This document shows, one piece after another, positions 1-64,000 of a stretch of 64,000 nt of DNA (positions are counted from its first letter, which is position 1; each line of letters starts with the position of its first letter). Origin of the DNA: Methanogenium cariaci JCM 10550 (lineage in GTDB: Archaea; Halobacteriota; Methanomicrobia; Methanomicrobiales; Methanomicrobiaceae); NCBI RefSeq assembly GCF_001315945.1, contig NZ_BBBG01000001.1:186001-250000 (forward strand), in the 5' to 3' direction. Under the pieces are notes generated by a model. The model had not been told where the DNA came from and ran no database searches. It saw only the letters and a list, made by a program, of their open reading frames with translations. A program made the position numbers and the translations under genes.

Positions 1-57
1 GCAGACTCGGTCATATTTACGCGGGATGCCAACGGGACGGTCAACGGGATGATCTGA
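1..57 (+). CDS. C-terminal end of an upstream gene (partial)
   Basis: Frame 1 is open from the window edge to a TGA at 55-57 and reads ADSVIFTRDANGTVNGMI. The FTRDANG-x-V-x-G-M ending resembles the C-terminal strand seen in some serine-hydrolase (class C beta-lactamase-like) proteins, but 18 residues are too few to name it. It is followed by about 100 bases before the trp promoter. Confidence 0.4.
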   Translation, partial: ADSVIFTRDANGTVNGMI

Positions 58-157
58 AACGGTATACCCGTCACATCGCGATTCTCATACATTTTTATAT
101 TCAGGAATAGGCGGAATCCCTTCTCACCGACAAGACGCAAGGGGGGGGATGCTCGAC

Positions 158-196
158 ATATTTATACAATGACGTACAAATATGTGCATAGGTGAT
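158..196 (+). promoter_or_regulatory. trp operon promoter and ribosome binding site
   Basis: A TATA-like box ATATTTATA lies at 158-166, which would place transcription start near 188-192. AGGTGAT at 190-196 matches the archaeal anti-Shine-Dalgarno sequence and sits 9 bases before the ATG at 206. This supports ATG 206 over the in-frame ATG at 182. I see no leader peptide or obvious operator. Confidence 0.5.
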
Positions 197-205
197 GCCG
201 GTGGA

Positions 206-1705
206 ATGGATTCCGCAATACAACTGAACCTGTCTGTAAAAGAATTCGAAACAATTGCAGAAAACTGCACCAAGCCCCTGATTATCCCCCTCTGTACCGC
301 CCTGCCGGAAGCTCCGCTTCCCAGTAGCGAATATGGGTTTATCCTTGAGTCCCTCGATACGAAGCGACGGGATGCACGTTACTCGGTGATGGGGGGGATG
401 GAGCCTGTGCTGACCATATCAATCGGGGAGACCCTCGGTCTGATCGGTGACGAACGGTATGTCGCCTGTGCACGCCGGGCACCCGTGGGCAAAACTCCGG
501 TGGATACCATCCGGTCGGTGGTTGATGCCTTCACGGTATGTGCAGAGAACACTCCGGAATTTACCGGGTGCTTTGCCGGATATTTTTCCTACGACCTTGT
601 CTACGCACTTTTTGATCAGCTGTCAGAGCACCGGAGAGGAGTGAACGAAACGCCTTTGGCCGAGTTTATGCTCACCCGTGAGAGTGTTGTCATTGATCAC
701 GATGAGAACAGGAGCTACCTCTTCAGCTATCCGCTGATCACCGAAGATTCGATTCCTTCCGAGGAATACCGGAAGGCAGAACAACGCATCCGGGAACGGG
801 TCTCCCGAATCTCCGTGCAGGAAAAATCCGCATTCCCGGATCATCCGTCCGTGAGGCCTGCCGCTGCACCGTCGTCTGCAAACCTTACGCAGGCAGTCTT
901 TGAAGAGCGGGTAAGACAGGCGAGGGAATACGTCCACGCGGGGGAAATCCTCCAGACGGTCATCTCCTGGAGGATGAAGTGCGCCTACACCGCACCACCC
1001 ATTTCTCTGTATTCCGCCCTCAGGGAAGTGAATCCGAGCAATTATATGTACTTCCTTGACTTCGGGAAGCGGCAGGTCATCGGGTCCAGCCCGGAGATGC
1101 TGGTGCGAGTCGAGGGAAAAACGGTCACGACGGTCCCCCCCATCGCCGGCACCCGTCCGCGGGGTCGGAACGGCGAAGAGGACATCGAACTTGCCCGGGA
1201 TCTGCTCGCCGACAAAAAGGAGTGCGCCGAACATCTCATGCTTGTTGACCTTGCACGCAATGATCTGGGCAGGGTCTGTAAATATGGCTCGGTCGCCCCC
1301 CCGGAGACCTTCATGGACGTTGAGAAGTTCTCCCACGTGCAGCATATTGTCTCACGGGTGAGCGGCGAGCTCCGGGATGACTGCGACCGGTTTGATGCCT
1401 TTGTCTCCTGTTTTCCTGCAGGGACGGTCTCCGGTGCGCCGAAGATACGGGCAATGCAGGTCATCGATGAACTCGAAGATGAGAAGCGGGGGTATCTATG
1501 CCGGAGCGGCAGGCTACATCGGCTCAACGGGGACCTGAACCTTGCGATCGCCATCCGGACGGTCATCGTTGAAGATGGACAGGCTGCTGTGCAGACCGGG
1601 GCAGGCATCGTCGCCGATTCCGTGCCGGAGAAGGAGTACGCCGAGACCATGATGAAGGCCGGTGCCATGCTTGCAGCAATTCGGATGGCGGAGGAACGAT
1701 CATGA
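206..1705 (+). CDS. trpE: Anthranilate synthase component I (TrpE)
   Basis: Forms anthranilate from chorismate with ammonia supplied by TrpG; first committed step of tryptophan synthesis. About 500 residues, usual length. The chorismate-binding domain is clear: IAGTRPRG, KECAEHLMLVDLARNDLGR, KFSHVQHIVS, FPAGTVSGAPKIRAM and the C-terminal QTGAGIVADS. An N-terminal inhibitor-binding region precedes it. Between about 1487 and 1527 the frame slips: an extra G in AAGCGGGGG and a missing C in CGGCTCAAC turn the expected G-I-Y-A-G-A-A-G-Y-I-G into unrelated residues, then the frame returns. The start is ATG 206, chosen by the ribosome binding site. It overlaps trpG by 4 bases (ATGA). Confidence 0.95.
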   Translation: MDSAIQLNLSVKEFETIAENCTKPLIIPLCTALPEAPLPSSEYGFILESLDTKRRDARYSVMGGMEPVLTISIGETLGLIGDERYVACARRAPVGKTPVDTIRSVVDAFTVCAENTPEFTGCFAGYFSYDLVYALFDQLSEHRRGVNETPLAEFMLTRESVVIDHDENRSYLFSYPLITEDSIPSEEYRKAEQRIRERVSRISVQEKSAFPDHPSVRPAAAPSSANLTQAVFEERVRQAREYVHAGEILQTVISWRMKCAYTAPPISLYSALREVNPSNYMYFLDFGKRQVIGSSPEMLVRVEGKTVTTVPPIAGTRPRGRNGEEDIELARDLLADKKECAEHLMLVDLARNDLGRVCKYGSVAPPETFMDVEKFSHVQHIVSRVSGELRDDCDRFDAFVSCFPAGTVSGAPKIRAMQVIDELEDEKRGYLCRSGRLHRLNGDLNLAIAIRTVIVEDGQAAVQTGAGIVADSVPEKEYAETMMKAGAMLAAIRMAEERS

Positions 1706-2337
1706 AGGTGCTCGTGATTGACTGCTACGACAGCTTCACCTACAACCTCTGCCAGATGATCGGCCGTCTGGGTGCAGAACCGGTGGTGGTGCACAATGAC
1801 GCATCGCCGGAAACCCTCCGTCTCCGGGATGTCGAGCGAGTCATCCTCTCCCCCCCCGGCCCCCCCGGCCGGCCTGAGGAATCCGGTCTCTGCCTGCACG
1901 CCCTCAACACCATTTCCCGGGACATCCCGACACTGGGTGTCTGTCTCGGGCATCAGGCGATCTGCCTGAACTTTGGAGGAGAGGTTATCCGGGCAGATCA
2001 CCTGATGCATGGGATGACCTCCCAAATCTCTCATGACGGATGCGGGGTCTTTTCCGGGATTGAAAACCCGTTTACGGCGACCCGGTATCATTCGCTCATC
2101 GCGGATAAGGAGTCGCTGCCCGATGAACTCGCGGTGACTGCGGTCAGCTGTGATGACGGCTATGTTATGGGCGTCCGGCACCGGGACTATCCGGTGGAGG
2201 GCATCCAGTTCCACCCGGAAAGCATCCTCACCAAACAGGGCAGACATCTGATGGAGAATTTCCTCGGGGGGGCGGATGCCGATGATGCAGGAGAGCATCG
2301 CAAAGGCAGCGGCCCGGACAGATCTCACGGTCGGTGA
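1702..2337 (+). CDS. trpG: Anthranilate synthase glutamine amidotransferase (TrpG)
   Basis: Supplies ammonia from glutamine to TrpE. Class I glutamine amidotransferase of about 190-210 residues: N-terminal VLVIDCYDSFTYNL, oxyanion loop near residue 55, nucleophile Cys in GVCLGHQAI, and the His/Glu pair in QFHPESIL. The oxyanion loop reads S-P-P-G-P-P-G-R-P where the family has S-P-G-P-G-x-P. Two C tracts (8 and 7 long) have each gained three bases. The true stop is unclear because a G tract near 2268 lies just before it; as read the protein runs to 2337 and overlaps trpD. Confidence 0.93.
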   Translation: MKVLVIDCYDSFTYNLCQMIGRLGAEPVVVHNDASPETLRLRDVERVILSPPGPPGRPEESGLCLHALNTISRDIPTLGVCLGHQAICLNFGGEVIRADHLMHGMTSQISHDGCGVFSGIENPFTATRYHSLIADKESLPDELAVTAVSCDDGYVMGVRHRDYPVEGIQFHPESILTKQGRHLMENFLGGADADDAGEHRKGSGPDRSHGR

Positions 2338-3337
2338 AGCAGCCTCTGCCATGCATATGATGATGACCGGCAGGGCGACCGATGCACAGGTTGGCGCTTT
2401 TCTGACCGCAATGAGCATGAAGGGGGGGAGACGACCGCAGAGATTGCCGCGTGTGCGGGGGGGTGCTCAGAGAACATGCCGCATCCATCAGCCGCAGGTG
2501 GCGGGCACCCTCGTTGATACCTGCGGCACCGGCGGGGGGGATATGCGGGGCACCTTTAATATCAGCACAACGGCTGCGTTTGTTGCCGCCGGTGCCGGTG
2601 TTCCTGTTGTCAAGCATGGAAACCGGAGTGTGAGCAGCCGGTGCGGTTCTGCGGATCTGCTGGAAGAGCTGGGCGTCTCTCTGTCCCTCCCGCCGGAACA
2701 GACCTGCCGCATCATCGAAGAGACGGGCATCGGCTTTCTGTATGCACCTCTCCACCACCCGACCATGAAAACCGTGGCAGGACCCCCCCGGCGTGAGATC
2801 GGGACTCGCAGCCTCTTCAACATTCTCGGGCCGCTCGCAAACCCGGCCGGGGGGGCAGAGGCCCAGCTTGTCGGGGGGGTCTATTGTCCGGAACTAACCG
2901 GAACGGTCGCCGAAGCCTGCGGATACTCGGCACCGGGCGGGCGATGGTCGTTTACGGGGGGGATGGTCTCGATGAGATTACCACGACCGGAGTAACCCGG
3001 GTTTCAGAGCTGAAGAACGGAACCATAGACCACTACGAGATCCGGTGCCGTGACTTCGGCATCCCGGAAGCGACCCGGCAGTGCTCCGGGGGGGAGGCAG
3101 TGTGGAACAGAATGCAGCGATATTCCGGCATGTCCTGAGGGGGGGGACGAGGGGCCGGCCCGTGATATCGTGCTTATGAATGCCGGGGGGGCGGCGATTT
3201 GCATCGGCGGCAGGGCTCATTCGCCTGAACAGGGCATCCGTTGTGCGGAGGCTGCGATTGACTCGGGGGGGCGGGCACAGGAAAAACTGGACGCGCTTGT
3301 GAAAATGACGGGGGGGGAACTCCACTATGATACTTGA
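2276..3337 (+). CDS. trpD: Anthranilate phosphoribosyltransferase (TrpD), frame broken by tract errors
   Basis: Transfers phosphoribosyl from PRPP to anthranilate. Reconstructed length about 350 residues. Diagnostic parts lie in several frames: [10 protein letters not shown], then [17 protein letters not shown] (PRPP-binding loop, with one extra Gly from a 7-G tract), [36 protein letters not shown], and the C-terminal [22 protein letters not shown]. Frame changes occur near 2421, 2457, 2494, 2915, 3090, 3140 and 3190. All sit at G tracts or at a lost C. No internal stop is needed once these are corrected, so I read it as functional. Start could be ATG 2276, 2282 or 2285. Confidence 0.88.
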
Positions 3338-4091
3338 TGATATTATCAAAATGACACAGCTTCGCATCCGGGAACCGGAAGAGAGGGGGGGAGAGACTGC
3401 CTCCACGAAGCCTGAAGGATGCAATTTTGTCTGTTCCGGGCAGCACGCGGTGATTGCCGAAATTAAGTTTTCCTCTCCGTCCGCGGGCCGGATACGGGAA
3501 CGGACAGATCCGGGACAGATCGCAGTGGCATACCGGAAGGGCGGGTGTGCGGCGATATCGGTTCTCACGGAACCTGCATATTTCGGGGGGGGCAGACCGG
3601 AGGATATTGCGGCGGTAAAAAACGCCGTCCCCCCCCTTCCGGTATTGCGAAAGGACTTCATCATCGATCTGCGCCAGATTGCAGAGACGAGATTCCTCGG
3701 AGCGGATGCCGTGCTTTTGATTGCCGGTCTCTTAGGTGAGCGTCTCGGGGGGGAATTTGTATCCGCTGCGTATGCCGCGGAACTTGAACCCCTGGTCGAG
3801 GTGCATACCTCTGCTGAGGTGGCACTGGCCCTTGCCTCCGACGCGGAGATGATTGGCATCAACAACCGTGACCTTTGCACGATGCAGCTACAGCCGGAGA
3901 CAACGGCTGCACTGGCACAGCCCATACGGGATGCCGGCAGAATTGTCGTCTCGATGAGCGGCATCGGGGGGGGAACCGGAGGATATCCGGCGGCTCGCCC
4001 CCCCGTATGCCGATGCCTTCCTTGCAGGGACAGCCTGATGTCCGCAGAAGATCCCCCCCAGACGGTGCTGGAGGAATTCGTATGCGCATAA
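3327..4091 (+). CDS. trpC: Indole-3-glycerol phosphate synthase (TrpC)
   Basis: Closes the indole ring from CdRP. TIM-barrel of about 250 residues with [11 protein letters not shown] (catalytic Lys loop), [46 protein letters not shown] and VVSMSGIG. Overlaps the trpD stop by 11 bases and ends overlapping the trpF ATG. Near 3965-4035 the frame is lost and regained around two G/C tracts; the expected residues there are the [16 protein letters not shown] segment that binds phosphate. Unfused to TrpF, unlike enterobacteria. Confidence 0.93.
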
Positions 4092-4662
4092 AAATATGTG
4101 GCGTGACCTCGCCTGAGGATGCCTGTCTGGCGGAGGAGGCCGGAGCCGATGCGGTGGGCGTCGTTGTCTTCAGCGATTCGCCGCGTTCGGTTGCAGTCGA
4201 GCGTGCCGGAGAAATATTCGATGCCCTTGGCCCGTTCACCACCGGGGTCTGTGTGACCGCGACAGAGAATGCGGAGGATATTGATGAGATGCTTGCCCTC
4301 CGGCCCCCCCGGCGGTGCAGGTGGGGCAGATGTCTCACTCCCCCCCCGCACCCCCCCCGCTCGTGTCCTGCGGATGGTTGCTCCCGGAGAGACGCCGTCC
4401 CGGCCTGTGATGCGGTCGTCATCGATGCCAGCAGGGGGGGAAGGGACTGGCCTTCAGCCGGGAGTTTGCCCGGCAGATGCTGGAGAGATCTTCTCTCCCG
4501 GTCGTCCTTGCCGGAGGGCTGACCCCCCCGGAGAATGTCGGGGCGGCAGCGGCTCTCGGGCCTTATGCCCTTGATGTGGCATCCGGTGTTGAAAGCCGGC
4601 CCGGCGTCAAGGATTCCCGTCTGGTGCGTGCATTCGTCAGTGCATGCAGGAGGCAGGCATGA
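4082..4662 (+). CDS. trpF: Phosphoribosylanthranilate isomerase (TrpF), frame broken by tract errors
   Basis: Amadori isomerisation of PRA to CdRP. ATG 4082 gives [14 protein letters not shown] with the catalytic Cys in KICG, followed by [17 protein letters not shown]. The C-terminal half, in another frame, has [18 protein letters not shown] and [14 protein letters not shown], which carries the catalytic Asp and phosphate loop. Frame changes cluster at the C tracts near 4305-4350 and the G tract near 4433. About 190 residues reconstructed. ATGA overlap with trpB. Confidence 0.88.
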
Positions 4663-5853
4663 GCACCGGACGGTTCGGCCCCCCCTACGGCGGACAGTTT
4701 GTCCCCCCCGAAACTCTGATGGCCGCGGTAACGGCACTTGAGGAGGGGAGAAATGCCGTCTGTCCGACGCCAGAGTTCCGGGACGAACTTGCGTTCTACC
4801 TGAAGGAGTATGCCGGACGGGAGACGCCCCTGACCTTCTGCCGGAATGTCTCTGACGATATGGGCTGCAACGTCTATCTCAAACGGGAAGATCTTCTGCA
4901 CAGCGGGGGGGCGCACAAACTCAACAACACCCTCGGACAGGGCCTTCTCGCACGCCATATGGGCAAGAAACGGCTGATTGCCGAGACCGGTGCCGGGCAG
5001 CACGGGGGGGTGGCGACAGCGATAGCAGGCGCCGTGCTGAACCTCCCGGTGGAGGTGTATATGGGGGAGACCGACTGCCAGAGACAGCGCCTGAATGTCT
5101 TCCGCATGGAGCTGATGGGTGCGAAGGTCATCCCGGTGACCGGTGGCACGGCGACCCTGAAGGATGCGGTCAATGAGGCGATGCGGGAATGGGCGGCCAG
5201 CAGCGAGGATTCTGCCTATATTCTCGGTTCTGTTGTCGGCCCGCACCCCCCCTACCCGGAGATGGTCCGGGATTTCCAGACCGTGATCGGAACCGAGGCC
5301 CGGCAGCAGATCCTTGATCGGGAGGAGCGTCTCCCGGATGAGGTGATCGCCTGTGTGGGCGGCGGTTCCAATGCCATCGGCATGTTTTATCCCTTTTTGC
5401 AGGATGATGTGAGGCTTGTGGGTGTCGAGGCCGGGGGGGGCAGGGGGGGCAACGCACCCGGTGAACACGGTGCCTCGCTGAAGAGCGGCCGACCGGGGGG
5501 GATTCTGCACGGTGCTCTTTCCTACCTGTTGCAGGACGCGGACGGACAGGTGATTGAGACGCACTCGGTGGCAGCGGGTCTGGATTACCCCTCGGTCGGG
5601 CCGGAGCACAGCATGCTCAAAGATGCCGGGCGGGTGCACTATGAAAGTGTGCCGGATGCAGATGTTCTGAACGCATTCCGCTACCTCTCCCGCAGGGAGG
5701 GTATCGTGCCGGCCTTGAGTCGGCACATGCGGTGGCCTACCTCATGAGGGAGCAGGATCGGTTTGAAAGAGATGATGTCGTCATCATCAACCTCTCGGGG
5801 GGAGGGGGGGTGACAAGGATATTTCACGGGAGGTGGTGCATGCACCGATTTGA
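4659..5853 (+). CDS. trpB: Tryptophan synthase beta chain (TrpB)
   Basis: PLP enzyme joining indole and serine. ATG 4659 follows AGGAGG at 4649-4654. About 390 residues: [30 protein letters not shown] (PLP lysine), [35 protein letters not shown], then ..SAHAVAYL and INLSGRGDKD in a second frame after about 5715. This gene gives the clearest view of the tract problem: HSGAHK, QHGVATA, GPHPYP and GRPGILHG each carry one extra Gly or Pro codon at a 7-base tract. It is the classic TrpB1, able to pair with the adjacent TrpA. Confidence 0.95.
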
Positions 5854-6649
5854 AACGGTATTCGAGCGGCCGGCGTTCATCGCCTTCACGGTGGCAGGCG
5901 ATCCCGATTACGCGACCTCGCTTGTGGCGGCGCAGACCATCATCCGTTCCGGGGGCGGACATACTGGAGCTGGGCATCCCGTTCTCTGATCCGGTGGGTG
6001 ACGGCCCGGTTATCCAGCGGGCCGATGAGCGGGCGCTTTCTGCCGGGGCAACGACCGATTCAGCCTTTGCACTGGTGCGGGACGTCCGCAGGGAGTCGGA
6101 CGTGCCGGTCGTGCTGCTCGTATACGCCAACACGGTCTTTGCCCGCGGGCCGGAACGCTTCTACCGGGAAGCGAAAGAGGCAGGCGTAGACGGGATTTTG
6201 ATCGTTGATATGCCCGTGGAAGAGGCGGAGATGGTGCTCGCGTATGCAAAAAAGACCGGGATTGCCCCCCGATATTCACGGTGACTCCGACCACCCCGCC
6301 GGAGCGGGTGAACCGGATTGCGGAGATGGCCGGCGGCTTCCTGTATCTTGTCTCCCTTTCCGGGGTGACCGGGAGACGCGAGACGCTTTCTGAAGCGGCT
6401 GTCCCCCCCTGATCCAGAGCGTCCGGGAAGAGACGGATATGCCACTCGCCCTTGGCTTCGGGATTGCGACCGAAGCCCATGCCCGGCAGGCAATGGCGGC
6501 AGGGGGCAAATGGGGTCATTGTCGGCAGTGCGATTGTGGAGATCATCGAGAGACATGTCGGGGATGCAAAGGGGATGGAGCGGGAACTCTCGGACTACAT
6601 CGTCCGGATGAAGGCGGCGGTGGGGGGTTCCGGTGGATTGCCGCTGTAA
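5840..6649 (+). CDS. trpA: Tryptophan synthase alpha chain (TrpA), frame broken by tract errors
   Basis: Cleaves indole-3-glycerol phosphate and feeds indole to TrpB. ATG 5840 gives [44 protein letters not shown] carries the catalytic Glu and Asp, then GVDGILIVDMPVEEA, GFLYLVSLSGVTG and LGFGIAT. About 268 residues. Frame slips near 5953, 6268, 6405 and 6507. Last gene of the trp operon; a T-rich stretch follows the stop. Confidence 0.93.
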
Positions 6650-6680
6650 TTCATCAATTCCTCCCTTTTTCTTTTCGGAT
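6650..6680 (+). terminator. T-rich end of the trp operon
   Basis: Directly after the trpA stop comes CCTCCCTTTTTCTTTTC without a convincing stem. T-tract termination is usual in archaea, so this is a plausible terminator only. Confidence 0.3.
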
Positions 6681-6774
6681 TTATTTGCTCATCGGTGAAA
6701 GGCACTGGAGGTTTAGCATCGGGAAGCGGGAGCGGTGAAAGCACATATCCTCCTCTGAAAGAATAGTATGTGAT

Positions 6775-8133
6775 ATGATCCCTCCCTCCGGCCATCCCGC
6801 CCCCCCTGCCTTTGATCTCTTCAACGTCTATTTCGAGCGTATCTATGACCCGACGATGCACCTCGTCTTTGCCTTCGACGGGCACCTTGACGAAGCGGTG
6901 CTGAAGACGGCCACGCTCCGACTGCTTGAATCAGATCCCTATCTGAGGTCACGGTTTGCCGAAGACGATGGCATGCCTCGCTGGGAGGAGATCCTGGAAG
7001 TGGAGGGGGGGGAGCGGGCCTTTGTCATTCTCTCCTCCAATGGGGAGGGCGGAGAGGAAAATGCCCCCCCATTCCCTCCCGAAATCCCTCCCGCCCCCCC
7101 GCTGGATGTCCGTCGCGGGCCACAACTGCGGGTCTCTCTCCTGAGAGAAGAGGGGGGCGACCGGGTCACGGTCACCTGCATCATGGCTTCTGTGACGCGG
7201 GTGGTCTCCGGGATCTGGCACAAAACCTCTTTGCCACGTATGGAAAAATCCAGCGCAACCCGGACTTCCGGCCCGCTCCCACCGGGTGGTATGACCGCAG
7301 CATGGCGCCGGTCCTCGCCCGGTTCAGTGCGGATGAGATGCATGCGGCACAGGAAAACGAGGAGCCGTTCACTGACCGCTGGCGGTTTCCCTGTGAGAGA
7401 ACGGTGAGGGGGGGGACGCCCCCGGATCGCCTCCCGGACATTTTCTCCCGCACGCCTGGTGCGGGCAAAGGCGTTTGGCAAAACACATGACGCCACGGTG
7501 AACGATATCATGATCGCTGCGTTCTTTCTTGCCTTCAAAAAGATCCGCAACGACCCCCCCGCGGATATCGGTTCCCCCCCCGCTCTCTTCTGACCTCGGC
7601 AGACCTCCGGCACTTTCTCGATGGGGGCAGACGGTGGAACAGACTTTCTGCCCATGAACCGCTCGGTCGCCTTTGAAGTCACTCTCTCCGCTGGTGAAGA
7701 CGCACGACTGGAGGATATCATCAGTCAGGTGACCGCGGTGACGAAACAGCGGAAGGCGGAGGGTCTGGGGATGGGGCTCGGCTGCATTCTCTTCTACGAG
7801 GAGATCTGTGCGGGGGGGATGCCTGCAATCAGGGAGTTCTTTGACGGGATGATGCAGGGCTACGAGACGACGGCCCAGAAAAATCCGGTCTTCTCGAATA
7901 TCGGAATATTCCGGGAAGAGGACTTCCTCCCGCTAACGGGAACGGATGGCCGCCCCCCCCTCGGTCTCCGGGATGTCTGCCTTCTCCCGTGTGTCTGCTG
8001 GCCGTATGGCTTTCTCATGGCTCTTTCCACCTTCCGCGATACGATGACGATTGTCACGGCCTATGAGGAGGGACCGTATTCGCGAGAGACGGTCGAGGAG
8101 TTCCTGGCGTTGGTGGACGGGTATCTGCCGTGA
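6775..8133 (+). CDS. Stand-alone condensation-domain acyltransferase-like protein
   Basis: About 450 residues when joined. N-terminus FDLFNVYFERIYDPTMHLVF and a long first half match the condensation/PapA5/alcohol acetyltransferase fold. Near 7181-7215 the DNA encodes H-H-G-F-C-D-A-G-G if one base is restored (TGC-CAT-CAT-GGC), which is the HHxxxDxxG catalytic motif. A second-domain motif SNIGIFREED and the ending TYEEGPYSRETVEEFL also fit. No carrier-protein or adenylation domain is nearby, so it is not an NRPS module. Substrate unknown; acylation of an alcohol or sugar is possible. Frame changes near 7185, 7410, 7450 and 7580. Own promoter likely in the AT-rich 6680-6770. Confidence 0.65.
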
Positions 8134-8174
8134 ACCGTTTCCCATCTTTTTGACCCTTTTTGATACCCTGTTTT

Positions 8175-8384
8175 CAGGGATTGGAGGGTGATATGGATGT
8201 ATTTTCTGCACGTATTTGTTGCCGGAAAAACATGTCCATAATGCCGGTTATTCGCTTAAAATCGGGTGGATTGCAGACTATATTGGGGGGGTCGCTATTG
8301 GCGGATATTTTTGAGAGGATGTGTGGCGTGTCCTGACGGAGAAAGGCCCGCTCCGGGCTTCTGTGGGGGGGATGTTTTTTCCGG
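8175..8384 (+). repeat. Dispersed non-coding repeat, copy 1
   Basis: This stretch matches 43951-44157 in the same orientation. Shared blocks are AGGGATTGG, GGATGTATTTTCTG, TGCCGGAAAAA, TTGCAGACTAT, GGCGGATATTTTTGAGAGGATG (one T fewer in copy 2) and a GC-rich end (GGCCC-CTCCG-GC-TCTGTG). Identity looks like 70-80 percent by eye. No conserved open frame crosses it. It lies in a 610-base gene-free gap (8134-8747). Weak similarity may run on to about 8465. Confidence 0.65.
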
Positions 8385-8747
8385 GGGGGTGGAGATCTGC
8401 CTGATATGTAATTTGGCCGGGATTCTCCATTCGATGGTGGGGGGGTGTTGTCCAAAATAACGAGAATTATGAGTAAAGTGGTTTTTCATGTCGTCAAACC
8501 CGATCGCCTCATCTTCTTTTGAAGTAATTTGGATCTTGGAACCCGGAAGACACTCATGTGAGATGATCTTTATGCTGAATGGGTGATCTTCTGTCTTTTT
8601 TTATGTATTGTCGTGTTTTCTGGCAGTTCATCGGCATTGACGAAACATTTATGCTACTTCCCAGTGGTGGGTATGCACCAGTATTCCGCTGAAAAACAGA
8701 TCCGGAAGACCCCCCCCGCTTCCACATTTGAGGAGGTATGATGGGGT

Positions 8748-11198
8748 ATGAAAAATGATGTCTGGAAACGATCCCTCGTTTTCATTGCGATTGTATGGAT
8801 TGGCATTGCTTCTGCACATGCGTGGCAGATTGAGAAGATAAATGCCGGAGGAAATGATACTGGCTGGGGCATTTCGCTGGCACTGGATTCAGGTGGGACT
8901 CCTCATGTCAGCACCTATGACATAGAATCATTCGAACTGAAGCATGTATGGAAGAGCAGTTCTGGGTGGGTTGACGAGACCATTGACGGTGGAGGGTATG
9001 CGATAGGAATGTCAATTGCTGTCAGAGGGGGATAATTTCCCTTCTGTCTGTTATTCATTGAGGAATTTCACCGATAAAAATGATCGTATTCTGAAATATG
9101 CCTGGAAGGACAATATTGGGTGGCATACTGAGACGATCGATGAAAATGGCGACCGTGTCGGATACTCTTCCCTTGCAATCGACAGTGATGATAATCCCCA
9201 CCTTAGTTATTATAATCCAGAAGAGAATGAACTCCGGTATGCTTGGAAGGATGTATCAGGCTGGCACATTGAAATGTTTGATGATGTCGGTTATGCCTGC
9301 TATACTTCCCTTGCTCTTGATGATGATGGATATCCCCCCCATATCAGCTACAGTGAAGGTGGTGTTGATGAAGTACGATATGCCTGTAAAGATGCAGCAG
9401 GCTGGCATATTGAGACTTTTGACACCGTAGATGCGATATATACATCCCTCTCTCTTGACAGCGCAGGGTATCCACATGTCAGTTATGTCCTCAACGGTGA
9501 GAAGTATTTGAAATATGCCTGGAAAGACGCATCCGGATGGCATTCAGAACGGGTTGTAGGGGGGGGATGTGGGACCGATGAGGGTTGTCTCTGGGAAGTT
9601 CACTCTCTTGCACTTGGTGGGAATGATATGCCCCCCATATCAGTTATTGCAGAAGTGGAGTCGAAGATTTAATGTATGCCTGGAAAAACGCATCCGGATG
9701 GCAAACTGAAATCGTTGACAATATTGGTTGGGTTGGAATGTTTAATGATCTTTTTGTGGATGAAAATAACATTCCCCCCCACATCTGCTATCTTGATGAA
9801 GAAACCTCAGAACTGAAATATGCCATATGGAGCCCAAAAACTCCGGTTGAACCTTCGGATGCATGGCATACTACAATTGTTGACGGTTCTGTCTCGACAT
9901 TAGCCGCATCAATCGCTCTTGATGCAAATGATTGCCCACACATCGCCTATCATGACTACACGAATGGTGACCTTAAATATGCATGGAATACCTGCACCAG
10001 ATGGCAAACAGAAATTGCAGACAGCACAGGAAATTCCGGAAGAATGTCTTCAATTGCACTGGATGCAAGTGGAAATCCTCATATAAGTTATTATGATCAT
10101 GACAGACGTGATCTGAGATATGCCTGGAAAGACAGCTCCGGGTGGCACACCAGTATCGTGGATAGTGATGGAATGGTTGGTTTTTATACCTCTATTGCCA
10201 TCGACGCGGATGGAAATCCCTGCATCAGTTATCAGCATTCCGGCCTTGGGCAGCTAAGGTATGCCTGGAAAGATGCATCTGGCTGGCACATTGACGTTAT
10301 CTGCAGTGGACAGTCTACCTCGCTGGCACTTGACAGCAACGATAACCCTGTCATTGGCTTCATTAGGGGGGGTGATACTATCTCTTACGCTTGGAAAGAC
10401 AGCTCCGGGTGGCACACTGAAAATGTTGGCTCAGCACGGTTTGATATGTCAAGAATTTCTCTTGCCCTGACAAACAGTGATATGCCCTGCATCAGTTACT
10501 ACACCAGTGATAGAAAGTTGGGATATGCTTGGGAGGATGTATCTGGCTGGCATGTAGAAACTGTTGATAAAGAGCGTGGTAAGGGTTTTTCCTCTTCTCT
10601 TGACCTTGATGGTGATGGAAATCCGCACATTTTGTATTATGATTCCCTTCATGCAAATATGAAATATGCCTGGAAGGATTTCACAGGTTGGAATAATGAA
10701 TCGATCACTCCCGAAGGATACGGAGGATCTGATCTCTCTCTTGCTCTTGACTCTGCAGGCACTCCTCATATCAGTTATCGGGGGACACGGTCTCGAATAC
10801 GCATGGCGGGGGGAACCGTCACCCGGTTGCAAAAGATGACGAGTATTCCACCTGGAGGAATCTAACACTCGATATCCTTGCTCCCGGTGTGCTTGAAAAT
10901 GACATTGATCCGAGTACGAATTCTCTCGAAGCAATGCTGATGTCGGGCACGGCACATGGAAACGTGACACTCCACATGAACGGATCCTTTGTGTATGTGC
11001 CGGATGCAGGATACATTGGATCAGATTTTTTCACATATGTGGCATATGATGGTGAATTGTCCAGTCAGGAAGCAACTGTCTTTCTGATAATTTATGATAA
11101 ATCTATTCCCACTCCTGAATTCCCCCTCTGTTCAGCGTTTGTGTGCGCTGGTGTGTGTTGGAGTCACTGCGCTCTTATTGAGACGGAAAAAAGACTAA
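8748..11198 (+). CDS. Secreted propeller-like repeat protein with cadherin-like domain and PEF-CTERM tail
   Basis: ATG 8748 follows GGAGGT at 8732. Residues 1-25 form a signal peptide (positive start, FIAIVWIGIASAHA). Then come about 13 repeats of some 47 residues with the pattern YAWKD-x-SGWH-x-E..SLALD..G-x-PHISY, typical of beta-propeller-type blades. A second domain (about 10870-11090) reads VLENDIDP..HGNVTLHMNGSFVYVP..GYIGSDFFTY, the cadherin-like/tandem-95 pattern. The end has T-P-E-F-P, a hydrophobic stretch (ALVCVGVTALLL) and RRKKD, the PEF-CTERM signal cut by archaeosortase. Frame slips near 9030, 9635, 10785-10860 and 11125. Probably anchored outside the cell; ligand unknown. Confidence 0.75.
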
Positions 11199-11264
11199 AG
11201 AGTGATAGACCTCTTCAATTACTATTTTTTTGATGGTTTCCGGATCCTAAAAAAGGATATTATC

Positions 11265-12541
11265 TCACCGTCGCCGCACCCGCACCGACTCCGCATGGGC
11301 ATGCAGCCCTTCGGCATCGGCAAGGGTCTCGACAATATCGCCAATCGCTTCCAGCCCGTCCCGGTCGATCATCTGGATGGTCGAGGTCTTGCAGAAGTGA
11401 TCCACATTCAGCCTGAATACATGCGGGCGTATCCTGCCGTAGGGAGCACGTGGTTGGTGCCGGAGGCATAGTCCCCGCAGGCAACCGCGGTGAAGGGCCC
11501 GGCGAAGATGGAACCTGCGTTCTCGATTTTCGAGAGCACGGCAAAGGTGTCTGCCACCTGGATGGAGAGGTGTTCCGGGGCAATCTCGTTCATCAGGTCG
11601 ATGGCCTCGTCCAGCGTCTCTGCGATGATATAACCGGAGTTATCCAGTGCTTTTTGGATAATCTCCTGACGCGGACTCTGTGCAAACATCCGGGCCACTT
11701 CTGCTGATGCCGCCTCTGCGATTTTTGTATCGGTCGTGACAAGAATGCATGCCGCCTTCGGGTCATGCTCGGCCTGGGCGAGAATGTCTGCTGCAATATA
11801 CTCCGGTGTCGCGGTGCTGTCTGCGATGATGCCGATCTCTGAAGGCCCTGCCGGAAAGTCAATCTCCGCATGATCACGCAGGAGCATCTTTGCCGCGGTC
11901 ACATAGATATTCCCCGGCCCGACAATCTTCTGAACCGGTGCCACCGACTCGGTACCGAGGGCCATTGCGGCAATTGCCTGTGCTCCTCCCAGTCGGTATA
12001 TCTCAGAGACACCGGCGATATCAAGGGCCACCAAAGTCAGGGGGGGATGGATGGGTGGCGGCGTGCAGCAGCAGATCTCTTTGACCCCTGCCACCCGTGC
12101 GGGAATCGCCGTCATCAGGGCGGTGGACGGGTATGCGGCACGCCCGCCGGGGGGGACATAGGCGCCGATGCGGGAGAGCGCGGTCGTCTTCACCCCGAGG
12201 GTGATGCCGGGCTCCATCTCCTGCAGCCACATACCGGTGCGTTTCTGGAGCTCGTGGAACTGGGTGATCCGGGCCTCTGCCTCGATGAGACGTTCGGTGA
12301 TCTCGGTGTCGACCTCATCGTAGGCCGCCTCTATCTCCTCTTCGGTGACACGGAAATTTTCGATATCAATCCCGTCGAACCGGGCAGTCAGGTCACGCAG
12401 AGCGGCGTCCTTTCCCTCTTGCACCTCTTGGATGATTGCCTCAACCGGCTCACGTACCCCATCAATGTCGGACCGTCGGGACTGCACCCAGGCCCCGACC
12501 TGCAGCGGTTTTAACATATGGAAATGCGTTCGTTTCAACAT
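11265..12541 (-). CDS. hisD: Histidinol dehydrogenase (HisD)
   Basis: Last two oxidations of histidine synthesis. About 425 residues. Visible signatures: [61 protein letters not shown], zinc-ligand motif [10 protein letters not shown], and PEHLSIQ with the catalytic Glu-His. The last 45 residues ([12 protein letters not shown]..., ending VRVRRR at 11265) are in another frame, joined near 11435. The start may be ATG 12541 or the in-frame ATG at 12517; neither has a good ribosome binding site. Monocistronic here. Confidence 0.93.
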
Positions 12542-12569
12542 GCCATAATAGGGTACGTCCGGCAGATAT

Positions 12570-12593
12570 CCTGCCGCAGGAATCCCCGGCAGG
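12570..12593 (-). promoter_or_regulatory. Hairpin in the hisD leader
   Basis: CCTGCCG and CGGCAGG are separated by 10 bases, giving a 7-bp GC stem about 30 bases upstream of the hisD ATG. It may be a regulatory stem or an operator; nothing else supports a role. Confidence 0.25.
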
Positions 12594-12599
12594 CCGGTC

Positions 12600-13257
12600 G
12601 AATATGGTATATCAATTATGGTTGATATTTGAACAAATGTAAAGAGTTATATTCAGATACGCCCGATGCTCTGGTGAGGATATCTGAACCGGATGCCGAA
12701 GACCCTGCGGAAGGGGGGGACTTCGGGTATAGCAGGTACGACCGGCATAACTCCATACCTTATGCGCTTTCGTGCCTCCTGCAGATACCCTGGCCATTTA
12801 CGGGATACTCGCCCATACGCTCATTCAACGTATTCCCTCTCACTCCTCTGGCCGGGTCGTCTCTGGTGTTTTCCTCCCTCTTCCGCCCTGCATGAACCTG
12901 TGAATCCCCCATCCCCTTCATCCAATGTGGAATCATCAACTCTTCCGTATGGGAGCAAAAACCAATCTCAGGGACAGGGGGGGTTCACAACCTGCGGCCG
13001 TATCACAAGGTCCATTCTCCTGTATCCGATCCCCCCCTTTGTGGGACGGGACACCCACAGGGGGATATATACCGCTCCAGTGACACCACACTTTCCACAA
13101 ACCCGGTGAGCGGCCCAGGTGGTTCTTTTGCAATCAGGCGTAGTTCTTCCCAGCCTGAACCGGCCTGCTCATTCCGGCACTGTCCTTGGTGGCCTTCCGT
13201 CGTAGCGGATGTATTTGTGACATAGTGCACCCCCCCTGCGGCGGAACGCTCAGCCTT
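12600..13257. other. Gene-free stretch between hisD and the MOT1-like gene
   Basis: Short frames exist on both strands but none shows a family motif, and G/C tracts break them all. I looked for RNase P RNA and SRP RNA core motifs and did not find them. The hisD promoter must lie at its left end (AT-rich 12600-12650). It could hold an unrecognised RNA or a decayed gene. Confidence 0.4.
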
Positions 13258-14471
13258 CTACTTTTCCGTTTCATCTTCTGCCGCACGGCTCTTATCAGCG
13301 TCTGTTTCGGACCCGTTGCGTCTTTGATACCAGATGCGTCCCCCCCAGGCAAGGATCATGCCGATCACAAACGCGAGGGTGATGCTGCCCACAAAGGAGA
13401 TGACTGCATGATGCCGGTCACGGCGAGAGAGTCAGTTTTGGTTGCGTGAATGCCCAGTTCAATCGCCACGAACAGGAGGAGGGCACCGAATATGCCGGTG
13501 GGGGGGATGATGGAGAGCACGCCAGCTGATGCAAAGAAGATGGCAAAGGCAAGCAGGATGATGCCTGCGATGATATTTGCCCCCCCGCCGGTGCGTGCAC
13601 CGAAGCGGTACTGTCCGGCCATGCCGCCTGCGCCGTGGCACATGGGGGGGAAGCCGCCGAACGGAACCGAGACCAGATTCATCACCCCCCCGATGGTTGC
13701 GGAGAGGCGGTCTGGTTTTATTTCATGGCGGAAGAGGTCAAGGGTCAGCAGGGAGGTCGCAAGAATGGCATTGGTGATCGTGAGCGGCACCTGCGGGAGG
13801 ACAAGGTCGGTGAATGCCGGGAAGAAGACCTCCGGTGAGGGCAGAAAGAACGCAGGAAGAGCGGGGGGGATGGCGAACTCCGGCATACCGGTGATCAGAA
13901 TTCCCGCCCCCCCACACCGCCGAAGACCACAATAAGAGCAGAGATGTCCGGCACCCGGGTGTACTTCGCACCGACCCAGAAGAGGCCGATGACCAGCGTG
14001 GCCGCCGCAAACGGAATGATATCACCTGTTGCAAACCCGAAGGCCGAACGGAGCAGCAGAAGCGCCAGACCCGCCTGCACACCCCCGGATGACATTCTGC
14101 GGGATGTATCGTTTCAGTGCCTCCATCCATCGCATCATACCTGCCAAAAGAAAGAAGATACCGATGATGATGCCTGACGCGGCGATGATGTCATGCGTGA
14201 GAGATCCGGAAATCACCACCGCCCCCCCAACCGCCTTCATCGGTTCGATGGGCACCGGCAGGCGATAGTAGAACCCGGAAATGATGAACCAGAAAGCGAA
14301 AAAGAAGAGGATGTGACTGATATTCATATCTGACACGAGGGCCACCCCCCCGAAGACGATCGGAAGAATGGTCCCGAAGTCGCCCACCGACCCCCCCGCC
14401 GCCTCCCTCAACGTAAAGGCAGGTTTCGGGAGCTGGTCTGCAGTATCAGGGTGATGGTTCAGAATATTCAT
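13258..14471 (-). CDS. Putative sulfate/molybdate permease (MOT1-like)
   Basis: About 400 residues, roughly ten membrane segments. Near the N-terminus is GGSVGDFGTILPIVFG, then PVPIEPMKAVGGAVV, IPQNVIRGVQAGLALLLL and, late, a segment ending in FGGFPPMCHGAGGMAGQ. The G-D-x-G-T and P-M-K motifs are those of the MOT1 branch of sulfate-permease relatives, which includes known molybdate transporters. It lacks a STAS domain. The C-terminal 30 residues are polar and charged. Frame changes near 13410, 13905 and 14085. It faces away from the molybdenum-storage relative at 15673, with three small genes between, which favours molybdate or tungstate over sulfate; that is inference. Confidence 0.78.
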
Positions 14472-14579
14472 GTTGTCTCCGTCCCATTCACGGGATAGTC
14501 AGAAAAGTATCCCGTTTTTATGACGATAGGTATTGTGGTATCACGGTCCCTCTGCACTATTGTCAGGATGCCAGAACAG

Positions 14580-14951
14580 TTATGGCGCAGGGGGGGTCAC
14601 CGATGAGATCTTTGCCGCGAGTGCAGCAACTGTCCCTTCCCCCCCCAGCAGTGCGTTTGCCTCGTCGGGCATTGATTCCTTAATGATTTCCAGAAAGAGT
14701 AACGTGCCCTCATTCGTCGTTGAGATACCCACCCGTTCCTCTCTTCGGACCAGATTTTTATCCTCCATCGTGTCGAAGACTGGGAGGACATAGTAATGGG
14801 GGGGCACATCAAGATACCGGGCGAACCGACGGGCGGTGGGAAACCGGATTCTTGTTTCTTCTGCGGAATATTCAACAGAAATGCGCTGATCTTCCCGGAT
14901 AAGAATGTCAGCCGCTGCCTGAAAGAGTGCCGGTATGTTAAGTGACGCCAT
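14580..14951 (-). CDS. Conserved small protein, function unknown
   Basis: 123 residues in a single open frame, MASLNIPALFQAAADILI to SSVTPPAP. Charged and soluble, with predicted helices. The order RFARYLDVPPHYYVLPVF then a short RREERVGI beta-like stretch could be a winged-helix fold. That would suit a regulator of the neighbouring transporter, but no motif proves it. Same strand as the MOT1-like gene, 108 bases upstream of it. Confidence 0.6.
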   Translation of the reverse strand: MASLNIPALFQAAADILIREDQRISVEYSAEETRIRFPTARRFARYLDVPPHYYVLPVFDTMEDKNLVRREERVGISTTNEGTLLFLEIIKESMPDEANALLGGEGTVAALAAKISSVTPPAP

Positions 14952-14995
14952 AGAAGTATGCGGTATTTGGCAGGAAAAGAAAAAAAAGTTAGTGG

Positions 14996-15211
14996 TTAGT
15001 CCTTACCTTTCCCGGATTCTTTTGGATTCGGTTCGAGCATCACAATCTCTGCACCGATATCAGCAGAAATTATCTCCAGCTCCTTTTTCCGGAAATGGCC
15101 GGCTTCCATTTTCAGCTTCTCCTCTCCCTTTCCGGTGACCGCAACAACCTTGAACATGGGCTGATGCGCACCTTCTCCGACCTTCTGTCGTGGACGTACA
15201 TATATCTTCAT
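14996..15211 (-). CDS. Small MKIYVRPR-family protein A
   Basis: 71 residues starting MKIYVRPRQKVGEG, with a conserved core FKVVAVTGKGEEKL and ELEIISADIGAEIV. Paralogous to the next gene upstream (15268-15480): same MKIYVRPR start, same spacing to F-x-(V/I)-VA-(V/I)-TG-x-G and E-L-E-(I/M)-I. Function unknown. A short all-beta/alpha fold is likely. The pair reads toward the MOT1-like gene. GGAGGAGAAC sits just upstream of the ATG. Confidence 0.7.
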   Translation of the reverse strand: MKIYVRPRQKVGEGAHQPMFKVVAVTGKGEEKLKMEAGHFRKKELEIISADIGAEIVMLEPNPKESGKGKD

Positions 15212-15267
15212 GCTGTTCTCCTCCTCTCCTTCTGCGTGGAGACAGCCAAAAATAGGTGGGATAGTAT

Positions 15268-15489
15268 TTATTCTTTGTCGCCATCGGTGTGGCGGAAGGT
15301 TTCCATGTAGACCAGTGTTGCACCGGTGTCCTCTGCGATCATCTCGAGTTCGGATTTGCGGAGGCGCTTGGCCTGGAATTTGACTTTTTGTGTTCCTTCC
15401 CCGGTGATGGCAACAATCCTGAACTGCTGCTGGTCGACATCGTCATTGTTTCTGTTGCGTGGCCGCACGTAAATCTTCATTGTTTTCAC
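15268..15489 (-). CDS. Small MKIYVRPR-family protein B
   Basis: 71-74 residues; start is MKTMKIYVRPR (15489) or MKIYVRPR (15480), the latter matching its paralogue. Core FRIVAITGEGTQKVKFQAK and SELEMIAEDTGATLVY. First gene of the leftward group, with its promoter in the divergent gap 15490-15672 that also serves the kinase-fold gene on the other strand. Function unknown. Confidence 0.7.
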   Translation of the reverse strand: MKTMKIYVRPRNRNNDDVDQQQFRIVAITGEGTQKVKFQAKRLRKSELEMIAEDTGATLVYMETFRHTDGDKE

Positions 15490-15634
15490 ATCCTACAGTT
15501 GGTAAACATCTGTTATATCAACTGGTATATCCATATGTGTCCTGTCAGATAATATAAATGTATGTAATTTATCGGAGAGATGTGTATGTCTTTTTGGCGT
15601 TATTTTGTCTGTCTGACGAAAGAAAACGGGAAAC

Positions 15635-15664
15635 CTTTATTGATATACGGTTAATCTTTGGTGA
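15635..15664 (+). promoter_or_regulatory. Promoter and ribosome binding site of the molybdenum-storage relative
   Basis: TTTATTGATATA at about 15636-15647 is a TATA-like box. GGTGA at 15660-15664 lies 8 bases before ATG 15673, so the leader would be very short. Confidence 0.4.
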
Positions 15665-15672
15665 GTGAATTC

Positions 15673-16493
15673 ATGATAAAACGACGGGAGATAAAAAACA
15701 AATTACAGGGAGAGACACTGGTACGTAAATCCCTGGAGTATGGGGAGCATCAGGACCGGACCATACGGATTGCACCGAATCTGAATGTGGTCAAGATCGG
15801 CGGACACGGTACGGTTGACTTTGGTTCAACAGTGCTTTTGCCCCCCCTGCTTGATGAGATCCGGGAGCTCAAAGCAGAGCACGATATGCTTGTCGTGGTG
15901 GGCGGCGGTGTCCGTGTCCGTCATGTGATGGACATCGGCATTGACCTCGGCATGCCAACCGGGATTCTTGCAGAACTCTCCGGTGAAGTGAGCATCCAGA
16001 ATGCAAAGATGGTTGCGGCATTGCTCGCCGAAGATGGGGGTATCTGCGTTGAAGTGGACGATATCATGGATATTCCGATGCTGATGAAGATGGGCCTTCT
16101 GCCGATTATGGCGGGCACGCCACCCTACAGTTACTTTGAAGAACCCTCCCCCCCGGCACCTTCATCCCGCAGCACCGGACCGATACGGGAGCATTCCTCG
16201 CCGCAGAGGTGATCGGGGGGGCAAAGTCATGTATCCTGCTGAAGAATGTCGACGGCCTCTTCACCGAAAATCCGTTTGTCAACCCTGAGGCAGAGCTTAT
16301 CAAGGAGATCACGGCCAAAGACTTGCTCGCGATGAATCTGGACGATATGGTGCTGGAGCGCAAGGTCGTCGAACTGTTGATGCATGCAAAAAATATCCGG
16401 GAGATACGTATCATCAACGGGCATGAACGCGGCAATCTGGTACGTGCCCTCAACGGTGAAAACCCCCCCGGCACGCTGATCACCGCGGATTAA
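15673..16493 (+). CDS. Amino-acid-kinase-fold protein related to molybdenum storage protein
   Basis: About 270 residues. VVKIGGHGTVDFG begins the nucleotide-binding core, then LVVVGGGVRVRHVMDIGIDLG, IPQHRTDTGAFLAAEVIGGA (second frame), ILLKNVDGLFTENP and the ending NGHERGNLVRALNGE-PGTLITAD. The His-Arg-Thr-Asp-x-G-x-F-L segment and the ending closely follow what I recall of the MoSto subunits, which store polymolybdate or tungstate with ATP. It is shorter in the middle than bacterial UMP kinase, PyrH. One frame change near 16150. Storage of Mo/W for formylmethanofuran and formate dehydrogenases would fit a methanogen; a uridylate kinase role cannot be excluded. Confidence 0.7.
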
Positions 16494-16616
16494 ATCCGCA
16501 ATCTCTTTTTTTGCTGTGACTACCGGTATCCGGTCTGCCACAGGATCGTTTCAGCCACCGGACAGCGGGTGCAAAGAGGTGACTTTTACCATCTGGGGGG
16601 GGATAACATATGGACA

Positions 16617-17403
16617 ATGAAGGTAACCGTCCTTGCGAGCGGCAGTAAAGGAAACAGCGTCTATATTGAAGGGTCCGGGGGGGGTGCCCTTCTGGTGGAT
16701 GCCGGCATCAGCAGCCGCCGTATCCGGTCATCTGTTGAGGCCTGCAAAGGAGATATCTCCCGTGTGGAAGGGCTCTGTATCACCCACGAGCACTCCGATC
16801 ACATCCGGGGCATCGATGTCCTCACCCGCCAGTGTCCAATGACCGTCTTTGGCACCGGGGGCACGCTTGCCGGGGGTGAAAGAAACCCTGAAATCACCGG
16901 GCACCGCCTCTCTTTCCCGGGTTCTGCCGGGAGAGGCGTTTGATACCGGCACGTTCTCGGTGACCCCCCCGTTCTCCACCTTCCATGACGCAGCAGACCC
17001 GACCGGGTTCTGCATATCAGACGGTGAGGTGACCGTGGGTGTCTGCACCGATACCGGGATGGTGACGTCTGCAATGATGCCCTGCCTCTCCCGCTGTGAT
17101 GCCCTCGTCCTCGAAAGCAACCACTGCCCGGTGATGCTTGAAAACGGGCCCTATCCGGAATTTCTGAAACAGCGGATTGCCGACAAAAACCGGGGGGGTC
17201 ACCTCTCCAACCAGGCGGCGTCCAATGTGTTGAGTGAACTCTGCCCGGATCTCTCGGTGGCGGTGCTGGCCCACCTCTCGGAGAAGAACAATACACCGGA
17301 GAAGGCCCTTCTGACCGCCCGTGAGACCCTCTCCTCCTCTTCTCATGACGTAACACTGGAAGTCGGCCTTCAGCATGCCGTGACCCGGACCATTGAGGTG
17401 TGA
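16617..17403 (+). CDS. Metallo-beta-lactamase-fold hydrolase (YycJ/WalJ-like)
   Basis: About 260 residues. Starts MKVTVLASGSKGNSVYIE, with metal motif ITHEHSDHIRG (HxHxDH), then VGVCTDTGMVT (metal Asp), ALVLESNHCPVML and VLAHLSEKNNTPE with the late His. This layout is that of the YycJ-type single-domain nucleases/phosphodiesterases. Frame change near 16860-16890. It ends 4 bases before the DNA ligase start, suggesting co-transcription and a DNA-processing link. Confidence 0.82.
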
Positions 17404-17407
17404 AGAG

Positions 17408-19089
17408 ATGTCGATGGAATTTCAGGAATTCTCCCGGATCTGTGAGACGCTGGAACAGACTCCGGGCAGACTTGCGATGACCGCTTTTGTCCGGGACGCA
17501 CTCTCCACTCTGGATGAGGCGGACATTCCGCTTTTCATCCGCTACCTGATGGGGGGGCGGCCCTTCCCTGACTGGAGTCAGGAGAAGATCGGTGTCGGGC
17601 CGGGGGGGAGTGTCTACGACGCGGTGGCCTATGTGGCAGGCAGAAATCGCCGGGCGGTTGTCAGTGCCATCAACCGCAGCGGGGATCCCGGCAAATCGGT
17701 CGAGTCTCTGCTTGCAAAAAAAGAGCAGACGTCATTTTTTTCCGAGTCCCTGACCCTCGCTGACATCGGACGTGACTTCACGCTCCTTGCCGCAACCGGC
17801 GGCAACAAGTCCCAGAAAGAGAAGGACCGGGTACTGCGCAGGCTCTTTGCGAACGCCTCCCCCCCTCTTGAAGGGCGGTATCTTGCCCGCCTGCTTCTGG
17901 GGGGGGAACTGAGAATCGGCATCGGCGAAGGAACGATGCGGGATGCCATAGCAGCTGCCTTCGGGGTCAGTTCTGCTGCCGTGGAGCATGCCGGTCAGGC
18001 GGCAAACGACCTTGGTGAGGTGGCCCTTATCGCACGCAAAGGAGAGGCTGCCTTACATGAGGTTCATATCGAACCGTTCCGGCCGCTGAAGATGATGCTT
18101 GCCAAACAGGGAACGGTGACCGATATGCTTGATGGGGGGGTGGGGGGGGTTCTTGCAGCCGAATACAAATATGACGGCACCCGGTTTCAGTTCCATAAGC
18201 GGGACGGCATATGCCGGATGTACTCCCGGAGACTGGAGGAGGTGACCCATGCCATCCCCCCCGATGTCGTCGCCATGCTTGATGCGGCCACATCGCATGA
18301 CGTCATCCTTGACGGGGGGGAGGTCATCGCCGTTCGTGACGGCCGTCCCCCTGCCCTTCCAGTATGTGCTCCGCCGGTTCCGGCGCAAACATGACATCGC
18401 TTCACACATTGAGGAGATCACTCTCGTCCCCAATATCTTCGACATCCTCTGGCTTGACGGTGAGACACTCATTGACCTGCCCTTTGCCGAGCGCAGAGAG
18501 CGCCTTGCGGCAGCCGTTTCCGACACCTATGTCGCCCCCCCAGCTCATGAGCGGGGGGGATGAGGATGAGATTGATGTCCTCTACCGTACGGCCCTCGAC
18601 GACGGGCATGAAGGTATCATGATCAAAGATCCCCCCCGCTCCCCCCCGTATACGCCGGGTGTCCGGGGCAAATTCTGGGTGAAGATAAAACCGGCGGTGG
18701 ACACCATTGACCTGGTGGTCACCGGTGCGGAGTGGGGTGAAGGAAAACGGGCCCATATCTTCGGGTCATTCCTCCTTTCCTGTCTGGGTGAAGACGGCTC
18801 GTTTATCCCTCTCTCCAAGGTGGCGACCGGATTTTCGGATGAGGCCCTGCAGGAGATGTATGCGGCCCTCTCCGGTCTGGTTATTTCAGAGGAAGGAAAG
18901 CAGGTCCACGTTGAACCACAGATTGTGGTGGAAGTCGGATATGCGGAAGTGCAGAAGAGTCCCAGTTACGCCGGTGGGTTTGCCCTCCGGTTCCCCCGTT
19001 TCATCCGTCTCAGGGATGATAAAAGCCCGGATGAGATTGAATCCCTCCGGATGATTGAAGAACGGTTTACTGCGCAGTCCGCTCGGTGA
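17408..19089 (+). CDS. lig: ATP-dependent DNA ligase (Lig)
   Basis: Seals nicks in replication and repair. About 550 residues. The N-terminal DNA-binding domain comes first. [15 protein letters not shown] carries the adenylated lysine (motif I), followed by [12 protein letters not shown] (III), [12 protein letters not shown] (IIIa), EGIMIKDP (IV) and [24 protein letters not shown] (V). The OB-fold end reads [18 protein letters not shown]. Length and motifs are those of archaeal LigA. GAGGTG at 17395-17400 fixes ATG 17408. Frame slips near 18345 and 18540. Overlaps the convergent membrane gene by 23 bases. Confidence 0.94.
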
Positions 19090-19849
19090 GGGTGACGAAG
19101 CGGTAGACCTGCCGCTCCCGGTCCCCCTTCGACATAGGCATAGTAGTCATCCCCGGTGCACAGAGTTTGCCAAAGTCCACCTCCCCCCCCGTGAAATCGG
19201 TGTATTTGATCATCATCAGGGTTCCATTTTTTGTCTCCAGACAGATTTTTCCGTCTGATAGGGGTTCCTTTGTTTCCCAGTCCGTGACACGGAACGCAAT
19301 TCCGCTGTTGTCCATTCTCTCCCTGCTCACCTCCGTCTCCATCTCCGGAGGGGGCCCGGATATGATAGGATTCATCATCTTTTACGATTTCTGTCGGTTC
19401 CTGCACAAAGATCATGATGTAGAATCCGACCAGATAGAGCAGGAGGCCTGCCGCACCGACGATGATGATGCCAAAGACAATTTCCGGGAAGTAGTACCGG
19501 AATATCTGAACAACATAGGCGAATACATCTGTCGCCACATAGGTTCAATGAGCACAATAAAGTCTGTTATCAGGAGCAGTGTCCCGACAGTCAGGTAGAG
19601 AATGGCAAGAATCAGCGCAACATTCCTCGCGACCGGGTTCACTTTTGTCCGCCGGGCGTTTCTCTTACCGATAACGTAGAAGATACCGATGAAGACGGCC
19701 ACCAGGATGAGTGCCGCAATCATGATCTGCAGATACTGGTTTGCGCTCAGACCATCGTAGATTCGCTGTACTCCCGCTGCCTGGACCGGCATAACAAGCG
19801 CTGATGCCACCCCGGAGCCAAACAGTGTTCCCCCCCAACACATATTCAT
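19067..19849 (-). CDS. Membrane protein of unknown function
   Basis: About 255 residues once joined. A signal-like N-terminus ([12 protein letters not shown]) is followed by three hydrophobic helices: [38 protein letters not shown] and [20 protein letters not shown]. The C-terminal domain is soluble, starting [20 protein letters not shown] and ending TLTERTAQ at 19067. Frame changes near 19545 and 19385. The exact start is uncertain because a 7-G tract lies in codons 4-6. No family recognised. Confidence 0.6.
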
Positions 19850-19894
19850 ATAAATTATGCTTCAGGTTTCAGATATTTAATTCCCTTGATTTGG

Positions 19895-21087
19895 TCATAA
19901 GAAGTCCGAGAGGTTCTTCTGAGTCGAAATCTCCCGGAGCAGGTACTGTGACCCGCCCAGGTATCCGTGCCGAGGACGGCGGTGGCATACCGCTGTGCCC
20001 CCCCTGCGAGGTCTTCAAAGGCCGCGGGAGGCTGTGCCATCGCCCGGCGTGCTGCCTCCCGGATCACCCAGGTGCCAAGGGGGGGCCCAGTATGAACCGG
20101 CGACACTCCGGATCACAATGGCCCTCCCGGATCTGCCGGTGGTGCGCAGATAATCGAGGACGGCGAGTCGTGCGGAATAGTAGGCACCGGCAATAGGGGG
20201 GGAATACCCGGATTTCCCCTTTCCTGCTTTCCCCGTCTGTCATGACGCACCCGTTGTGCCGCCCCCCACATACTGCCCGCCTGCCAGTGCTCGATCATCT
20301 CATAGCGGAAATCTCCGGGGGGGGTGAGAATGCAGACGATGGTGTTCCCGTGCAGGGTGGCGGTAAAGACGAGATACTCGTCCAGTGCGGCGTTCCGGGA
20401 GATGCCTGCCCTGCCTGCCTTTCCCAGCATGTCGTCAACGGCGGTGATGCTCCACCGGGTTGGGACCACCTTGCGCTGTCTGCCCAGAAGACCGGCACTC
20501 AAAAGCTGGGAGACCTGATGCACGCCGACGCCATCCCGGTAGAGATCCCACACCGCATCGGCCGCCTTCAGGTCGGTGTCGCCCACCGCTTTTTCGACCG
20601 GGCGGGGGGTTTTGGCATTGTCCAGCACGTCTATTTTTCTCATATCCCCCCCGAGAGACCGACGGGGGGGGTAATCGTCCCGTCAAACCGGAGGTCGAAT
20701 GCAACCGGACGGGTGAACGCGACCTCCACATCCAGGGGGGGCACCGCGGAGAGGGCAATCTCCTGCATCGCATCCGCCCCCCCCGTGATGTAGCGGCGGT
20801 ATTCCCGCGTATCGTCCGGGACCGGACGCTGACGATGTCATCGATGGTGTAGGCCTTCTCCACCCAGACCTCGGGGGGGTTGTCGCTCTCCCCCCGATAA
20901 GGAGCGGGCCCCCGGCCATCTTCGGGTAGGCGTGTGTTCCGACAAAGACTGACGGTGCCCCCCCGCCCATATAGGAGTCGGTGGTCTTCACCCGGGCGGA
21001 GGCATGGAACCGCTCCATCACCGGACACCGGGGCAGACCGCACATCCCTTTGCCCTTGCACTGGGAACAGAGCTGACCGGGTCTCAT
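19895..21087 (-). CDS. Nre-family DNA repair protein
   Basis: About 400 residues. The N-terminus MRPGQLCSQCKGKGMCGLPR holds the C-x2-C..C-G-L-P-x-C metal-binding motif of archaeal Nre proteins. It is followed by SYMGGGAPSVFVG, AGGPLLIGESDN-PEVWV and, far on, the conserved middle and C-terminal blocks. In the frame that reaches 19895 the tail is Y-L-L-R-E-I-S-T-Q-K-N-L-S-D-F-L. Q-K-N-L-S-D-F-L is a PCNA-interacting peptide, as known for Nre. Frame changes are many (about 20885, 20790, 20665, 20335, 20200, 20080, 19960), all at tracts. The start overlaps the upstream gene's stop (ATGA). Confidence 0.82.
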
Positions 21088-22132
21088 CGTGCATCCCTTA
21101 CGATGCGGATGTCCCGGCGGGTGCAAAGGGTATCGGTCACCCAGCAGTCCCAGTGGCAGGGAGCGGGGGGATGGTCGATGCAATCTCCAGCCCCCCCTTC
21201 TCGTCATCCCTGCCCTCGGTCACCTCGACAATGACGGAACCCCCCCTACAACAGGAGTGATCAACAACGGTGTCCGCGTCACCGTCGGTCACCCCGAAGA
21301 TGGGGGGGATGCCGAGATGGGCGCATATGTGACCGCAGACTGCGGTGGTGTCGTCACCGATTGAGACCACTCCGCAGGTGTCGGTATCCACCTGAGAATA
21401 GATGTCGCAGGCAGCGTGGTCGATGACGGCAATGCGCCCGGACGGGGGGGCACGCCTCTCTGCCACCTGCGCCCCCTGTGACCGGACCGCACCTGACTTG
21501 CACCATGCCCGGGAGATGTCCACCGGGCCGTTCCGGAGGAGTTTCTCGATGCCGTGGGCCTTGAGCGTGATGCCGGATACGGCCCGGAGTCCCTCTTCAT
21601 CCGGAGCAATGACGGCGATCTCTGCGGTGGCGTGACCGATGACGATGCCGTTGACAAAGACCGGCTCCCCCCCCGGAATGCACCCGCGAATTTCCCGCAT
21701 GCAGCCTTCCGGTGTCCGGACATCCGCCGTTTTGAACACTGCCGCAAATCCGAGGCGGCGTGCTGCCTCCTCTGTCAGGCCGGGGGGGTCTGCACCGTTC
21801 CACCCGAATACCGTCCTGCTGCTGCATTCGATATGATAGACCGGTCGGTCAGACCGGGACGCCACGATCCGTCCGAACTCCTCGCCTGAGGCAGGGGGGG
21901 TTTTTCCCCGGTTCAGCAGCCATGCATCTGTTTCCGGTGGCAGGTGCCGGATAACCAGCGACGGTGGCCGGGTATTGAACCAGCAGGGAAACCCGGATTC
22001 CTCTGCTGCCGTCCGGGCCATTACACCGGCGACGATGATCTCTTCCGGGTGCAGTGCGGCACTGACCGTTTCGATGTCGCCCGTATCAAAGACCTCCGGG
22101 CCGTGGGCGATGATGGTACATCCTTCAGGCAT
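21084..22132 (-). CDS. Conserved archaeal protein coupled to Nre, function unknown
   Basis: About 345 residues: MPEGCTIIAHGPEVFDTG, EEIIVAGVMARTAAEESG, then HGIEKLLRNGPVDI, IAVIDHAACDIY, DTDTCGVVSIGDDTTAVCGH and a final CWVTDTLCTRRDIRIV in another frame. It resembles the methanogen family I recall as DUF2117, with a GTP/nucleotide-like beta-alpha N-terminus, but this is from memory. Stop TGA overlaps the Nre ATG, so the two are surely translated together. A role in DNA repair is inference from position. Confidence 0.6.
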
Positions 22133-22185
22133 TCCGGTCTCTCCTCATTGCGGGTCTTTTTGTCAGGGGGGGTATTGTTTTCATC

Positions 22186-22368
22186 ATGGAAAGTTTAGAG
22201 AAATGGTTCGCGTGTCTTCATGCCGATATCAAACCGGGAATGGCAGTTGGGGGGGCAGATGCAGAAGGCGTACCCCGCCTCAACCCTGAGGATCGTTTCG
22301 CGGTCCATGCACCAGCGTTGGTTGACGCAGGAAAAAATGGTTCTGGTGCTGCCCAACCGTTCGGATGA
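22186..22368 (+). CDS. Possible small gene
   Basis: ATG 22186 opens MESLEKWFACLHADIKPGMA, then meets a 7-G tract at about 22248. After correction the frame could run on as QMQKAYPASTLRIVSRSMHQ to a TAA at 22425. It lies between two leftward genes and overlaps the end of the glycosyltransferase in the longer version. No family seen. It may equally be chance. Confidence 0.25.
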   Translation: MESLEKWFACLHADIKPGMAVGGADAEGVPRLNPEDRFAVHAPALVDAGKNGSGAAQPFG

Positions 22369-22409
22369 CGGCACTGGTTCCGATGGAGGCCGGGGGGGGC
22401 GTGCACCCG

Positions 22410-23623
22410 TCACCGTGGATGACGTAAGGTCTCCTGAATCTCGTTCCAGAGCAGCACTCTTCCGTTCTCTGTTGCATACCGTGGGGGAGAAGTCGGGCAC
22501 CGAAAGTTTTCGTGCCTCTTCGATGGCCTCCTCCAGCCGTTCGGTGTCCGCCTCATCCCCCCCCGGATCATCACGCCTGCACCCATCCCGGTGATGGCGC
22601 GGGCATTATTGCCCTGTTCAGGGTGGTGCGGGTCGATTACCATCACCACCGGTTTCCCGAAAAAGAGCGCCTCGTGCAGGGTGGTGAGACCGCCGTGGAG
22701 GATGGCGACCTCGGCACAGCAGAGGTGGGACAGAAGATCCGGCACATAGCCGTGGGTATGGAAGTTCTCTGTCGTCTCCGGCAGCCCCGGCATCTGGGCA
22801 AAGACCTCAAAGGAGAGGTCACGGCGGCGTCCGGCGATCTCCGCCAGATGCCGGTAGAGGGGGGGATCTTGAACGGTTCGCCGCCGAATGAGGCAAAGAT
22901 GGTCTTCTCTGTACACGGATATGTGTCACGGGAGATGTCGATGAGAGGGCCGATGAACCGGTAGTGTTCCTCCCGTCCGGGAGGTATGGCGATATTGTAG
23001 TTGCTCACGGTGGCAGGCGGGGGGGCAAAGTCGGGGGGGATGATGACCCTGTCCGGCAGGGTGAGGTACCAGGAGACCAGACGGCTCAGGGCGGCCCATC
23101 CGTTCTCTCCGCCGCCTGCAAGGGTGGAGAACCGGTTCTGGTTGGTGATAAAGAGCACCGGCACGTCATCACGCCGGGCCGCTTCAACCGGTGCATACAT
23201 CGTGTCCGCGATGACGATATCCGGTTGTATGTCGGCGATCAGGGTGCGTGCCTGCCGATAGGACCGGGTGAGGTCACGGGGGGGTACGCTTTTTGAATCC
23301 CAGAGGGTCTTTCTGATGCAGAAGAGACCCCCGTTTCCTGCGAGGGTCACTTCGCGAGGAGTGTTGCGCAGACGCGGCCACCCCGCCTTGGTGAGGAAGG
23401 CATGGGACTGGCCGTATGCGGCGAGATGGCAGACAGCACCCTGTGTTTCACAATATTGTGCTGCCTTCAGGCAGCGTGAGGTGTGCCCCCCCAGCCCTTC
23501 TCCGCAGACAAAGAAGAGGATGATGGGGTGGCCGGTCTGTTCATCCGTATGTTCCGGGGTAGGGGACTGATGGGAATGAGATGTCGCTGCCATACGCAAT
23601 GCTCTGTGCTCCTGTATACACAA
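22410..23623 (-). CDS. MurG/UDP-glycosyltransferase-like protein
   Basis: About 390 residues. N-terminal domain: ILFFVCGEGLGGHTSRCL (glycine-rich acceptor loop), IADIQPDIVIADTMYAPVEA and VPVLFITNQNRF. C-terminal domain: KTIFASFGGEPFK, HGYVPDLLSHLCCAEVAILH, GGLTTLHEALFFGKPVVMV and HHPEQGNNARAI, the nucleotide-sugar binding site of GT-B family 28-type enzymes. End reads NGRVLLWNEIQETLRHPR. Frame changes near 22865, 22560 and 22480. The start is uncertain (23623 or 23593). Probably glycosylates a lipid or surface molecule. Confidence 0.75.
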
Positions 23624-23686
23624 TGGGCAGAGAGGCAGAAAAGAAGCATGGTATGGCTCTGCCGGACAGTGGCCGCCGGGATGGAG

Positions 23687-25052
23687 TTAAGGGTCCGGAC
23701 GGTCTCTGATCGGCATGTCCGTGTCCCTCTCTTTTTCTCCCGTGCCGGTTTTTAAGCGGTAATAATTTCCGCTGGAATCGAATGCGGTCATCTTCCCGTT
23801 GCTGTCATAGAATTCACCGCCGGGATGATGGGACTGTCCGTCAAGGTTTAACCAGTAGCGGGGGGGTTCTTTATTCTCATCGAATACGATATGGTATGCC
23901 ACGGACGGGCAGTTATATCGGTTGGATATATACTGTGCAATCGTATCGAAGTCCGTTTTATTATTGGTCATATAGACCTCCGCATAGGCATGGCCCCCCT
24001 CCGTCAGCGCCCTCTGCCATAATCACCCGGGTGTTCCCTCCTGTCGATTCAATCAGTGATGCGATTACGATTGCAAAATCGTCACAATCCCCCTTTTAGG
24101 CCAAGTTCGATGGTATTGCTTGCAGGAGAAAAGTATTCTTGTCCTTCCGGGTCGGAGACATATGTCCATTGTTTATGCGTTTTTTCCCATATGTCGCATA
24201 GCTGGGCGATGTTTCTCTCACCCGCATGGGATTTGTCAATCAGGGAAAGGGCATAATCCCGTGTTGTCGGGTGTTGTGTATCCATCGCATCCCTGATCTG
24301 CAGGGCCCACTCTTTTTCCTGAGAGGAAAAATAATTGGCATTTGCGGATGATTTCATCATTAAGATGCCGTTGGTAACCGCAAATACCACAACAAAAATG
24401 ATCATCAGTCTGATCAGCAGCGTTCCGCCATTCCATCCCGAATGGGTCATTTCCCGGTTGTTATCAGTATGTTCCGGGAATTCCTGCCGGTTAAACGGAA
24501 TATAATCCCCCCCGTCATATTCGATATATTCCCTGCCCCTGATGGCGATATGGTGGGCGTTTTTGAAGTGGTATTCGGCTCCGCCGATGGGTATGGTCTC
24601 ATCGGCGGTGTAATACTCGTCTTCGATATCGTGGAGATCAAAAGGAAAGTTCTCCCGTTTGTGGGGGTAACAGGATGCCGTCGCATTCCAGAAACTCTTC
24701 CCCCCCGTTGATGATGAGGTGGTGGACACGGTTAACAACGAAATGCGCCCCCCCGTCAGTGGTGAAATTCTCGTTTTGGACATGGAATTCATGTTCAAAG
24801 TCTATTTCATCATCTTCCGGCTCACTGTTCTGTCCGGGAGTGTCGAGAGCGATGTCGTATGCTTTCTTTTTTTCTGCATCTGAAAGGACTGCATACGCCT
24901 CGTGGATCTCCCGGAATTTCTCCGGTGCTCTCGGATGTGACGATACGTCGATGGTACGTCTGTAGAAGACTGTGGTACGCATTTGAAATATCGGAATGAC
25001 TTGCGTCACGGCTCAGTCCCAGTATCTCATAATATCGACATGCTCTTTTCAT
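23687..25052 (-). CDS. J-domain / tandem-repeat / membrane / transglutaminase-like protein
   Basis: One protein of about 450 residues spread over frames. N-terminus [47 protein letters not shown] is a J domain; the HPD triplet falls exactly on a frameshift (CATCGAC for CAT-CCC-GAC). Next come two copies of a 45-residue module (about 24790-24660 and 24620-24475) sharing G-G-A-x7-HH-(L/I)-x-I-x-G..E-(F/Y)-x-E-x-D-G and R-x-(N/E)-F-P. One helix [19 protein letters not shown] follows. The rest is transglutaminase-like, with [16 protein letters not shown] and YWLNLD giving Cys, His and Asp. A membrane chaperone-protease link is inference. Confidence 0.72.
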
Positions 25053-25584
25053 TGCGCCACCGGGGTACCATTTTGTTGTCGCTGATGGTAATAAATTTAA
25101 ATATCAATTACGGTGCCTATATTTAATACATTGCCAATTGTGGATTTTTATTAGAATTTATTATTAATGATATTCCGGCACGGGTCGACACCATCCGTAC
25201 CTTGGCTGGCACTTCTTTTGCTTCTTCACGATCAAACCGGCAGGGAGCCTGCGACGGTAGTCATGGGTTGTTGATGTTAGAGGAGACCGGCCACCGGTGT
25301 TAGCCGTATCAAAAAAATCGTGTCGGGTGGTATGCGACCCTCCTCTGCAGCATACCATCAAGGGAGACAACTCCGGGAATCCGGACAAACTAATCCGGAC
25401 GAAAATCGTATGGTGGCTTCAAAGAGCGACTGCCCCTGCCACATCCGGGACGAAACAGCTGTGGATAACCTATCTGAAACAACCGCATGAACGCGATCTG
25501 ACTTGTAAAAACCGTGTTGTCAGAATACCTGACTCTGAAAAAACGACCGAAATGTTACCGAAGAGGAACCAAAAGAAGAATGTA
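25053..25584. other. Intergenic stretch with no supported gene
   Basis: 25090-25175 is AT-rich (TTTTTATTAGAATTTATTATT) and probably holds the promoter of the J-domain gene. From 25180 to 25580 the composition looks gene-like and a 99-residue frame is open at 25297-25596 on the plus strand. It shows no motif and runs into the tRNA. I see nothing that can be named. Confidence 0.4.
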
Positions 25585-25658
25585 TGGGCCCGCTGAGATT
25601 CGAACTCAGGACCTCCGCCATGTCAAGGCGACGTCATAACCAGCTAGACCACGAGCTT
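25585..25658 (-). tRNA. tRNA-Val (GAC)
   Basis: The minus strand folds as a tRNA: D arm around GGTCTAGCTGGTTATGAC, anticodon stem TCGCC/GGCGG with loop TTGACAT (anticodon GAC), T arm CTGAG-TTCGAAT-CTCAG and 3' acceptor strand CGGGCCC plus A. The 5' acceptor strand reads AAGCTCG, so the first two pairs would be A-C mismatches where GGGCTCG is expected. CCA is not encoded. Confidence 0.9.
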
Positions 25659-25763
25659 GTGCCTGTGCCTACATACCTTGGATGTGGGATTATAAAAATG
25701 ATTTGTTTTGTTTCCGGCATCAGTGGTTTTTCGGGAGCCTGATGCCGGTTTTTGTGTCAGTTA

Positions 25764-27364
25764 TCAGATATGTGCATAGCGTGCGGTGGAGACGCCGTCG
25801 ATTTTGACGATCTCGTCCATCGCTTCCTGGGGGACTGCCGCATCCACGTTCAGGACCATGATGGCCTCCTGACCGGGTTCGTTACGACCGACCTGCATGC
25901 CTGCGATATTGACATCATACCGGCCGATGATGGTGGCAAACTGTCCGATGACACCGGGCACATCACGGTGGCGTGAAATGACCACGTCGCCGCCCGGCGT
26001 CATGTCGGTCATGTACTCGCCGATGGCGACGACGCGGATCTTCTCCGGGGGGGTGGCAACGTTACCGGAGACAGACTCCTGCATCGTGTCGGTCTTCAGC
26101 TTGATGGTGATGATGTTGGTGAATCCCTTTGACTCGGGGGGGTGATGCTCTCACTGATGCGGATGCCGCGTTCTTTTGCGGCAAATTCGGCGTTCACGAT
26201 GTTGACCGGTTCCTGCAGGATCGGATCAAGCATACCCTTGAGTGCAAGGCGGGTGATGTATTTGGTGTTCCGGCCGAAGTCTGCCGCCTTACCGCCGTAC
26301 TCGATCTCGACAGACTCGAGTCTGCCGTCGATGAGCTGAATTAAGAGTTTGCCCATCTTCTGTGCCAGCAATGCGTACGGCTCGATTCTCTCCTGCTGAT
26401 CGAGAGGTACCATCGGGGGGGCGTTCACGACAAAGCGTGCACATCCGCCCTCAAGCACATCAATGCACTGCTTTGCGACCGAGACCGCCACATTCTGCTG
26501 TGCCTCAACCGTGGATGCGCCGAGGTGCGGGGTGGTGATGACCTGTGGGAGTGCGACAATGCGCTGGTCCTTTGGTGGTTCGTTCTCGTAGACATCAAGC
26601 GCTGCGCCTGCAACCTTTCCTGCTTCGATGGCATCAGCGAGTGCCTCTTCATCAATGATGCCGCCGCGGGCACAGTTGACGATGCGCACACCGGTCTTCA
26701 TCTGCGCGATCGTCTCGGTATTGATGAGGTGGCGTGTCTCTTTGACCAGCGGTGTGTGGACCGTGATGAAGTCTGCCTGGGGGGGGAAGAGTTCGTCCAG
26801 AGTGCAGACCTCGACACCGAGTTCCTTGGCCCGTTCCCGGTTGATATACGGATCGTATGCGACACAGCGCATCTCAAGAGCATTTGCCCGTTTTGCGAGT
26901 TCCTGCCCGATACGTCCGAATCCGACAATGCCGAGCACCTTGTTGTTGAGTTCGACACCCATGAACTGGGAACGCTTCCACTCGCCCGCCTTGACCGATG
27001 CGGTCGCCTGCGGGATATTGCGCGAGAGCGACATCATCATGGCAAGTGTGTGTTCGCATGCGGCAAGGGTGTTGCCGGAGGGTGCATTTGCAACGATGAT
27101 GCCCTTCTCGGTTGCTGCATCAAGATTGATATTGTCGACACCTGCACCGGCCCGTCCGATGTACTTCAGCTTCTCTGCTGCTGCAAGCACTTCGGCGGTA
27201 ACCTGTGTCCCGCTACGCACAAGCAGTCCGTCATACGTCCCGATGATCGCAATCAGTTCTTCTTCGGTGAGGCCCGTCTTCACATCGACGTTGCAATATT
27301 CACGAAGTATATCAACGCCTTCGTCTGCCAGTGTGTCACTGACCAGTACTGTAAAATCCGTCAC
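25764..27364 (-). CDS. serA: D-3-phosphoglycerate dehydrogenase (SerA)
   Basis: Opens serine synthesis by oxidising 3-phosphoglycerate. About 530 residues, the long form. Signatures: GRAGAGVDNINLDAAT, NKVLGIVGFGRIGQELAKRA (NAD site), VNCARGGIIDEEAL with the catalytic Arg, and TPHLGASTVEAQ with the catalytic His. An allosteric substrate-binding domain follows, then a C-terminal ACT domain (DVPGVIGQFATIIGRYDVNI) that senses serine. One frame change near 26138 at a G tract. Several long antisense frames over this gene are shadows. Confidence 0.95.
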
Positions 27365-27637
27365 TATTGTTCCCTGTTACTTGTTATTCTTTGTTGATAT
27401 TCATGGTTTGCCTGAATCTTCGATGTTCAGAGACAGGGGGGGCATATGATCTGCGTTGGCAGGGGGGGGAAAACACGCACTCTGTTGATGTAGTGTGGGG
27501 GGGCAATGTCGGGGGGGCCACTCATCGTTCCCTTGCGGTAACTTGAATAGGTTTCCGGGGGGGGACACATATTAATCATCGTGGTACGTTCGCCACCGTG
27601 GTAGCAAATTGATTCAATATTCAGGTGACCCATGAGC

Positions 27638-29913
27638 ATGACAAAAGTCCCCAATATTCTGTGGCTAGCTGAAATACGGAAAGATGATCTCCCTCCGTCG
27701 GTGGAAAGGGTGCATCTCTTGGAGAAATGACCTCCGTCGGTCTGCCGGTGCCAAACGCATTTGTAGTGACCGCACAGGCATTCCGCCGGTATATCGAGGA
27801 TGCGAAGATTGACACAGAGATATTCTCACTCCTCTCCGGTCTCGACGTCGAAAATTCGGATCTTCTGGAGAAGACGGCAGCAGATGTGAAAGGCATCGTC
27901 ATGAAGACGCCGGTGCCGGACGGGATCAGAGAAGACATCATCTGCTCATACATGACGATGGGAGATGATGTTGTGGTTGCTGTGCGTTCCAGTGCAACGG
28001 CAGAAGACCTTCCTGATGCCAGTTTTGCCGGCCAGCAGGATACCTACCTGAACATTAAGGGTGTAGACGCCCTCGTTGAGGCAGTCCAGATGTGCTGGGC
28101 CTCCCTCTACGGGGGGGCGCGGGCTATCTACTACCGCGCCAAACAGGGATTTGACGATTCCATCGTCGATATCGCAGTAGTTGTGCAGATATTGATTCGT
28201 TCCGAGAAGGCCGGTGTGCTTTTCTCGTCCCATCCGGTCACCGGTGAACCGACCTCTATCGTTGAAGGTTCATGGGGTCTGGGAGAGGCGGTCGTCTCCG
28301 GAATGGTCTCCCCTGACAACTATGTATATGACCAGCGTTCACGACGGGTTGTCGACCGTTATATTGCGACCAAGAAGGTTGAAATTCTGCCCGACGGGGG
28401 GGAACACGGGACAAAGGAAGTCTCTGTTTCCCCCCCGGAGCGGCAGGAAGCACCGGTGCTCTCGGATGATGAGATTGCGGCCCTCGCAAAGTTCGGAAAA
28501 GTGTCTGAGTTGCATTACGGTGTCCCGCAGGATGTGGAATGGAGCATTGTCGGCGACACCATCTATGTCCTCCAGTCACGGCCCATTACCACGATTGTCG
28601 GGAACACCGGTGTTGTGCAGGAGATGGAGAGCACCGGAGATATCCTGCTTGAAGGTCAGGGTGCATCCCCGGGGGGGATTGCCACCGGGCGCGTCGTCAT
28701 TGTCACAACGGTAAAAGATCTTGGCCGGATAAACGACGGTGACATCATGGTCGCAAAGATGACCAACCCCCCCGATATGGTGCCGGGTATGCGCAAGGTG
28801 AGCGCGATCATCACCGACGAAGGCGGCATGACCTGTCACGCGGCGATTGTCTCCCGTGAACTGGGCACACCTGCTGTCGTCGGGACAAAGAATGCCACCC
28901 ACGTCCTCAAAGAGGGAGACATCGTGACGGTGGACGGCGAGAAGGGTATCGTCTTTGAAGGTGCTGTCGCTCTCGCTCAGGAGGATGCACCCGCGGTTGC
29001 TGTTGCCGCCGCCGCACCCATCATCACCGCAACCTCGGTTAAGGTGAACGTCTCCCTTGCGGAGGCCGCTGCACGTGCGGCCGCCACCGGGGCGGACGGT
29101 GTGGGCCTCTTAAGAATTGAGCACATGATTCTCGGCCTCGGCAAGACCCCCGGATGGTACATCCGCAACGATAAGGAAGAGGATTTCATCACTGAGCTCT
29201 ATGATGGCATCAAGGTGGTCTTAGACGCATTCCCCGGCAAGCCGGTATGGGTCAGAACCCTGGACGCTCCGACAGACGAGTTCCGGAACATGGAAGGCGG
29301 AGAGGACGAGCCGGAAGAGCACAACCCGATGCTTGGATGGCGCGGCATCCGCCGTGACCTTCAGCAGACCGAGCAGTTCCGCCTGCAGGTTGAGGTATTC
29401 AAACGCCTCTGGAGTCAGGGATACAGCAATATGGGCCTGATGTTCCCGCTCGTGGGACATCCGGACGAGTTCATTCAGGCAAAGCAGATGCTTGCCGGCT
29501 GGGGGGGTGTGGATGTGGAGAACACCACCCTTGGTATCATGGTTGAAATTCCATCCAGTGCACTGATGATCGACGAGTTCATTGCGGCAGGAATCAACTT
29601 TGCCTCCTTCGGCACCAATGATCTGATCCAGTATACGCTGGCAATAGACCGCAACAATCAGAATGTGGCGGACATGTACTTCCCAAAACACCCGGCCGTC
29701 CTGAAACTCATTAAATATGCCATCGAAAGGTGCCGTGAAGGCGGTGTCGAGTGTTCCATATGCGGGCAGGCAGGGTCCGACCCTGAGATGGTGGAGTGGC
29801 TCATCAAGACCGGTATCTCCAGCGTCTCCTCAAACATTGACGCGGTGCAGAAGATCCGTGTGACCGCTGCCCGAACCGAGCAGCGGATGATCCTTGACAT
29901 GGCGAGACGATAG
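27638..29913 (+). CDS. ppsA: Phosphoenolpyruvate synthase (PpsA)
   Basis: Makes PEP from pyruvate and ATP for gluconeogenesis after CO2 fixation. About 757 residues. N-terminal ATP-grasp domain (VAVRSSATAEDLPDASFAGQ, AVVVQILIRSEKAGVLFS), the phospho-His swivelling domain with DEGGMTCHAAIVSRELGTP, and the PEP-binding barrel (MLGWRGIRRDL, GTNDLIQYTLAIDRNN, SICGQAGSDPEMV). AGGTGA at 27623-27628 lies 9 bases before ATG 27638 (alternative ATG 27632). A frame slip near 27690 separates the first 18 residues. LYG-ARAIYYR, TNP-DMVPGM and ASPG-IATGRV each carry an extra residue from a 7-base tract. Confidence 0.95.
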
Positions 29914-31020
29914 ATGCGCAGCCACGGCGTAGCAGAAGAGGAACTCTTCTCTTTTTTACATCGGTCAGAGAGAAGGATCGGCGTTATCGACATGTGCTCA
30001 GTTCGATGTGCTCGCTGCCTCATCCGGTGGCCGTGCGGGCAATGAACCTTTTTATTGAGTCAAATCTTGGTGACCCGGGTCTCTTTGAAGGAACGGCCTC
30101 TCTTGAGGCACTTCTCGTTGAACGGCTGGGTTCGCTGATGCATCTTCCGGAGGCCTGCGGATATGCGACCTCAGGCGGTACGGAATCCAACCTGCAGGCA
30201 TTGAGGATGGCACGCAGGGATGCAAGTGTGCGTTCCCCCCCCAATGTCATCGTGCCGGAATCAGCCCATTTCTCGTTTGAGAAGGCGTGTGAAATTCTCT
30301 GTCTTGAGATGCGGGTGGCACCTTCGGGTGACGGATACCGGATGGACGCAGAGGCGGCAGCCAGTCTTGCCGACAAAAATACCATCGCCCTCGTGGGCGT
30401 GGCTGGCACCACCGAATACGGGGGTGGTCGACCCGATTGCCGCCCTTGCGGATATCGCAGTGGACAAGGGCATCGCTCTTCACGTCGACGCGGCATTTGG
30501 CGGGCTGGTTCTGCCGTTTCTGCCCGAAGCCCCCCCTCTCTTTGACTTCCAGCTGGACGGGGTCACCAGTATATCGGTTGATCCCCCCCATAAGATGGGG
30601 ATGTCAACGATCCCGGTCGGCTGCCTCCTGACACGCGACCCCTCCATGCTCTGTTCCCTGAACGTAGACACTCCCTACCTGACGGTAAAACAGGAGTTTA
30701 CGCTTGCAGGCACCCGTTCCGGTGGAGCGGTAGCAGGCGCCCTTGCGGTCATTGAACATCTGGGGCGTGACGGCTTTACCACCGTTGTGGCGGAGTGCAT
30801 GGCAAACCACCGCCGTCTCACGGACGGTATGGCCGCCCTCGGCTATCCGGTTCTTGCCGAACCCGAGGTGAATGTCGCAGCGTTCGACTGCCCGCTCAGT
30901 CCCGAAGGGTGGCAGGTCTCACGCACCCGTCACGGGCATATGAGAATTGTCTGTATGCCCCACATCACCACCACCATAATCGAAGAATTTCTGAAGGATA
31001 TTGGCGATATGCATGTTTAA
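29914..31020 (+). CDS. mfnA: L-tyrosine decarboxylase for methanofuran (MfnA)
   Basis: PLP enzyme that makes tyramine, a building block of methanofuran; some homologues also make beta-alanine from aspartate for CoA. About 365 residues. ATG 29914 begins one base after the ppsA stop: [15 protein letters not shown]. Then [58 protein letters not shown] and SVDP-HKMGMS with the PLP lysine (read as DPPHK because of a 7-C tract). Frame change near 30420 and one near 29990. Its position between central metabolism and purine salvage gives no further clue. Confidence 0.93.
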
Positions 31021-31566
31021 AAAACTGGTTTCTTCTCTTGAATCATGCCCGATGGTACAGCGCGGCGACTACCACTACTTTATCCACCCGGTGAGCGACG
31101 GCGTGCCTCTCGTCGAACCGGCCTGTTGCGGGAGATCGCGGTCGAGATGGTGCGTGTGCTGGACTTCACCGGGGTACAAAAGATCGTGGTGGCAGAGGCG
31201 ATGGGTATTCACATCGGTGTGGCCCTCTCGCTTATTACCGATATTCCCCCCCTTTGCATTGTCCGGAAACGGAATTATGACCTGCCGGGTGAGGTGGCTT
31301 TGCACCAGTCCACCGGCTACTCCAAGGGAGAACTCTATCTCAATGGTGTTGAGTCCGGCGATCGGGTCATCATCGTTGACGATGTGCTCTCCACCGGCGG
31401 TACGATGAAGGCCCTGCTTGAAGGCCTTGCGATTGCGGGTGCTGAAGTGCAGGATGTCCTTGTGGTCATTAAACGTGGCGAATGTGATATCGGCCGACCC
31501 TATAAGGCGCTCGTGGAAATTGAAGTCGATGAGTCAGGCGTGCATGTCAAAGATACTTTCTTCTGA
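31013..31566 (+). CDS. hpt: Hypoxanthine/guanine phosphoribosyltransferase-like (Hpt)
   Basis: Salvages purine bases with PRPP. About 185 residues. ATG 31013 overlaps the mfnA stop: [20 protein letters not shown]. Then [19 protein letters not shown] and the PRPP-binding loop [20 protein letters not shown], with IKRGECDIG late. This matches the archaeal Hpt family. One frame change near 31125. Tightly packed with mfnA and dph2. Confidence 0.88.
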
Positions 31567-32505
31567 AACGTGGGAACAGCTTCGTGCATCCCCCCCTGCC
31601 CGGACGGTGGCCCTCCAGTTTCCGGAAGGCTCAAACGCCGGGCCCCGGAGACGGCCGCCGCCCTGAAAGAGGCGGGGGGGTATGCCGTCATTATCAGCGG
31701 AGATCCGTGTTATGGCGCCTGTGATCTCGCAACGGATGCGCTGGACCTTGCCGACGTGCTCATCCATTTCGGTCATGCACCAGTGGACAGCCGTCCCGGC
31801 GTGATCTATGAGTATGTGCGGTTTGATTTTGACCCGGAAATCGCAGAAAATGCCATTGCTCTGTTAGACCCGGCCCAACCGGTGGGACTGGTCACCACGG
31901 TTCAGCATGCGCACCTCACCGATGCGGTCGCAGCAGTCCTTGAGGGCCACGGGTTTACGGTTGTGGTGGGTGACGGCAATGCACGCACTCCCTGCCGCGG
32001 GCAGGTGCTGGGCTGTTCCTATGCCACCGCACGTGCGGCAGGCACCAGCCAGTTTCTGTATATCGGCACCGGTGTCTTCCATGCAATAGGCGTCGGGCTT
32101 GCCACCGGGGGGGCACGGGTGGTGGCCCTTGACCCGTACACGGGAGTTGTGGAAGAGGCCGATGCCAGCCGACTCCTGCGTCGCCGGTTTGCCCAGATCG
32201 AGAAGGCACGAGAGGCAGAGACGGTGGGGGGGATCATTCTCAGCACCAAGACCGGTCAGCGACGGGAGGAACTTGCCCGGCATCTGGCGTCCCTTTCGCC
32301 TGTGGCAGACATCATCTGCATGCAGGAGGTCTCGCCCGACTCCCTTTTGAACCTTGGGTATGCATGTTACGTCAACACCGCCTGCCCGCGTCTGGCCTAT
32401 GACGATCAGGTGCGGTTTCCGGTGCCGGTCCTTTCCCCGCCGGAGTATGAGATCGTGCGGGGGGGCATCCGTGACTGGGACGATTATATTATCGATGAGA
32501 TCTGA
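31544..32505 (+). CDS. dph2: Diphthamide synthase, radical-SAM-like Fe-S enzyme (Dph2)
   Basis: Transfers the aminocarboxypropyl group of SAM to a histidine of elongation factor 2. About 318 residues. ATG 31544 ([16 protein letters not shown]) overlaps hpt by 23 bases. The three Fe-S cysteines are in GDPCYGACD, VLGCSYATA and NTACPRLAYDDQ. The frame changes near 31592-31640 and is open afterwards. Archaeal Dph2 acts as a homodimer, consistent with one copy here. Confidence 0.93.
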
Positions 32506-32507
32506 TC

Positions 32508-33133
32508 ATGCGTATTCGTCAGCTTGAGATACTACTGGAAAAATGTGCAGGGTTTCCCGACCCGGACGCGAGAAGCGAACAGTATGCCACCCCCCCTGCA
32601 GTGGTGGCGCCCGTCTCCTCTATGAAGCGAACCGTCAGGGCGATATCCGGGGCATGCGGGTGGTCGACCTCGGCTGCGGGACGGGTATTCTTGCCTGCGG
32701 TGCAGCCCTCCTTGGCGCAGGAGAAGTCATCGGCATCGACTGGGACAGAGGAGCCCTTGCCGTGGCTCGGGAAAATGCGGCAGCACTCGGATGCGACGTC
32801 ACCTTTCTGGAAGCGGATGTCTCCCGCTCCGGTGCGGATATTCCGCCTGCCGATACGGTCATCATGAACCCTCCCTTCGGTGCCCAGCGGGCCCATGCGG
32901 ATCGGCCGTTCATCGACGCCGGGCTTGCTTCCGCAGAGGTGGTATGGGGGGGTATCTTCAACAGCGGGTCGCGTTCCTTTCTGGAGTCATACATTCGCGG
33001 CCGGGCCGTCGTTGACACCGAGATTTCAGCCACATTTCCCATCCGCCGGACCTTTGCCCATCACACCCGCGATATCATGGCAATCCCTGTCGACTTTATC
33101 CGTTTGGTGCGTACCGGAGAAGATGAACTATGA
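32508..33133 (+). CDS. METTL5-like RNA adenine methyltransferase
   Basis: About 207 residues. SAM-binding core MRVVDLGCGTGILACGAALL, second acidic residue GIDWDRGALAVARENA, and catalytic motif DTVIMNPPFGAQR. The N-terminus RIRQLEILLEKCAGFPDPD and EQYATP match the METTL5/archaeal family that makes m6A in small-subunit rRNA. Frame changes near 32592. Stop overlaps the MFS start by 4 bases. Confidence 0.85.
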
Positions 33134-34348
33134 CAAACCTCCGGCCCATCATGGGCCTTTCCGCGGCCCATGTGGTGACAGATATCTACTCCCCCCCCGT
33201 GCTCTCGGCCATCCTGCCACTTCTGATACTTGAATACGGTTACTCCTACTTTCTCGCAGCTCATTGTCACCGTATGGAACCTGACCTCGTCATTTACCCA
33301 GCCGCTCTTTGGCTGGCTGAATGACCAACGGGGCTTTGGGGGGGTGCCGGTGAAATACACCATCCTCATCTGTGCGTTTTTCATCTCCTGTATCGGGCTG
33401 ATATCCAATTACTGGCTGACACTGCTCTTCGCCGCCTGTGCGGCACTCGGGCATGCCCTCTTTCATCCGAGTGCCCTGTCCCTCGTCTCCCGTCTCGCCT
33501 CCGGGCCCAACCGGGGACGTCTCACCTCTTTTTTCGTAGTAGGAGGGAACATCGGGTTTGCCGTAGGGCCTTTGATCGCCGGAGTGCTGGTCACGCTATG
33601 GGGGACTTCCCGGCCTGGTGGTCATGATCATTCCCGGTATCTGCATGGCTGTCATCCTGCACGTGATCATCCCGAAGGGAATCGATGCCCAACCGGAGGC
33701 ATCCGCCCCCCCCTGTTCCTTCTCCGATCTCTTCCTCAGATTCCTCGGCTGCCCCCCCGACAGAGAACGGTTTCCAAAAATACCATGGCATATCGCTTCT
33801 GATCACCGGTTCAGCCCTGCGTGCATGGGGGCATATTCGGGTCGGTTGCCTTTCTGCCGACCTATCTCAGCATGGTACGCGGGTTTGACCTTGCAACGGC
33901 AAACATCATCGTATCCGTCTTGCTCGTCGCGGGGGTGGTGGGACAGATTATCATCGGCACCCTCTCTGACACCTATGGGAGAAAGGAGCTGGTGCTGCTC
34001 TTCACCCTGCTTGCGATCCCGTTCTTTGTCGCCGCCTTCACCCTGTCGGGCATGCTTTCCCTCATCTGTCTGATCCTGTTTGGCTTCTGCCTCTGGTCGA
34101 CCTTCTCCACCACCGTTGCCATGTCGCATGAGATGATGCCGGGCAGTCCGGGTCTGGTTTCCGGTCTGATGCTGGGTCTTGCGGTGGGTGCGGGAGGTCT
34201 GGGTGTCGCCGTGAGTGGATATATCGCTGATGTGGCCGGACTGACGACCGCGATGCTTCTGATTACGGTGCCCGTGGCGTTATCGCTGGTCTTCTTTGCA
34301 TTCGTCCCCCCCTACCCGTGGCATACCCGGAACAGGGAAACTGTTTAA
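33130..34348 (+). CDS. Major facilitator transporter (fosmidomycin-resistance-like)
   Basis: About 400 residues, 12 hydrophobic segments. MTNLRPIMGLSAAHVVTDIY with the early conserved His-x2-x-D, QPLFGWLNDQRG (loop 2-3 motif), HALFHPSALSLVS, and after the centre LSDTYGRKELVLL (loop 8-9 motif) fit the Fsr-type drug exporters. Frame changes near 33205, 33265, 33600, 33705 and 33830. Substrate cannot be inferred from context. Confidence 0.8.
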
Positions 34349-34372
34349 TGGTATCTCACCTATTTTCGTCAG

Positions 34373-36037
34373 ATGGTCACCCGGCTGCGACGCTACAGCC
34401 AGATTGCCGATATACTCATCAAATATGGTTTTGGCATCGCTCTTGAACAGGTGGACCCGGGGGAGCGCCCGGCGCCGGTTCTTTCGGAAGAAAGCCCCCG
34501 GTAAACGACCTATCTGATTACGAACGTATCCGTCTCGCACTTGAAGAGCTTGGACCGACCTTCGTCAAATTCGGCCAGATTGTCAGTACCCGCCGGGAGA
34601 TGTTCCCGGAAGAACTGATTGCTGAACTCCAGAAACTGACCGATAAGGTGCCTTCCCTGCCGTATGAAGAGGTGCATCCCACGATTCTGGAAGCATGCGG
34701 ACCTGTTGGCGAGGCGTTTGAGTGTCTGGAAGAGACACCCATCGCTGCAGCCTCGCTCTCACAGGTACACCGGGGGGATGCTCAAAGACGGCACTCTCGT
34801 GGCGGTCAAGGTTCAGCGCCCGCATATTGAAGAGGTTATCGAAGTGGACCTCGCCATTCTGCAGTCGTTTGCAGAACGGATAGAGACCCGCTACCCGGAG
34901 ATGAAGATATACAATCCCACCGGCATCGTGCGGGAGTTTGCCATCCAGATTCGTCGAGAACTGGATTTTCGCAATGACGGGAAGAATGCGGACCACCTCC
35001 GTCCGATTGTCGCCGAGGTGCCCCCCCATGTCCGTGTCCCGGATATTTACTGGCAGTATTCCGGAAAACGGGTGCTTGTGATGGAGTATATCGCGGGTGT
35101 ACGGGTTGATGACGTTGCGTCGATTCGTCTCATCGGCGCAAATCCCCGTGATGTAGCCAACCGGGGGGGCACGAAATGTTATATTAAACAGATCCTGAAA
35201 TACGGGTTCTTTCACGCTGATCCGCACGGGGGGGGCAACCTGCTCGTCGATATGGAAGGAGACCTGGTGTTTCTGGACTTTGGGTCGGTGGCAATGATAC
35301 GGCCGGAACGAAAGGAGGCCATCATCACGCTGCTTCTGGGCATCCTTGAGGATGATGTGGATGAGATTGTGAATTCGTTCATTCAGCTGGGGGTGAATAT
35401 CGATGACCGATACCTTGATGCGTTCAAGGATGATCTCTATGGTATTCTTGCAGAATATTCCGGCTCCAGTATTGAACATTTTGATCTCCCCCCCGGTCTG
35501 ATGAACCAGATCCCCCCCGGTCTGCTCAACCGCTACCAGCTGCAGGTGCCGATGAACCTGATGCAGGTCATCAAGGTCATCGCGATGGTGCTCGATACCG
35601 GCAAACATCTGGACCCGGATTTTCATTTTTCAACCGAAGTGGGACCCTATATCAAGGAGATGGAGATCGAGCACCTGTTGTCACGGGACACCATTCGCTA
35701 TGTGGCAAAAGAGGCGATGGATCTCGTGGACGATGTGCTCTCGGTGCCAAAATCACTCAACCGGGCACTGACCAAGGCAACGGACGGCAGCATCAATATC
35801 GATGTGGCAGCCGTGGATGTCCTGCACCTGTCCCGGTCGATTGACCGTGCCTCCAATAAGATGCTGGTCGGATTTATCGTAGGGGCGATTGTCATCGGGT
35901 CGTCGATGATGCTCTTTCTTTCCCCCCCGGAAGAGACGTCTGTGCCCTACCATCTCGCACTCTTTGGCTATCTGTCCGCGTTTGTGATCGGGGTGTATTC
36001 TGTCTATCGTGTATGGAAGATACCCGGCTACGAGTGA
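34373..36037 (+). CDS. UbiB/ABC1/ADCK-family atypical kinase
   Basis: About 550 residues. ATG 34373 (MVTRLRRYSQIADILIKYGF). LEELGPTFVKFGQIVSTR holds the family KxGQ motif, AAASLSQVHR replaces the P-loop, VAVKVQRP carries the lysine, GFFHADPHGGNLL and LVFLDFGSVA are the catalytic and metal loops. Two membrane helices close the protein (MLVGFIVGAIVIGSSMMLFL and LALFGYLSAFVIGVYSVY). Such proteins support isoprenoid quinone or lipid biology in other organisms; methanogens of this group lack ubiquinone, so the client is unknown. Frame changes near 34488 and 34775. Confidence 0.88.
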
Positions 36038-36121
36038 ATTTAAATATGTGTCATGATATAAGGGACGTTTCAGTGCATTCCCCCCCTGGAGAGGGGAATG
36101 TGTAGTCCGGGGGGGAACACG

Positions 36122-37172
36122 ATGCGAAAAACTGAACTTCAGGAGAATGCGGATGGGCCGGATGACTGGCTCCCGCCGGATACATCCACAAAGGGTCTGT
36201 GGGAACGGACATCGGATGTTATCGCAGAGCCTGCCTTATTTTTTAATGCTGATGGTACGGTATTCTGGGCAAATCCTGCCTCACTCTCTTTTTTTGGGGG
36301 GGTGGATGCTGACGATCTGCTGGGTCGGCACTGCTATGAGATGGTTCGCAGGTTTGGACTGAATTTCTCTGACTGCCCGTATGAAAGAATACTGAAGAAC
36401 AAAAGTCAGGAGTCGGTGATGATGGAGTATGATAATACCTGGCACATCAACCGGCTGACCCCCCCGGTGCTGGGGCAGATGGGGAATTCCAGGGGATGAT
36501 CTCACACATACGGGATGGCGGTGATCATGTCCGTCTCCAGGAAAAAACCGAACAGCTGAATCACCTGGTGGCAGCCACCGATAATGCGGTGGTGGTGACC
36601 GGGCCTGACCACACCATTGTCCGCTGGAATAAAGGGGCCGAACGGATCTTTGGATACCCGACCAAAGATCTCTCGGGGGTAGGGATTCATGAACTGGTCC
36701 CCCCCCTCGCATCCCGGGAGATATTCGGGGAATATGTGGACCGTGTGGCAGCGGGGGGGGAGTCTATGGTGCAGTTTACTGTGCAGGGCCTCAAAAAGAG
36801 CGGTGAGGTAATGGATCTGGTTGTCTCCCTGGCTCCGCTCCATGACCCGGCGGGGGGGACTGTCTCAGGCATGATCGCACATTCCTGTGATGTTACCTGG
36901 GAACACGATGTTGACATGCGGCTTGTTCAGCACCTGGCGGATACGGTGGTAAAGATTACGGTGCCGCTCTCCCAGATGCGCAGCAATCTGGAGGAGACGG
37001 TCTCGGCCATGCAGGACGGTTCTCTCCCCCCACCGAGGAGCTGATGATCTTCTTCTCTCTTCAGATGAAAGCGCTCAGTTACATTGAAGAGAATATCGCA
37101 GAGCTGAACCAGGTCGCGATTGACGGCATTGATGCGGTTCCGGATGCATTCCGGAAATATCTGTCCCGGTGA
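36122..37172 (+). CDS. PAS-domain sensor protein without kinase domain
   Basis: About 345 residues. A first PAS-like domain (EPALFFNADGTVFWANPASL..DLLGRHCYEMV with a Cys in SDCPYERIL) and a second (AATDNAVVVTGPDHTIVRWN, IFGYPTKDLSGVGIHELVP). The rest is a helical region (VSAMQDGSL..SYIEENIAELN) that ends at 37172. No HATPase or output motif follows. It probably dimerises and signals to a partner elsewhere. Frame changes near 36475 and 37028. Confidence 0.75.
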
Positions 37173-37270
37173 CGGCACCGGGCACGGGTGCGGGGGGGCC
37201 GGTATGGCCCGATCTTTTGCCCGGCACCTGCCGCATGAAGAAGGGATGGGTGTCTGTGCACCCTTCGGTC

Positions 37271-38404
37271 TTATCCGTTCCGTACCGCGTCTGCGATCCA
37301 GGCGCCTGCTTCACGGGTGCCAAGGGAACCGCCGAGGTCCACCGTGGTCTGTTTTGCTGCGATGCTCTGCTCAATGGCTGCAAGCACGCCTGCGGCCGCT
37401 TCCGGTTCGCCGAGATCATCGAGGAGCAGGGAGCCTGCCCAGATGGTCGCAATGGGGGGGTTTGCCCGGTTCATGCCCTTGTATTTTGGCGCCGAACCGT
37501 GGATGGGTTCAAAGAGTGAGGTGCCCTTTGGGTTGATGTTGCCGCCGGGGGGGGCGAGGCCCAGACCGCCCTGTATCATCGCACCCAGGTCGGTGATGAT
37601 GTCACCGAACATGTTGGGGGGGGCGACGACCACGTCAAACCATTCGGGGGGGTTTTTCACAAACCACATGGTGATGGCGTCAACAAAGGTGAACTCGGTT
37701 GTGACTTCCGGATAGCGTGCGGCCGTCTCGGTAAAGACGTCCCGCCAGAGGCCGTAGACGTCAGAGAGCACATTGGCCTTGTCCACACTCGCAACTTTAT
37801 GGTTCCGCTTCATCGCCGCATCAAAGGCATACTCCATGACCCGTGCCGATCCTTCGCGTGATATGACACCAATCTGGTAGGCGATCTCCTCGCTGTCGGA
37901 CTCGACGTCCAGACCGAATTTGATGGAGTAGATGTCACGTATCACTTCAAGGTCACGGTGTTCTTTTCCTTTGAACCGCGAGCCGATGCCGACGTAGAAG
38001 TCCTCGGTATTCTCACGGACGACGAGGAAGTTGATGTCGTCAGGCCCTTTCCCGGCCAGGGGGGGTGTCCGGGTGCCCGCGAGCATGCGCACCGGCCGGA
38101 GATTGATGTACTGGTCGAAATGGAACCGGAGACCGAGGAGGATACCCTTTTCGAGGATCCCCGGTCTGACGCGGTCGTCGCCGATGGATCCGAAGTAGAT
38201 GGATTTGAAGGCGTCGAGTGCCTTCAGATCCTCTTCGGTGAGAAGCTCACCGGTCTCAAGATACCGGTCTGCCCCCCCGATATCAAAGTCGGTCCAGTCA
38301 ATGTCAAATCCATATTTTTCTCCTGCTGCATCGAGGACCACCTTTCCGGCGTCCACGATCTCCGGGCCGATGCCGTCCCCGCCGATGGCGGCTACTTTGT
38401 ACAT
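37271..38404 (-). CDS. leuB: 3-isopropylmalate dehydrogenase (LeuB)
   Basis: Oxidative decarboxylation in leucine synthesis. 377 residues in one open frame. [58 protein letters not shown] and [26 protein letters not shown], then [13 protein letters not shown], are the family motifs for substrate and NAD. Last gene of leuCDB; it overlaps leuD by 13 bases. Clearly different from the second dehydrogenase at 61453. Confidence 0.92.
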
Positions 38405-38882
38405 GTTTCTATCTCCGTGAGGATCTTTGCGTATTCAACCAGTCCGCCCGCATCGATGATTTTGCGCATAAACACCGGCACGGGTTCGACTGCGAGGGTG
38501 CGTTCTCCTGCGGTCAGGTATCCCTCGTCGAGGTGGAGGGTAATTTTTTCATCTTCGGTGATGCTGTCAGCCTTTGGGCATATCACCGGCAGGATACCGG
38601 TGCTGATGCAGTTGCGGTAGAAGATTCGTGCAAAGGATACGGCAACGACTACCTGCACCCCGGCGCCCCGGATGGCAATGGGGGGGCGTGTTCGCGTGAG
38701 GAACCGCACCCGAAGTTTCTGCCCGCAACGATGATGTCCCCCCTCTGCTGCCTCTGTTGCGAATGCATCCCTCGTGCTTCGAAGGCATGGGCCGCCAGTT
38801 CCTTCGGGTCGTAGAGGGTGAGGTAGCGGCCCGGTATGATGGCATCGGTGTCGATGTCATCGCCGAATTTCCAGGTCGCCAT
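38392..38882 (-). CDS. leuD: 3-isopropylmalate dehydratase small subunit (LeuD)
   Basis: About 163 residues. [20 protein letters not shown], then [17 protein letters not shown] and [16 protein letters not shown]. The substrate-loop residues after R-Y are L-T-L (YLTL), hydrophobic as in isopropylmalate isomerases, not the YLRT of homoaconitase seen in the second copy at 63312. Frame change near 38690. One base separates it from leuC. Confidence 0.92.
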
Positions 38883-38883
38883 A

Positions 38884-40156
38884 TTATGCCACCTCCCGCG
38901 GGTCGGTTATTTCGCCTGTTATCGCACTGGCAGCGGCAGTGGCCGGTGAACAGAGGTAGACCTCTGCCTCGGTGCTCCCCTGCCTGCCGCGGAAGTTGCG
39001 GTTGGAGGTGGAGAGCGAGACCTCGCCCGGTGCGAGAATGCCGAACGCCCCCCCGCCCATGCACGGGCCGCAGCAGGGTGCCTCGACCATTCCCCCCCCT
39101 GCCTCGACAAAGGTCTCGATGAGGCCTGCCCGGAGGGCCTTCAGGTATTCGGTCTTTGAGGCGGGCACGATGATCACCCGGATGTCCGGTGAGAATTTCC
39201 GGTCGCCTAGGACCTCTGCCGCTTCTGCCAGGTCTTCATACCGGCCGTTGGTGCAGGACCCGATAAAGACCTGATCCAGCGGTGTGCCCTCATATTTTGT
39301 CACATCCGCCACATTGTCCACGTTGTGGGGGGGGCCGCAATCTGCGGGACGAGGTCGGCTGCGTCGTAGTCCCGTTCCACTACATACGTGGCGTCCTCAT
39401 CCGGGGGGGCGAGGTCAAACCAGCCGCCGTCCATGCGTCCGCCGCAGTAGGCGCGGGTCACCTCGTCCGGTGCAACGATGCCCGCCTTGCCGCCCATCTC
39501 AATGGCCATATTACAGCAGGTCATCCGGCCGGGGGGGACAGACATGTCTGAGATGGTGTCGCCGGTGAACTCCACTGCCCGGTAGGTGGCGCCGTCCACC
39601 GTGAGGTCGCCTATCATCGAAAGAATGAGGTCTTTCGGGCCGACACGGTGTGAGAACCTGCCGGTTGTGGTGAGTTTCAGACTCTCCGGAACCCGGAAGT
39701 GGAGGGCGCCGTACTTCATCGCGAAGCCCATGTCGGTTGAGCCGATGCCGGTGGCAAAGGCTCCGATGGCCCCCCCGTAGGTGCAGGTGTGCGAGTCACC
39801 GCCGACGACGATGTCGCCCGGACGCACCCGTCCCTTCTCGACTGCCACCTGATGGCAGACACCCTCGTGAATGTCGTAGTTGAGAATTCCCTGTTCGGCA
39901 GCAAATGCCCGCATAAATTTCTGGTTCTCTGCTGCAGGAATAGAGTCGGCCGGGACCTGATGGTCAAAGAGCATAATAATCTTTGCCGGGTCAAAGACCG
40001 TCGTTCCGTCCATTTCACGGAACTTCTTGATTGCAAGCGGGCCCGTGATGTCATGGATCATCGCTGCATCGATGGGGGGGCTATCATGACATCACCTGCT
40101 GAGATCTTCGTTGCGCATCTGCGGGAGAAGATCTTCTCTGTGATTGTTGCTGCCAT
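38884..40156 (-). CDS. leuC: 3-isopropylmalate dehydratase large subunit (LeuC)
   Basis: About 420 residues. [20 protein letters not shown] at 40156 (ATG 40168 is an alternative). Then [47 protein letters not shown], and the Fe-S ligands in [12 protein letters not shown] and [11 protein letters not shown]. Frame changes at the 7-C tract near 40078 and near 39325. First gene of leuC-leuD-leuB. Confidence 0.93.
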
Positions 40157-40210
40157 TGGCTGTTCCATTACTCTGTCTGGTATTTGATAGTAATCAATAC
40201 TCTTGGCCAC

Positions 40211-40230
40211 ATTAAATATAGTTAAATATC
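40211..40230 (-). promoter_or_regulatory. leuCDB promoter
   Basis: On the minus strand GATATTTAACTATATTTAAT lies about 55 bases upstream of the leuC ATG and is the only strong TATA-like element in the gap. It fits a start of transcription near 40187. Confidence 0.45.
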
Positions 40231-40460
40231 TGGTGCACCTGTGCGGCGCATCTGGTGCATGGTACCCGCCGATAGGATATCTCCTTTGGTGAATCGGTCT
40301 CTGCCGGGGAACCACCGTCTGATTGATGGGGGGGATGGGAATCCCATATCTGCATGCAACTGAATGATGCACAGCAATGCGGGTCGGTATATACGCCCCC
40401 CCGTACCTGTGGGGGGGACAGATATGCAACAGAACTGTTCATAACGGGGGGGGCCTGAAT

Positions 40461-40892
40461 ATGATACAAAGGAGAGCGGATCTGACGGCGAGGGGGGGAC
40501 ATGCCGTCTGTCTTGGTATACTGGCATGCGCGATGGTATGGGGGGGTGTGATGGCTGCGGGGGGGTGTTCCTCGCTTCCCGGTAATACCGCACTGCCATC
40601 GCTTGAAGAGGACATAGTGATCACCACCGGGGGGGACGGGAAGGTCGGGCAGAATTTTGCTTCCTATCCGGTCATGGTTGAAAACAAGGGGGGGATTTTG
40701 TCAGTAGCTGATATCCGTCTGCAGGCAGAATTACTGGATGTGACCGGCGGAGGCGAAACGCTCCTTGCCTCACAGGAGATTGATGCCGGTTCCTATGAAC
40801 CGGGAGAAGTCCGGACAATGGATGTGGTGTTTCGGCTCATCAAGCTTACGGGGGGGAAGGATGTTCATATCAGGGTGACCCGGATGGAGTGA
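40461..40892 (+). CDS. Small lipoprotein, function unknown
   Basis: 143 residues. N-terminal signal with CLGILACAMVWGGVM followed by A-A-G-G-C-S-S. The 7-G tract in the lipobox represents four G, restoring A-A-G-C, a normal lipobox. The mature part is a beta-rich domain (DIVITTGGDGKVGQNFASYP, VENKGG..ADIRLQAELLDV, GEVRTMDVVFRL), an Ig-like fold in appearance. Exported and lipid-anchored; ligand unknown. Confidence 0.65.
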   Translation: MIQRRADLTARGGHAVCLGILACAMVWGGVMAAGGCSSLPGNTALPSLEEDIVITTGGDGKVGQNFASYPVMVENKGGILSVADIRLQAELLDVTGGGETLLASQEIDAGSYEPGEVRTMDVVFRLIKLTGGKDVHIRVTRME

Positions 40893-40992
40893 CCGGTGGT
40901 CACTATTCTCACCCAATTTCGGGAAACACTAAAATCGTTGCAGAAGAAATAGATTCAGGCACAAGGCAGAAACTTGCTGTTTCTGTATATGC

Positions 40993-41067
40993 ACCCCCGT
41001 GGTGTAGCGGTCAATCATACCAGCCTTTGGAGCTGGTTACGGCGGTTCGAATCCGCCCGGGGGGGTA
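40993..41067 (+). tRNA. tRNA-Gln (UUG) with an expanded G tract in the acceptor stem
   Basis: 5' acceptor ACCCCCG, anticodon stem CCAGC/GCTGG with loop CTTTGGA (anticodon TTG), T arm GGCGG-TTCGAAT-CCGCC. The 3' acceptor strand should read CGGGGGT to pair with ACCCCCG, but the sequence has seven G. Two bases are therefore extra. CCA is not encoded. Confidence 0.9.
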
Positions 41068-41239
41068 TACTCATTTTTCCGTTTGCATGGTATCAGCAAT
41101 CCGTTTCGTTTCAGATTCATCGTTTTTAGTATGTCTCCCCCCCTCACTGTCGCACAGCTCGATCCGTTCTCCGTTATCAGACCTGAGTATTTATGTGATG
41201 AACTCCATCTGACTGCTATCAGTATGGGGGAACGCAGGT

Positions 41240-42093
41240 ATGAAACGGAAAATAATCAGTATCGATGAAGACAAATGCACGGGGTGCGGTGCGTGCATCC
41301 CGGACTGTCCGGAGGGGGGGCCATTCAGCTCATCGAAGGTAAGGCACGGCTCGTAAGCGATCTCTTCTGCGATGGTCTCGGGGCCTGCATCGGCACCTGC
41401 CCGGAGGGGGCCATCACGGTCATTGAACGGGAGGCGGAGGCCTACGATGAGAAGGCGGTGATGGCGACCATTGTGCGGCAGGGAGAAGCAGTCATCCGGG
41501 CCCATCTCGAACATCTTGCGGGTCACGGGCAAAGAGAACTCTACAATCAGGCAATCGAGTACCTGATAGAACATGAGTCCTCCATCCCGTATCATGATGT
41601 CACGGTTTCTTCTCCGGAATCTGCGAAAAGTGACAACCATCTGTTTGCTGCGTGTCCGGGGGGGACGGCAGCGCAGAGTATTAAACGGGATACGCATGGG
41701 CACCGTGTCCCGTCTGCGAATATGGAGTCAGAGCTGCGGCAGTGGCCGGTTCAACTCACCCTTCTGAACCCTTCCGCTCCGTATTTTGACAATGCGGATC
41801 TGTTGATCGCTGCTGACTGTGTGCCCTTTGCCTTCGCCGGTTTTCACACGGAGTTTTTGCGGGACAGGATCGTGATCATCTTCTGCCCGAAACTGGATGC
41901 TGATCTTGACGGCTATGTCGCGAAACTCTCAGAGATCTTCTCCCTCCACACGATCCAATCGATCACCGTCGCCCGTATGGAGGTGCCGTGCTGCGGCGGT
42001 GTGCGGCATGTCGTCGACCGGGCACTGGAACAGTCGGGGAAGACGATCCCGGTTACGGAGAAGACAGTTACCATACAGGGCGGGCTGAAGTAG
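41240..42093 (+). CDS. Two-cluster ferredoxin-type iron-sulfur protein
   Basis: About 283 residues. MKRKIISIDEDKCTGCGACI and DCPEG give one 4Fe-4S motif, CDGLGACIGTCPEGA the second. A long C-terminal part follows with CPGG, LLIAADCVPFAFAGFH, VIIFCPKLD and MEVPCCGGVRHVVDRAL, which add further cysteines. This arrangement is common in methanogens as a stand-alone electron-transfer protein; partner not evident. One frame change near 41318. CAGGT just before the ATG may serve as a ribosome binding site. Confidence 0.82.
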
Positions 42094-42244
42094 CCTTTTT
42101 CCCTCACCGGTACTTTCTGATGATGGGCGGTGCCGGAGGAGGTGGTCCTGTTTTCTTCCGGCCACTGAAAAACCCGTTTCCAGATACCCTGTTCTTCATT
42201 CCGCAGGGTTCCGGATTTAAAACTCCCCACTCCGGTATCGGGTA

Positions 42245-42463
42245 TTAGTCGTCAGGGCCCGGAGGCGGCGGGGGGGTAATGCCCCTCTTTTTCATCTCTG
42301 CTTCCAGTTCTTCATCTGACAGATCATCGAGTTTCTTTCCGGTAGTCTGCTCAATCTCTGCTTTGTGTTTTGAGCTGAGCATGGCAGACATCGCCATCCA
42401 GCGCCTTCGGGTCCGGCGTCTCGCTCCACCCCGGCCCAGCGGTCCAAGTCCCATAAATATCAT
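42245..42463 (-). CDS. Small protein with SHOCT-like tail
   Basis: 72 residues. An arginine-rich start (GGARRRTRRRWMAMSAML) precedes KKLDDLSDEELEAEMKKRGI, a short helical hairpin like the SHOCT domain, and a proline-rich end. Transcribed after the 42510 gene with a 46-base gap. Function unknown; oligomerisation tail plausible. Confidence 0.55.
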   Translation of the reverse strand: MIFMGLGPLGRGGARRRTRRRWMAMSAMLSSKHKAEIEQTTGKKLDDLSDEELEAEMKKRGITPPPPPGPDD

Positions 42464-42509
42464 TCCTCCTGTATCTTCTCCGGATTACCCGGCAGTTTGT
42501 ATTTTCTTT

Positions 42510-43035
42510 TCACTCCTCGAGTTTTGCCGCCTCAACCGCTGCTGCAAGTTCTGCACCAACCATCATCAGCGATTCCGGGGGTAACGATGCCCTGCCCGAT
42601 GGGTATCGCACCGGCATCAATGAGTGCTTCTTTTAATTTAATTGCCCAGAGGTGTTCAAAGAGCATAATTGCAGCAGCGCTGTTATTGGGGATGGCATCG
42701 GCGAGTTCGATGAACTCTTTATAGGTGAGGCCAAAGTCGCGTTCGGCAACGGCAAGAGCACCTGCCTCGATACCTGCTTCCATGCCTTTCTCTCCAGCCG
42801 CACCGAGGCCGATGAGACCCCCCCCGACGACAGCGCCGAATCGTATTCGTTCTTCTTCGGAGAGATCGGTTGCTTCCAGTGCTGCAATATCCCCCCCGTT
42901 CTCATCCTTCCAGACAAACTGTACATCAATCAGTCTGATCAGTCCTTTTTCTCTGACTGCCTGAAGCTCTTTGAGTATCTGTCCATGAAAATCGGGGGTT
43001 TTCAAACCCGACTGCCAACAGGTGTATTGGGCCAT
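42510..43035 (-). CDS. DUF1269/DUF6325-type protein
   Basis: About 173 residues. RLIDVQFVWKDENG..ALEATDLSEEE, a glycine-rich hydrophobic hairpin (FGAVVGG-LIGLGAAG), and IPNNSAAAIMLFEHLWAIKL with LMMVGAELAAAVEAAKLEE at the end. This is the pattern of the small membrane-associated DUF1269 family. Paired with the SHOCT-like gene downstream, as often seen. Frame change near 42575. Confidence 0.65.
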
Positions 43036-43304
43036 ATGTCATTTTTCTCCTCCTGTGTGATGGGAATAATCGATATTCCCGCGAGGAAGGTGGCACTTGT
43101 GGTATTTATGCTAGTGCCCGGCTAAGATACCTGATCTTTCCCGGCGATCGGGTGTTCCGGTCTGTTTTTTATTGTCATTTTTTTCTGGTGGCGAATCATC
43201 TGATGTCATTCATGGGATGTCTCTTTCGAAGGCTCCGGGGTTTTTGTAACGATGGCTCCTGCCACTATCTATATCTTCTGCGGCGCAGATCACAGACTAT
43301 CCAC

Positions 43305-43860
43305 ATGATGGGGGGGAAAGGAGAGAGCAGAGAGGTGGACAAACCGGACCCGGAAGATATCCCGATCACCGCGATCATGCAGGAGGACTTTGTCCGTGTG
43401 CATCCGGAGACGCCGGTTGCTGATATCTATCGTTCGTTTACCCGGAAGGGTGTTTCGATATCATCGTCTGTGATGAGGCATGCCGGTTTCTGGGTATCAT
43501 CACCCGCATGGACCTTCTCTCTGCAATCACACCGGGTATGGGTGTCAGGAGCAGGCGTAAACTGGGGTGTCTGGAATGCCTGCACAAGAGTGCAGCACGC
43601 CATGCCGGGGGGGAACTGATGACCCGCAGCCATGTGACTGTCCCTGATACCGCTACCATTGCAGAGACCTGCTTGCCATGGAGAAGAACCGGCATCCGGA
43701 TTTGATTGTGATTGATGGCGATGGTGTTGCCGTGGGTCTGGTGGAGATGTGCGATATTATTGCGTTTCTCGTCCGGGAAGGGAGATCTGATCCGGACTCT
43801 TCACAGGAATCCCATCCCATACACCCGAAAATAACAGGAAGAACAGGTGTGCGAATGTGA
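43305..43860 (+). CDS. CBS-domain pair protein
   Basis: About 183 residues. First CBS: IPITAIMQEDFVRVHPETPV then FLGIITRMDLLSAI. Second: ELMTRSHVTVPDTATIAET, then DLIVIDGDGVAVGLVEMCDI. Binds adenine nucleotides and usually reports energy state. The start is uncertain (ATG 43305, ATG 43308 or GTG 43333). Frame changes near 43460, 43610 and 43672. Confidence 0.72.
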
Positions 43861-43950
43861 AAACCCCGTTTGGATGAGTGATTGGAAATGGGTTTTATTT
43901 CCTCACCACCTATCCCCCCCGGCGTCCATTCTCTTTGGTCCCTTGTGCCA

Positions 43951-44157
43951 AGGGATTGGGGGCTAAAACGGATGTATTTTCTGATCGATTTTTCTGCCGG
44001 AAAAAATACGTCTGTAATGCTTCTTATTTGCTAAAATTACGGATTATTGCAGACTATTGTGGAGTCGTCACTGGCGGATATTTTGAGAGGATGTATGGGT
44101 TGTCTGTGGTTGGGTACGGCCCACTCCGTGCCTCTGTGTGGACTCGTTTTTCCCGGG
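43951..44157 (+). repeat. Dispersed non-coding repeat, copy 2
   Basis: Second copy of the element at 8175-8384, same orientation relative to the window. It lies in a gene-free gap (43861-44290) downstream of the CBS gene. Fewer G tracts are present here, so this copy shows the underlying sequence better (for example TTGTGGAGTCGTC where copy 1 has a 7-G tract). Confidence 0.65.
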
Positions 44158-44290
44158 CAAATATGAGGTAAAATCACTGTTGTGTCGGAAAAATGCGTTT
44201 AAATTAACGATATGCCATCTTCTTCATTTTCCGTGATCTCTGTTTTTTCAGAGGATTACTTCTGGGCTGTTTTTTTGCATGTTTTTCTTT

Positions 44291-45477
44291 TCAGGGTGAT
44301 TCCCGATCCCTGATCTGTGCCCATACAAATCCCCCCCGCTTCATCAACAGAGGGGGGGTGATGATGATTGTGGCAATCACCATCACCGTCACCGCGGAGA
44401 AGAGGGCACTTCCGATGATTCCCCCCCCACGAGGGCCACCTTGGCGACGACGAGGGCGATCTCCCCCCCCGTGGTGTCATCCCCCCCAGACCGACGAGGA
44501 GTGCCTCTGCTTTTGAAAGAAAGTGGACAGAGCCGATATAGCCGCCGATGATCTTGCCTGCAACGGCGACCACAATGATGGGGATGATGTAGGGGAGAGA
44601 AATGTCTCCCCCCCGGTGAAACTGAAGAGGAGGCCGATGGATGCAAAGAAGAGCGTGACAAAAAATCCGAACCCGAAGTCCATCAGGCTGTCGAAGAGCA
44701 TGCGGTCGTGCCTGATCCTGTCTCCGAGGATGAGGCCTGCGATGAACGCACCGATGGAATAGTGGAGTCCTGCCATGTGAGAGAGCCAGGCACTGGCAAG
44801 GGCGAGGATGAGGGCCACCGAGTAGACCATCTCGTGTGTCTCGGTTTTTCGTGCCCGGTCGAATATAACACGCAGCACTGGGGGGGTGCGATGAGGACGA
44901 AGAGCACCAGAAACCCGATGGCGATGAGGATTCCTGCAGACAGGGAATCCCCTGCAAGGGTGGTGCCCTGCATTGCAACCGCAGAGAGAATGCCTAAAAG
45001 AAAGATGCCGATGATGTCGTCCAGAACAGCGGCGCTCACGATGGCGGTTCCGATGACCGTGTTTAACTGTTTGTAATCGACAAGCATCCGGACCGAGACA
45101 CCGATGGAGGTGATGGAGAGGGCAATGGCAAGAAAGAGTGCCTCAGCCTGTGAGAAATTCAAAAGATATCCCAACAGTATCCCGCTCCCGAAAGGGACGA
45201 GAACGCCCGCAACGGCTGTGGTGACCGCGACATTTCGCCGCTCCAGAAACGACTTCAGGTTCATCTCCGCACCACTGACAAAGAGGAGGACAATGATACC
45301 GATATCGGCAAAGACCTCAAGCGTCTCATTCGTCGTCACCCATCCCAGAAGTGAGGGCCCGAGGAGAATCCCTGCAGCAATCTCGCCGATGAGTGCGGGG
45401 TAGCCCAAACGCTCCACCAGCTCACCAAAGAGCTTGGCACCGATAAGGAGGAGAAGAATCTGCAGGATGACGTCCAT
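44291..45477 (-). CDS. CPA2-family cation/proton antiporter
   Basis: About 390 residues, 12-13 membrane segments and no regulatory TrkA domain. MDVILQILLLLIGAKLFGEL, YPALIGEIAAGILLGPSLLG, AIALSITSIGVSVRML and SAAVLDDIIGIFLLG (the Asp-Asp site) are typical of Kef/NapA-type exchangers. GMTPRGEIALVVA and MKRGFVWAQIRDRESP close it. Frame changes near 44335, 44430, 44490, 44605 and 44885. Likely Na+/H+ or K+/H+ exchange. Confidence 0.85.
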
Positions 45478-45566
45478 TCAGGAGACTATCCAACCTATGG
45501 GATAAAAAAATGCTTGGGCACGGAGTATGCAAAATTGTACGGGTGTCGTGTTAGGGAAATGTTTCC

Positions 45567-46377
45567 TCACCCCAGCCCCACATCCAGGATCATCATCACC
45601 ACAAACCCGATCATCGCCCCGGCGGTTGCCGCATCGGCATTGCCGTTGTGCTGGGATTCAGGAATCACTTCTTCGATGACCACAAAGATCATCGCTCCGG
45701 CGGCAAAGGCAAGGGCATAGGGCAGGATGGGTGTGGCAATGATGACCGCCGCTGCTCCGATGACGGCTGCCACCGGTTCGACCAGACCGGAGAGCTGCCC
45801 GTACCAGAAACTCCGGCGGGCCGAAAACCCCTCCCGGCGCAGTGGCATCGAGATGGCCATCTTCCGGGAAGTTCTGGATGCCAATGCCGATCGCAAGAGC
45901 GACGGCGGCGGCCATGGCTTCTGTCGATCCCACGGCAAGAGCGCCGAATGCCACGCCCACGGCGAGTCCCTCGGGGATGTTGTGCATCGTTATCGCAATG
46001 AGGAGGAGTGTGCTCCGGGGCCATGATGTTGGAATACCCTCCGCCTCTTTTCTGGAATATCCTATATGGAGGTGTGGGAGGACCCGGTCGATGGAACCGA
46101 GTGCGATGCCTCCCAGAATGAACCCGACAGCGGCGGGGAACCATGCGGGAATGATCCGTCCCGCTGAGAGTTCTATTGCCGGCAGCAGAAGCGACCAGAA
46201 ACTGGCGGCGATCATCACGCCTGCAGCAAACCCGAGCATCACATCGAGAAACTTCTGGTTCACCTCCCGTGTCAGAAATACGGTTGCAGCTCCGAACGCC
46301 GTCATTCCCCAGGTAAAGATTCCTGCGAGGAGTGCCTGTGTCACCGGTGTCAGCGTCAGAAAATAGTCCCACATCAT
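45567..46377 (-). CDS. ZIP-family metal transporter (GufA/ZupT-like)
   Basis: About 268 residues, eight hydrophobic segments. AITMHNIPEGLAVGVAFGAL and GIGIQNFPEG-MAISMPLR are the two metal-binding helices of the ZIP family. An N-terminal helix pair starts LLAGIFTWGMTAFGAATVFL. Imports or exports Zn, Mn or Fe. Frame change near 45862. Next to a ferritin-like gene, which suggests iron handling. Confidence 0.87.
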
Positions 46378-46529
46378 GGAACACCTGGTGCATTTGGTTT
46401 CTGATTTTTGAAGAGAATTTCGATCACAAATGGAATATCTAAAGGAGAAACAGGAATTGCGTACATTCGGATCGTTTCAGAGTTTAGGTCGTGGTTCATA
46501 AAAATGGGATGATTGTGCCAAGTCTTTTT

Positions 46530-47087
46530 TTACCGCAGGAACTTGGAGACGAACGGTGACGTCTCTCCCCGCCTGAGGAAATGTCCGGAAGGTCCATGGC
46601 CGAGGAACTCCGAGAACCATGATTCGTGCTCGATCTCCTCGTGGAGAATAGAGAGTGCAAGGTCATAGGTCCGGTGGTCCTTTCCTGCTGTCAGGTTGCA
46701 GATATGAGTATACTGTCGGACTGCACACTGCTCCGCCTGGAGGAGAACCTCTATCATTGCGGTGACGTCGGTCGGATCCTCGGGGAGGGATGCCGGCGGA
46801 CAGCCGGAGATGTTATGGAACACCATCATGTCTGCCGGAAGCTCCCCCCCTCCCAGTTCATATATCCGGGGGGGAATCAGTGCCTCGAAATGATTCCGGT
46901 CCTCGATACGTGCGGTCTCGGCGATCTCCTTGACGCCCTCTCCTTCAAGACCAATAAGATTGACCCGGAGAATCGTGTAGTAGTAAAACGTCGTAAGCTC
47001 TGCTGCCGCATTTCGTACCAGCAGATCGACAAGGTGATCGACATCGACACCGGCATCCTCCACCATTTTTCGTGTAACTGTTGCCAT
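46530..47087 (-). CDS. Ferritin-like Dps-type protein
   Basis: 185 residues, a four-helix bundle: LVRNAAAELTTFYYYTILRV (first Glu), ETARIEDRNHFEALIPRIYE (E..H), LLQAEQCAVRQYTHICNLT and LHEEIEHESWFSEFLG (E..E-H). The iron ligands for a di-iron centre are present. This matches archaeal Dps-like ferritins that protect DNA and take up iron in oxidative stress. It sits beside the ZIP transporter. Confidence 0.85.
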   Translation of the reverse strand: MATVTRKMVEDAGVDVDHLVDLLVRNAAAELTTFYYYTILRVNLIGLEGEGVKEIAETARIEDRNHFEALIPPRIYELGGGELPADMMVFHNISGCPPASLPEDPTDVTAMIEVLLQAEQCAVRQYTHICNLTAGKDHRTYDLALSILHEEIEHESWFSEFLGHGPSGHFLRRGETSPFVSKFLR

Positions 47088-47150
47088 TACTGTTTCACCC
47101 CCATGAAACGATGGATAATATCCCTCCGGATTGAAAATGGTATGGGATCC

Positions 47151-49360
47151 TCAGGGAGAGTCTTCGGTAAAATACCGCCATCTTCCGGCCGGCACTACCA
47201 GTTCAAAGTGTGCCCCCCTCTCCCGGTGTTCCTGTTTCCCGGATGGTGATCCCGGTCAGGTCAAGAATGTCCCGGACCAGATAGAGACCGTGTCCGGACC
47301 TCCGGTTGTAGGTTGGTTGCAGTATCGCCTCCTTCTTTTCGTCGGGCACGCCTGTTCCGTCATCCTCGATTGCGATGCAGAGCTCACCTCCCGGTTTCTC
47401 ACGGGTTATGACCGTGATCTTCGTCAGACCTTTGGCATGGACGAGGGCGTTTCGGATGATATTGGAGATGGCAAGTGTCAGCAGCTGGTCGGCATAGATT
47501 TCCACCGGGGGGGAGATATCCATTTCTGTTTGGATCTCTACTGGCACATTCATCTGGCTGAGACTGTCCTCGGTGACCTGCCTGACTCCCTGCCATTTCG
47601 GGGGTGATGTCCCGAGTTCCTGATATTCCGCGGTGAATTCTACCTCCCGTTCAATGCGTGTGATCGCCTCTTCCACATGGGTGAGAGTGGGGGGATACCC
47701 TTGCGGGACACTCGGCTTCATGGAGTTCAAGGTAGCCTTTCGCGGTCGTGATGTCGTTCAGGATGTCATGCCGGGTGATCCGTGAGAGGAGGCTGAGTTT
47801 GTGGTTGGCGAGCCTGAGTGCATCCTCTGCCCGTCGGCGCACCGTGATATCCTCGACAATTCCCATAATACCGGTCACGTCACCATCGGTATCAAGCGGT
47901 GCCATTCGGCATCTCAGGCAGGAATCGGTTCCCCCCCATTTGCTTACATGCCGATGTTCGCTTTCTACGGTCCGTTTCTCCCGGATTGCTGTTTGGATAT
48001 CATGGCTGATCCCGGATTCACAAAGACGGGGGAAGGTGAGCAGATTGATCTGTGCTGTTGCCTCTTTGGAAGGTGACCCAAGGATCTCAAGGATCTGATG
48101 GTTGACATAGCTGATCCGTCCGGAGGTATCCGCCTGAATAATACCGATGGGGGCATTTTCGACCAGAGTACGGAATCGTGCCTCATTTTCCCGAAGTACT
48201 TCTTCCATCTGCCTTCGATCAGTAGTATTCCTGATCACTGCGACGATACTTTCATCCCCATCCCGGAGATTCAGCGTTGCTTCAAACCAGTGCTGTTCAC
48301 CCTCAAACTCAAGGAAATATTCGCCCAGTTGGGTTTTTCCGGTCTTTCGCAGGATATCTGCTGCGACGCGGTAGTGCTCATAAATAGGGAGGGCCAGAAC
48401 ATCCCCCCCGATGTGTTTGCCCAGAAAATTCTCAGGCAGGGCGTAGATTTTTCCTTTATTGTGGTGTACGCCGGTAAACCGGTCTTCCCCCCCATCGATG
48501 ATGAGGATAGTCTCGCTCATGGAATTCAGGAGGGTACGGTAGTTCTCCTCCTTTTCCCTGAGCGCCTCCTCCATATTTTTCCGTTCGCTGATGTCGATGA
48601 CCGATATCAGCCCCCGCCAGTCTGCCCTGATATTCTGTTGTACTCCCCCCCATGAGGTGAACCCAGACTCTCTCTCCGGTTTTTGTGAGAATTTTGAATT
48701 CATAAGTCTTGGGGGGGCATCCCTTCCCGATTCTCTTAGCCGTCCCCATTCTTTCACAACGTCCCGGAACTCCGGTGCAACGAATCCCCAGAATTTCATT
48801 GCGCAGATCTCTTCTGCTGAATAGCCGCACATCCTCTCCGCTGCCGGGTTTGCATAAATCCACTGGTCGTCCTGGTAGAGGAGAATGGCCGTCGAGGTGG
48901 AATTTGCCAGATTCCTGAATTTTGCCTCGCTTTCCTCAAGGCGCTGATTCTGTTCCTCTAAGGTTGTGTTGGCCCTTCTCTTCTCCACCGCATGGATAAT
49001 CTTGGACTTCAATTCGGCAAACTGGGACATTGGGTCGCCTCCCTTCTGGAGGTAGAAATCGGCCCCCCCACGGTTGAGCGCCTCAATGACGACCTCTTCC
49101 CGGCCTTTGCCGGTGAAGATAATAAATGGTATTGAAATTCCCTGCTTTCTGATCGAAGAGAGCAGTGCAAGGCCGTTCATCCCCCCCGGCATCTGGTAAT
49201 CCGAGACAATGGCATCAAAAGAGTTGGATGCAAGTAATTCCAAAGCTTGGTCTCCAGATTGTGCGGTTTCGATAAAGAAGTCTTCCTCGCGTTGCAGGTA
49301 TATCGTTGCGATATCAAGCAGGACCGGTTCGTCATCTACCAGAAGAATCCGGATGGCCAT
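47151..49360 (-). CDS. Receiver-PAS-PAS-PAS histidine kinase
   Basis: About 735 residues. The N-terminal receiver domain has ILLVDDEPVLLDIA, IVSDYQMPG (phospho-Asp) and FIIFTGKG. Three PAS domains follow (SEAKFRNLANSTSTAILLYQ, EENYRTLLNSMSETILIIDG, NEARFRTLVENAPIGIIQAD). The His box reads LLSRITRHDILNDITTAKGY. The ATPase part has NIIRNALVHAKG, AIEDDGTGVP and SGHGLYLVRDIL. End FTEDSP at 47151. Cytoplasmic, no membrane segment. A receiver before the sensor domains means it takes phosphate from another kinase or acts in a relay. Frame changes near 48650 and 47700. Confidence 0.88.
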
Positions 49361-49688
49361 ATGTGGACATTGGAGACTGTAGATTATAGAGCTGCCGCTT
49401 TATCTTTTGCTTCGAAGCTTTATATGTGCAAAAAGAAAATAGAGCCATTGGTGAGGTTTTTTCCGTAGTCATTGCTGCCGGTCATGTGCTTTTCTTTGGA
49501 ATGGTTAGTGTTTTCAGTGGTGATTTTTGTTCAGCATTCCCCCCCGGCACCGGTCGCGGCATCTGATAAGATTTGTCAATAGAGATACGCATCCCCCCCT
49601 GCAATGGCAGCTGCTTTTGCGGGAGATGCGAATGTCCCCCCCCTTCCAAAAGGGTTATTGCTCTTCCCCCCCTGCCCAACACCGGAAC

Positions 49689-50411
49689 ATGAAGGTTTTG
49701 ACCACCCGTGGTGCGGCCGCCGTCGTCTGCATCCTGATCGTGGTGTTAAGCACCGGCTGTACCACCGACCAGCAACAGGCTCCTGCCCAATCTGACGGAA
49801 CTCCGGACGAGTCATCCTATGCAACCGTTCTGGATGCGGGAACACTTGGTGCACGACTTGACGAATATCCGGTAGCAACCCTCTCGGCAGCAGAGGAATC
49901 AGATCTCCTCTACATGCAGGAAGAAGAGAAACTTGCCCGTGATGTGTATGGTGTCTTCTCTGATACCTGGAACATGCAGGTTTTCAAAAATATCGGGAAG
50001 GCGGAACAGACACATATGGACAGTGTGACCGTTCTCATCAAACGCTACGGACTGGAGAATCCGTCTGCATCAGCCACCACAGGGGGGGTGTTTGCCTATC
50101 CCGAACTGCAGGAGCTCTACGATGATCTGGTGAAAAGAGGTGCCCGGTCTCCTGAAGACGCCCTTCGTGCCGCCATTCTGGTTGAAGAGACTGATATTGT
50201 GGATCTCCGGGATGCGATGAGCCGGACAGAAAACGGGGGGGACATCCGCTATGTCTATGATAATCTGATACGGGGGGGGTCGGAGAATCACCTGCGTGCC
50301 TTTGTACGGAACCTCGAACAGCAGGGTGAATCGTATGCACCGGTGGTGCTGACACAGGCCGATTATGACAGGATTGTTTCCGGCTCTGTCCGGCCGGGAG
50401 GTTTTACCTGA
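49689..50411 (+). CDS. DUF2202-type ferritin-like lipoprotein
   Basis: 240 residues. Signal and lipobox VVCILIVVLSTGC (residues 12-24). The mature domain LLYMQEEEKLARDVYGVFSD and FKNIGKAEQTHMDSV, with RAAILVEETDIVDLRDAM and HLRAFVRNLEQQG, is the DUF2202 four-helix fold; E-E-K-x-A-R-D and E-x2-H are the expected metal ligands. Surface-anchored; role unknown. One open frame. Confidence 0.85.
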   Translation: MKVLTTRGAAAVVCILIVVLSTGCTTDQQQAPAQSDGTPDESSYATVLDAGTLGARLDEYPVATLSAAEESDLLYMQEEEKLARDVYGVFSDTWNMQVFKNIGKAEQTHMDSVTVLIKRYGLENPSASATTGGVFAYPELQELYDDLVKRGARSPEDALRAAILVEETDIVDLRDAMSRTENGGDIRYVYDNLIRGGSENHLRAFVRNLEQQGESYAPVVLTQADYDRIVSGSVRPGGFT

Positions 50412-50436
50412 CCCGGCCCCCCCCGGACGCCGGTGT

Positions 50437-50655
50437 TTACTCGTCCCCCCCGGCAAACTCCTGCACCCGGCCGACCTGTCCGTCGGCGAGCCGCACCTTG
50501 ATACCATGCGGGTGAAATGAGGAATTGGTGAGAATATCTTTTACTATGCCGTCTGTCAGTTTCCCGGTTCTCTGATCTTTTTTCAGGACAATCCTGACGT
50601 TATCCCCCGGGGGGGAGATATTCCGCCTCTGCCTGCCGTCACCTTTCTTCTCCAT
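50437..50655 (-). CDS. YwbE-family small protein
   Basis: About 71 residues. ISPGDNVRIVLKKDQRTGKL, GIVKDILTNSSFHPHGIKVR and LADGQVGRVQEF match the YwbE/DUF2196 family, found in bacteria and archaea and probably RNA- or nucleic-acid-binding (KOW-like barrel). Convergent with the DUF2202 gene, 25 bases between stops. Confidence 0.85.
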   Translation of the reverse strand: MEKKGDGRQRRNISPPGDNVRIVLKKDQRTGKLTDGIVKDILTNSSFHPHGIKVRLADGQVGRVQEFAGGDE

Positions 50656-51239
50656 CTTTCGGTCTCCTCGTGTGATATCGTAAAAATCTGTATCTGTTCT
50701 GTTTGCGGTAACAGGGGGGGAAAAGAGTGCGGAAGGTATCCGGATGCACAGACCGGCAGAGACAGCGCCGGACAGAGGATCCTATCGCCGGAGAGCCCAT
50801 CTGGTGCATGGTGGCACACAACCGGATGGGAAAGACGACCCCGTTTACCCTACCTGCCGTGCGCCATCCTCCTCAGGGGGTCTGCAAGGCAAAGTATTAA
50901 TTATGATACTGTTGATTTAGGTGTGTTGGCTTCTCTGTCTGTCCGGGGGGGATGACAGGGAAGCCTCACTATTCCTGTCCGTATTGTTTCCTGTCATTTC
51001 TTCGGCGATGTCGGCTTTTTCCGGAGTATCTCTCTCGCCCGTCAGACATGTAATCTACCGGTGCAGGCTCCCCCCCGGCATGAGGCATAAAATGTTCTCA
51101 GTATCTGTTTTTTCCCGGTTTGCCGTCGAAATGCTCAGAATCTGATTGCCGGTGGATGATGCCGGTGGTTTTGCCGTTTTGTTCTGTTCAGTCCGGGTTT
51201 TTCGGCAGATCAAATATTAATACTATACCCTCCCTAGCA
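50656..51239. other. Intergenic stretch with no supported gene
   Basis: Low coding signal on both strands. 50895-50925 (AAGTATTAATTATGATACTG) and 51212-51235 (CAAATATTAATACTATACCC) are AT-rich. The second is a good TATA region for the response regulator, whose mRNA may be leaderless. Nothing else is recognisable. Confidence 0.4.
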
Positions 51240-51871
51240 ATGGTGATGAAGTGTGAGAGCTATCAGAGTTCTCTGACCAATGCGAAGATACTAATTGTAG
51301 AGGATGAGGTCATCATCGCAATGGCTCTGGAAGACTCTGTTCATGGCTTCGGGTACCTGGTGGCAGGAAGGGCAACGACGGGACAGCGGGCAATTGATCT
51401 TGCCATGGAGACCCAACCTGACCTGGCCCTCATTGACATCCGTCTGGATGGTGAGATGGATGGCATTGAAGCGGCGGAGAGGATATACCGGCGCCTGAAG
51501 ATCCCGGTGATATTTCTCACTGCCTACTCGGATGAGGAGACGCTCTCGCGTGCGATACGGACGAACCCATATGGCTACCTGATAAAACCGATCCGGCCGC
51601 GGGAACTCTATACCACGATTGAGACATCCATCTATAAACACCGGCGTTCGTGGCGGAGGAGGCTCGTGTCGCCTGCCTCTCTGCGGTGACCAACAAACTG
51701 GAAAATCCGGTGGAGCAGGTCAGGGCCAGCCTGAAAGGTCTCACCTCCGGCATACAGAAAGGTATCATGGATCTGGACGATGTGGAGGTCATCCTGCAGG
51801 CACATGTGGATGAACTCGAACGGGTCAGGGCAGATCTTCGCGAACTTAATGATACGATGTTCCGGGCCTGA
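51240..51871 (+). CDS. Single-receiver response regulator with helical tail
   Basis: About 210 residues. Receiver domain: AKILIVEDEVIIAMALEDSV, PDLALIDIRLDGEMDG (phospho-Asp), VIFLTAYSDEETLSRA and GYLIKPIRPRELYTTIE. After a frame change near 51650 a helical tail follows (KLENPVEQVRASLKGLTSGI, EVILQAHVDELERVRADLRE), likely a coiled coil. No DNA-binding domain. The start is ATG 51240 or 51246. Confidence 0.78.
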
Positions 51872-51945
51872 GCACTCCTCTTTTTTGCATGCCGGTATCA
51901 CTATTTTTTTGAAGAGTTGCGGGGGGGAACGCTACAGGATATACA

Positions 51946-52836
51946 ATGACAGGCAGAACAGAGATACCCGCACATGAGGTTCTGGTGTACGAACCTGCAT
52001 ATCCACTGAACCTGGATGCCACCCTCTCCTGCGGCCAGCTCTTCAGATGGAAAAAAAGGGGGAGATACCTGGCAGGGAGTGGTGGATGGCAGGGTCATCA
52101 GCCTTTGTCAGGACGGGGTGAGGCTCTCCTTTACCGGCTGTTCGGAAGCATTTCTCATCTCATATCTGCACCTCGACTGCGCCTGTGATGCCATCGTCTC
52201 CGGGTTCTGCGGTGACCCCCCCATATCACCGATGCCGTACGCCGCATCGGTGGTCTGCGCATCGTCCGGCAGGATCCATGGGAGTGTCTTATCTCGTATA
52301 TATGTGCCCAGAATGCGAACATCCCGTTCATCACCCGGATGATCGAGAACCTGTGCCACGCCGCAGGGAGACCGATCAAAGCACCGGACAACACGATCCG
52401 GTATGCCTTTCCCACACCAGAGGCCCTTGCCACCCTTTCTCTCGAAGAGATACGCGGATGTTCCCTTGGATACCGGGCACCCTATATTCACAAAACCACC
52501 GCTGCCATCGCTGCAGACCCCCCCGGATGGGCCGAACGCATCCGAAAGCTGCCCTTTGAAGAGGCACGCCGGGCGCTGCAGGCCTATCCCGGCATCGGCC
52601 CGAAGGTGGCGGACTGTGTGCTGCTCTTTGGCTTCCAGAAGTACGAGTCCTTTCCGGTGGATGTCTGGATACGGATGATCATGCACCGTCTCTACGGCAT
52701 CGGCAATCCGGAAAAATCCCTCACGCCTGCGGAATACGAGCGTATCCGCCGGTTTGCACAGGAGCATTTCGGGCCTTACGCAGGCTACGCACAGGAGTAT
52801 CTCTTTGCTGTCCGCGAATCCTATGCCGACGAATAA
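51946..52836 (+). CDS. ogg: 8-oxoguanine DNA glycosylase (Ogg1-like)
   Basis: Removes oxidised guanine. About 295 residues. N-terminal LNLDATLSCGQLFRWKK is the Ogg1 signature. SYICAQNANIPFITRMIENL starts the helical domain, and the helix-hairpin-helix reads ALQAYPGIGPKVADCVLLFG with the catalytic lysine. FPVDVWIRMIMHRLY carries the catalytic Asp. Frame changes near 52050, 52105, 52210 and 52335. Fits with the other repair genes (nfo, Nre, lig) of the window. Confidence 0.88.
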
Positions 52837-52862
52837 TGCTGAAACGAAATCAAAAAAAGGTA

Positions 52863-54110
52863 TTATGTGCCTGTTGTCCAGGAGTGCATGTAGGTATTTT
52901 GTTCCTCTGAGAGTGTGTCGATGGTGACACCGAGGGATGCCAGTTTGAGGTGCGCGACCGTTGTATCAATCTCATGGGGCACTTCATAGACGCCGCCCTT
53001 CAGGTCACCGCCGTTTTTATACATATACTCCGTGCAGAGTGCCTGTAGGGCAAAGGAGAGATCCATCACTTCCACCGGATGGCCCATGCCCTTCGTAGTG
53101 GCGAGGTTGACAAGTCGCCCTTCTGCGAGCACGCTGATGCGGTTGCCGTTCACAAGATACGTGTCAATGCTGTCCCGCGTCTCTTTTGCCTCTGCATGTT
53201 CTTCCAGCCACGGGATTTCAATCTCCACGTTGAAGTGCCCGGCGTTGGCAAGAATTGCGCCGTTTCGCATCAGCGGGAAGTGCTCACCCGTGATGATGGA
53301 GGTGTTGCCGGTCGTGGTCACAAAGATTTCACCGATGGCCGCCGCCTCTTTCATGGTCATCACGTGGTAGCCGTCCATGTGTGCTTCAAGAGCACGCCGG
53401 GGGGGATCCACTTCGGTGACAATGACCTTTGCACCGAGGCCGTGTGCCATTCGTGCCAGTCCGCGGCCGCAGTAGCCGTATCCTGCCACCACAAACCACT
53501 TGCCGCCGATGAGGGTGTTCGTGGTGATCATGATGGAGGAGAGCGCGCTCTCGCCGGTGCCGTGGATATTGTCAAAGGAGCGTTTCATCGGGGTGTCGTT
53601 CACCGCGATGACCGGGAACTCAAGGCCCCCCCGTCGTCTGCCATCGCCCGCAGGCGCTGGATACCGGTGGTCGTCTCCTCGCACCCGCCGATGATCGTAT
53701 CGAGCAGATCCCGGCGAAGTGTGTGTATGCGGTGGATGAGGTCCATACCGTCATCGATGGTGATATTAGGGGGGGATGCATCAAGGACCTGGTCCATTGC
53801 GGCATAATACTCGTCCACACTGCAGGCACGGGTAGCATAGCAGTGCACACCGGGCACCCGTCCAAGAGCACGGGCCACATCGTCCTGTGTTGAGAGGGGG
53901 GTTGCAGCCGGTGATATGCACCTCTGCCCCCCCGCCCGCGGCCATTGTTTCGACAAGGACCGCGGTCTTTGCCTCTACGTGGAGGGCCATACCAACGGTG
54001 GCCCCCCCGGCAAGCGGCTGTTCTTTTTCAAACCGCTTGCGAATCTCTGCAAGCACCGGCATATACTGCCGGGCCCAGCCCATCTTCAGTTCTCCTGAGT
54101 CCATGGTCAT
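52863..54110 (-). CDS. ahcY: S-adenosylhomocysteine / S-inosylhomocysteine hydrolase
   Basis: Clears S-adenosylhomocysteine left by methylations; in methanogens tested, the enzyme prefers the deaminated S-inosylhomocysteine. About 412 residues. [69 protein letters not shown] (NAD site), [15 protein letters not shown] and [18 protein letters not shown]. The C-terminal KxxxY found in bacterial forms is shortened, as in archaea. Frame changes near 53630, 53770 and 53895. Confidence 0.92.
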
Positions 54111-54232
54111 TTCACTGTCCTGATTAGCGTATGTTACAGCGGTTTAAGGGACTTTTTATTATCACGAATTCAGACACTTCGGCAGACTGATACACAATAA
54201 TCATATGCCCCCCCTGCCCACCATCTACTACG

Positions 54233-55049
54233 ATGGTTCTCACCAAACGTATCATACCGTGTCTGGATTTAAAGGACGGCAGGGTTGTGAAAGGGGGGGT
54301 TAATTTTCTTGGTCTGCGGGATGCCGGGGGATCCGGTGGAACTTGCGGCCCGGTATAATGAACAGGGTGCCGATGAGGTGGTCTTTCTGGATATCACCGC
54401 ATCAAAGGAGGCCCGTGGTATCATTATCGATGTGATCGAGCGTGCGGCGGATCAGCTCTTTTTGCCCCCCCTCACGGTCGGCGGCGGCATCCGATCCATT
54501 GACGATATCCGGGAGATTCTCCGGGCTGGTGCAGACAAGGTCAGTATCAACACCAGCGCCGTGCAGCACCCGGAACTCATATCCGAAGGGGGCGGTGATG
54601 TTCGGGTCGCAGTGCATCGTTGTTGCAATGGATGTGCGCAAAAACGATGAGATGCGGGAGGGGGTGACGCCCATCACGATGCCGGACGGGTCCGTCGTCT
54701 GGTATGAAGTGGTCATCTACGGCGGCAGCCACCCGACGGGCATCGACGCGGTAAAATGGGCACAGGAGGTTGAACGCCGTGGTGCGGGTGAGATTCTTCT
54801 GACCTCGATGGAAACCGATGGCGTAAAACAGGGTTTTGATGTGGCGGTGACTGCGGCCGTATCCGATGCCGTCGCATTCCGGTGATTGCAAGCGGGGGGG
54901 GTGTCGGTACGCTGGAACACTTCTATGACGGTTTTGTCGTGGGCCATGCCGACGCCTGCCTTGCCGCAAGTGTCTTTCACTTCGGTGAGATGACCGTAAA
55001 AGAGGTAAAAGAGTATCTCAGAGACAGAGACGTGCCTGTACGCATCTGA
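54233..55049 (+). CDS. hisF: Imidazole glycerol phosphate synthase cyclase (HisF)
   Basis: Closes the imidazole ring; partner of HisH. About 268 residues. [20 protein letters not shown] with the catalytic Asp, [61 protein letters not shown] (second catalytic Asp) and [10 protein letters not shown]. Frame changes near 54325, 54590 and 54885. Start ATG 54233. The last 32 bases overlap the convergent pheT. Confidence 0.93.
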
Positions 55050-56662
55050 GATCTATTTCCATCGCACATATGGGTGCGTCCAGTTCAAAGGCCCGGATGA
55101 CATCCGGGTTTATTTCCCCAAATACCCCTGCTTTTTTGCCGTCCACGATGATATCCGCCCGGCGTCCGGGAATGAATGCGGGATCCTCTGACTCCTCTAT
55201 TTCATAGGCAAGCTGCATCTCCCGCATCAGGCGTCTGCGCAGGCATAAATTTCTGAAAAGTCCGCCTCCGTGTGGATGCTCACGGCGGCCACCTTCTGGA
55301 AGGTCTCGGTGCCTTCCACGCAGTCACCGATGGCAAAGAGGCGCTGCGGCAGTTCCCGGTGGTGATTGATCTGGAGCGTCTCCACCAGCAGCGGAAGAAT
55401 GTCGGTGCGCATGACCGTCTGCTCCTCTGATATCGGACGCTGCAGTCTCAGCACCTCTGCGTTTGGTTCCCGCTGCATCGCGGTATAGAGCACCCGTTCA
55501 TTTGTGAGCGTGAAGGCATCATCTCCAGGAATCCGAGACCGGCGAGAATCTCACGCACCCCGTCCATCATGACCATCACCGGATGAGGTCTTCCCGTGGT
55601 GAACGATTCCGGTAGGGCGGCATCGAAGTTCTCGAAGCCGTAGGAGATGGCCACATCCTCAAAGATATCCCAGTCGTGCATGATGTCAGACCGGTAGCAG
55701 GGCACAGTGACTGTGACCTCATCCTCACTTTTTGCCTCAGCCCCCCCGAACCGCATGGTCTGCAGGTGTGCAACCATCTCCTCTGCAGTGAGGGGGATGC
55801 CTAAGAGGCGGCGGCACTCGTCCACACTGACCGTGCGGAGGGAGGGGGCAAGGGAAGGCATCGGTGTGCCGTCTATCTCCACGCTCTCGATGGTGGCCCC
55901 CCCGGCATCCGCAAGGGCGGTGCAGATGTTGTTGACCGCGGTCATCACGGCCTTTTTGTCCGTGCCCGTGCAGTCGAGGAGGATATTCCGTGTTGCGGTG
56001 GTCACCTTCGTCAGTTCACCGTTGATGATGGGCGGGAAGGAGAGGACATTGTCTTTTGCGTCCGTGATGAGCGGGAACTGTGCATAGTCGCGTACGAGGT
56101 GGGCATAGTCCATCCCCTTCGGGTGGCGCTCAAGGATCTCCTCCAGCGTCATCTCCTCTGCGAAATCGAGGGGGGGCACGAAGGCACGGTCACGCGGTGC
56201 GGCCTGGTAGTAAAACGGTGGAGTGACGGTGTCCATGTCGTGCACCCCCGATCGCCACCTTGCCGCGGCCTCTGCCGACCGCCCAGTGCAGGGCTTCCTG
56301 CAGACCCATCAGGCTCTCGATGGCCTCTTCCGTTAACGAGACGTTGCGGATGACCGCAGACCCGAGGAAGGGCCGGATCTCAGCGAGGCCGGGGGGGTCA
56401 ACCCGGAAGCTGATGCCGGAGGGGGGGTGATGGGATAGTCATTGATACCGTCTTTGAGTCCCAGAAATCCCTGCATCGCCCGTGCAACCCCCCCTTCGGT
56501 GGAGAAGAGATCCGGCCGGTCAGGGAAGAACTCCACATCGATATGATCCTCTTCGATACGTTCAATGTCGGCACCGATCATCGGCACCCGGTCGATGATG
56601 GTATCACGGTCGGTGCCGGTCAGGGTCTCCAGATATTTGTAGGGCAGTTTGATGATTGGCAT
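55018..56662 (-). CDS. pheT: Phenylalanyl-tRNA synthetase beta chain (PheT)
   Basis: About 540 residues, the archaeal short form without OB and ferredoxin-like ends. [40 protein letters not shown], then YDFENFDAA-type core ([13 protein letters not shown]) and [21 protein letters not shown] final [20 protein letters not shown] with [20 protein letters not shown] is the usual tail. Frame changes near 56380-56420, 56245, 55515 and 55225. Shares one base with the pheS stop (TAATG). Confidence 0.92.
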
Positions 56663-58126
56663 TAGTCTTTCCCTCCCTGCATCATGGGGGTGTCACGTAT
56701 CCAGTCCACGTCACTGCGGTAGAGCTGGCGCAGGTCACGCAGACCCATCTTTAGCATCGCAACACGGGAGACGCCGAGTCCCCCCCAGGCAAGCACCGGG
56801 TATTTTACGCCCCCACGGGTCAGTGACCTCTTCACGGAAGATACCTGCTCCGCCAAGTTCGACCCAGCCGAGGCCGTCCACATATACCTCCGGTTCGACC
56901 GATGGCTCGGTGTAGGGGGGGAAGTAGGCCGGGCGGAACCGCACGTCCTCGAATCCCATTCTCCCGTAGAACTCCTTTAAGAATCCCATGAGATGGCGGA
57001 ATGAGACGTCCTTGTCCATCACAATACCCTCGAGCTGCTCGAACTCCGGGGGGGTATGGGGTGGGGGGGTCGATGGCCTCACGCCGGTAGACTCTCCCGA
57101 TGCAGAAGGCCTTCACCGGTTCGTCGGGATGATCCTTGAGGTACTGGATTGAAAGGCCGGTGGTATGGGTTCGCAGCACATTGGTCTGTGCTTGGCAGGC
57201 ACCAGGTGCCGCCCCATCCGACGGATGAGGTGGTGCCGCCGTGTTCGTGCACGTCACGAACCTGCTCCCAGTTCTCCGGCAGGGGGGGGTGGTGCTGTCC
57301 AGATAAAAGGTGTCCTGCATCTCCCGTGCGGGGGGGTGATCCTGTGGCTGGAAGAGGGCGTCAAAGTTCCAGAAAGAACTCTGCACCACATCCCCCCCGT
57401 AGATTTCAATGAACCCCCCCATCTCAAGGAGCACATTGCGCATCTCATTGATGAGGCGCTGGTAGGGGTGTATCTTGCCGGGGGGGACGATGCGTTTGGG
57501 CAGTTTGTCTACGCTGTAGCGCCGGAGGTTCAGGTCTTTCCAGTCACCCGAGAGGATCTGTTCCCGGGTGAGGGTGCCCACCTCCTCTCTCAGGTCGATG
57601 CCTGCTTCGACAAGCGCCTTTCCCGCCTCGGTAATGGCAATCGAATAGGTGGTGGTCTCGGTCTCTTCGGCGAGACCGCGTTTCACCAGTTCAAGGATAC
57701 CTTCCCTGTTTGCGTCAGGGTCACGGAGCGCCACTTCGTCAGCGCCTTCCGGTGCATCACCGGTCTTTTTTACCTGCCCTTTCTCAATGGTGACCCAGCC
57801 CTTCTTCTTCATCCAGCCGATGGCAATCCGGGAGAGTGGATGTGCCTGCATCTCCTTCATGCTGATCTCATTCTGGAATGAGGCATAGACCTGCCGCTCC
57901 GGGAGGCCAAGGGTGGCATACTGCTCTCCTTCTGTCGTGAGGGCATAGCTGACCGTGATGGTTCGGTCAAGGCTGGCAATACCCTTGTCGGCGCAGAGGT
58001 GGGCGAACTGTACCACCGCTGCTGCGGTTGTGTTCAGTTCCCCCCCGGCAATCACCTCGGGTGTAGCTCTTTGATGGTGTTTAAGACCACCATCATGCGT
58101 TTTTCGTTATATGTCAGTTCCGCCAT
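56662..58126 (-). CDS. pheS: Phenylalanyl-tRNA synthetase alpha chain (PheS)
   Basis: About 485 residues. ATG 58126 gives [20 protein letters not shown] in the reconstructed frame. N-terminal winged-helix repeats ([33 protein letters not shown]), then [40 protein letters not shown] with motif 2, and a C-terminal [20 protein letters not shown] for motif 3. Frame changes near 58050, 57270-57310, 57065 and 56815, all at tracts. Starts at the last base of the trpS stop. Confidence 0.92.
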
Positions 58127-59398
58127 TATCGTTCATCCACCTTATGTTCCGCTTCATCCATCCGCTCTTTAAAGTCTGCAAGGAACTCTTTGACCCGTTC
58201 GTAGGTTGCCTTCTTGCAGGTGCCGCACATCAGTTCACCCGCCTTGCAGGCCCGGCAAATCTCGGTGAGTTCGTCGTCATCGTCCACCATGTGGAAGAGG
58301 TTGAGGAGATACACCGAGCACTTCTCCGGTTCACCGCCAAGCTTTTTCTGTTCCTCAAGGGTCATCCGGCCGCCGGTGACAGCGCCCATGATCTTCTTTT
58401 TGACCGCCTTGTCTGTGTCACAGAACCCAATAAAACTCTCCGGGACACTGGACGACATCTTACCGCCCTGCAGGCCCTGCATAAAGTAATGATAGGTGGC
58501 AGACGGAGAGTAGAATCCGAATCCCCCCCCATATTCAATCTCGATGCTGCGGACTTTTGCATCCACGTCAGCGAGGCCTGCCCCCCCTTTGATATCAACA
58601 TGCCCCCCCTCGTATTTCTTTGAGCCGGGGAATGCCGTATGCACGGCGGCGAGTGCCTCTTCGGGTGCGTTCTTGGAGCGCACGCTCACATACCCGTCCC
58701 GCATCTCGACCGTGAAAAAGCGGAGTTTGTGTGCGATGTCACGGGTGAGGCGGATGTGGGGGGGTCCTGATCAATGCCCACCGGAACGATGGTGGGTGCG
58801 GGCCCGGCATCCTCCTGTGGGAAGAGGATATCGGCGACCTGCGTTGCGACACTCATCGCATGGGCAAGGGCTGTCTCCTGCCCGAAGCCGTATATTGCCT
58901 GCAGGTCGGAGAAGTTCATCTTTATTGCCGCTTCAAAGGCGAGGTCTTTGAGGCGGTTATTGGTGCTCTGGTAGTAGGTTTCTCCCTCATACCCCCCCAG
59001 TGCATAGAGACAGGTGAGATATTCCCTGCCGTATTCGTTGCATTTGTCCCATGAGATATTGCGCACGGCATGTGCCTCACGGTCGGCGACTGCCACGTAG
59101 CCGTTTCCGCCCTGCTGCACGTGCCAGGCCACCTCCTTCATCACCATCAGGTGACCGAGATGGGGATGCCCGGATGGCATAAACCCGGTCAGCACATGAA
59201 AGGGGGTGTTATTATTCATCGCATCCACGATGGGGCGATAGTCACGGTGCCCGATCACAATGCCCCGGCGCAGAAATGCCGGGGGGGGTTGTGGATCTCC
59301 GGGATCACCGGCTCAATAGGTTCGATTCCAAACTCCGTAAAGAGTTTATCCGTGTCGATGGACTGGTTTGCAGACCATGGGTTAATCTCCGACTGCAT
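58126..59398 (-). CDS. trpS: Tryptophanyl-tRNA synthetase (TrpS)
   Basis: About 422 residues, archaeal/eukaryal type. FHVLTGFMPSGHPHLGHLMV holds the HIGH-like motif and QGLQGGKMSSSVPESFIGFC the KMSKS-like motif. The C-terminal region CRACKAGELMCGTCKKATYE has the cysteines often seen in archaeal forms. Start ATG 59398 (MQSEINPWSANQSIDTDKLF). Frame changes near 59285 and 58758. First gene of a trpS-pheS-pheT group with one-base overlaps. Confidence 0.93.
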
Positions 59399-59411
59399 AG
59401 AAACAGATCAC

Positions 59412-60435
59412 TCACAATTTGATTCGTGCAAATTCAACGAATTCAATACCATTTTGTTCGGTACATGCAAAAAGCATCTTCTTGCGCACACTGTGTGCCA
59501 GCCTGACGGAACGTGATATCACGCTCATGGGCAGGGATGAATCGGCGGGAAGGGCGTGGACGAGGAGTTCAGAGTGTTTCTTCTCTCCTGAATATACGCG
59601 GAAATGGTGGCCGAATTTATAGGCGGTACGGGGGGGGTCTGGCCCTGAGAGCGCAGGTATGCATAGACCTGAGACTTCTCTTTCCATTCCGCGTCCTCTT
59701 TGGGGATATCCTGTCGGATGGCTTCTCCGTTCTCATCTCCGGTGATGGTGAGAACCCCCCGTGTGTCCAGCAGGTAGAGCGTCTCCATCGGGGGGGAGAG
59801 CATCAGACGTGCGGAGTCCAGTTTTGTACCAAACCACAGGGAGTCGGGGGGGAACGCTTCGGTGTCATTCGTGATGACAGAATTTCCGGCACGTATGCCG
59901 GTTATCTGGGGGGGATATCCGGTGCCGCACCTGTTTCCTTCAGGGACTCGGTCTTCACATCGTAGTAGGTGAGTTCGTCTTCATCATCGACTGCGGCGAG
60001 GACAAACTGTTTGCGCATATGCGTTGCCGATTCCACTTCCCCCCCGGCAAGCTCACGGAAGGTGATGAGGTCACGCTCGGAGAGCACACGGATGAGATAA
60101 TTTGTTCTCCCGGTGCCGGGGGGGCGCTCTCCCCCCCTCCGGAATACGCGGAAGTCCTGGGGGGGGCCGGGTAGAATCACGTAGCCCCCCCTTTCCCGCA
60201 TATCCCGGTAGACCAGAAACCGCCGCATAAACCCGGGCAGAGATGAGAAGTCTGTGATGAGTGACTCAAAACTCTCGCCCTCTACGGTGATCTTCTTTTT
60301 CAGCACCAGATACAGGGCCTCTTCCGGAGATAGGCTGAGGCCGTCCGCTGTCTTTCGTCCATACCCGCTCTGGTCATACAGGGTATGTCCGTCCTTTCCG
60401 AGCACCACGGTGGTGCCGTCCCGTCTCGCCTTCAC
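59412..60435 (-). CDS. endA: tRNA-splicing endonuclease (EndA)
   Basis: Cuts introns from pre-tRNAs at bulge-helix-bulge sites. About 340 residues, so the double-length type that works as a dimer with one degenerate half. The first half (SGYGRKTADGLSLSPEEALY..FLVYRDMRERGGYVILPG) lacks the catalytic triad. The second has Y-K-F-G-H-H-F-R-V-Y, HSELLVHAL and SVRKKMLFACTE with Tyr, His and Lys. Start is GTG 60435 by homology of VKARRDGTTVVLG. Frame changes near 59905 and 59635. It lies 28 bases after nfo and just before trpS. Confidence 0.87.
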
Positions 60436-60463
60436 TGTTAGTAAAATTGGGGGGGATGATATC

Positions 60464-61346
60464 TTAAATAGTTGGGTGGGAAGGCACTCCGGTACCTGCC
60501 TCTTCTGCCAGTTTCCGGGCACATGCAATATTCCCACGGTCGTTTCGGCGGCAGTCCACCGGTGTCTCACAGATGAACGGGAGGGCCCGCAGTGCCGGGT
60601 GGGTGACCACCGACCGGATGCCTTTCTCGCCGATCATCCCGAGGCCGATATGGGCATGACGGTCACGCCTGCCGTTGAGTTCGGACAGGGTGTCGTTGAG
60701 GTGGATGATCTTCAGATGGGAGAGACCAATTGCTGCATCAAAGTGTCTGACGACAGAGTCTGTGGCCTCCGCTGTCCTGAGGTCGTAGCCTGCCGCAAAT
60801 GCGTGGCAGGTATCAAAACAGACACCGACCGGACCATATTGCTCCACCCCCTCCATGATCATTGCAATCTCCTCAAAGGTGGTGCCGATGCTGTTCTGTG
60901 TCCCTGCGGTATTCTCGAGGAGTATTATCACCTCACCTTCAGCGGCTGCCACTCCTTTGCCGATGGCCGTTATCGCCCGTTCGCGTGCCGCCGCAGCGTC
61001 GCTGCCGAGACTGCTGCCCAGATGGGTGACAAGATACGGGATGCCCAGCATGCGGCAGCGCTCCACTTCTTCAACAATCGCTGAAACTGACTTCTCCCAG
61101 ACGTCCGGCCGGGGGTGTGGCAGGGTTGGGGAGGTAGGGCATGTGCGCCACCACCGGGGCGATGCCGCTCTCCTCTACGGCCTGCCGGAAGGTGGATGCT
61201 GCCTCTGCGGTCAGGGGGGGTTTTGTCTTCCAGCTGCGTGGGTTACAGGTGAATATCTGGCAGGTGCTGCAGGTGCGTTCCTGTGCACGGGGAATGGCCT
61301 GTGCGAGGGATCCTGCGATGGAGACGTGGCATCCGATGTTGATCAT
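60464..61346 (-). CDS. nfo: Endonuclease IV (Nfo)
   Basis: Cuts DNA at abasic sites. About 290 residues. MINIGCHVSIAGSLAQAIPR with metal His, VVAHMPYLPN, LVTHLGSSLGSD, EVIILLENTAGTQNSIG, VCFDTCHAFAAGYDL, LKIIHLNDTLSELNGRRDRH-HIGLG and ICETPVD carry the three-zinc ligands. Frame change near 61095. Ends 28 bases upstream of endA, same strand. Confidence 0.93.
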
Positions 61347-61452
61347 GGCTGTCAGGAATGCATCTGCATCCGGCAGACAAAAAGGGTGGCATGTTGGCGG
61401 GCGGGGGGGCCGCCGGATGTAGAACTGGAGGAATGATGGGAGAGGTTCCCGG

Positions 61453-62447
61453 TCAGTTTTGTTCCATTAACCGGCTGAGTCCGGAGATCATTGCGGCACC
61501 CACCTCCCTGGTGGATGCCTTCCCGCCGGTGTCGGGTGTCATGATGCCTGCCTCTGTTGTCAGGCGGATGGCATCTTCGATAAGGGCTGCCCCGGCGATA
61601 TCTCCCTGATGGTGCAGCAGCATCGCCGCCGACCGGACGGCGGCAATGGGGTTGGCGATGCCCCCCCGTCCTGCGATATCCGGGGCGCTCCCGTGTACCG
61701 GTTCAAAGAGGGCGTGCGAATCGCCGATGTTGGCGCTGGGCAGCATACCCAGTCCCCCCCCACCAGATAGGCGGCTGCGTCAGAGAGGATGTCGCCAAAG
61801 ATGTTCGTGGTGACGATGACATCATACCGCTCCGGGTGCATGAGCACATCCAGTGTCAGGGCGTCGATGAACGCGGTGGTGTAGCTGACGCCCATCTCTT
61901 CTGCTGTTCTGATACAGATGTCACGGAAGAATACATCCGATTTGATGACGTTTGCCTTGTTCCCGATGGTGAGCTGGTTTTTGCGTTCCCGTGCAATGCG
62001 GCAGGCGGTTCGTGCAATCCGCTCGCTCCCCTTGCGGGTGATGACCCGCAGGGTGGAGGCCCGGTCTTCCTCCTGCCATTCAATCCCGGAGTAGAGGCCT
62101 TCGGTGTTCTCCCGCACGACCATGATGTCCACTCTGTTTCCCTGAATGGGCCGGAGGTTGGCATAGAGATCCAGTTCCTTTCGGATCTGCAACACGACAC
62201 TGCGGTAATCGGATGCCGGGGGAGTGGTCACCGCCCCCCCAAAGAGGATGGCATCCGCATCCCGGAGGAGGGAGATGGCATCTGCCCCCCCGCATGCCTC
62301 CCCCCCGGTTCTCTGCCATGTCGCGTAGCCGACTTCCACCGGATAGAACTCATACTCCGGGTGGAGGAGGGCAAGGACGTCACGAGCCACCGGGATGACT
62401 TCCCGTCCGATGCCGTCCCCCCCTTCCACGACTGCAATGGCGGTCAT
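61453..62447 (-). CDS. aksF: Isopropylmalate/homoisocitrate dehydrogenase family (AksF-like)
   Basis: About 330 residues. [94 protein letters not shown] and [20 protein letters not shown]. The G-A-(V/I)-T-(T/S)-P and the S-A-N-I-G-D elements follow the methanogen AksF type I remember, and differ from leuB at 37271. In coenzyme B synthesis it would oxidise homoisocitrate and longer homologues. Choice between AksF and a second LeuB rests on the operon (see the YLRT loop of the small subunit). Confidence 0.8.
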
Positions 62448-63315
62448 TTCTGATCCCCCCCTTTTCTCCCCCCCTTTCTTCCTTTTCGTTCGATTTTCTT
62501 TCTTCCCAACCTGCACAGATGGCAAAGACTGCCTCGGCGATGGTTCGGGGGGGGTGGCCCCCCCCAGTGGACGACTGCCCCGTAGTATCCATCATGGACA
62601 CCAATGCCGGCCCGTTCCGACCGGCAGCAGCGGGCGATGAATGGTTCTGCTGTTACCTGGTTTGCGGGGGGGCAGATGTCGGTGACCGAGAACGCGGCCT
62701 CCGCTCCGTAGCATTCGGCAAGCACCTGGCGTGCGGTCAGGCACCCTGCGACCGTTTCATCACCCCCCCGCAGACGGTCATTGTCAATCGTCCGGGAGAA
62801 TCCTGCCGCCCGGCAGGGGGGTAGGCCTCTGCGTCAGTCTTCCGGATGTCTGCGATATGGTAGCAGAACTGCACCGTGCATTCCCCCCCGAAGAGGCCGG
62901 TCTGTTCCAGGTCACGGATGTTGTGGGCGAGATTCGGCCGGGGCGGTTCTGCGTCATAGACATGGATCGTAAAGAGTTCCTCTTCTGACGGGTCACAGAC
63001 AAAGGTCCTGTGCTCATCCAGCCCCCCCGTAAAGACGGTGCAGCGTTTTCCTGTCGCGAGTGCCCGCCGGATGAGGTCGGTGCGGTTGTGGAGGTTCACC
63101 TTTTCCGGGTACATGCAGACATCTGCAGCGCCCGCCAGCAGGCGGGATGATTTTATCGCACGGAGCATTGTCGTGCCTGCTTCCGGTTCAACCGCCCATA
63201 CTTCATGGCCGGTATCCGTGCGGCGGACAAGGTAGCGGGAGAGGAAGTATACTCGCTCTCCGGCGGGCTTCTCATCTGCCGATCCGACGGTCTTGCACTC
63301 TTCCGGGAAGATCAT
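62444..63315 (-). CDS. Conserved protein inside the aks-type operon, function unknown
   Basis: About 290 residues. [60 protein letters not shown]-like core, then [40 protein letters not shown] and, in another frame, [41 protein letters not shown]. It starts on the leuD-type stop (ATGA) and its TGA overlaps the dehydrogenase ATG, so all are co-translated. Several Cys and His are conserved-looking. I cannot place it in a known fold; I recall an archaeal DUF7714 label for such proteins but cannot confirm it. Frame changes near 62755 and 62560. Confidence 0.65.
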
Positions 63316-63783
63316 TTGTTTCTCCAGTAGGGAACGAGCCCGCCTGCCGCAAGAATCTCCTGCATCCGCTCTGAGAGGGGGGGCGGATCGGGTGGCGCAC
63401 CCCGCCCGTCTCCACCCAGCCCTCCTCCAGTGATATAATGACGCTGCTGCCTTCAGAGCAGGTCAGCCCTTCGCACTCAATGACCGGCAGACCGACATTG
63501 ATCGCATTCCGAAAGAAGATCCGGGCAAAGGAGGGGGCGATGACGGCGACGGCACCCGCCTCCCGTATGGCGACCGGTGCCTGTTCGCGGGATGACCCAC
63601 AGCCCATATTATTGCCTGCCACAAGAACGGCGCCCTTCAGCGGGGAGCAAGCGTCGGGTCGAGGTCTTCGAAGACATGTTCGGCCCAGACGGAGGTGTCC
63701 TTTGTCCGGAGGTAGCGACCGGCGATGACAAGGTCGGTGTCGATGTCGGTTCCGATGCAGACGGCAGGGCCGGAGAGGGTCAT
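63312..63783 (-). CDS. aksE: Homoaconitase small subunit (AksE-type)
   Basis: About 157 residues. [60 protein letters not shown] and [20 protein letters not shown]. The loop after A-G-R is Y-L-R-T. In published work on the Methanocaldococcus enzymes, YLRT marks homoaconitase (binding homocitrate and longer chains) while isopropylmalate isomerase has YLV-type loops. Hence the coenzyme B assignment. Frame changes near 63645 and 63380. ATGA overlaps on both sides. Confidence 0.85.
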
Positions 63784-64000
63784 AATACCCCCCTCCGGTG
63801 AGGTTATTTCGCCTTTCAGCGCACTTGCCGCGGCCGTTGCCACCGAGCCGAGATAATACTCCGCCCCCCCGACGCCCATCCGGTTTTTGAAGTTGCGGTT
63901 GGCAGTCGAGAGGGCAACCTCCCCTTCACCGAGGACACCCATGTGCATGCCGAGGCAGGGGCCGCATCCCGGCGGGCCGACCATACACCCGGCGGCGATG
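63780..64000 (-). CDS. aksD: Homoaconitase large subunit, C-terminal part (AksD-type, partial)
   Basis: The visible 73 residues include [20 protein letters not shown] with two Fe-S cysteines, [20 protein letters not shown] and [19 protein letters not shown]. The stop TGA overlaps the small-subunit ATG (63783) after a G tract at 63788-63793. The rest lies beyond the window edge. Large subunits of the leucine and homoaconitase types cannot be told apart here; the pairing with the YLRT small subunit decides the call. Confidence 0.8.

Follow-up and report, generated by a model that had tools for sequence, protein, structure and literature searches.

A DUF7714 gene related to bacterial XcbA lies in an Aks operon of Methanogenium cariaci and very probably has a role in coenzyme B synthesis

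Coenzyme B (CoB) donates the electrons for methane formation. Archaeal CoB and bacterial coenzyme M (CoM) both carry an omega-thiol on a short acid chain; neither chain elongation nor the addition of threonine phosphate is common to the two. An abstract on bacterial CoM synthesis reportedly lists sulfite addition, phosphate elimination, decarboxylation, thiolation, and reduction. The passage of PMC11507031 available to us presents the bacterial protein XcbA as a functional analogue of sulfoacetaldehyde dehydrogenase, an oxidoreductase role, and the XcbA reaction as used here follows from that passage together with the abstract. In the accessible part of PMC8727900, the bacterial gene is named xcbF1, a conserved hypothetical. 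For methanogens, the text of Chadwick et al. 2025 that could be consulted (PMC12068725) describes the CoB pathway as still unknown, assigns the matching CoM step to ComF/MMP16, and suggests that this enzyme may serve CoB too. Suberate semialdehyde is listed after 2-oxosuberate in the excerpt available from PMC3087415, and the literature searched, as far as its text was accessible, assigns no genes to the steps after 2-oxosuberate. The searches on XcbA, DUF7714, YLRT, and CoB steps, from which subscription papers were mostly left out, returned no function assignment of the DUF7714 gene. The family label already exists, but the literature searched offered neither the pathway assignment nor the operon-wide gene list nor a connection to bacterial CoM.

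The gene studied here belongs to the second of two leuCDB-like sets in the window, i.e., the whole 64,000-nucleotide stretch of M. cariaci DNA that was analyzed. Both sets had been noted in a preliminary description and lie on the minus strand. The first, at positions 37271 to 40061, serves as a contrast: its small-subunit gene, ending at 38392, reads G-R-Y-L-T-L, and the sister genome holds a corresponding second copy (L195). In the second set, the 3′ end of a hacA/aksD-like large-subunit gene (63780 to 64000; Aconitase family match) runs past the window edge and continues in the contig, followed by a hacB/aksE-like homoaconitase small-subunit gene (63312 to 63783; Aconitase_C match), which reads G-R-Y-L-R-T as originally described, then by the DUF7714 gene (62444 to 63315), and finally by an aksF-like gene of the isocitrate/isopropylmalate dehydrogenase family (61453 to 62447, starting with ATG at 62447; Iso_dh, 161.7 bits). 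The last gene also matched the NCBIfam models LEU3_arch, iso_homocit_dh, and AksF2_Meth, all below cut-off. DUF7714 starts at 63315 within the end of hacB, and its stop overlaps the aksF start; both junctions are the 4-base ATGA overlaps previously reported, and they occur in the sister genome as well as in the window. Among loci of the window's taxonomic order, the start overlap is ATGA in 19/26 and GTGA in 7/26, the start pattern having been found in 26 of the 29 loci scanned.

In the window, the frames of hacB, DUF7714, and aksF are all broken. DUF7714 is split into an N part (62737 to 63315) and a C part (62444 to 62725) in separate frames because G/C runs have been lengthened in this assembly. 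Per 10 kb it has 38 runs of exactly 7, against 0.6 for the sister locus, whereas runs of 4 are too few (23 versus 62); the gaps between the window and sister DUF7714 genes fall at G/C runs. Inflated G/C runs are found throughout the window, and also in L157, and are an assembly artefact that breaks many genes; the rating of the window's genome as 59% complete fits such widespread frameshifts. The intact sister gene encodes 276 amino acids in a single frame, so that the 290 residues first given for the product are an inflated figure. This product had also been called uncharacterized. A family label does exist, since Pfam PF24830 (DUF7714; cut-off 25) matched both pieces, with 152.1 bits for the N part and 50.6 bits for the C part, and the relative L092 with 318.8 bits over residues 1 to 279. 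The protein is therefore a full-length member of a family whose Pfam entry states no function and for which a pathway is proposed here.

YLRT is the published homoaconitase signature. It is read in the solved homoaconitase small subunit 2pkp, which we take to come from M. jannaschii, versus YLVY in the isopropylmalate/citramalate isomerase subunit 3vba; the sister small subunit matches the two about equally overall. The hacB gene beside DUF7714 carries the homoaconitase loop: among 138 (redundant) hacB rows from DUF7714 loci, 131 read YLRT, two read YLRS, and five were unparsed, of which two are YLRT by eye and three are fragments, including two rows of the window's own gene. In a 30-genome search that gave 30 HacB-type loci, 27 of them parsed, YLRT was present in 7/7 DUF7714-adjacent copies and in 0/20 other copies. 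The HacB2_Meth equivalog cut-off (230 bits) was reached neither by the sister protein (152.9 bits) nor in any of the 30 genomes and may therefore be too strict; the NCBIfam equivalog cut-offs for HacA, HacB2, and AksF2 were unreached even by the intact sister proteins. In addition, the sister aksA has homocitrate synthase 6ktq as its best solved match (E 2.7e-81), followed by 2-isopropylmalate synthase (E 1.2e-64). The YLRT split and this homocitrate synthase-like gene support the earlier suggestion that the second set is probably the AksDEF set of the CoB pathway.

DUF7714 is tightly linked to aks genes. In the best-scoring loci of two genome searches, taken as the best 30 of 140 matching genomes (order) and the best 30 of 176 (phylum) and thus not a random sample, hacB lies at most 287 bases from DUF7714 in 60/60 loci, and aksF falls inside the 1.5-kb flanks in 54/60. 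The named GTDB-genome loci, which span Methanosarcina, Methanolobus, Methanococcoides, Methanohalophilus, Methanothrix, ANME-3, and others, place hacB no more than 150 bases away in 47/52 cases and include aksF in 42/52. Five of them lack hacB: two begin close to the edge of a contig and retain aksF (L089 and L104), two are only partial matches (L131 and L132), and one is without both neighbors (L121). A hand-picked set of 23 genomes, overlapping with the others as do all locus sets used for these counts, showed hacB in 15 of 20 DUF7714 loci, adjoining in 13 and with aksF in between in two (L071 and L074). The remaining five were radical SAM-linked paralogues (L061 and L080), a contig start (L062), and the copies of G320 (L064) and G395 (L073). 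No aks gene was present in the DNA seen around the copies of G320, G328, G395, and L121, that of G328 and G395 being short or at a contig end. Homologues thus mostly adjoin aks genes, and the core idea of a CoB function within an Aks operon is strongly supported by the linkage, the YLRT split, and the homocitrate synthase-like operon gene.

The surrounding operon is conserved as well. All 20 genomes examined of the window's taxonomic order, from six families, have methanogenesis marker 11 (one or two copies), radical SAM, thiamine-diphosphate (TPP) enzyme, aksA, hacA, hacB, DUF7714, and aksF in succession. These genomes comprise 14 from one search, L150 to L154, and the window's own (L157); L150, L151, L153, and L154 supplied some of the profile seeds, and none of the remaining 16 genomes did. 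In families f14 and f7, the TPP enzyme, aksA (on the opposite strand), hacA, hacB, and aksF precede DUF7714 in 3/3 loci (L145, L146, and L223), two of which supplied profile seeds. The radical SAM protein scored best against the MSMEG_0568-type radical SAM model (69 bits) and next against LipS2 lipoyl synthase (59 bits), both far below cut-off, and the TPP enzyme matched the indolepyruvate oxidoreductase alpha chain, also below cut-off (135 bits). A sequence search of solved structures (E ≤0.01) gave no match for the TPP enzyme, so that its putative decarboxylase role is read from the domain matches. In one genome of the window's genus (G037; L152:3089-5248), the radical SAM and TPP enzymes form a single fused frame of 719 residues.

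Marker 11 carries a TiaS-type kinase domain and is paired with an operon-type TPP enzyme in 8 of 12 marker 11 loci (L158, L159, and L163 in f8; L161 in f36; L165 in f14; L167 to L169 in the window's taxonomic order), the loci without this partner being L160 (f15), L162 (f30), and L164 and L166 (f9). At L158, L159, L161, and L163, marker 11 adjoins the TPP enzyme though apart from hacB-DUF7714-aksF; L162 is a counterexample. Its distribution is wider than that of DUF7714: the cut-off was reached in 18/30 chosen genomes and 2/14 controls, probably M. jannaschii and M. acetivorans, these counts including three MCR genomes without DUF7714 (G204, G228, and G167), and was missed by the f10, f12, f18, f24, and f28 genomes tested.

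The family extends beyond methanogens: bacterial XcbA matched PF24830 with 299 and 312 bits, and a profile built from 33 Methanosarcinales proteins alone matched, among 1031 ORFs from 12 loci, only DUF7714/XcbA genes (13 rows, E ≤0.041). A tblastn search with the best archaeal XcbA-like protein found nine places in six plasmid records, from Xanthobacter autotrophicus Py2, Nocardioides JS614, Mycolicibacterium chubuense NBB4 (two plasmids), and Methylocystis iwaonis (two). In 7/7 places examined, with one of the three Py2 places among them, XcbA adjoins phosphosulfolactate synthase together with lyase and PLP genes of CoM synthesis. The archaeal gene differs in having aks genes in place of phosphosulfolactate synthase as neighbors, and ComA was not found in the sister genome (G079). 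The hacA, hacB, and aksF profiles had no match in the four bacterial loci scanned (L133 to L136), and the incomplete gene table annotates no aconitase-family gene in the stretches shown of the bacterial CoM clusters. In Xanthobacter, the model CoM organism, the XcbA gene at L133:11908-12839 on plasmid pXAUT01 is broken into two frames as deposited and is missing from the PLSDB gene table. Plasmid pNOCA01 of Nocardioides JS614 holds two CoM/XcbA clusters about 25 kb apart (L134 and L227).

Window-type DUF7714 shares with XcbA (NF052538) its Pfam family, a similar length, and the same five invariant cysteines. NF052538 was the only NCBIfam model matched by the sister protein up to E 0.001. However, this protein reached only 50.7 bits, and the window N part 26 bits, against a cut-off of 150; in the chosen genomes the model gave matches in 18/23 and exceeded its cut-off in one. 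By these scores, window-type DUF7714 is a relative of XcbA rather than a member of NF052538. The tree, which was rooted at the midpoint and in which the branch of the radical SAM-linked G328 row is long and the Nocardioides row is of odd composition, groups bacterial XcbA (five rows, 100/99) with the radical SAM-linked copy of G456 and places the aks-linked copies in a different clade (100/99), with G395 inside and G320 and the two G328 copies outside. In the alignment, the residue two before the conserved Gly of xWG is His in aks-linked rows and Pro in bacterial XcbA rows.

The invariant residues in 21 bacterial and archaeal sequences include the five cysteines, in PC, GC, CP, and CC motifs (C178, C203, C225, C242, and C243 of L092), and by our own reading of the alignments the window DNA retains codons for these motifs, spread over frames. 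In the AlphaFold2 model of L092 (mean pLDDT, 91.4; pTM, 0.84), the DSSP string places all five in the C-terminal part, at strand ends or at most two residues after them. Such positions, from which we predict that the cysteines cluster, would suit an active site. Foldseek returned no significant PDB match for this model (0/636 at E ≤0.001; TM by query ≤0.20 in the 50 listed rows), so that a fold analogue is not claimed; a missing match is no proof of a new fold. Sequence searches of solved structures gave no match at E ≤1 for the window N part and just two chance immunoglobulin matches (E 0.88) for profile A1, and PADLOC and PHROGs gave no family.

Within a phylum sample of 392 genomes, DUF7714 and MCR occurred together in 168, DUF7714 alone in 8, MCR alone in 50, and neither in 166 (Fisher p 3e-53, ignoring kinship). 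MCR is thus present in 168/176 DUF7714 carriers, and DUF7714 is missing from 50/218 MCR genomes: 32 in f10, five each in f9 and f12, and the rest in f13, f15, f18, f24, f28, and f8, the f13 match being weak (E 1.3e-4). DUF7714 was found in one of 14 control genomes, that of M. acetivorans; M. jannaschii has MCR without it. DUF7714 is typical of one part of MCR-bearing archaea; its universality among MCR genomes was rejected on these counts, and another enzyme must do the step in M. jannaschii and the 50 MCR genomes without it. At L178, L181, and L185 (f10) and L191 (f28), in MCR genomes without DUF7714, the best HacB-type subunit reads AEYLTT, not YLRT.

Given the family membership, operon, conservation, XcbA homology, and invariant cysteines observed here, we consider it very probable that DUF7714 has a role in CoB synthesis. 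Elongation by AksA, AksDE, and AksF would yield 2-oxosuberate, which the TPP enzyme of the operon may decarboxylate to 7-oxoheptanoate, making it a plausible natural source of this aldehyde. The omega-thiol being common to both cofactors, and elongation and threonine-phosphate addition not, forming the thiol is the step that the two pathways would most economically have in common. The reaction that we would assign first to DUF7714, at roughly even chances, is accordingly the conversion of 7-oxoheptanoate to 7-mercaptoheptanoate after chain elongation. DUF7714 would perform or complete this reductive thiolation, with the invariant cysteines acting as persulfide carriers or as metal or Fe-S ligands, and bacterial XcbA would carry out the matching last step of CoM synthesis. 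A reaction of this type, from aldehyde to thiol, is ascribed to ComF/MMP16 and L-ASST (COG1900) in the accessible text of PMC12068725. Similarity to the COG1900 family was not detected: L092 matched only PF24830 in Pfam up to E 1. AksDEF (homoaconitase and homoisocitrate dehydrogenase) are operon neighbors of DUF7714 but elongation enzymes of a different family.

DUF7714 might instead catalyze another step of the same pathway, decarboxylating 2-oxosuberate or joining or phosphorylating the threonine part, while a radical SAM or COG1900 protein makes the thiol. In favor are the radical SAM gene of the operon, which weakly resembles LipS2, the kinase domain of marker 11, and the suggestion in the available portion of PMC12068725 that MMP16 or L-ASST may serve CoB; nevertheless, we hold this to be unlikely, because bacterial CoM contains no threonine or phosphate, so that DUF7714 and XcbA would not have a ligase or kinase reaction in common, and because the TPP enzyme is the more natural decarboxylase. 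Quite improbable is a general sulfur-relay or redox protein for small-thiol cofactors that supplies persulfide or electrons and converts no organic substrate. The invariant cysteines, the occurrence in CoM and CoB clusters, and the lack of a recognizable enzyme fold would suit such a protein, but the clade split follows the pathway (100/99), as expected of substrate-specific enzymes, although ancestry alone could suffice. As to the unassigned step or chaperone put forward in the preliminary description, the pathway step is supported. We rejected the alternative that DUF7714 assists AksDE or AksF as a chaperone, in cluster maturation, or by stabilizing them, and leave it only a slight chance despite the position between hacB and aksF with 4-base overlaps in the window's taxonomic order. 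The bacterial relatives are in CoM clusters with no aconitase-family gene annotated in the stretches shown and no hacA, hacB, or aksF match in the four loci scanned, which argues for chemistry common to CoM and CoB synthesis; M. jannaschii lacks the gene though it is the presumed source of 2pkp; and in f14 and f7 DUF7714 follows aksF.

With thiolation as the preferred step, it is conceivable, though on balance doubtful, that DUF7714 and XcbA are new-fold omega-thiol synthases in two branches, one for bacterial CoM and one for the mercaptoheptanoyl arm of archaeal CoB, independent of COG1900, and that the operon holds nearly the whole CoB pathway. It would then combine AksADEF elongation, TPP-dependent decarboxylation, and thiolation by DUF7714, possibly assisted by the radical SAM protein, and the joining or phosphorylation of the threonine part would fall to marker 11. 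The XcbA-related protein, TPP enzyme, radical SAM enzyme, and marker 11 beside AksADEF make a short testable gene list, and the last steps of one bacterial and one archaeal thiol cofactor would be tied to one protein family.

A second XcbA-type gene adjoins radical SAM/SPASM and NadA-like (quinolinate synthase) genes in G456 (L137:7374-10320) and G328 (L140:6394-9402). Both genomes have MCR and gave no ComA or ComD match, and G064 and G395 likewise gave no ComD match. This cluster possibly belongs to another route to CoM or to another thiol. At L137, by our own reading, it is followed by putative HdrC, HdrB, and HdrA genes.
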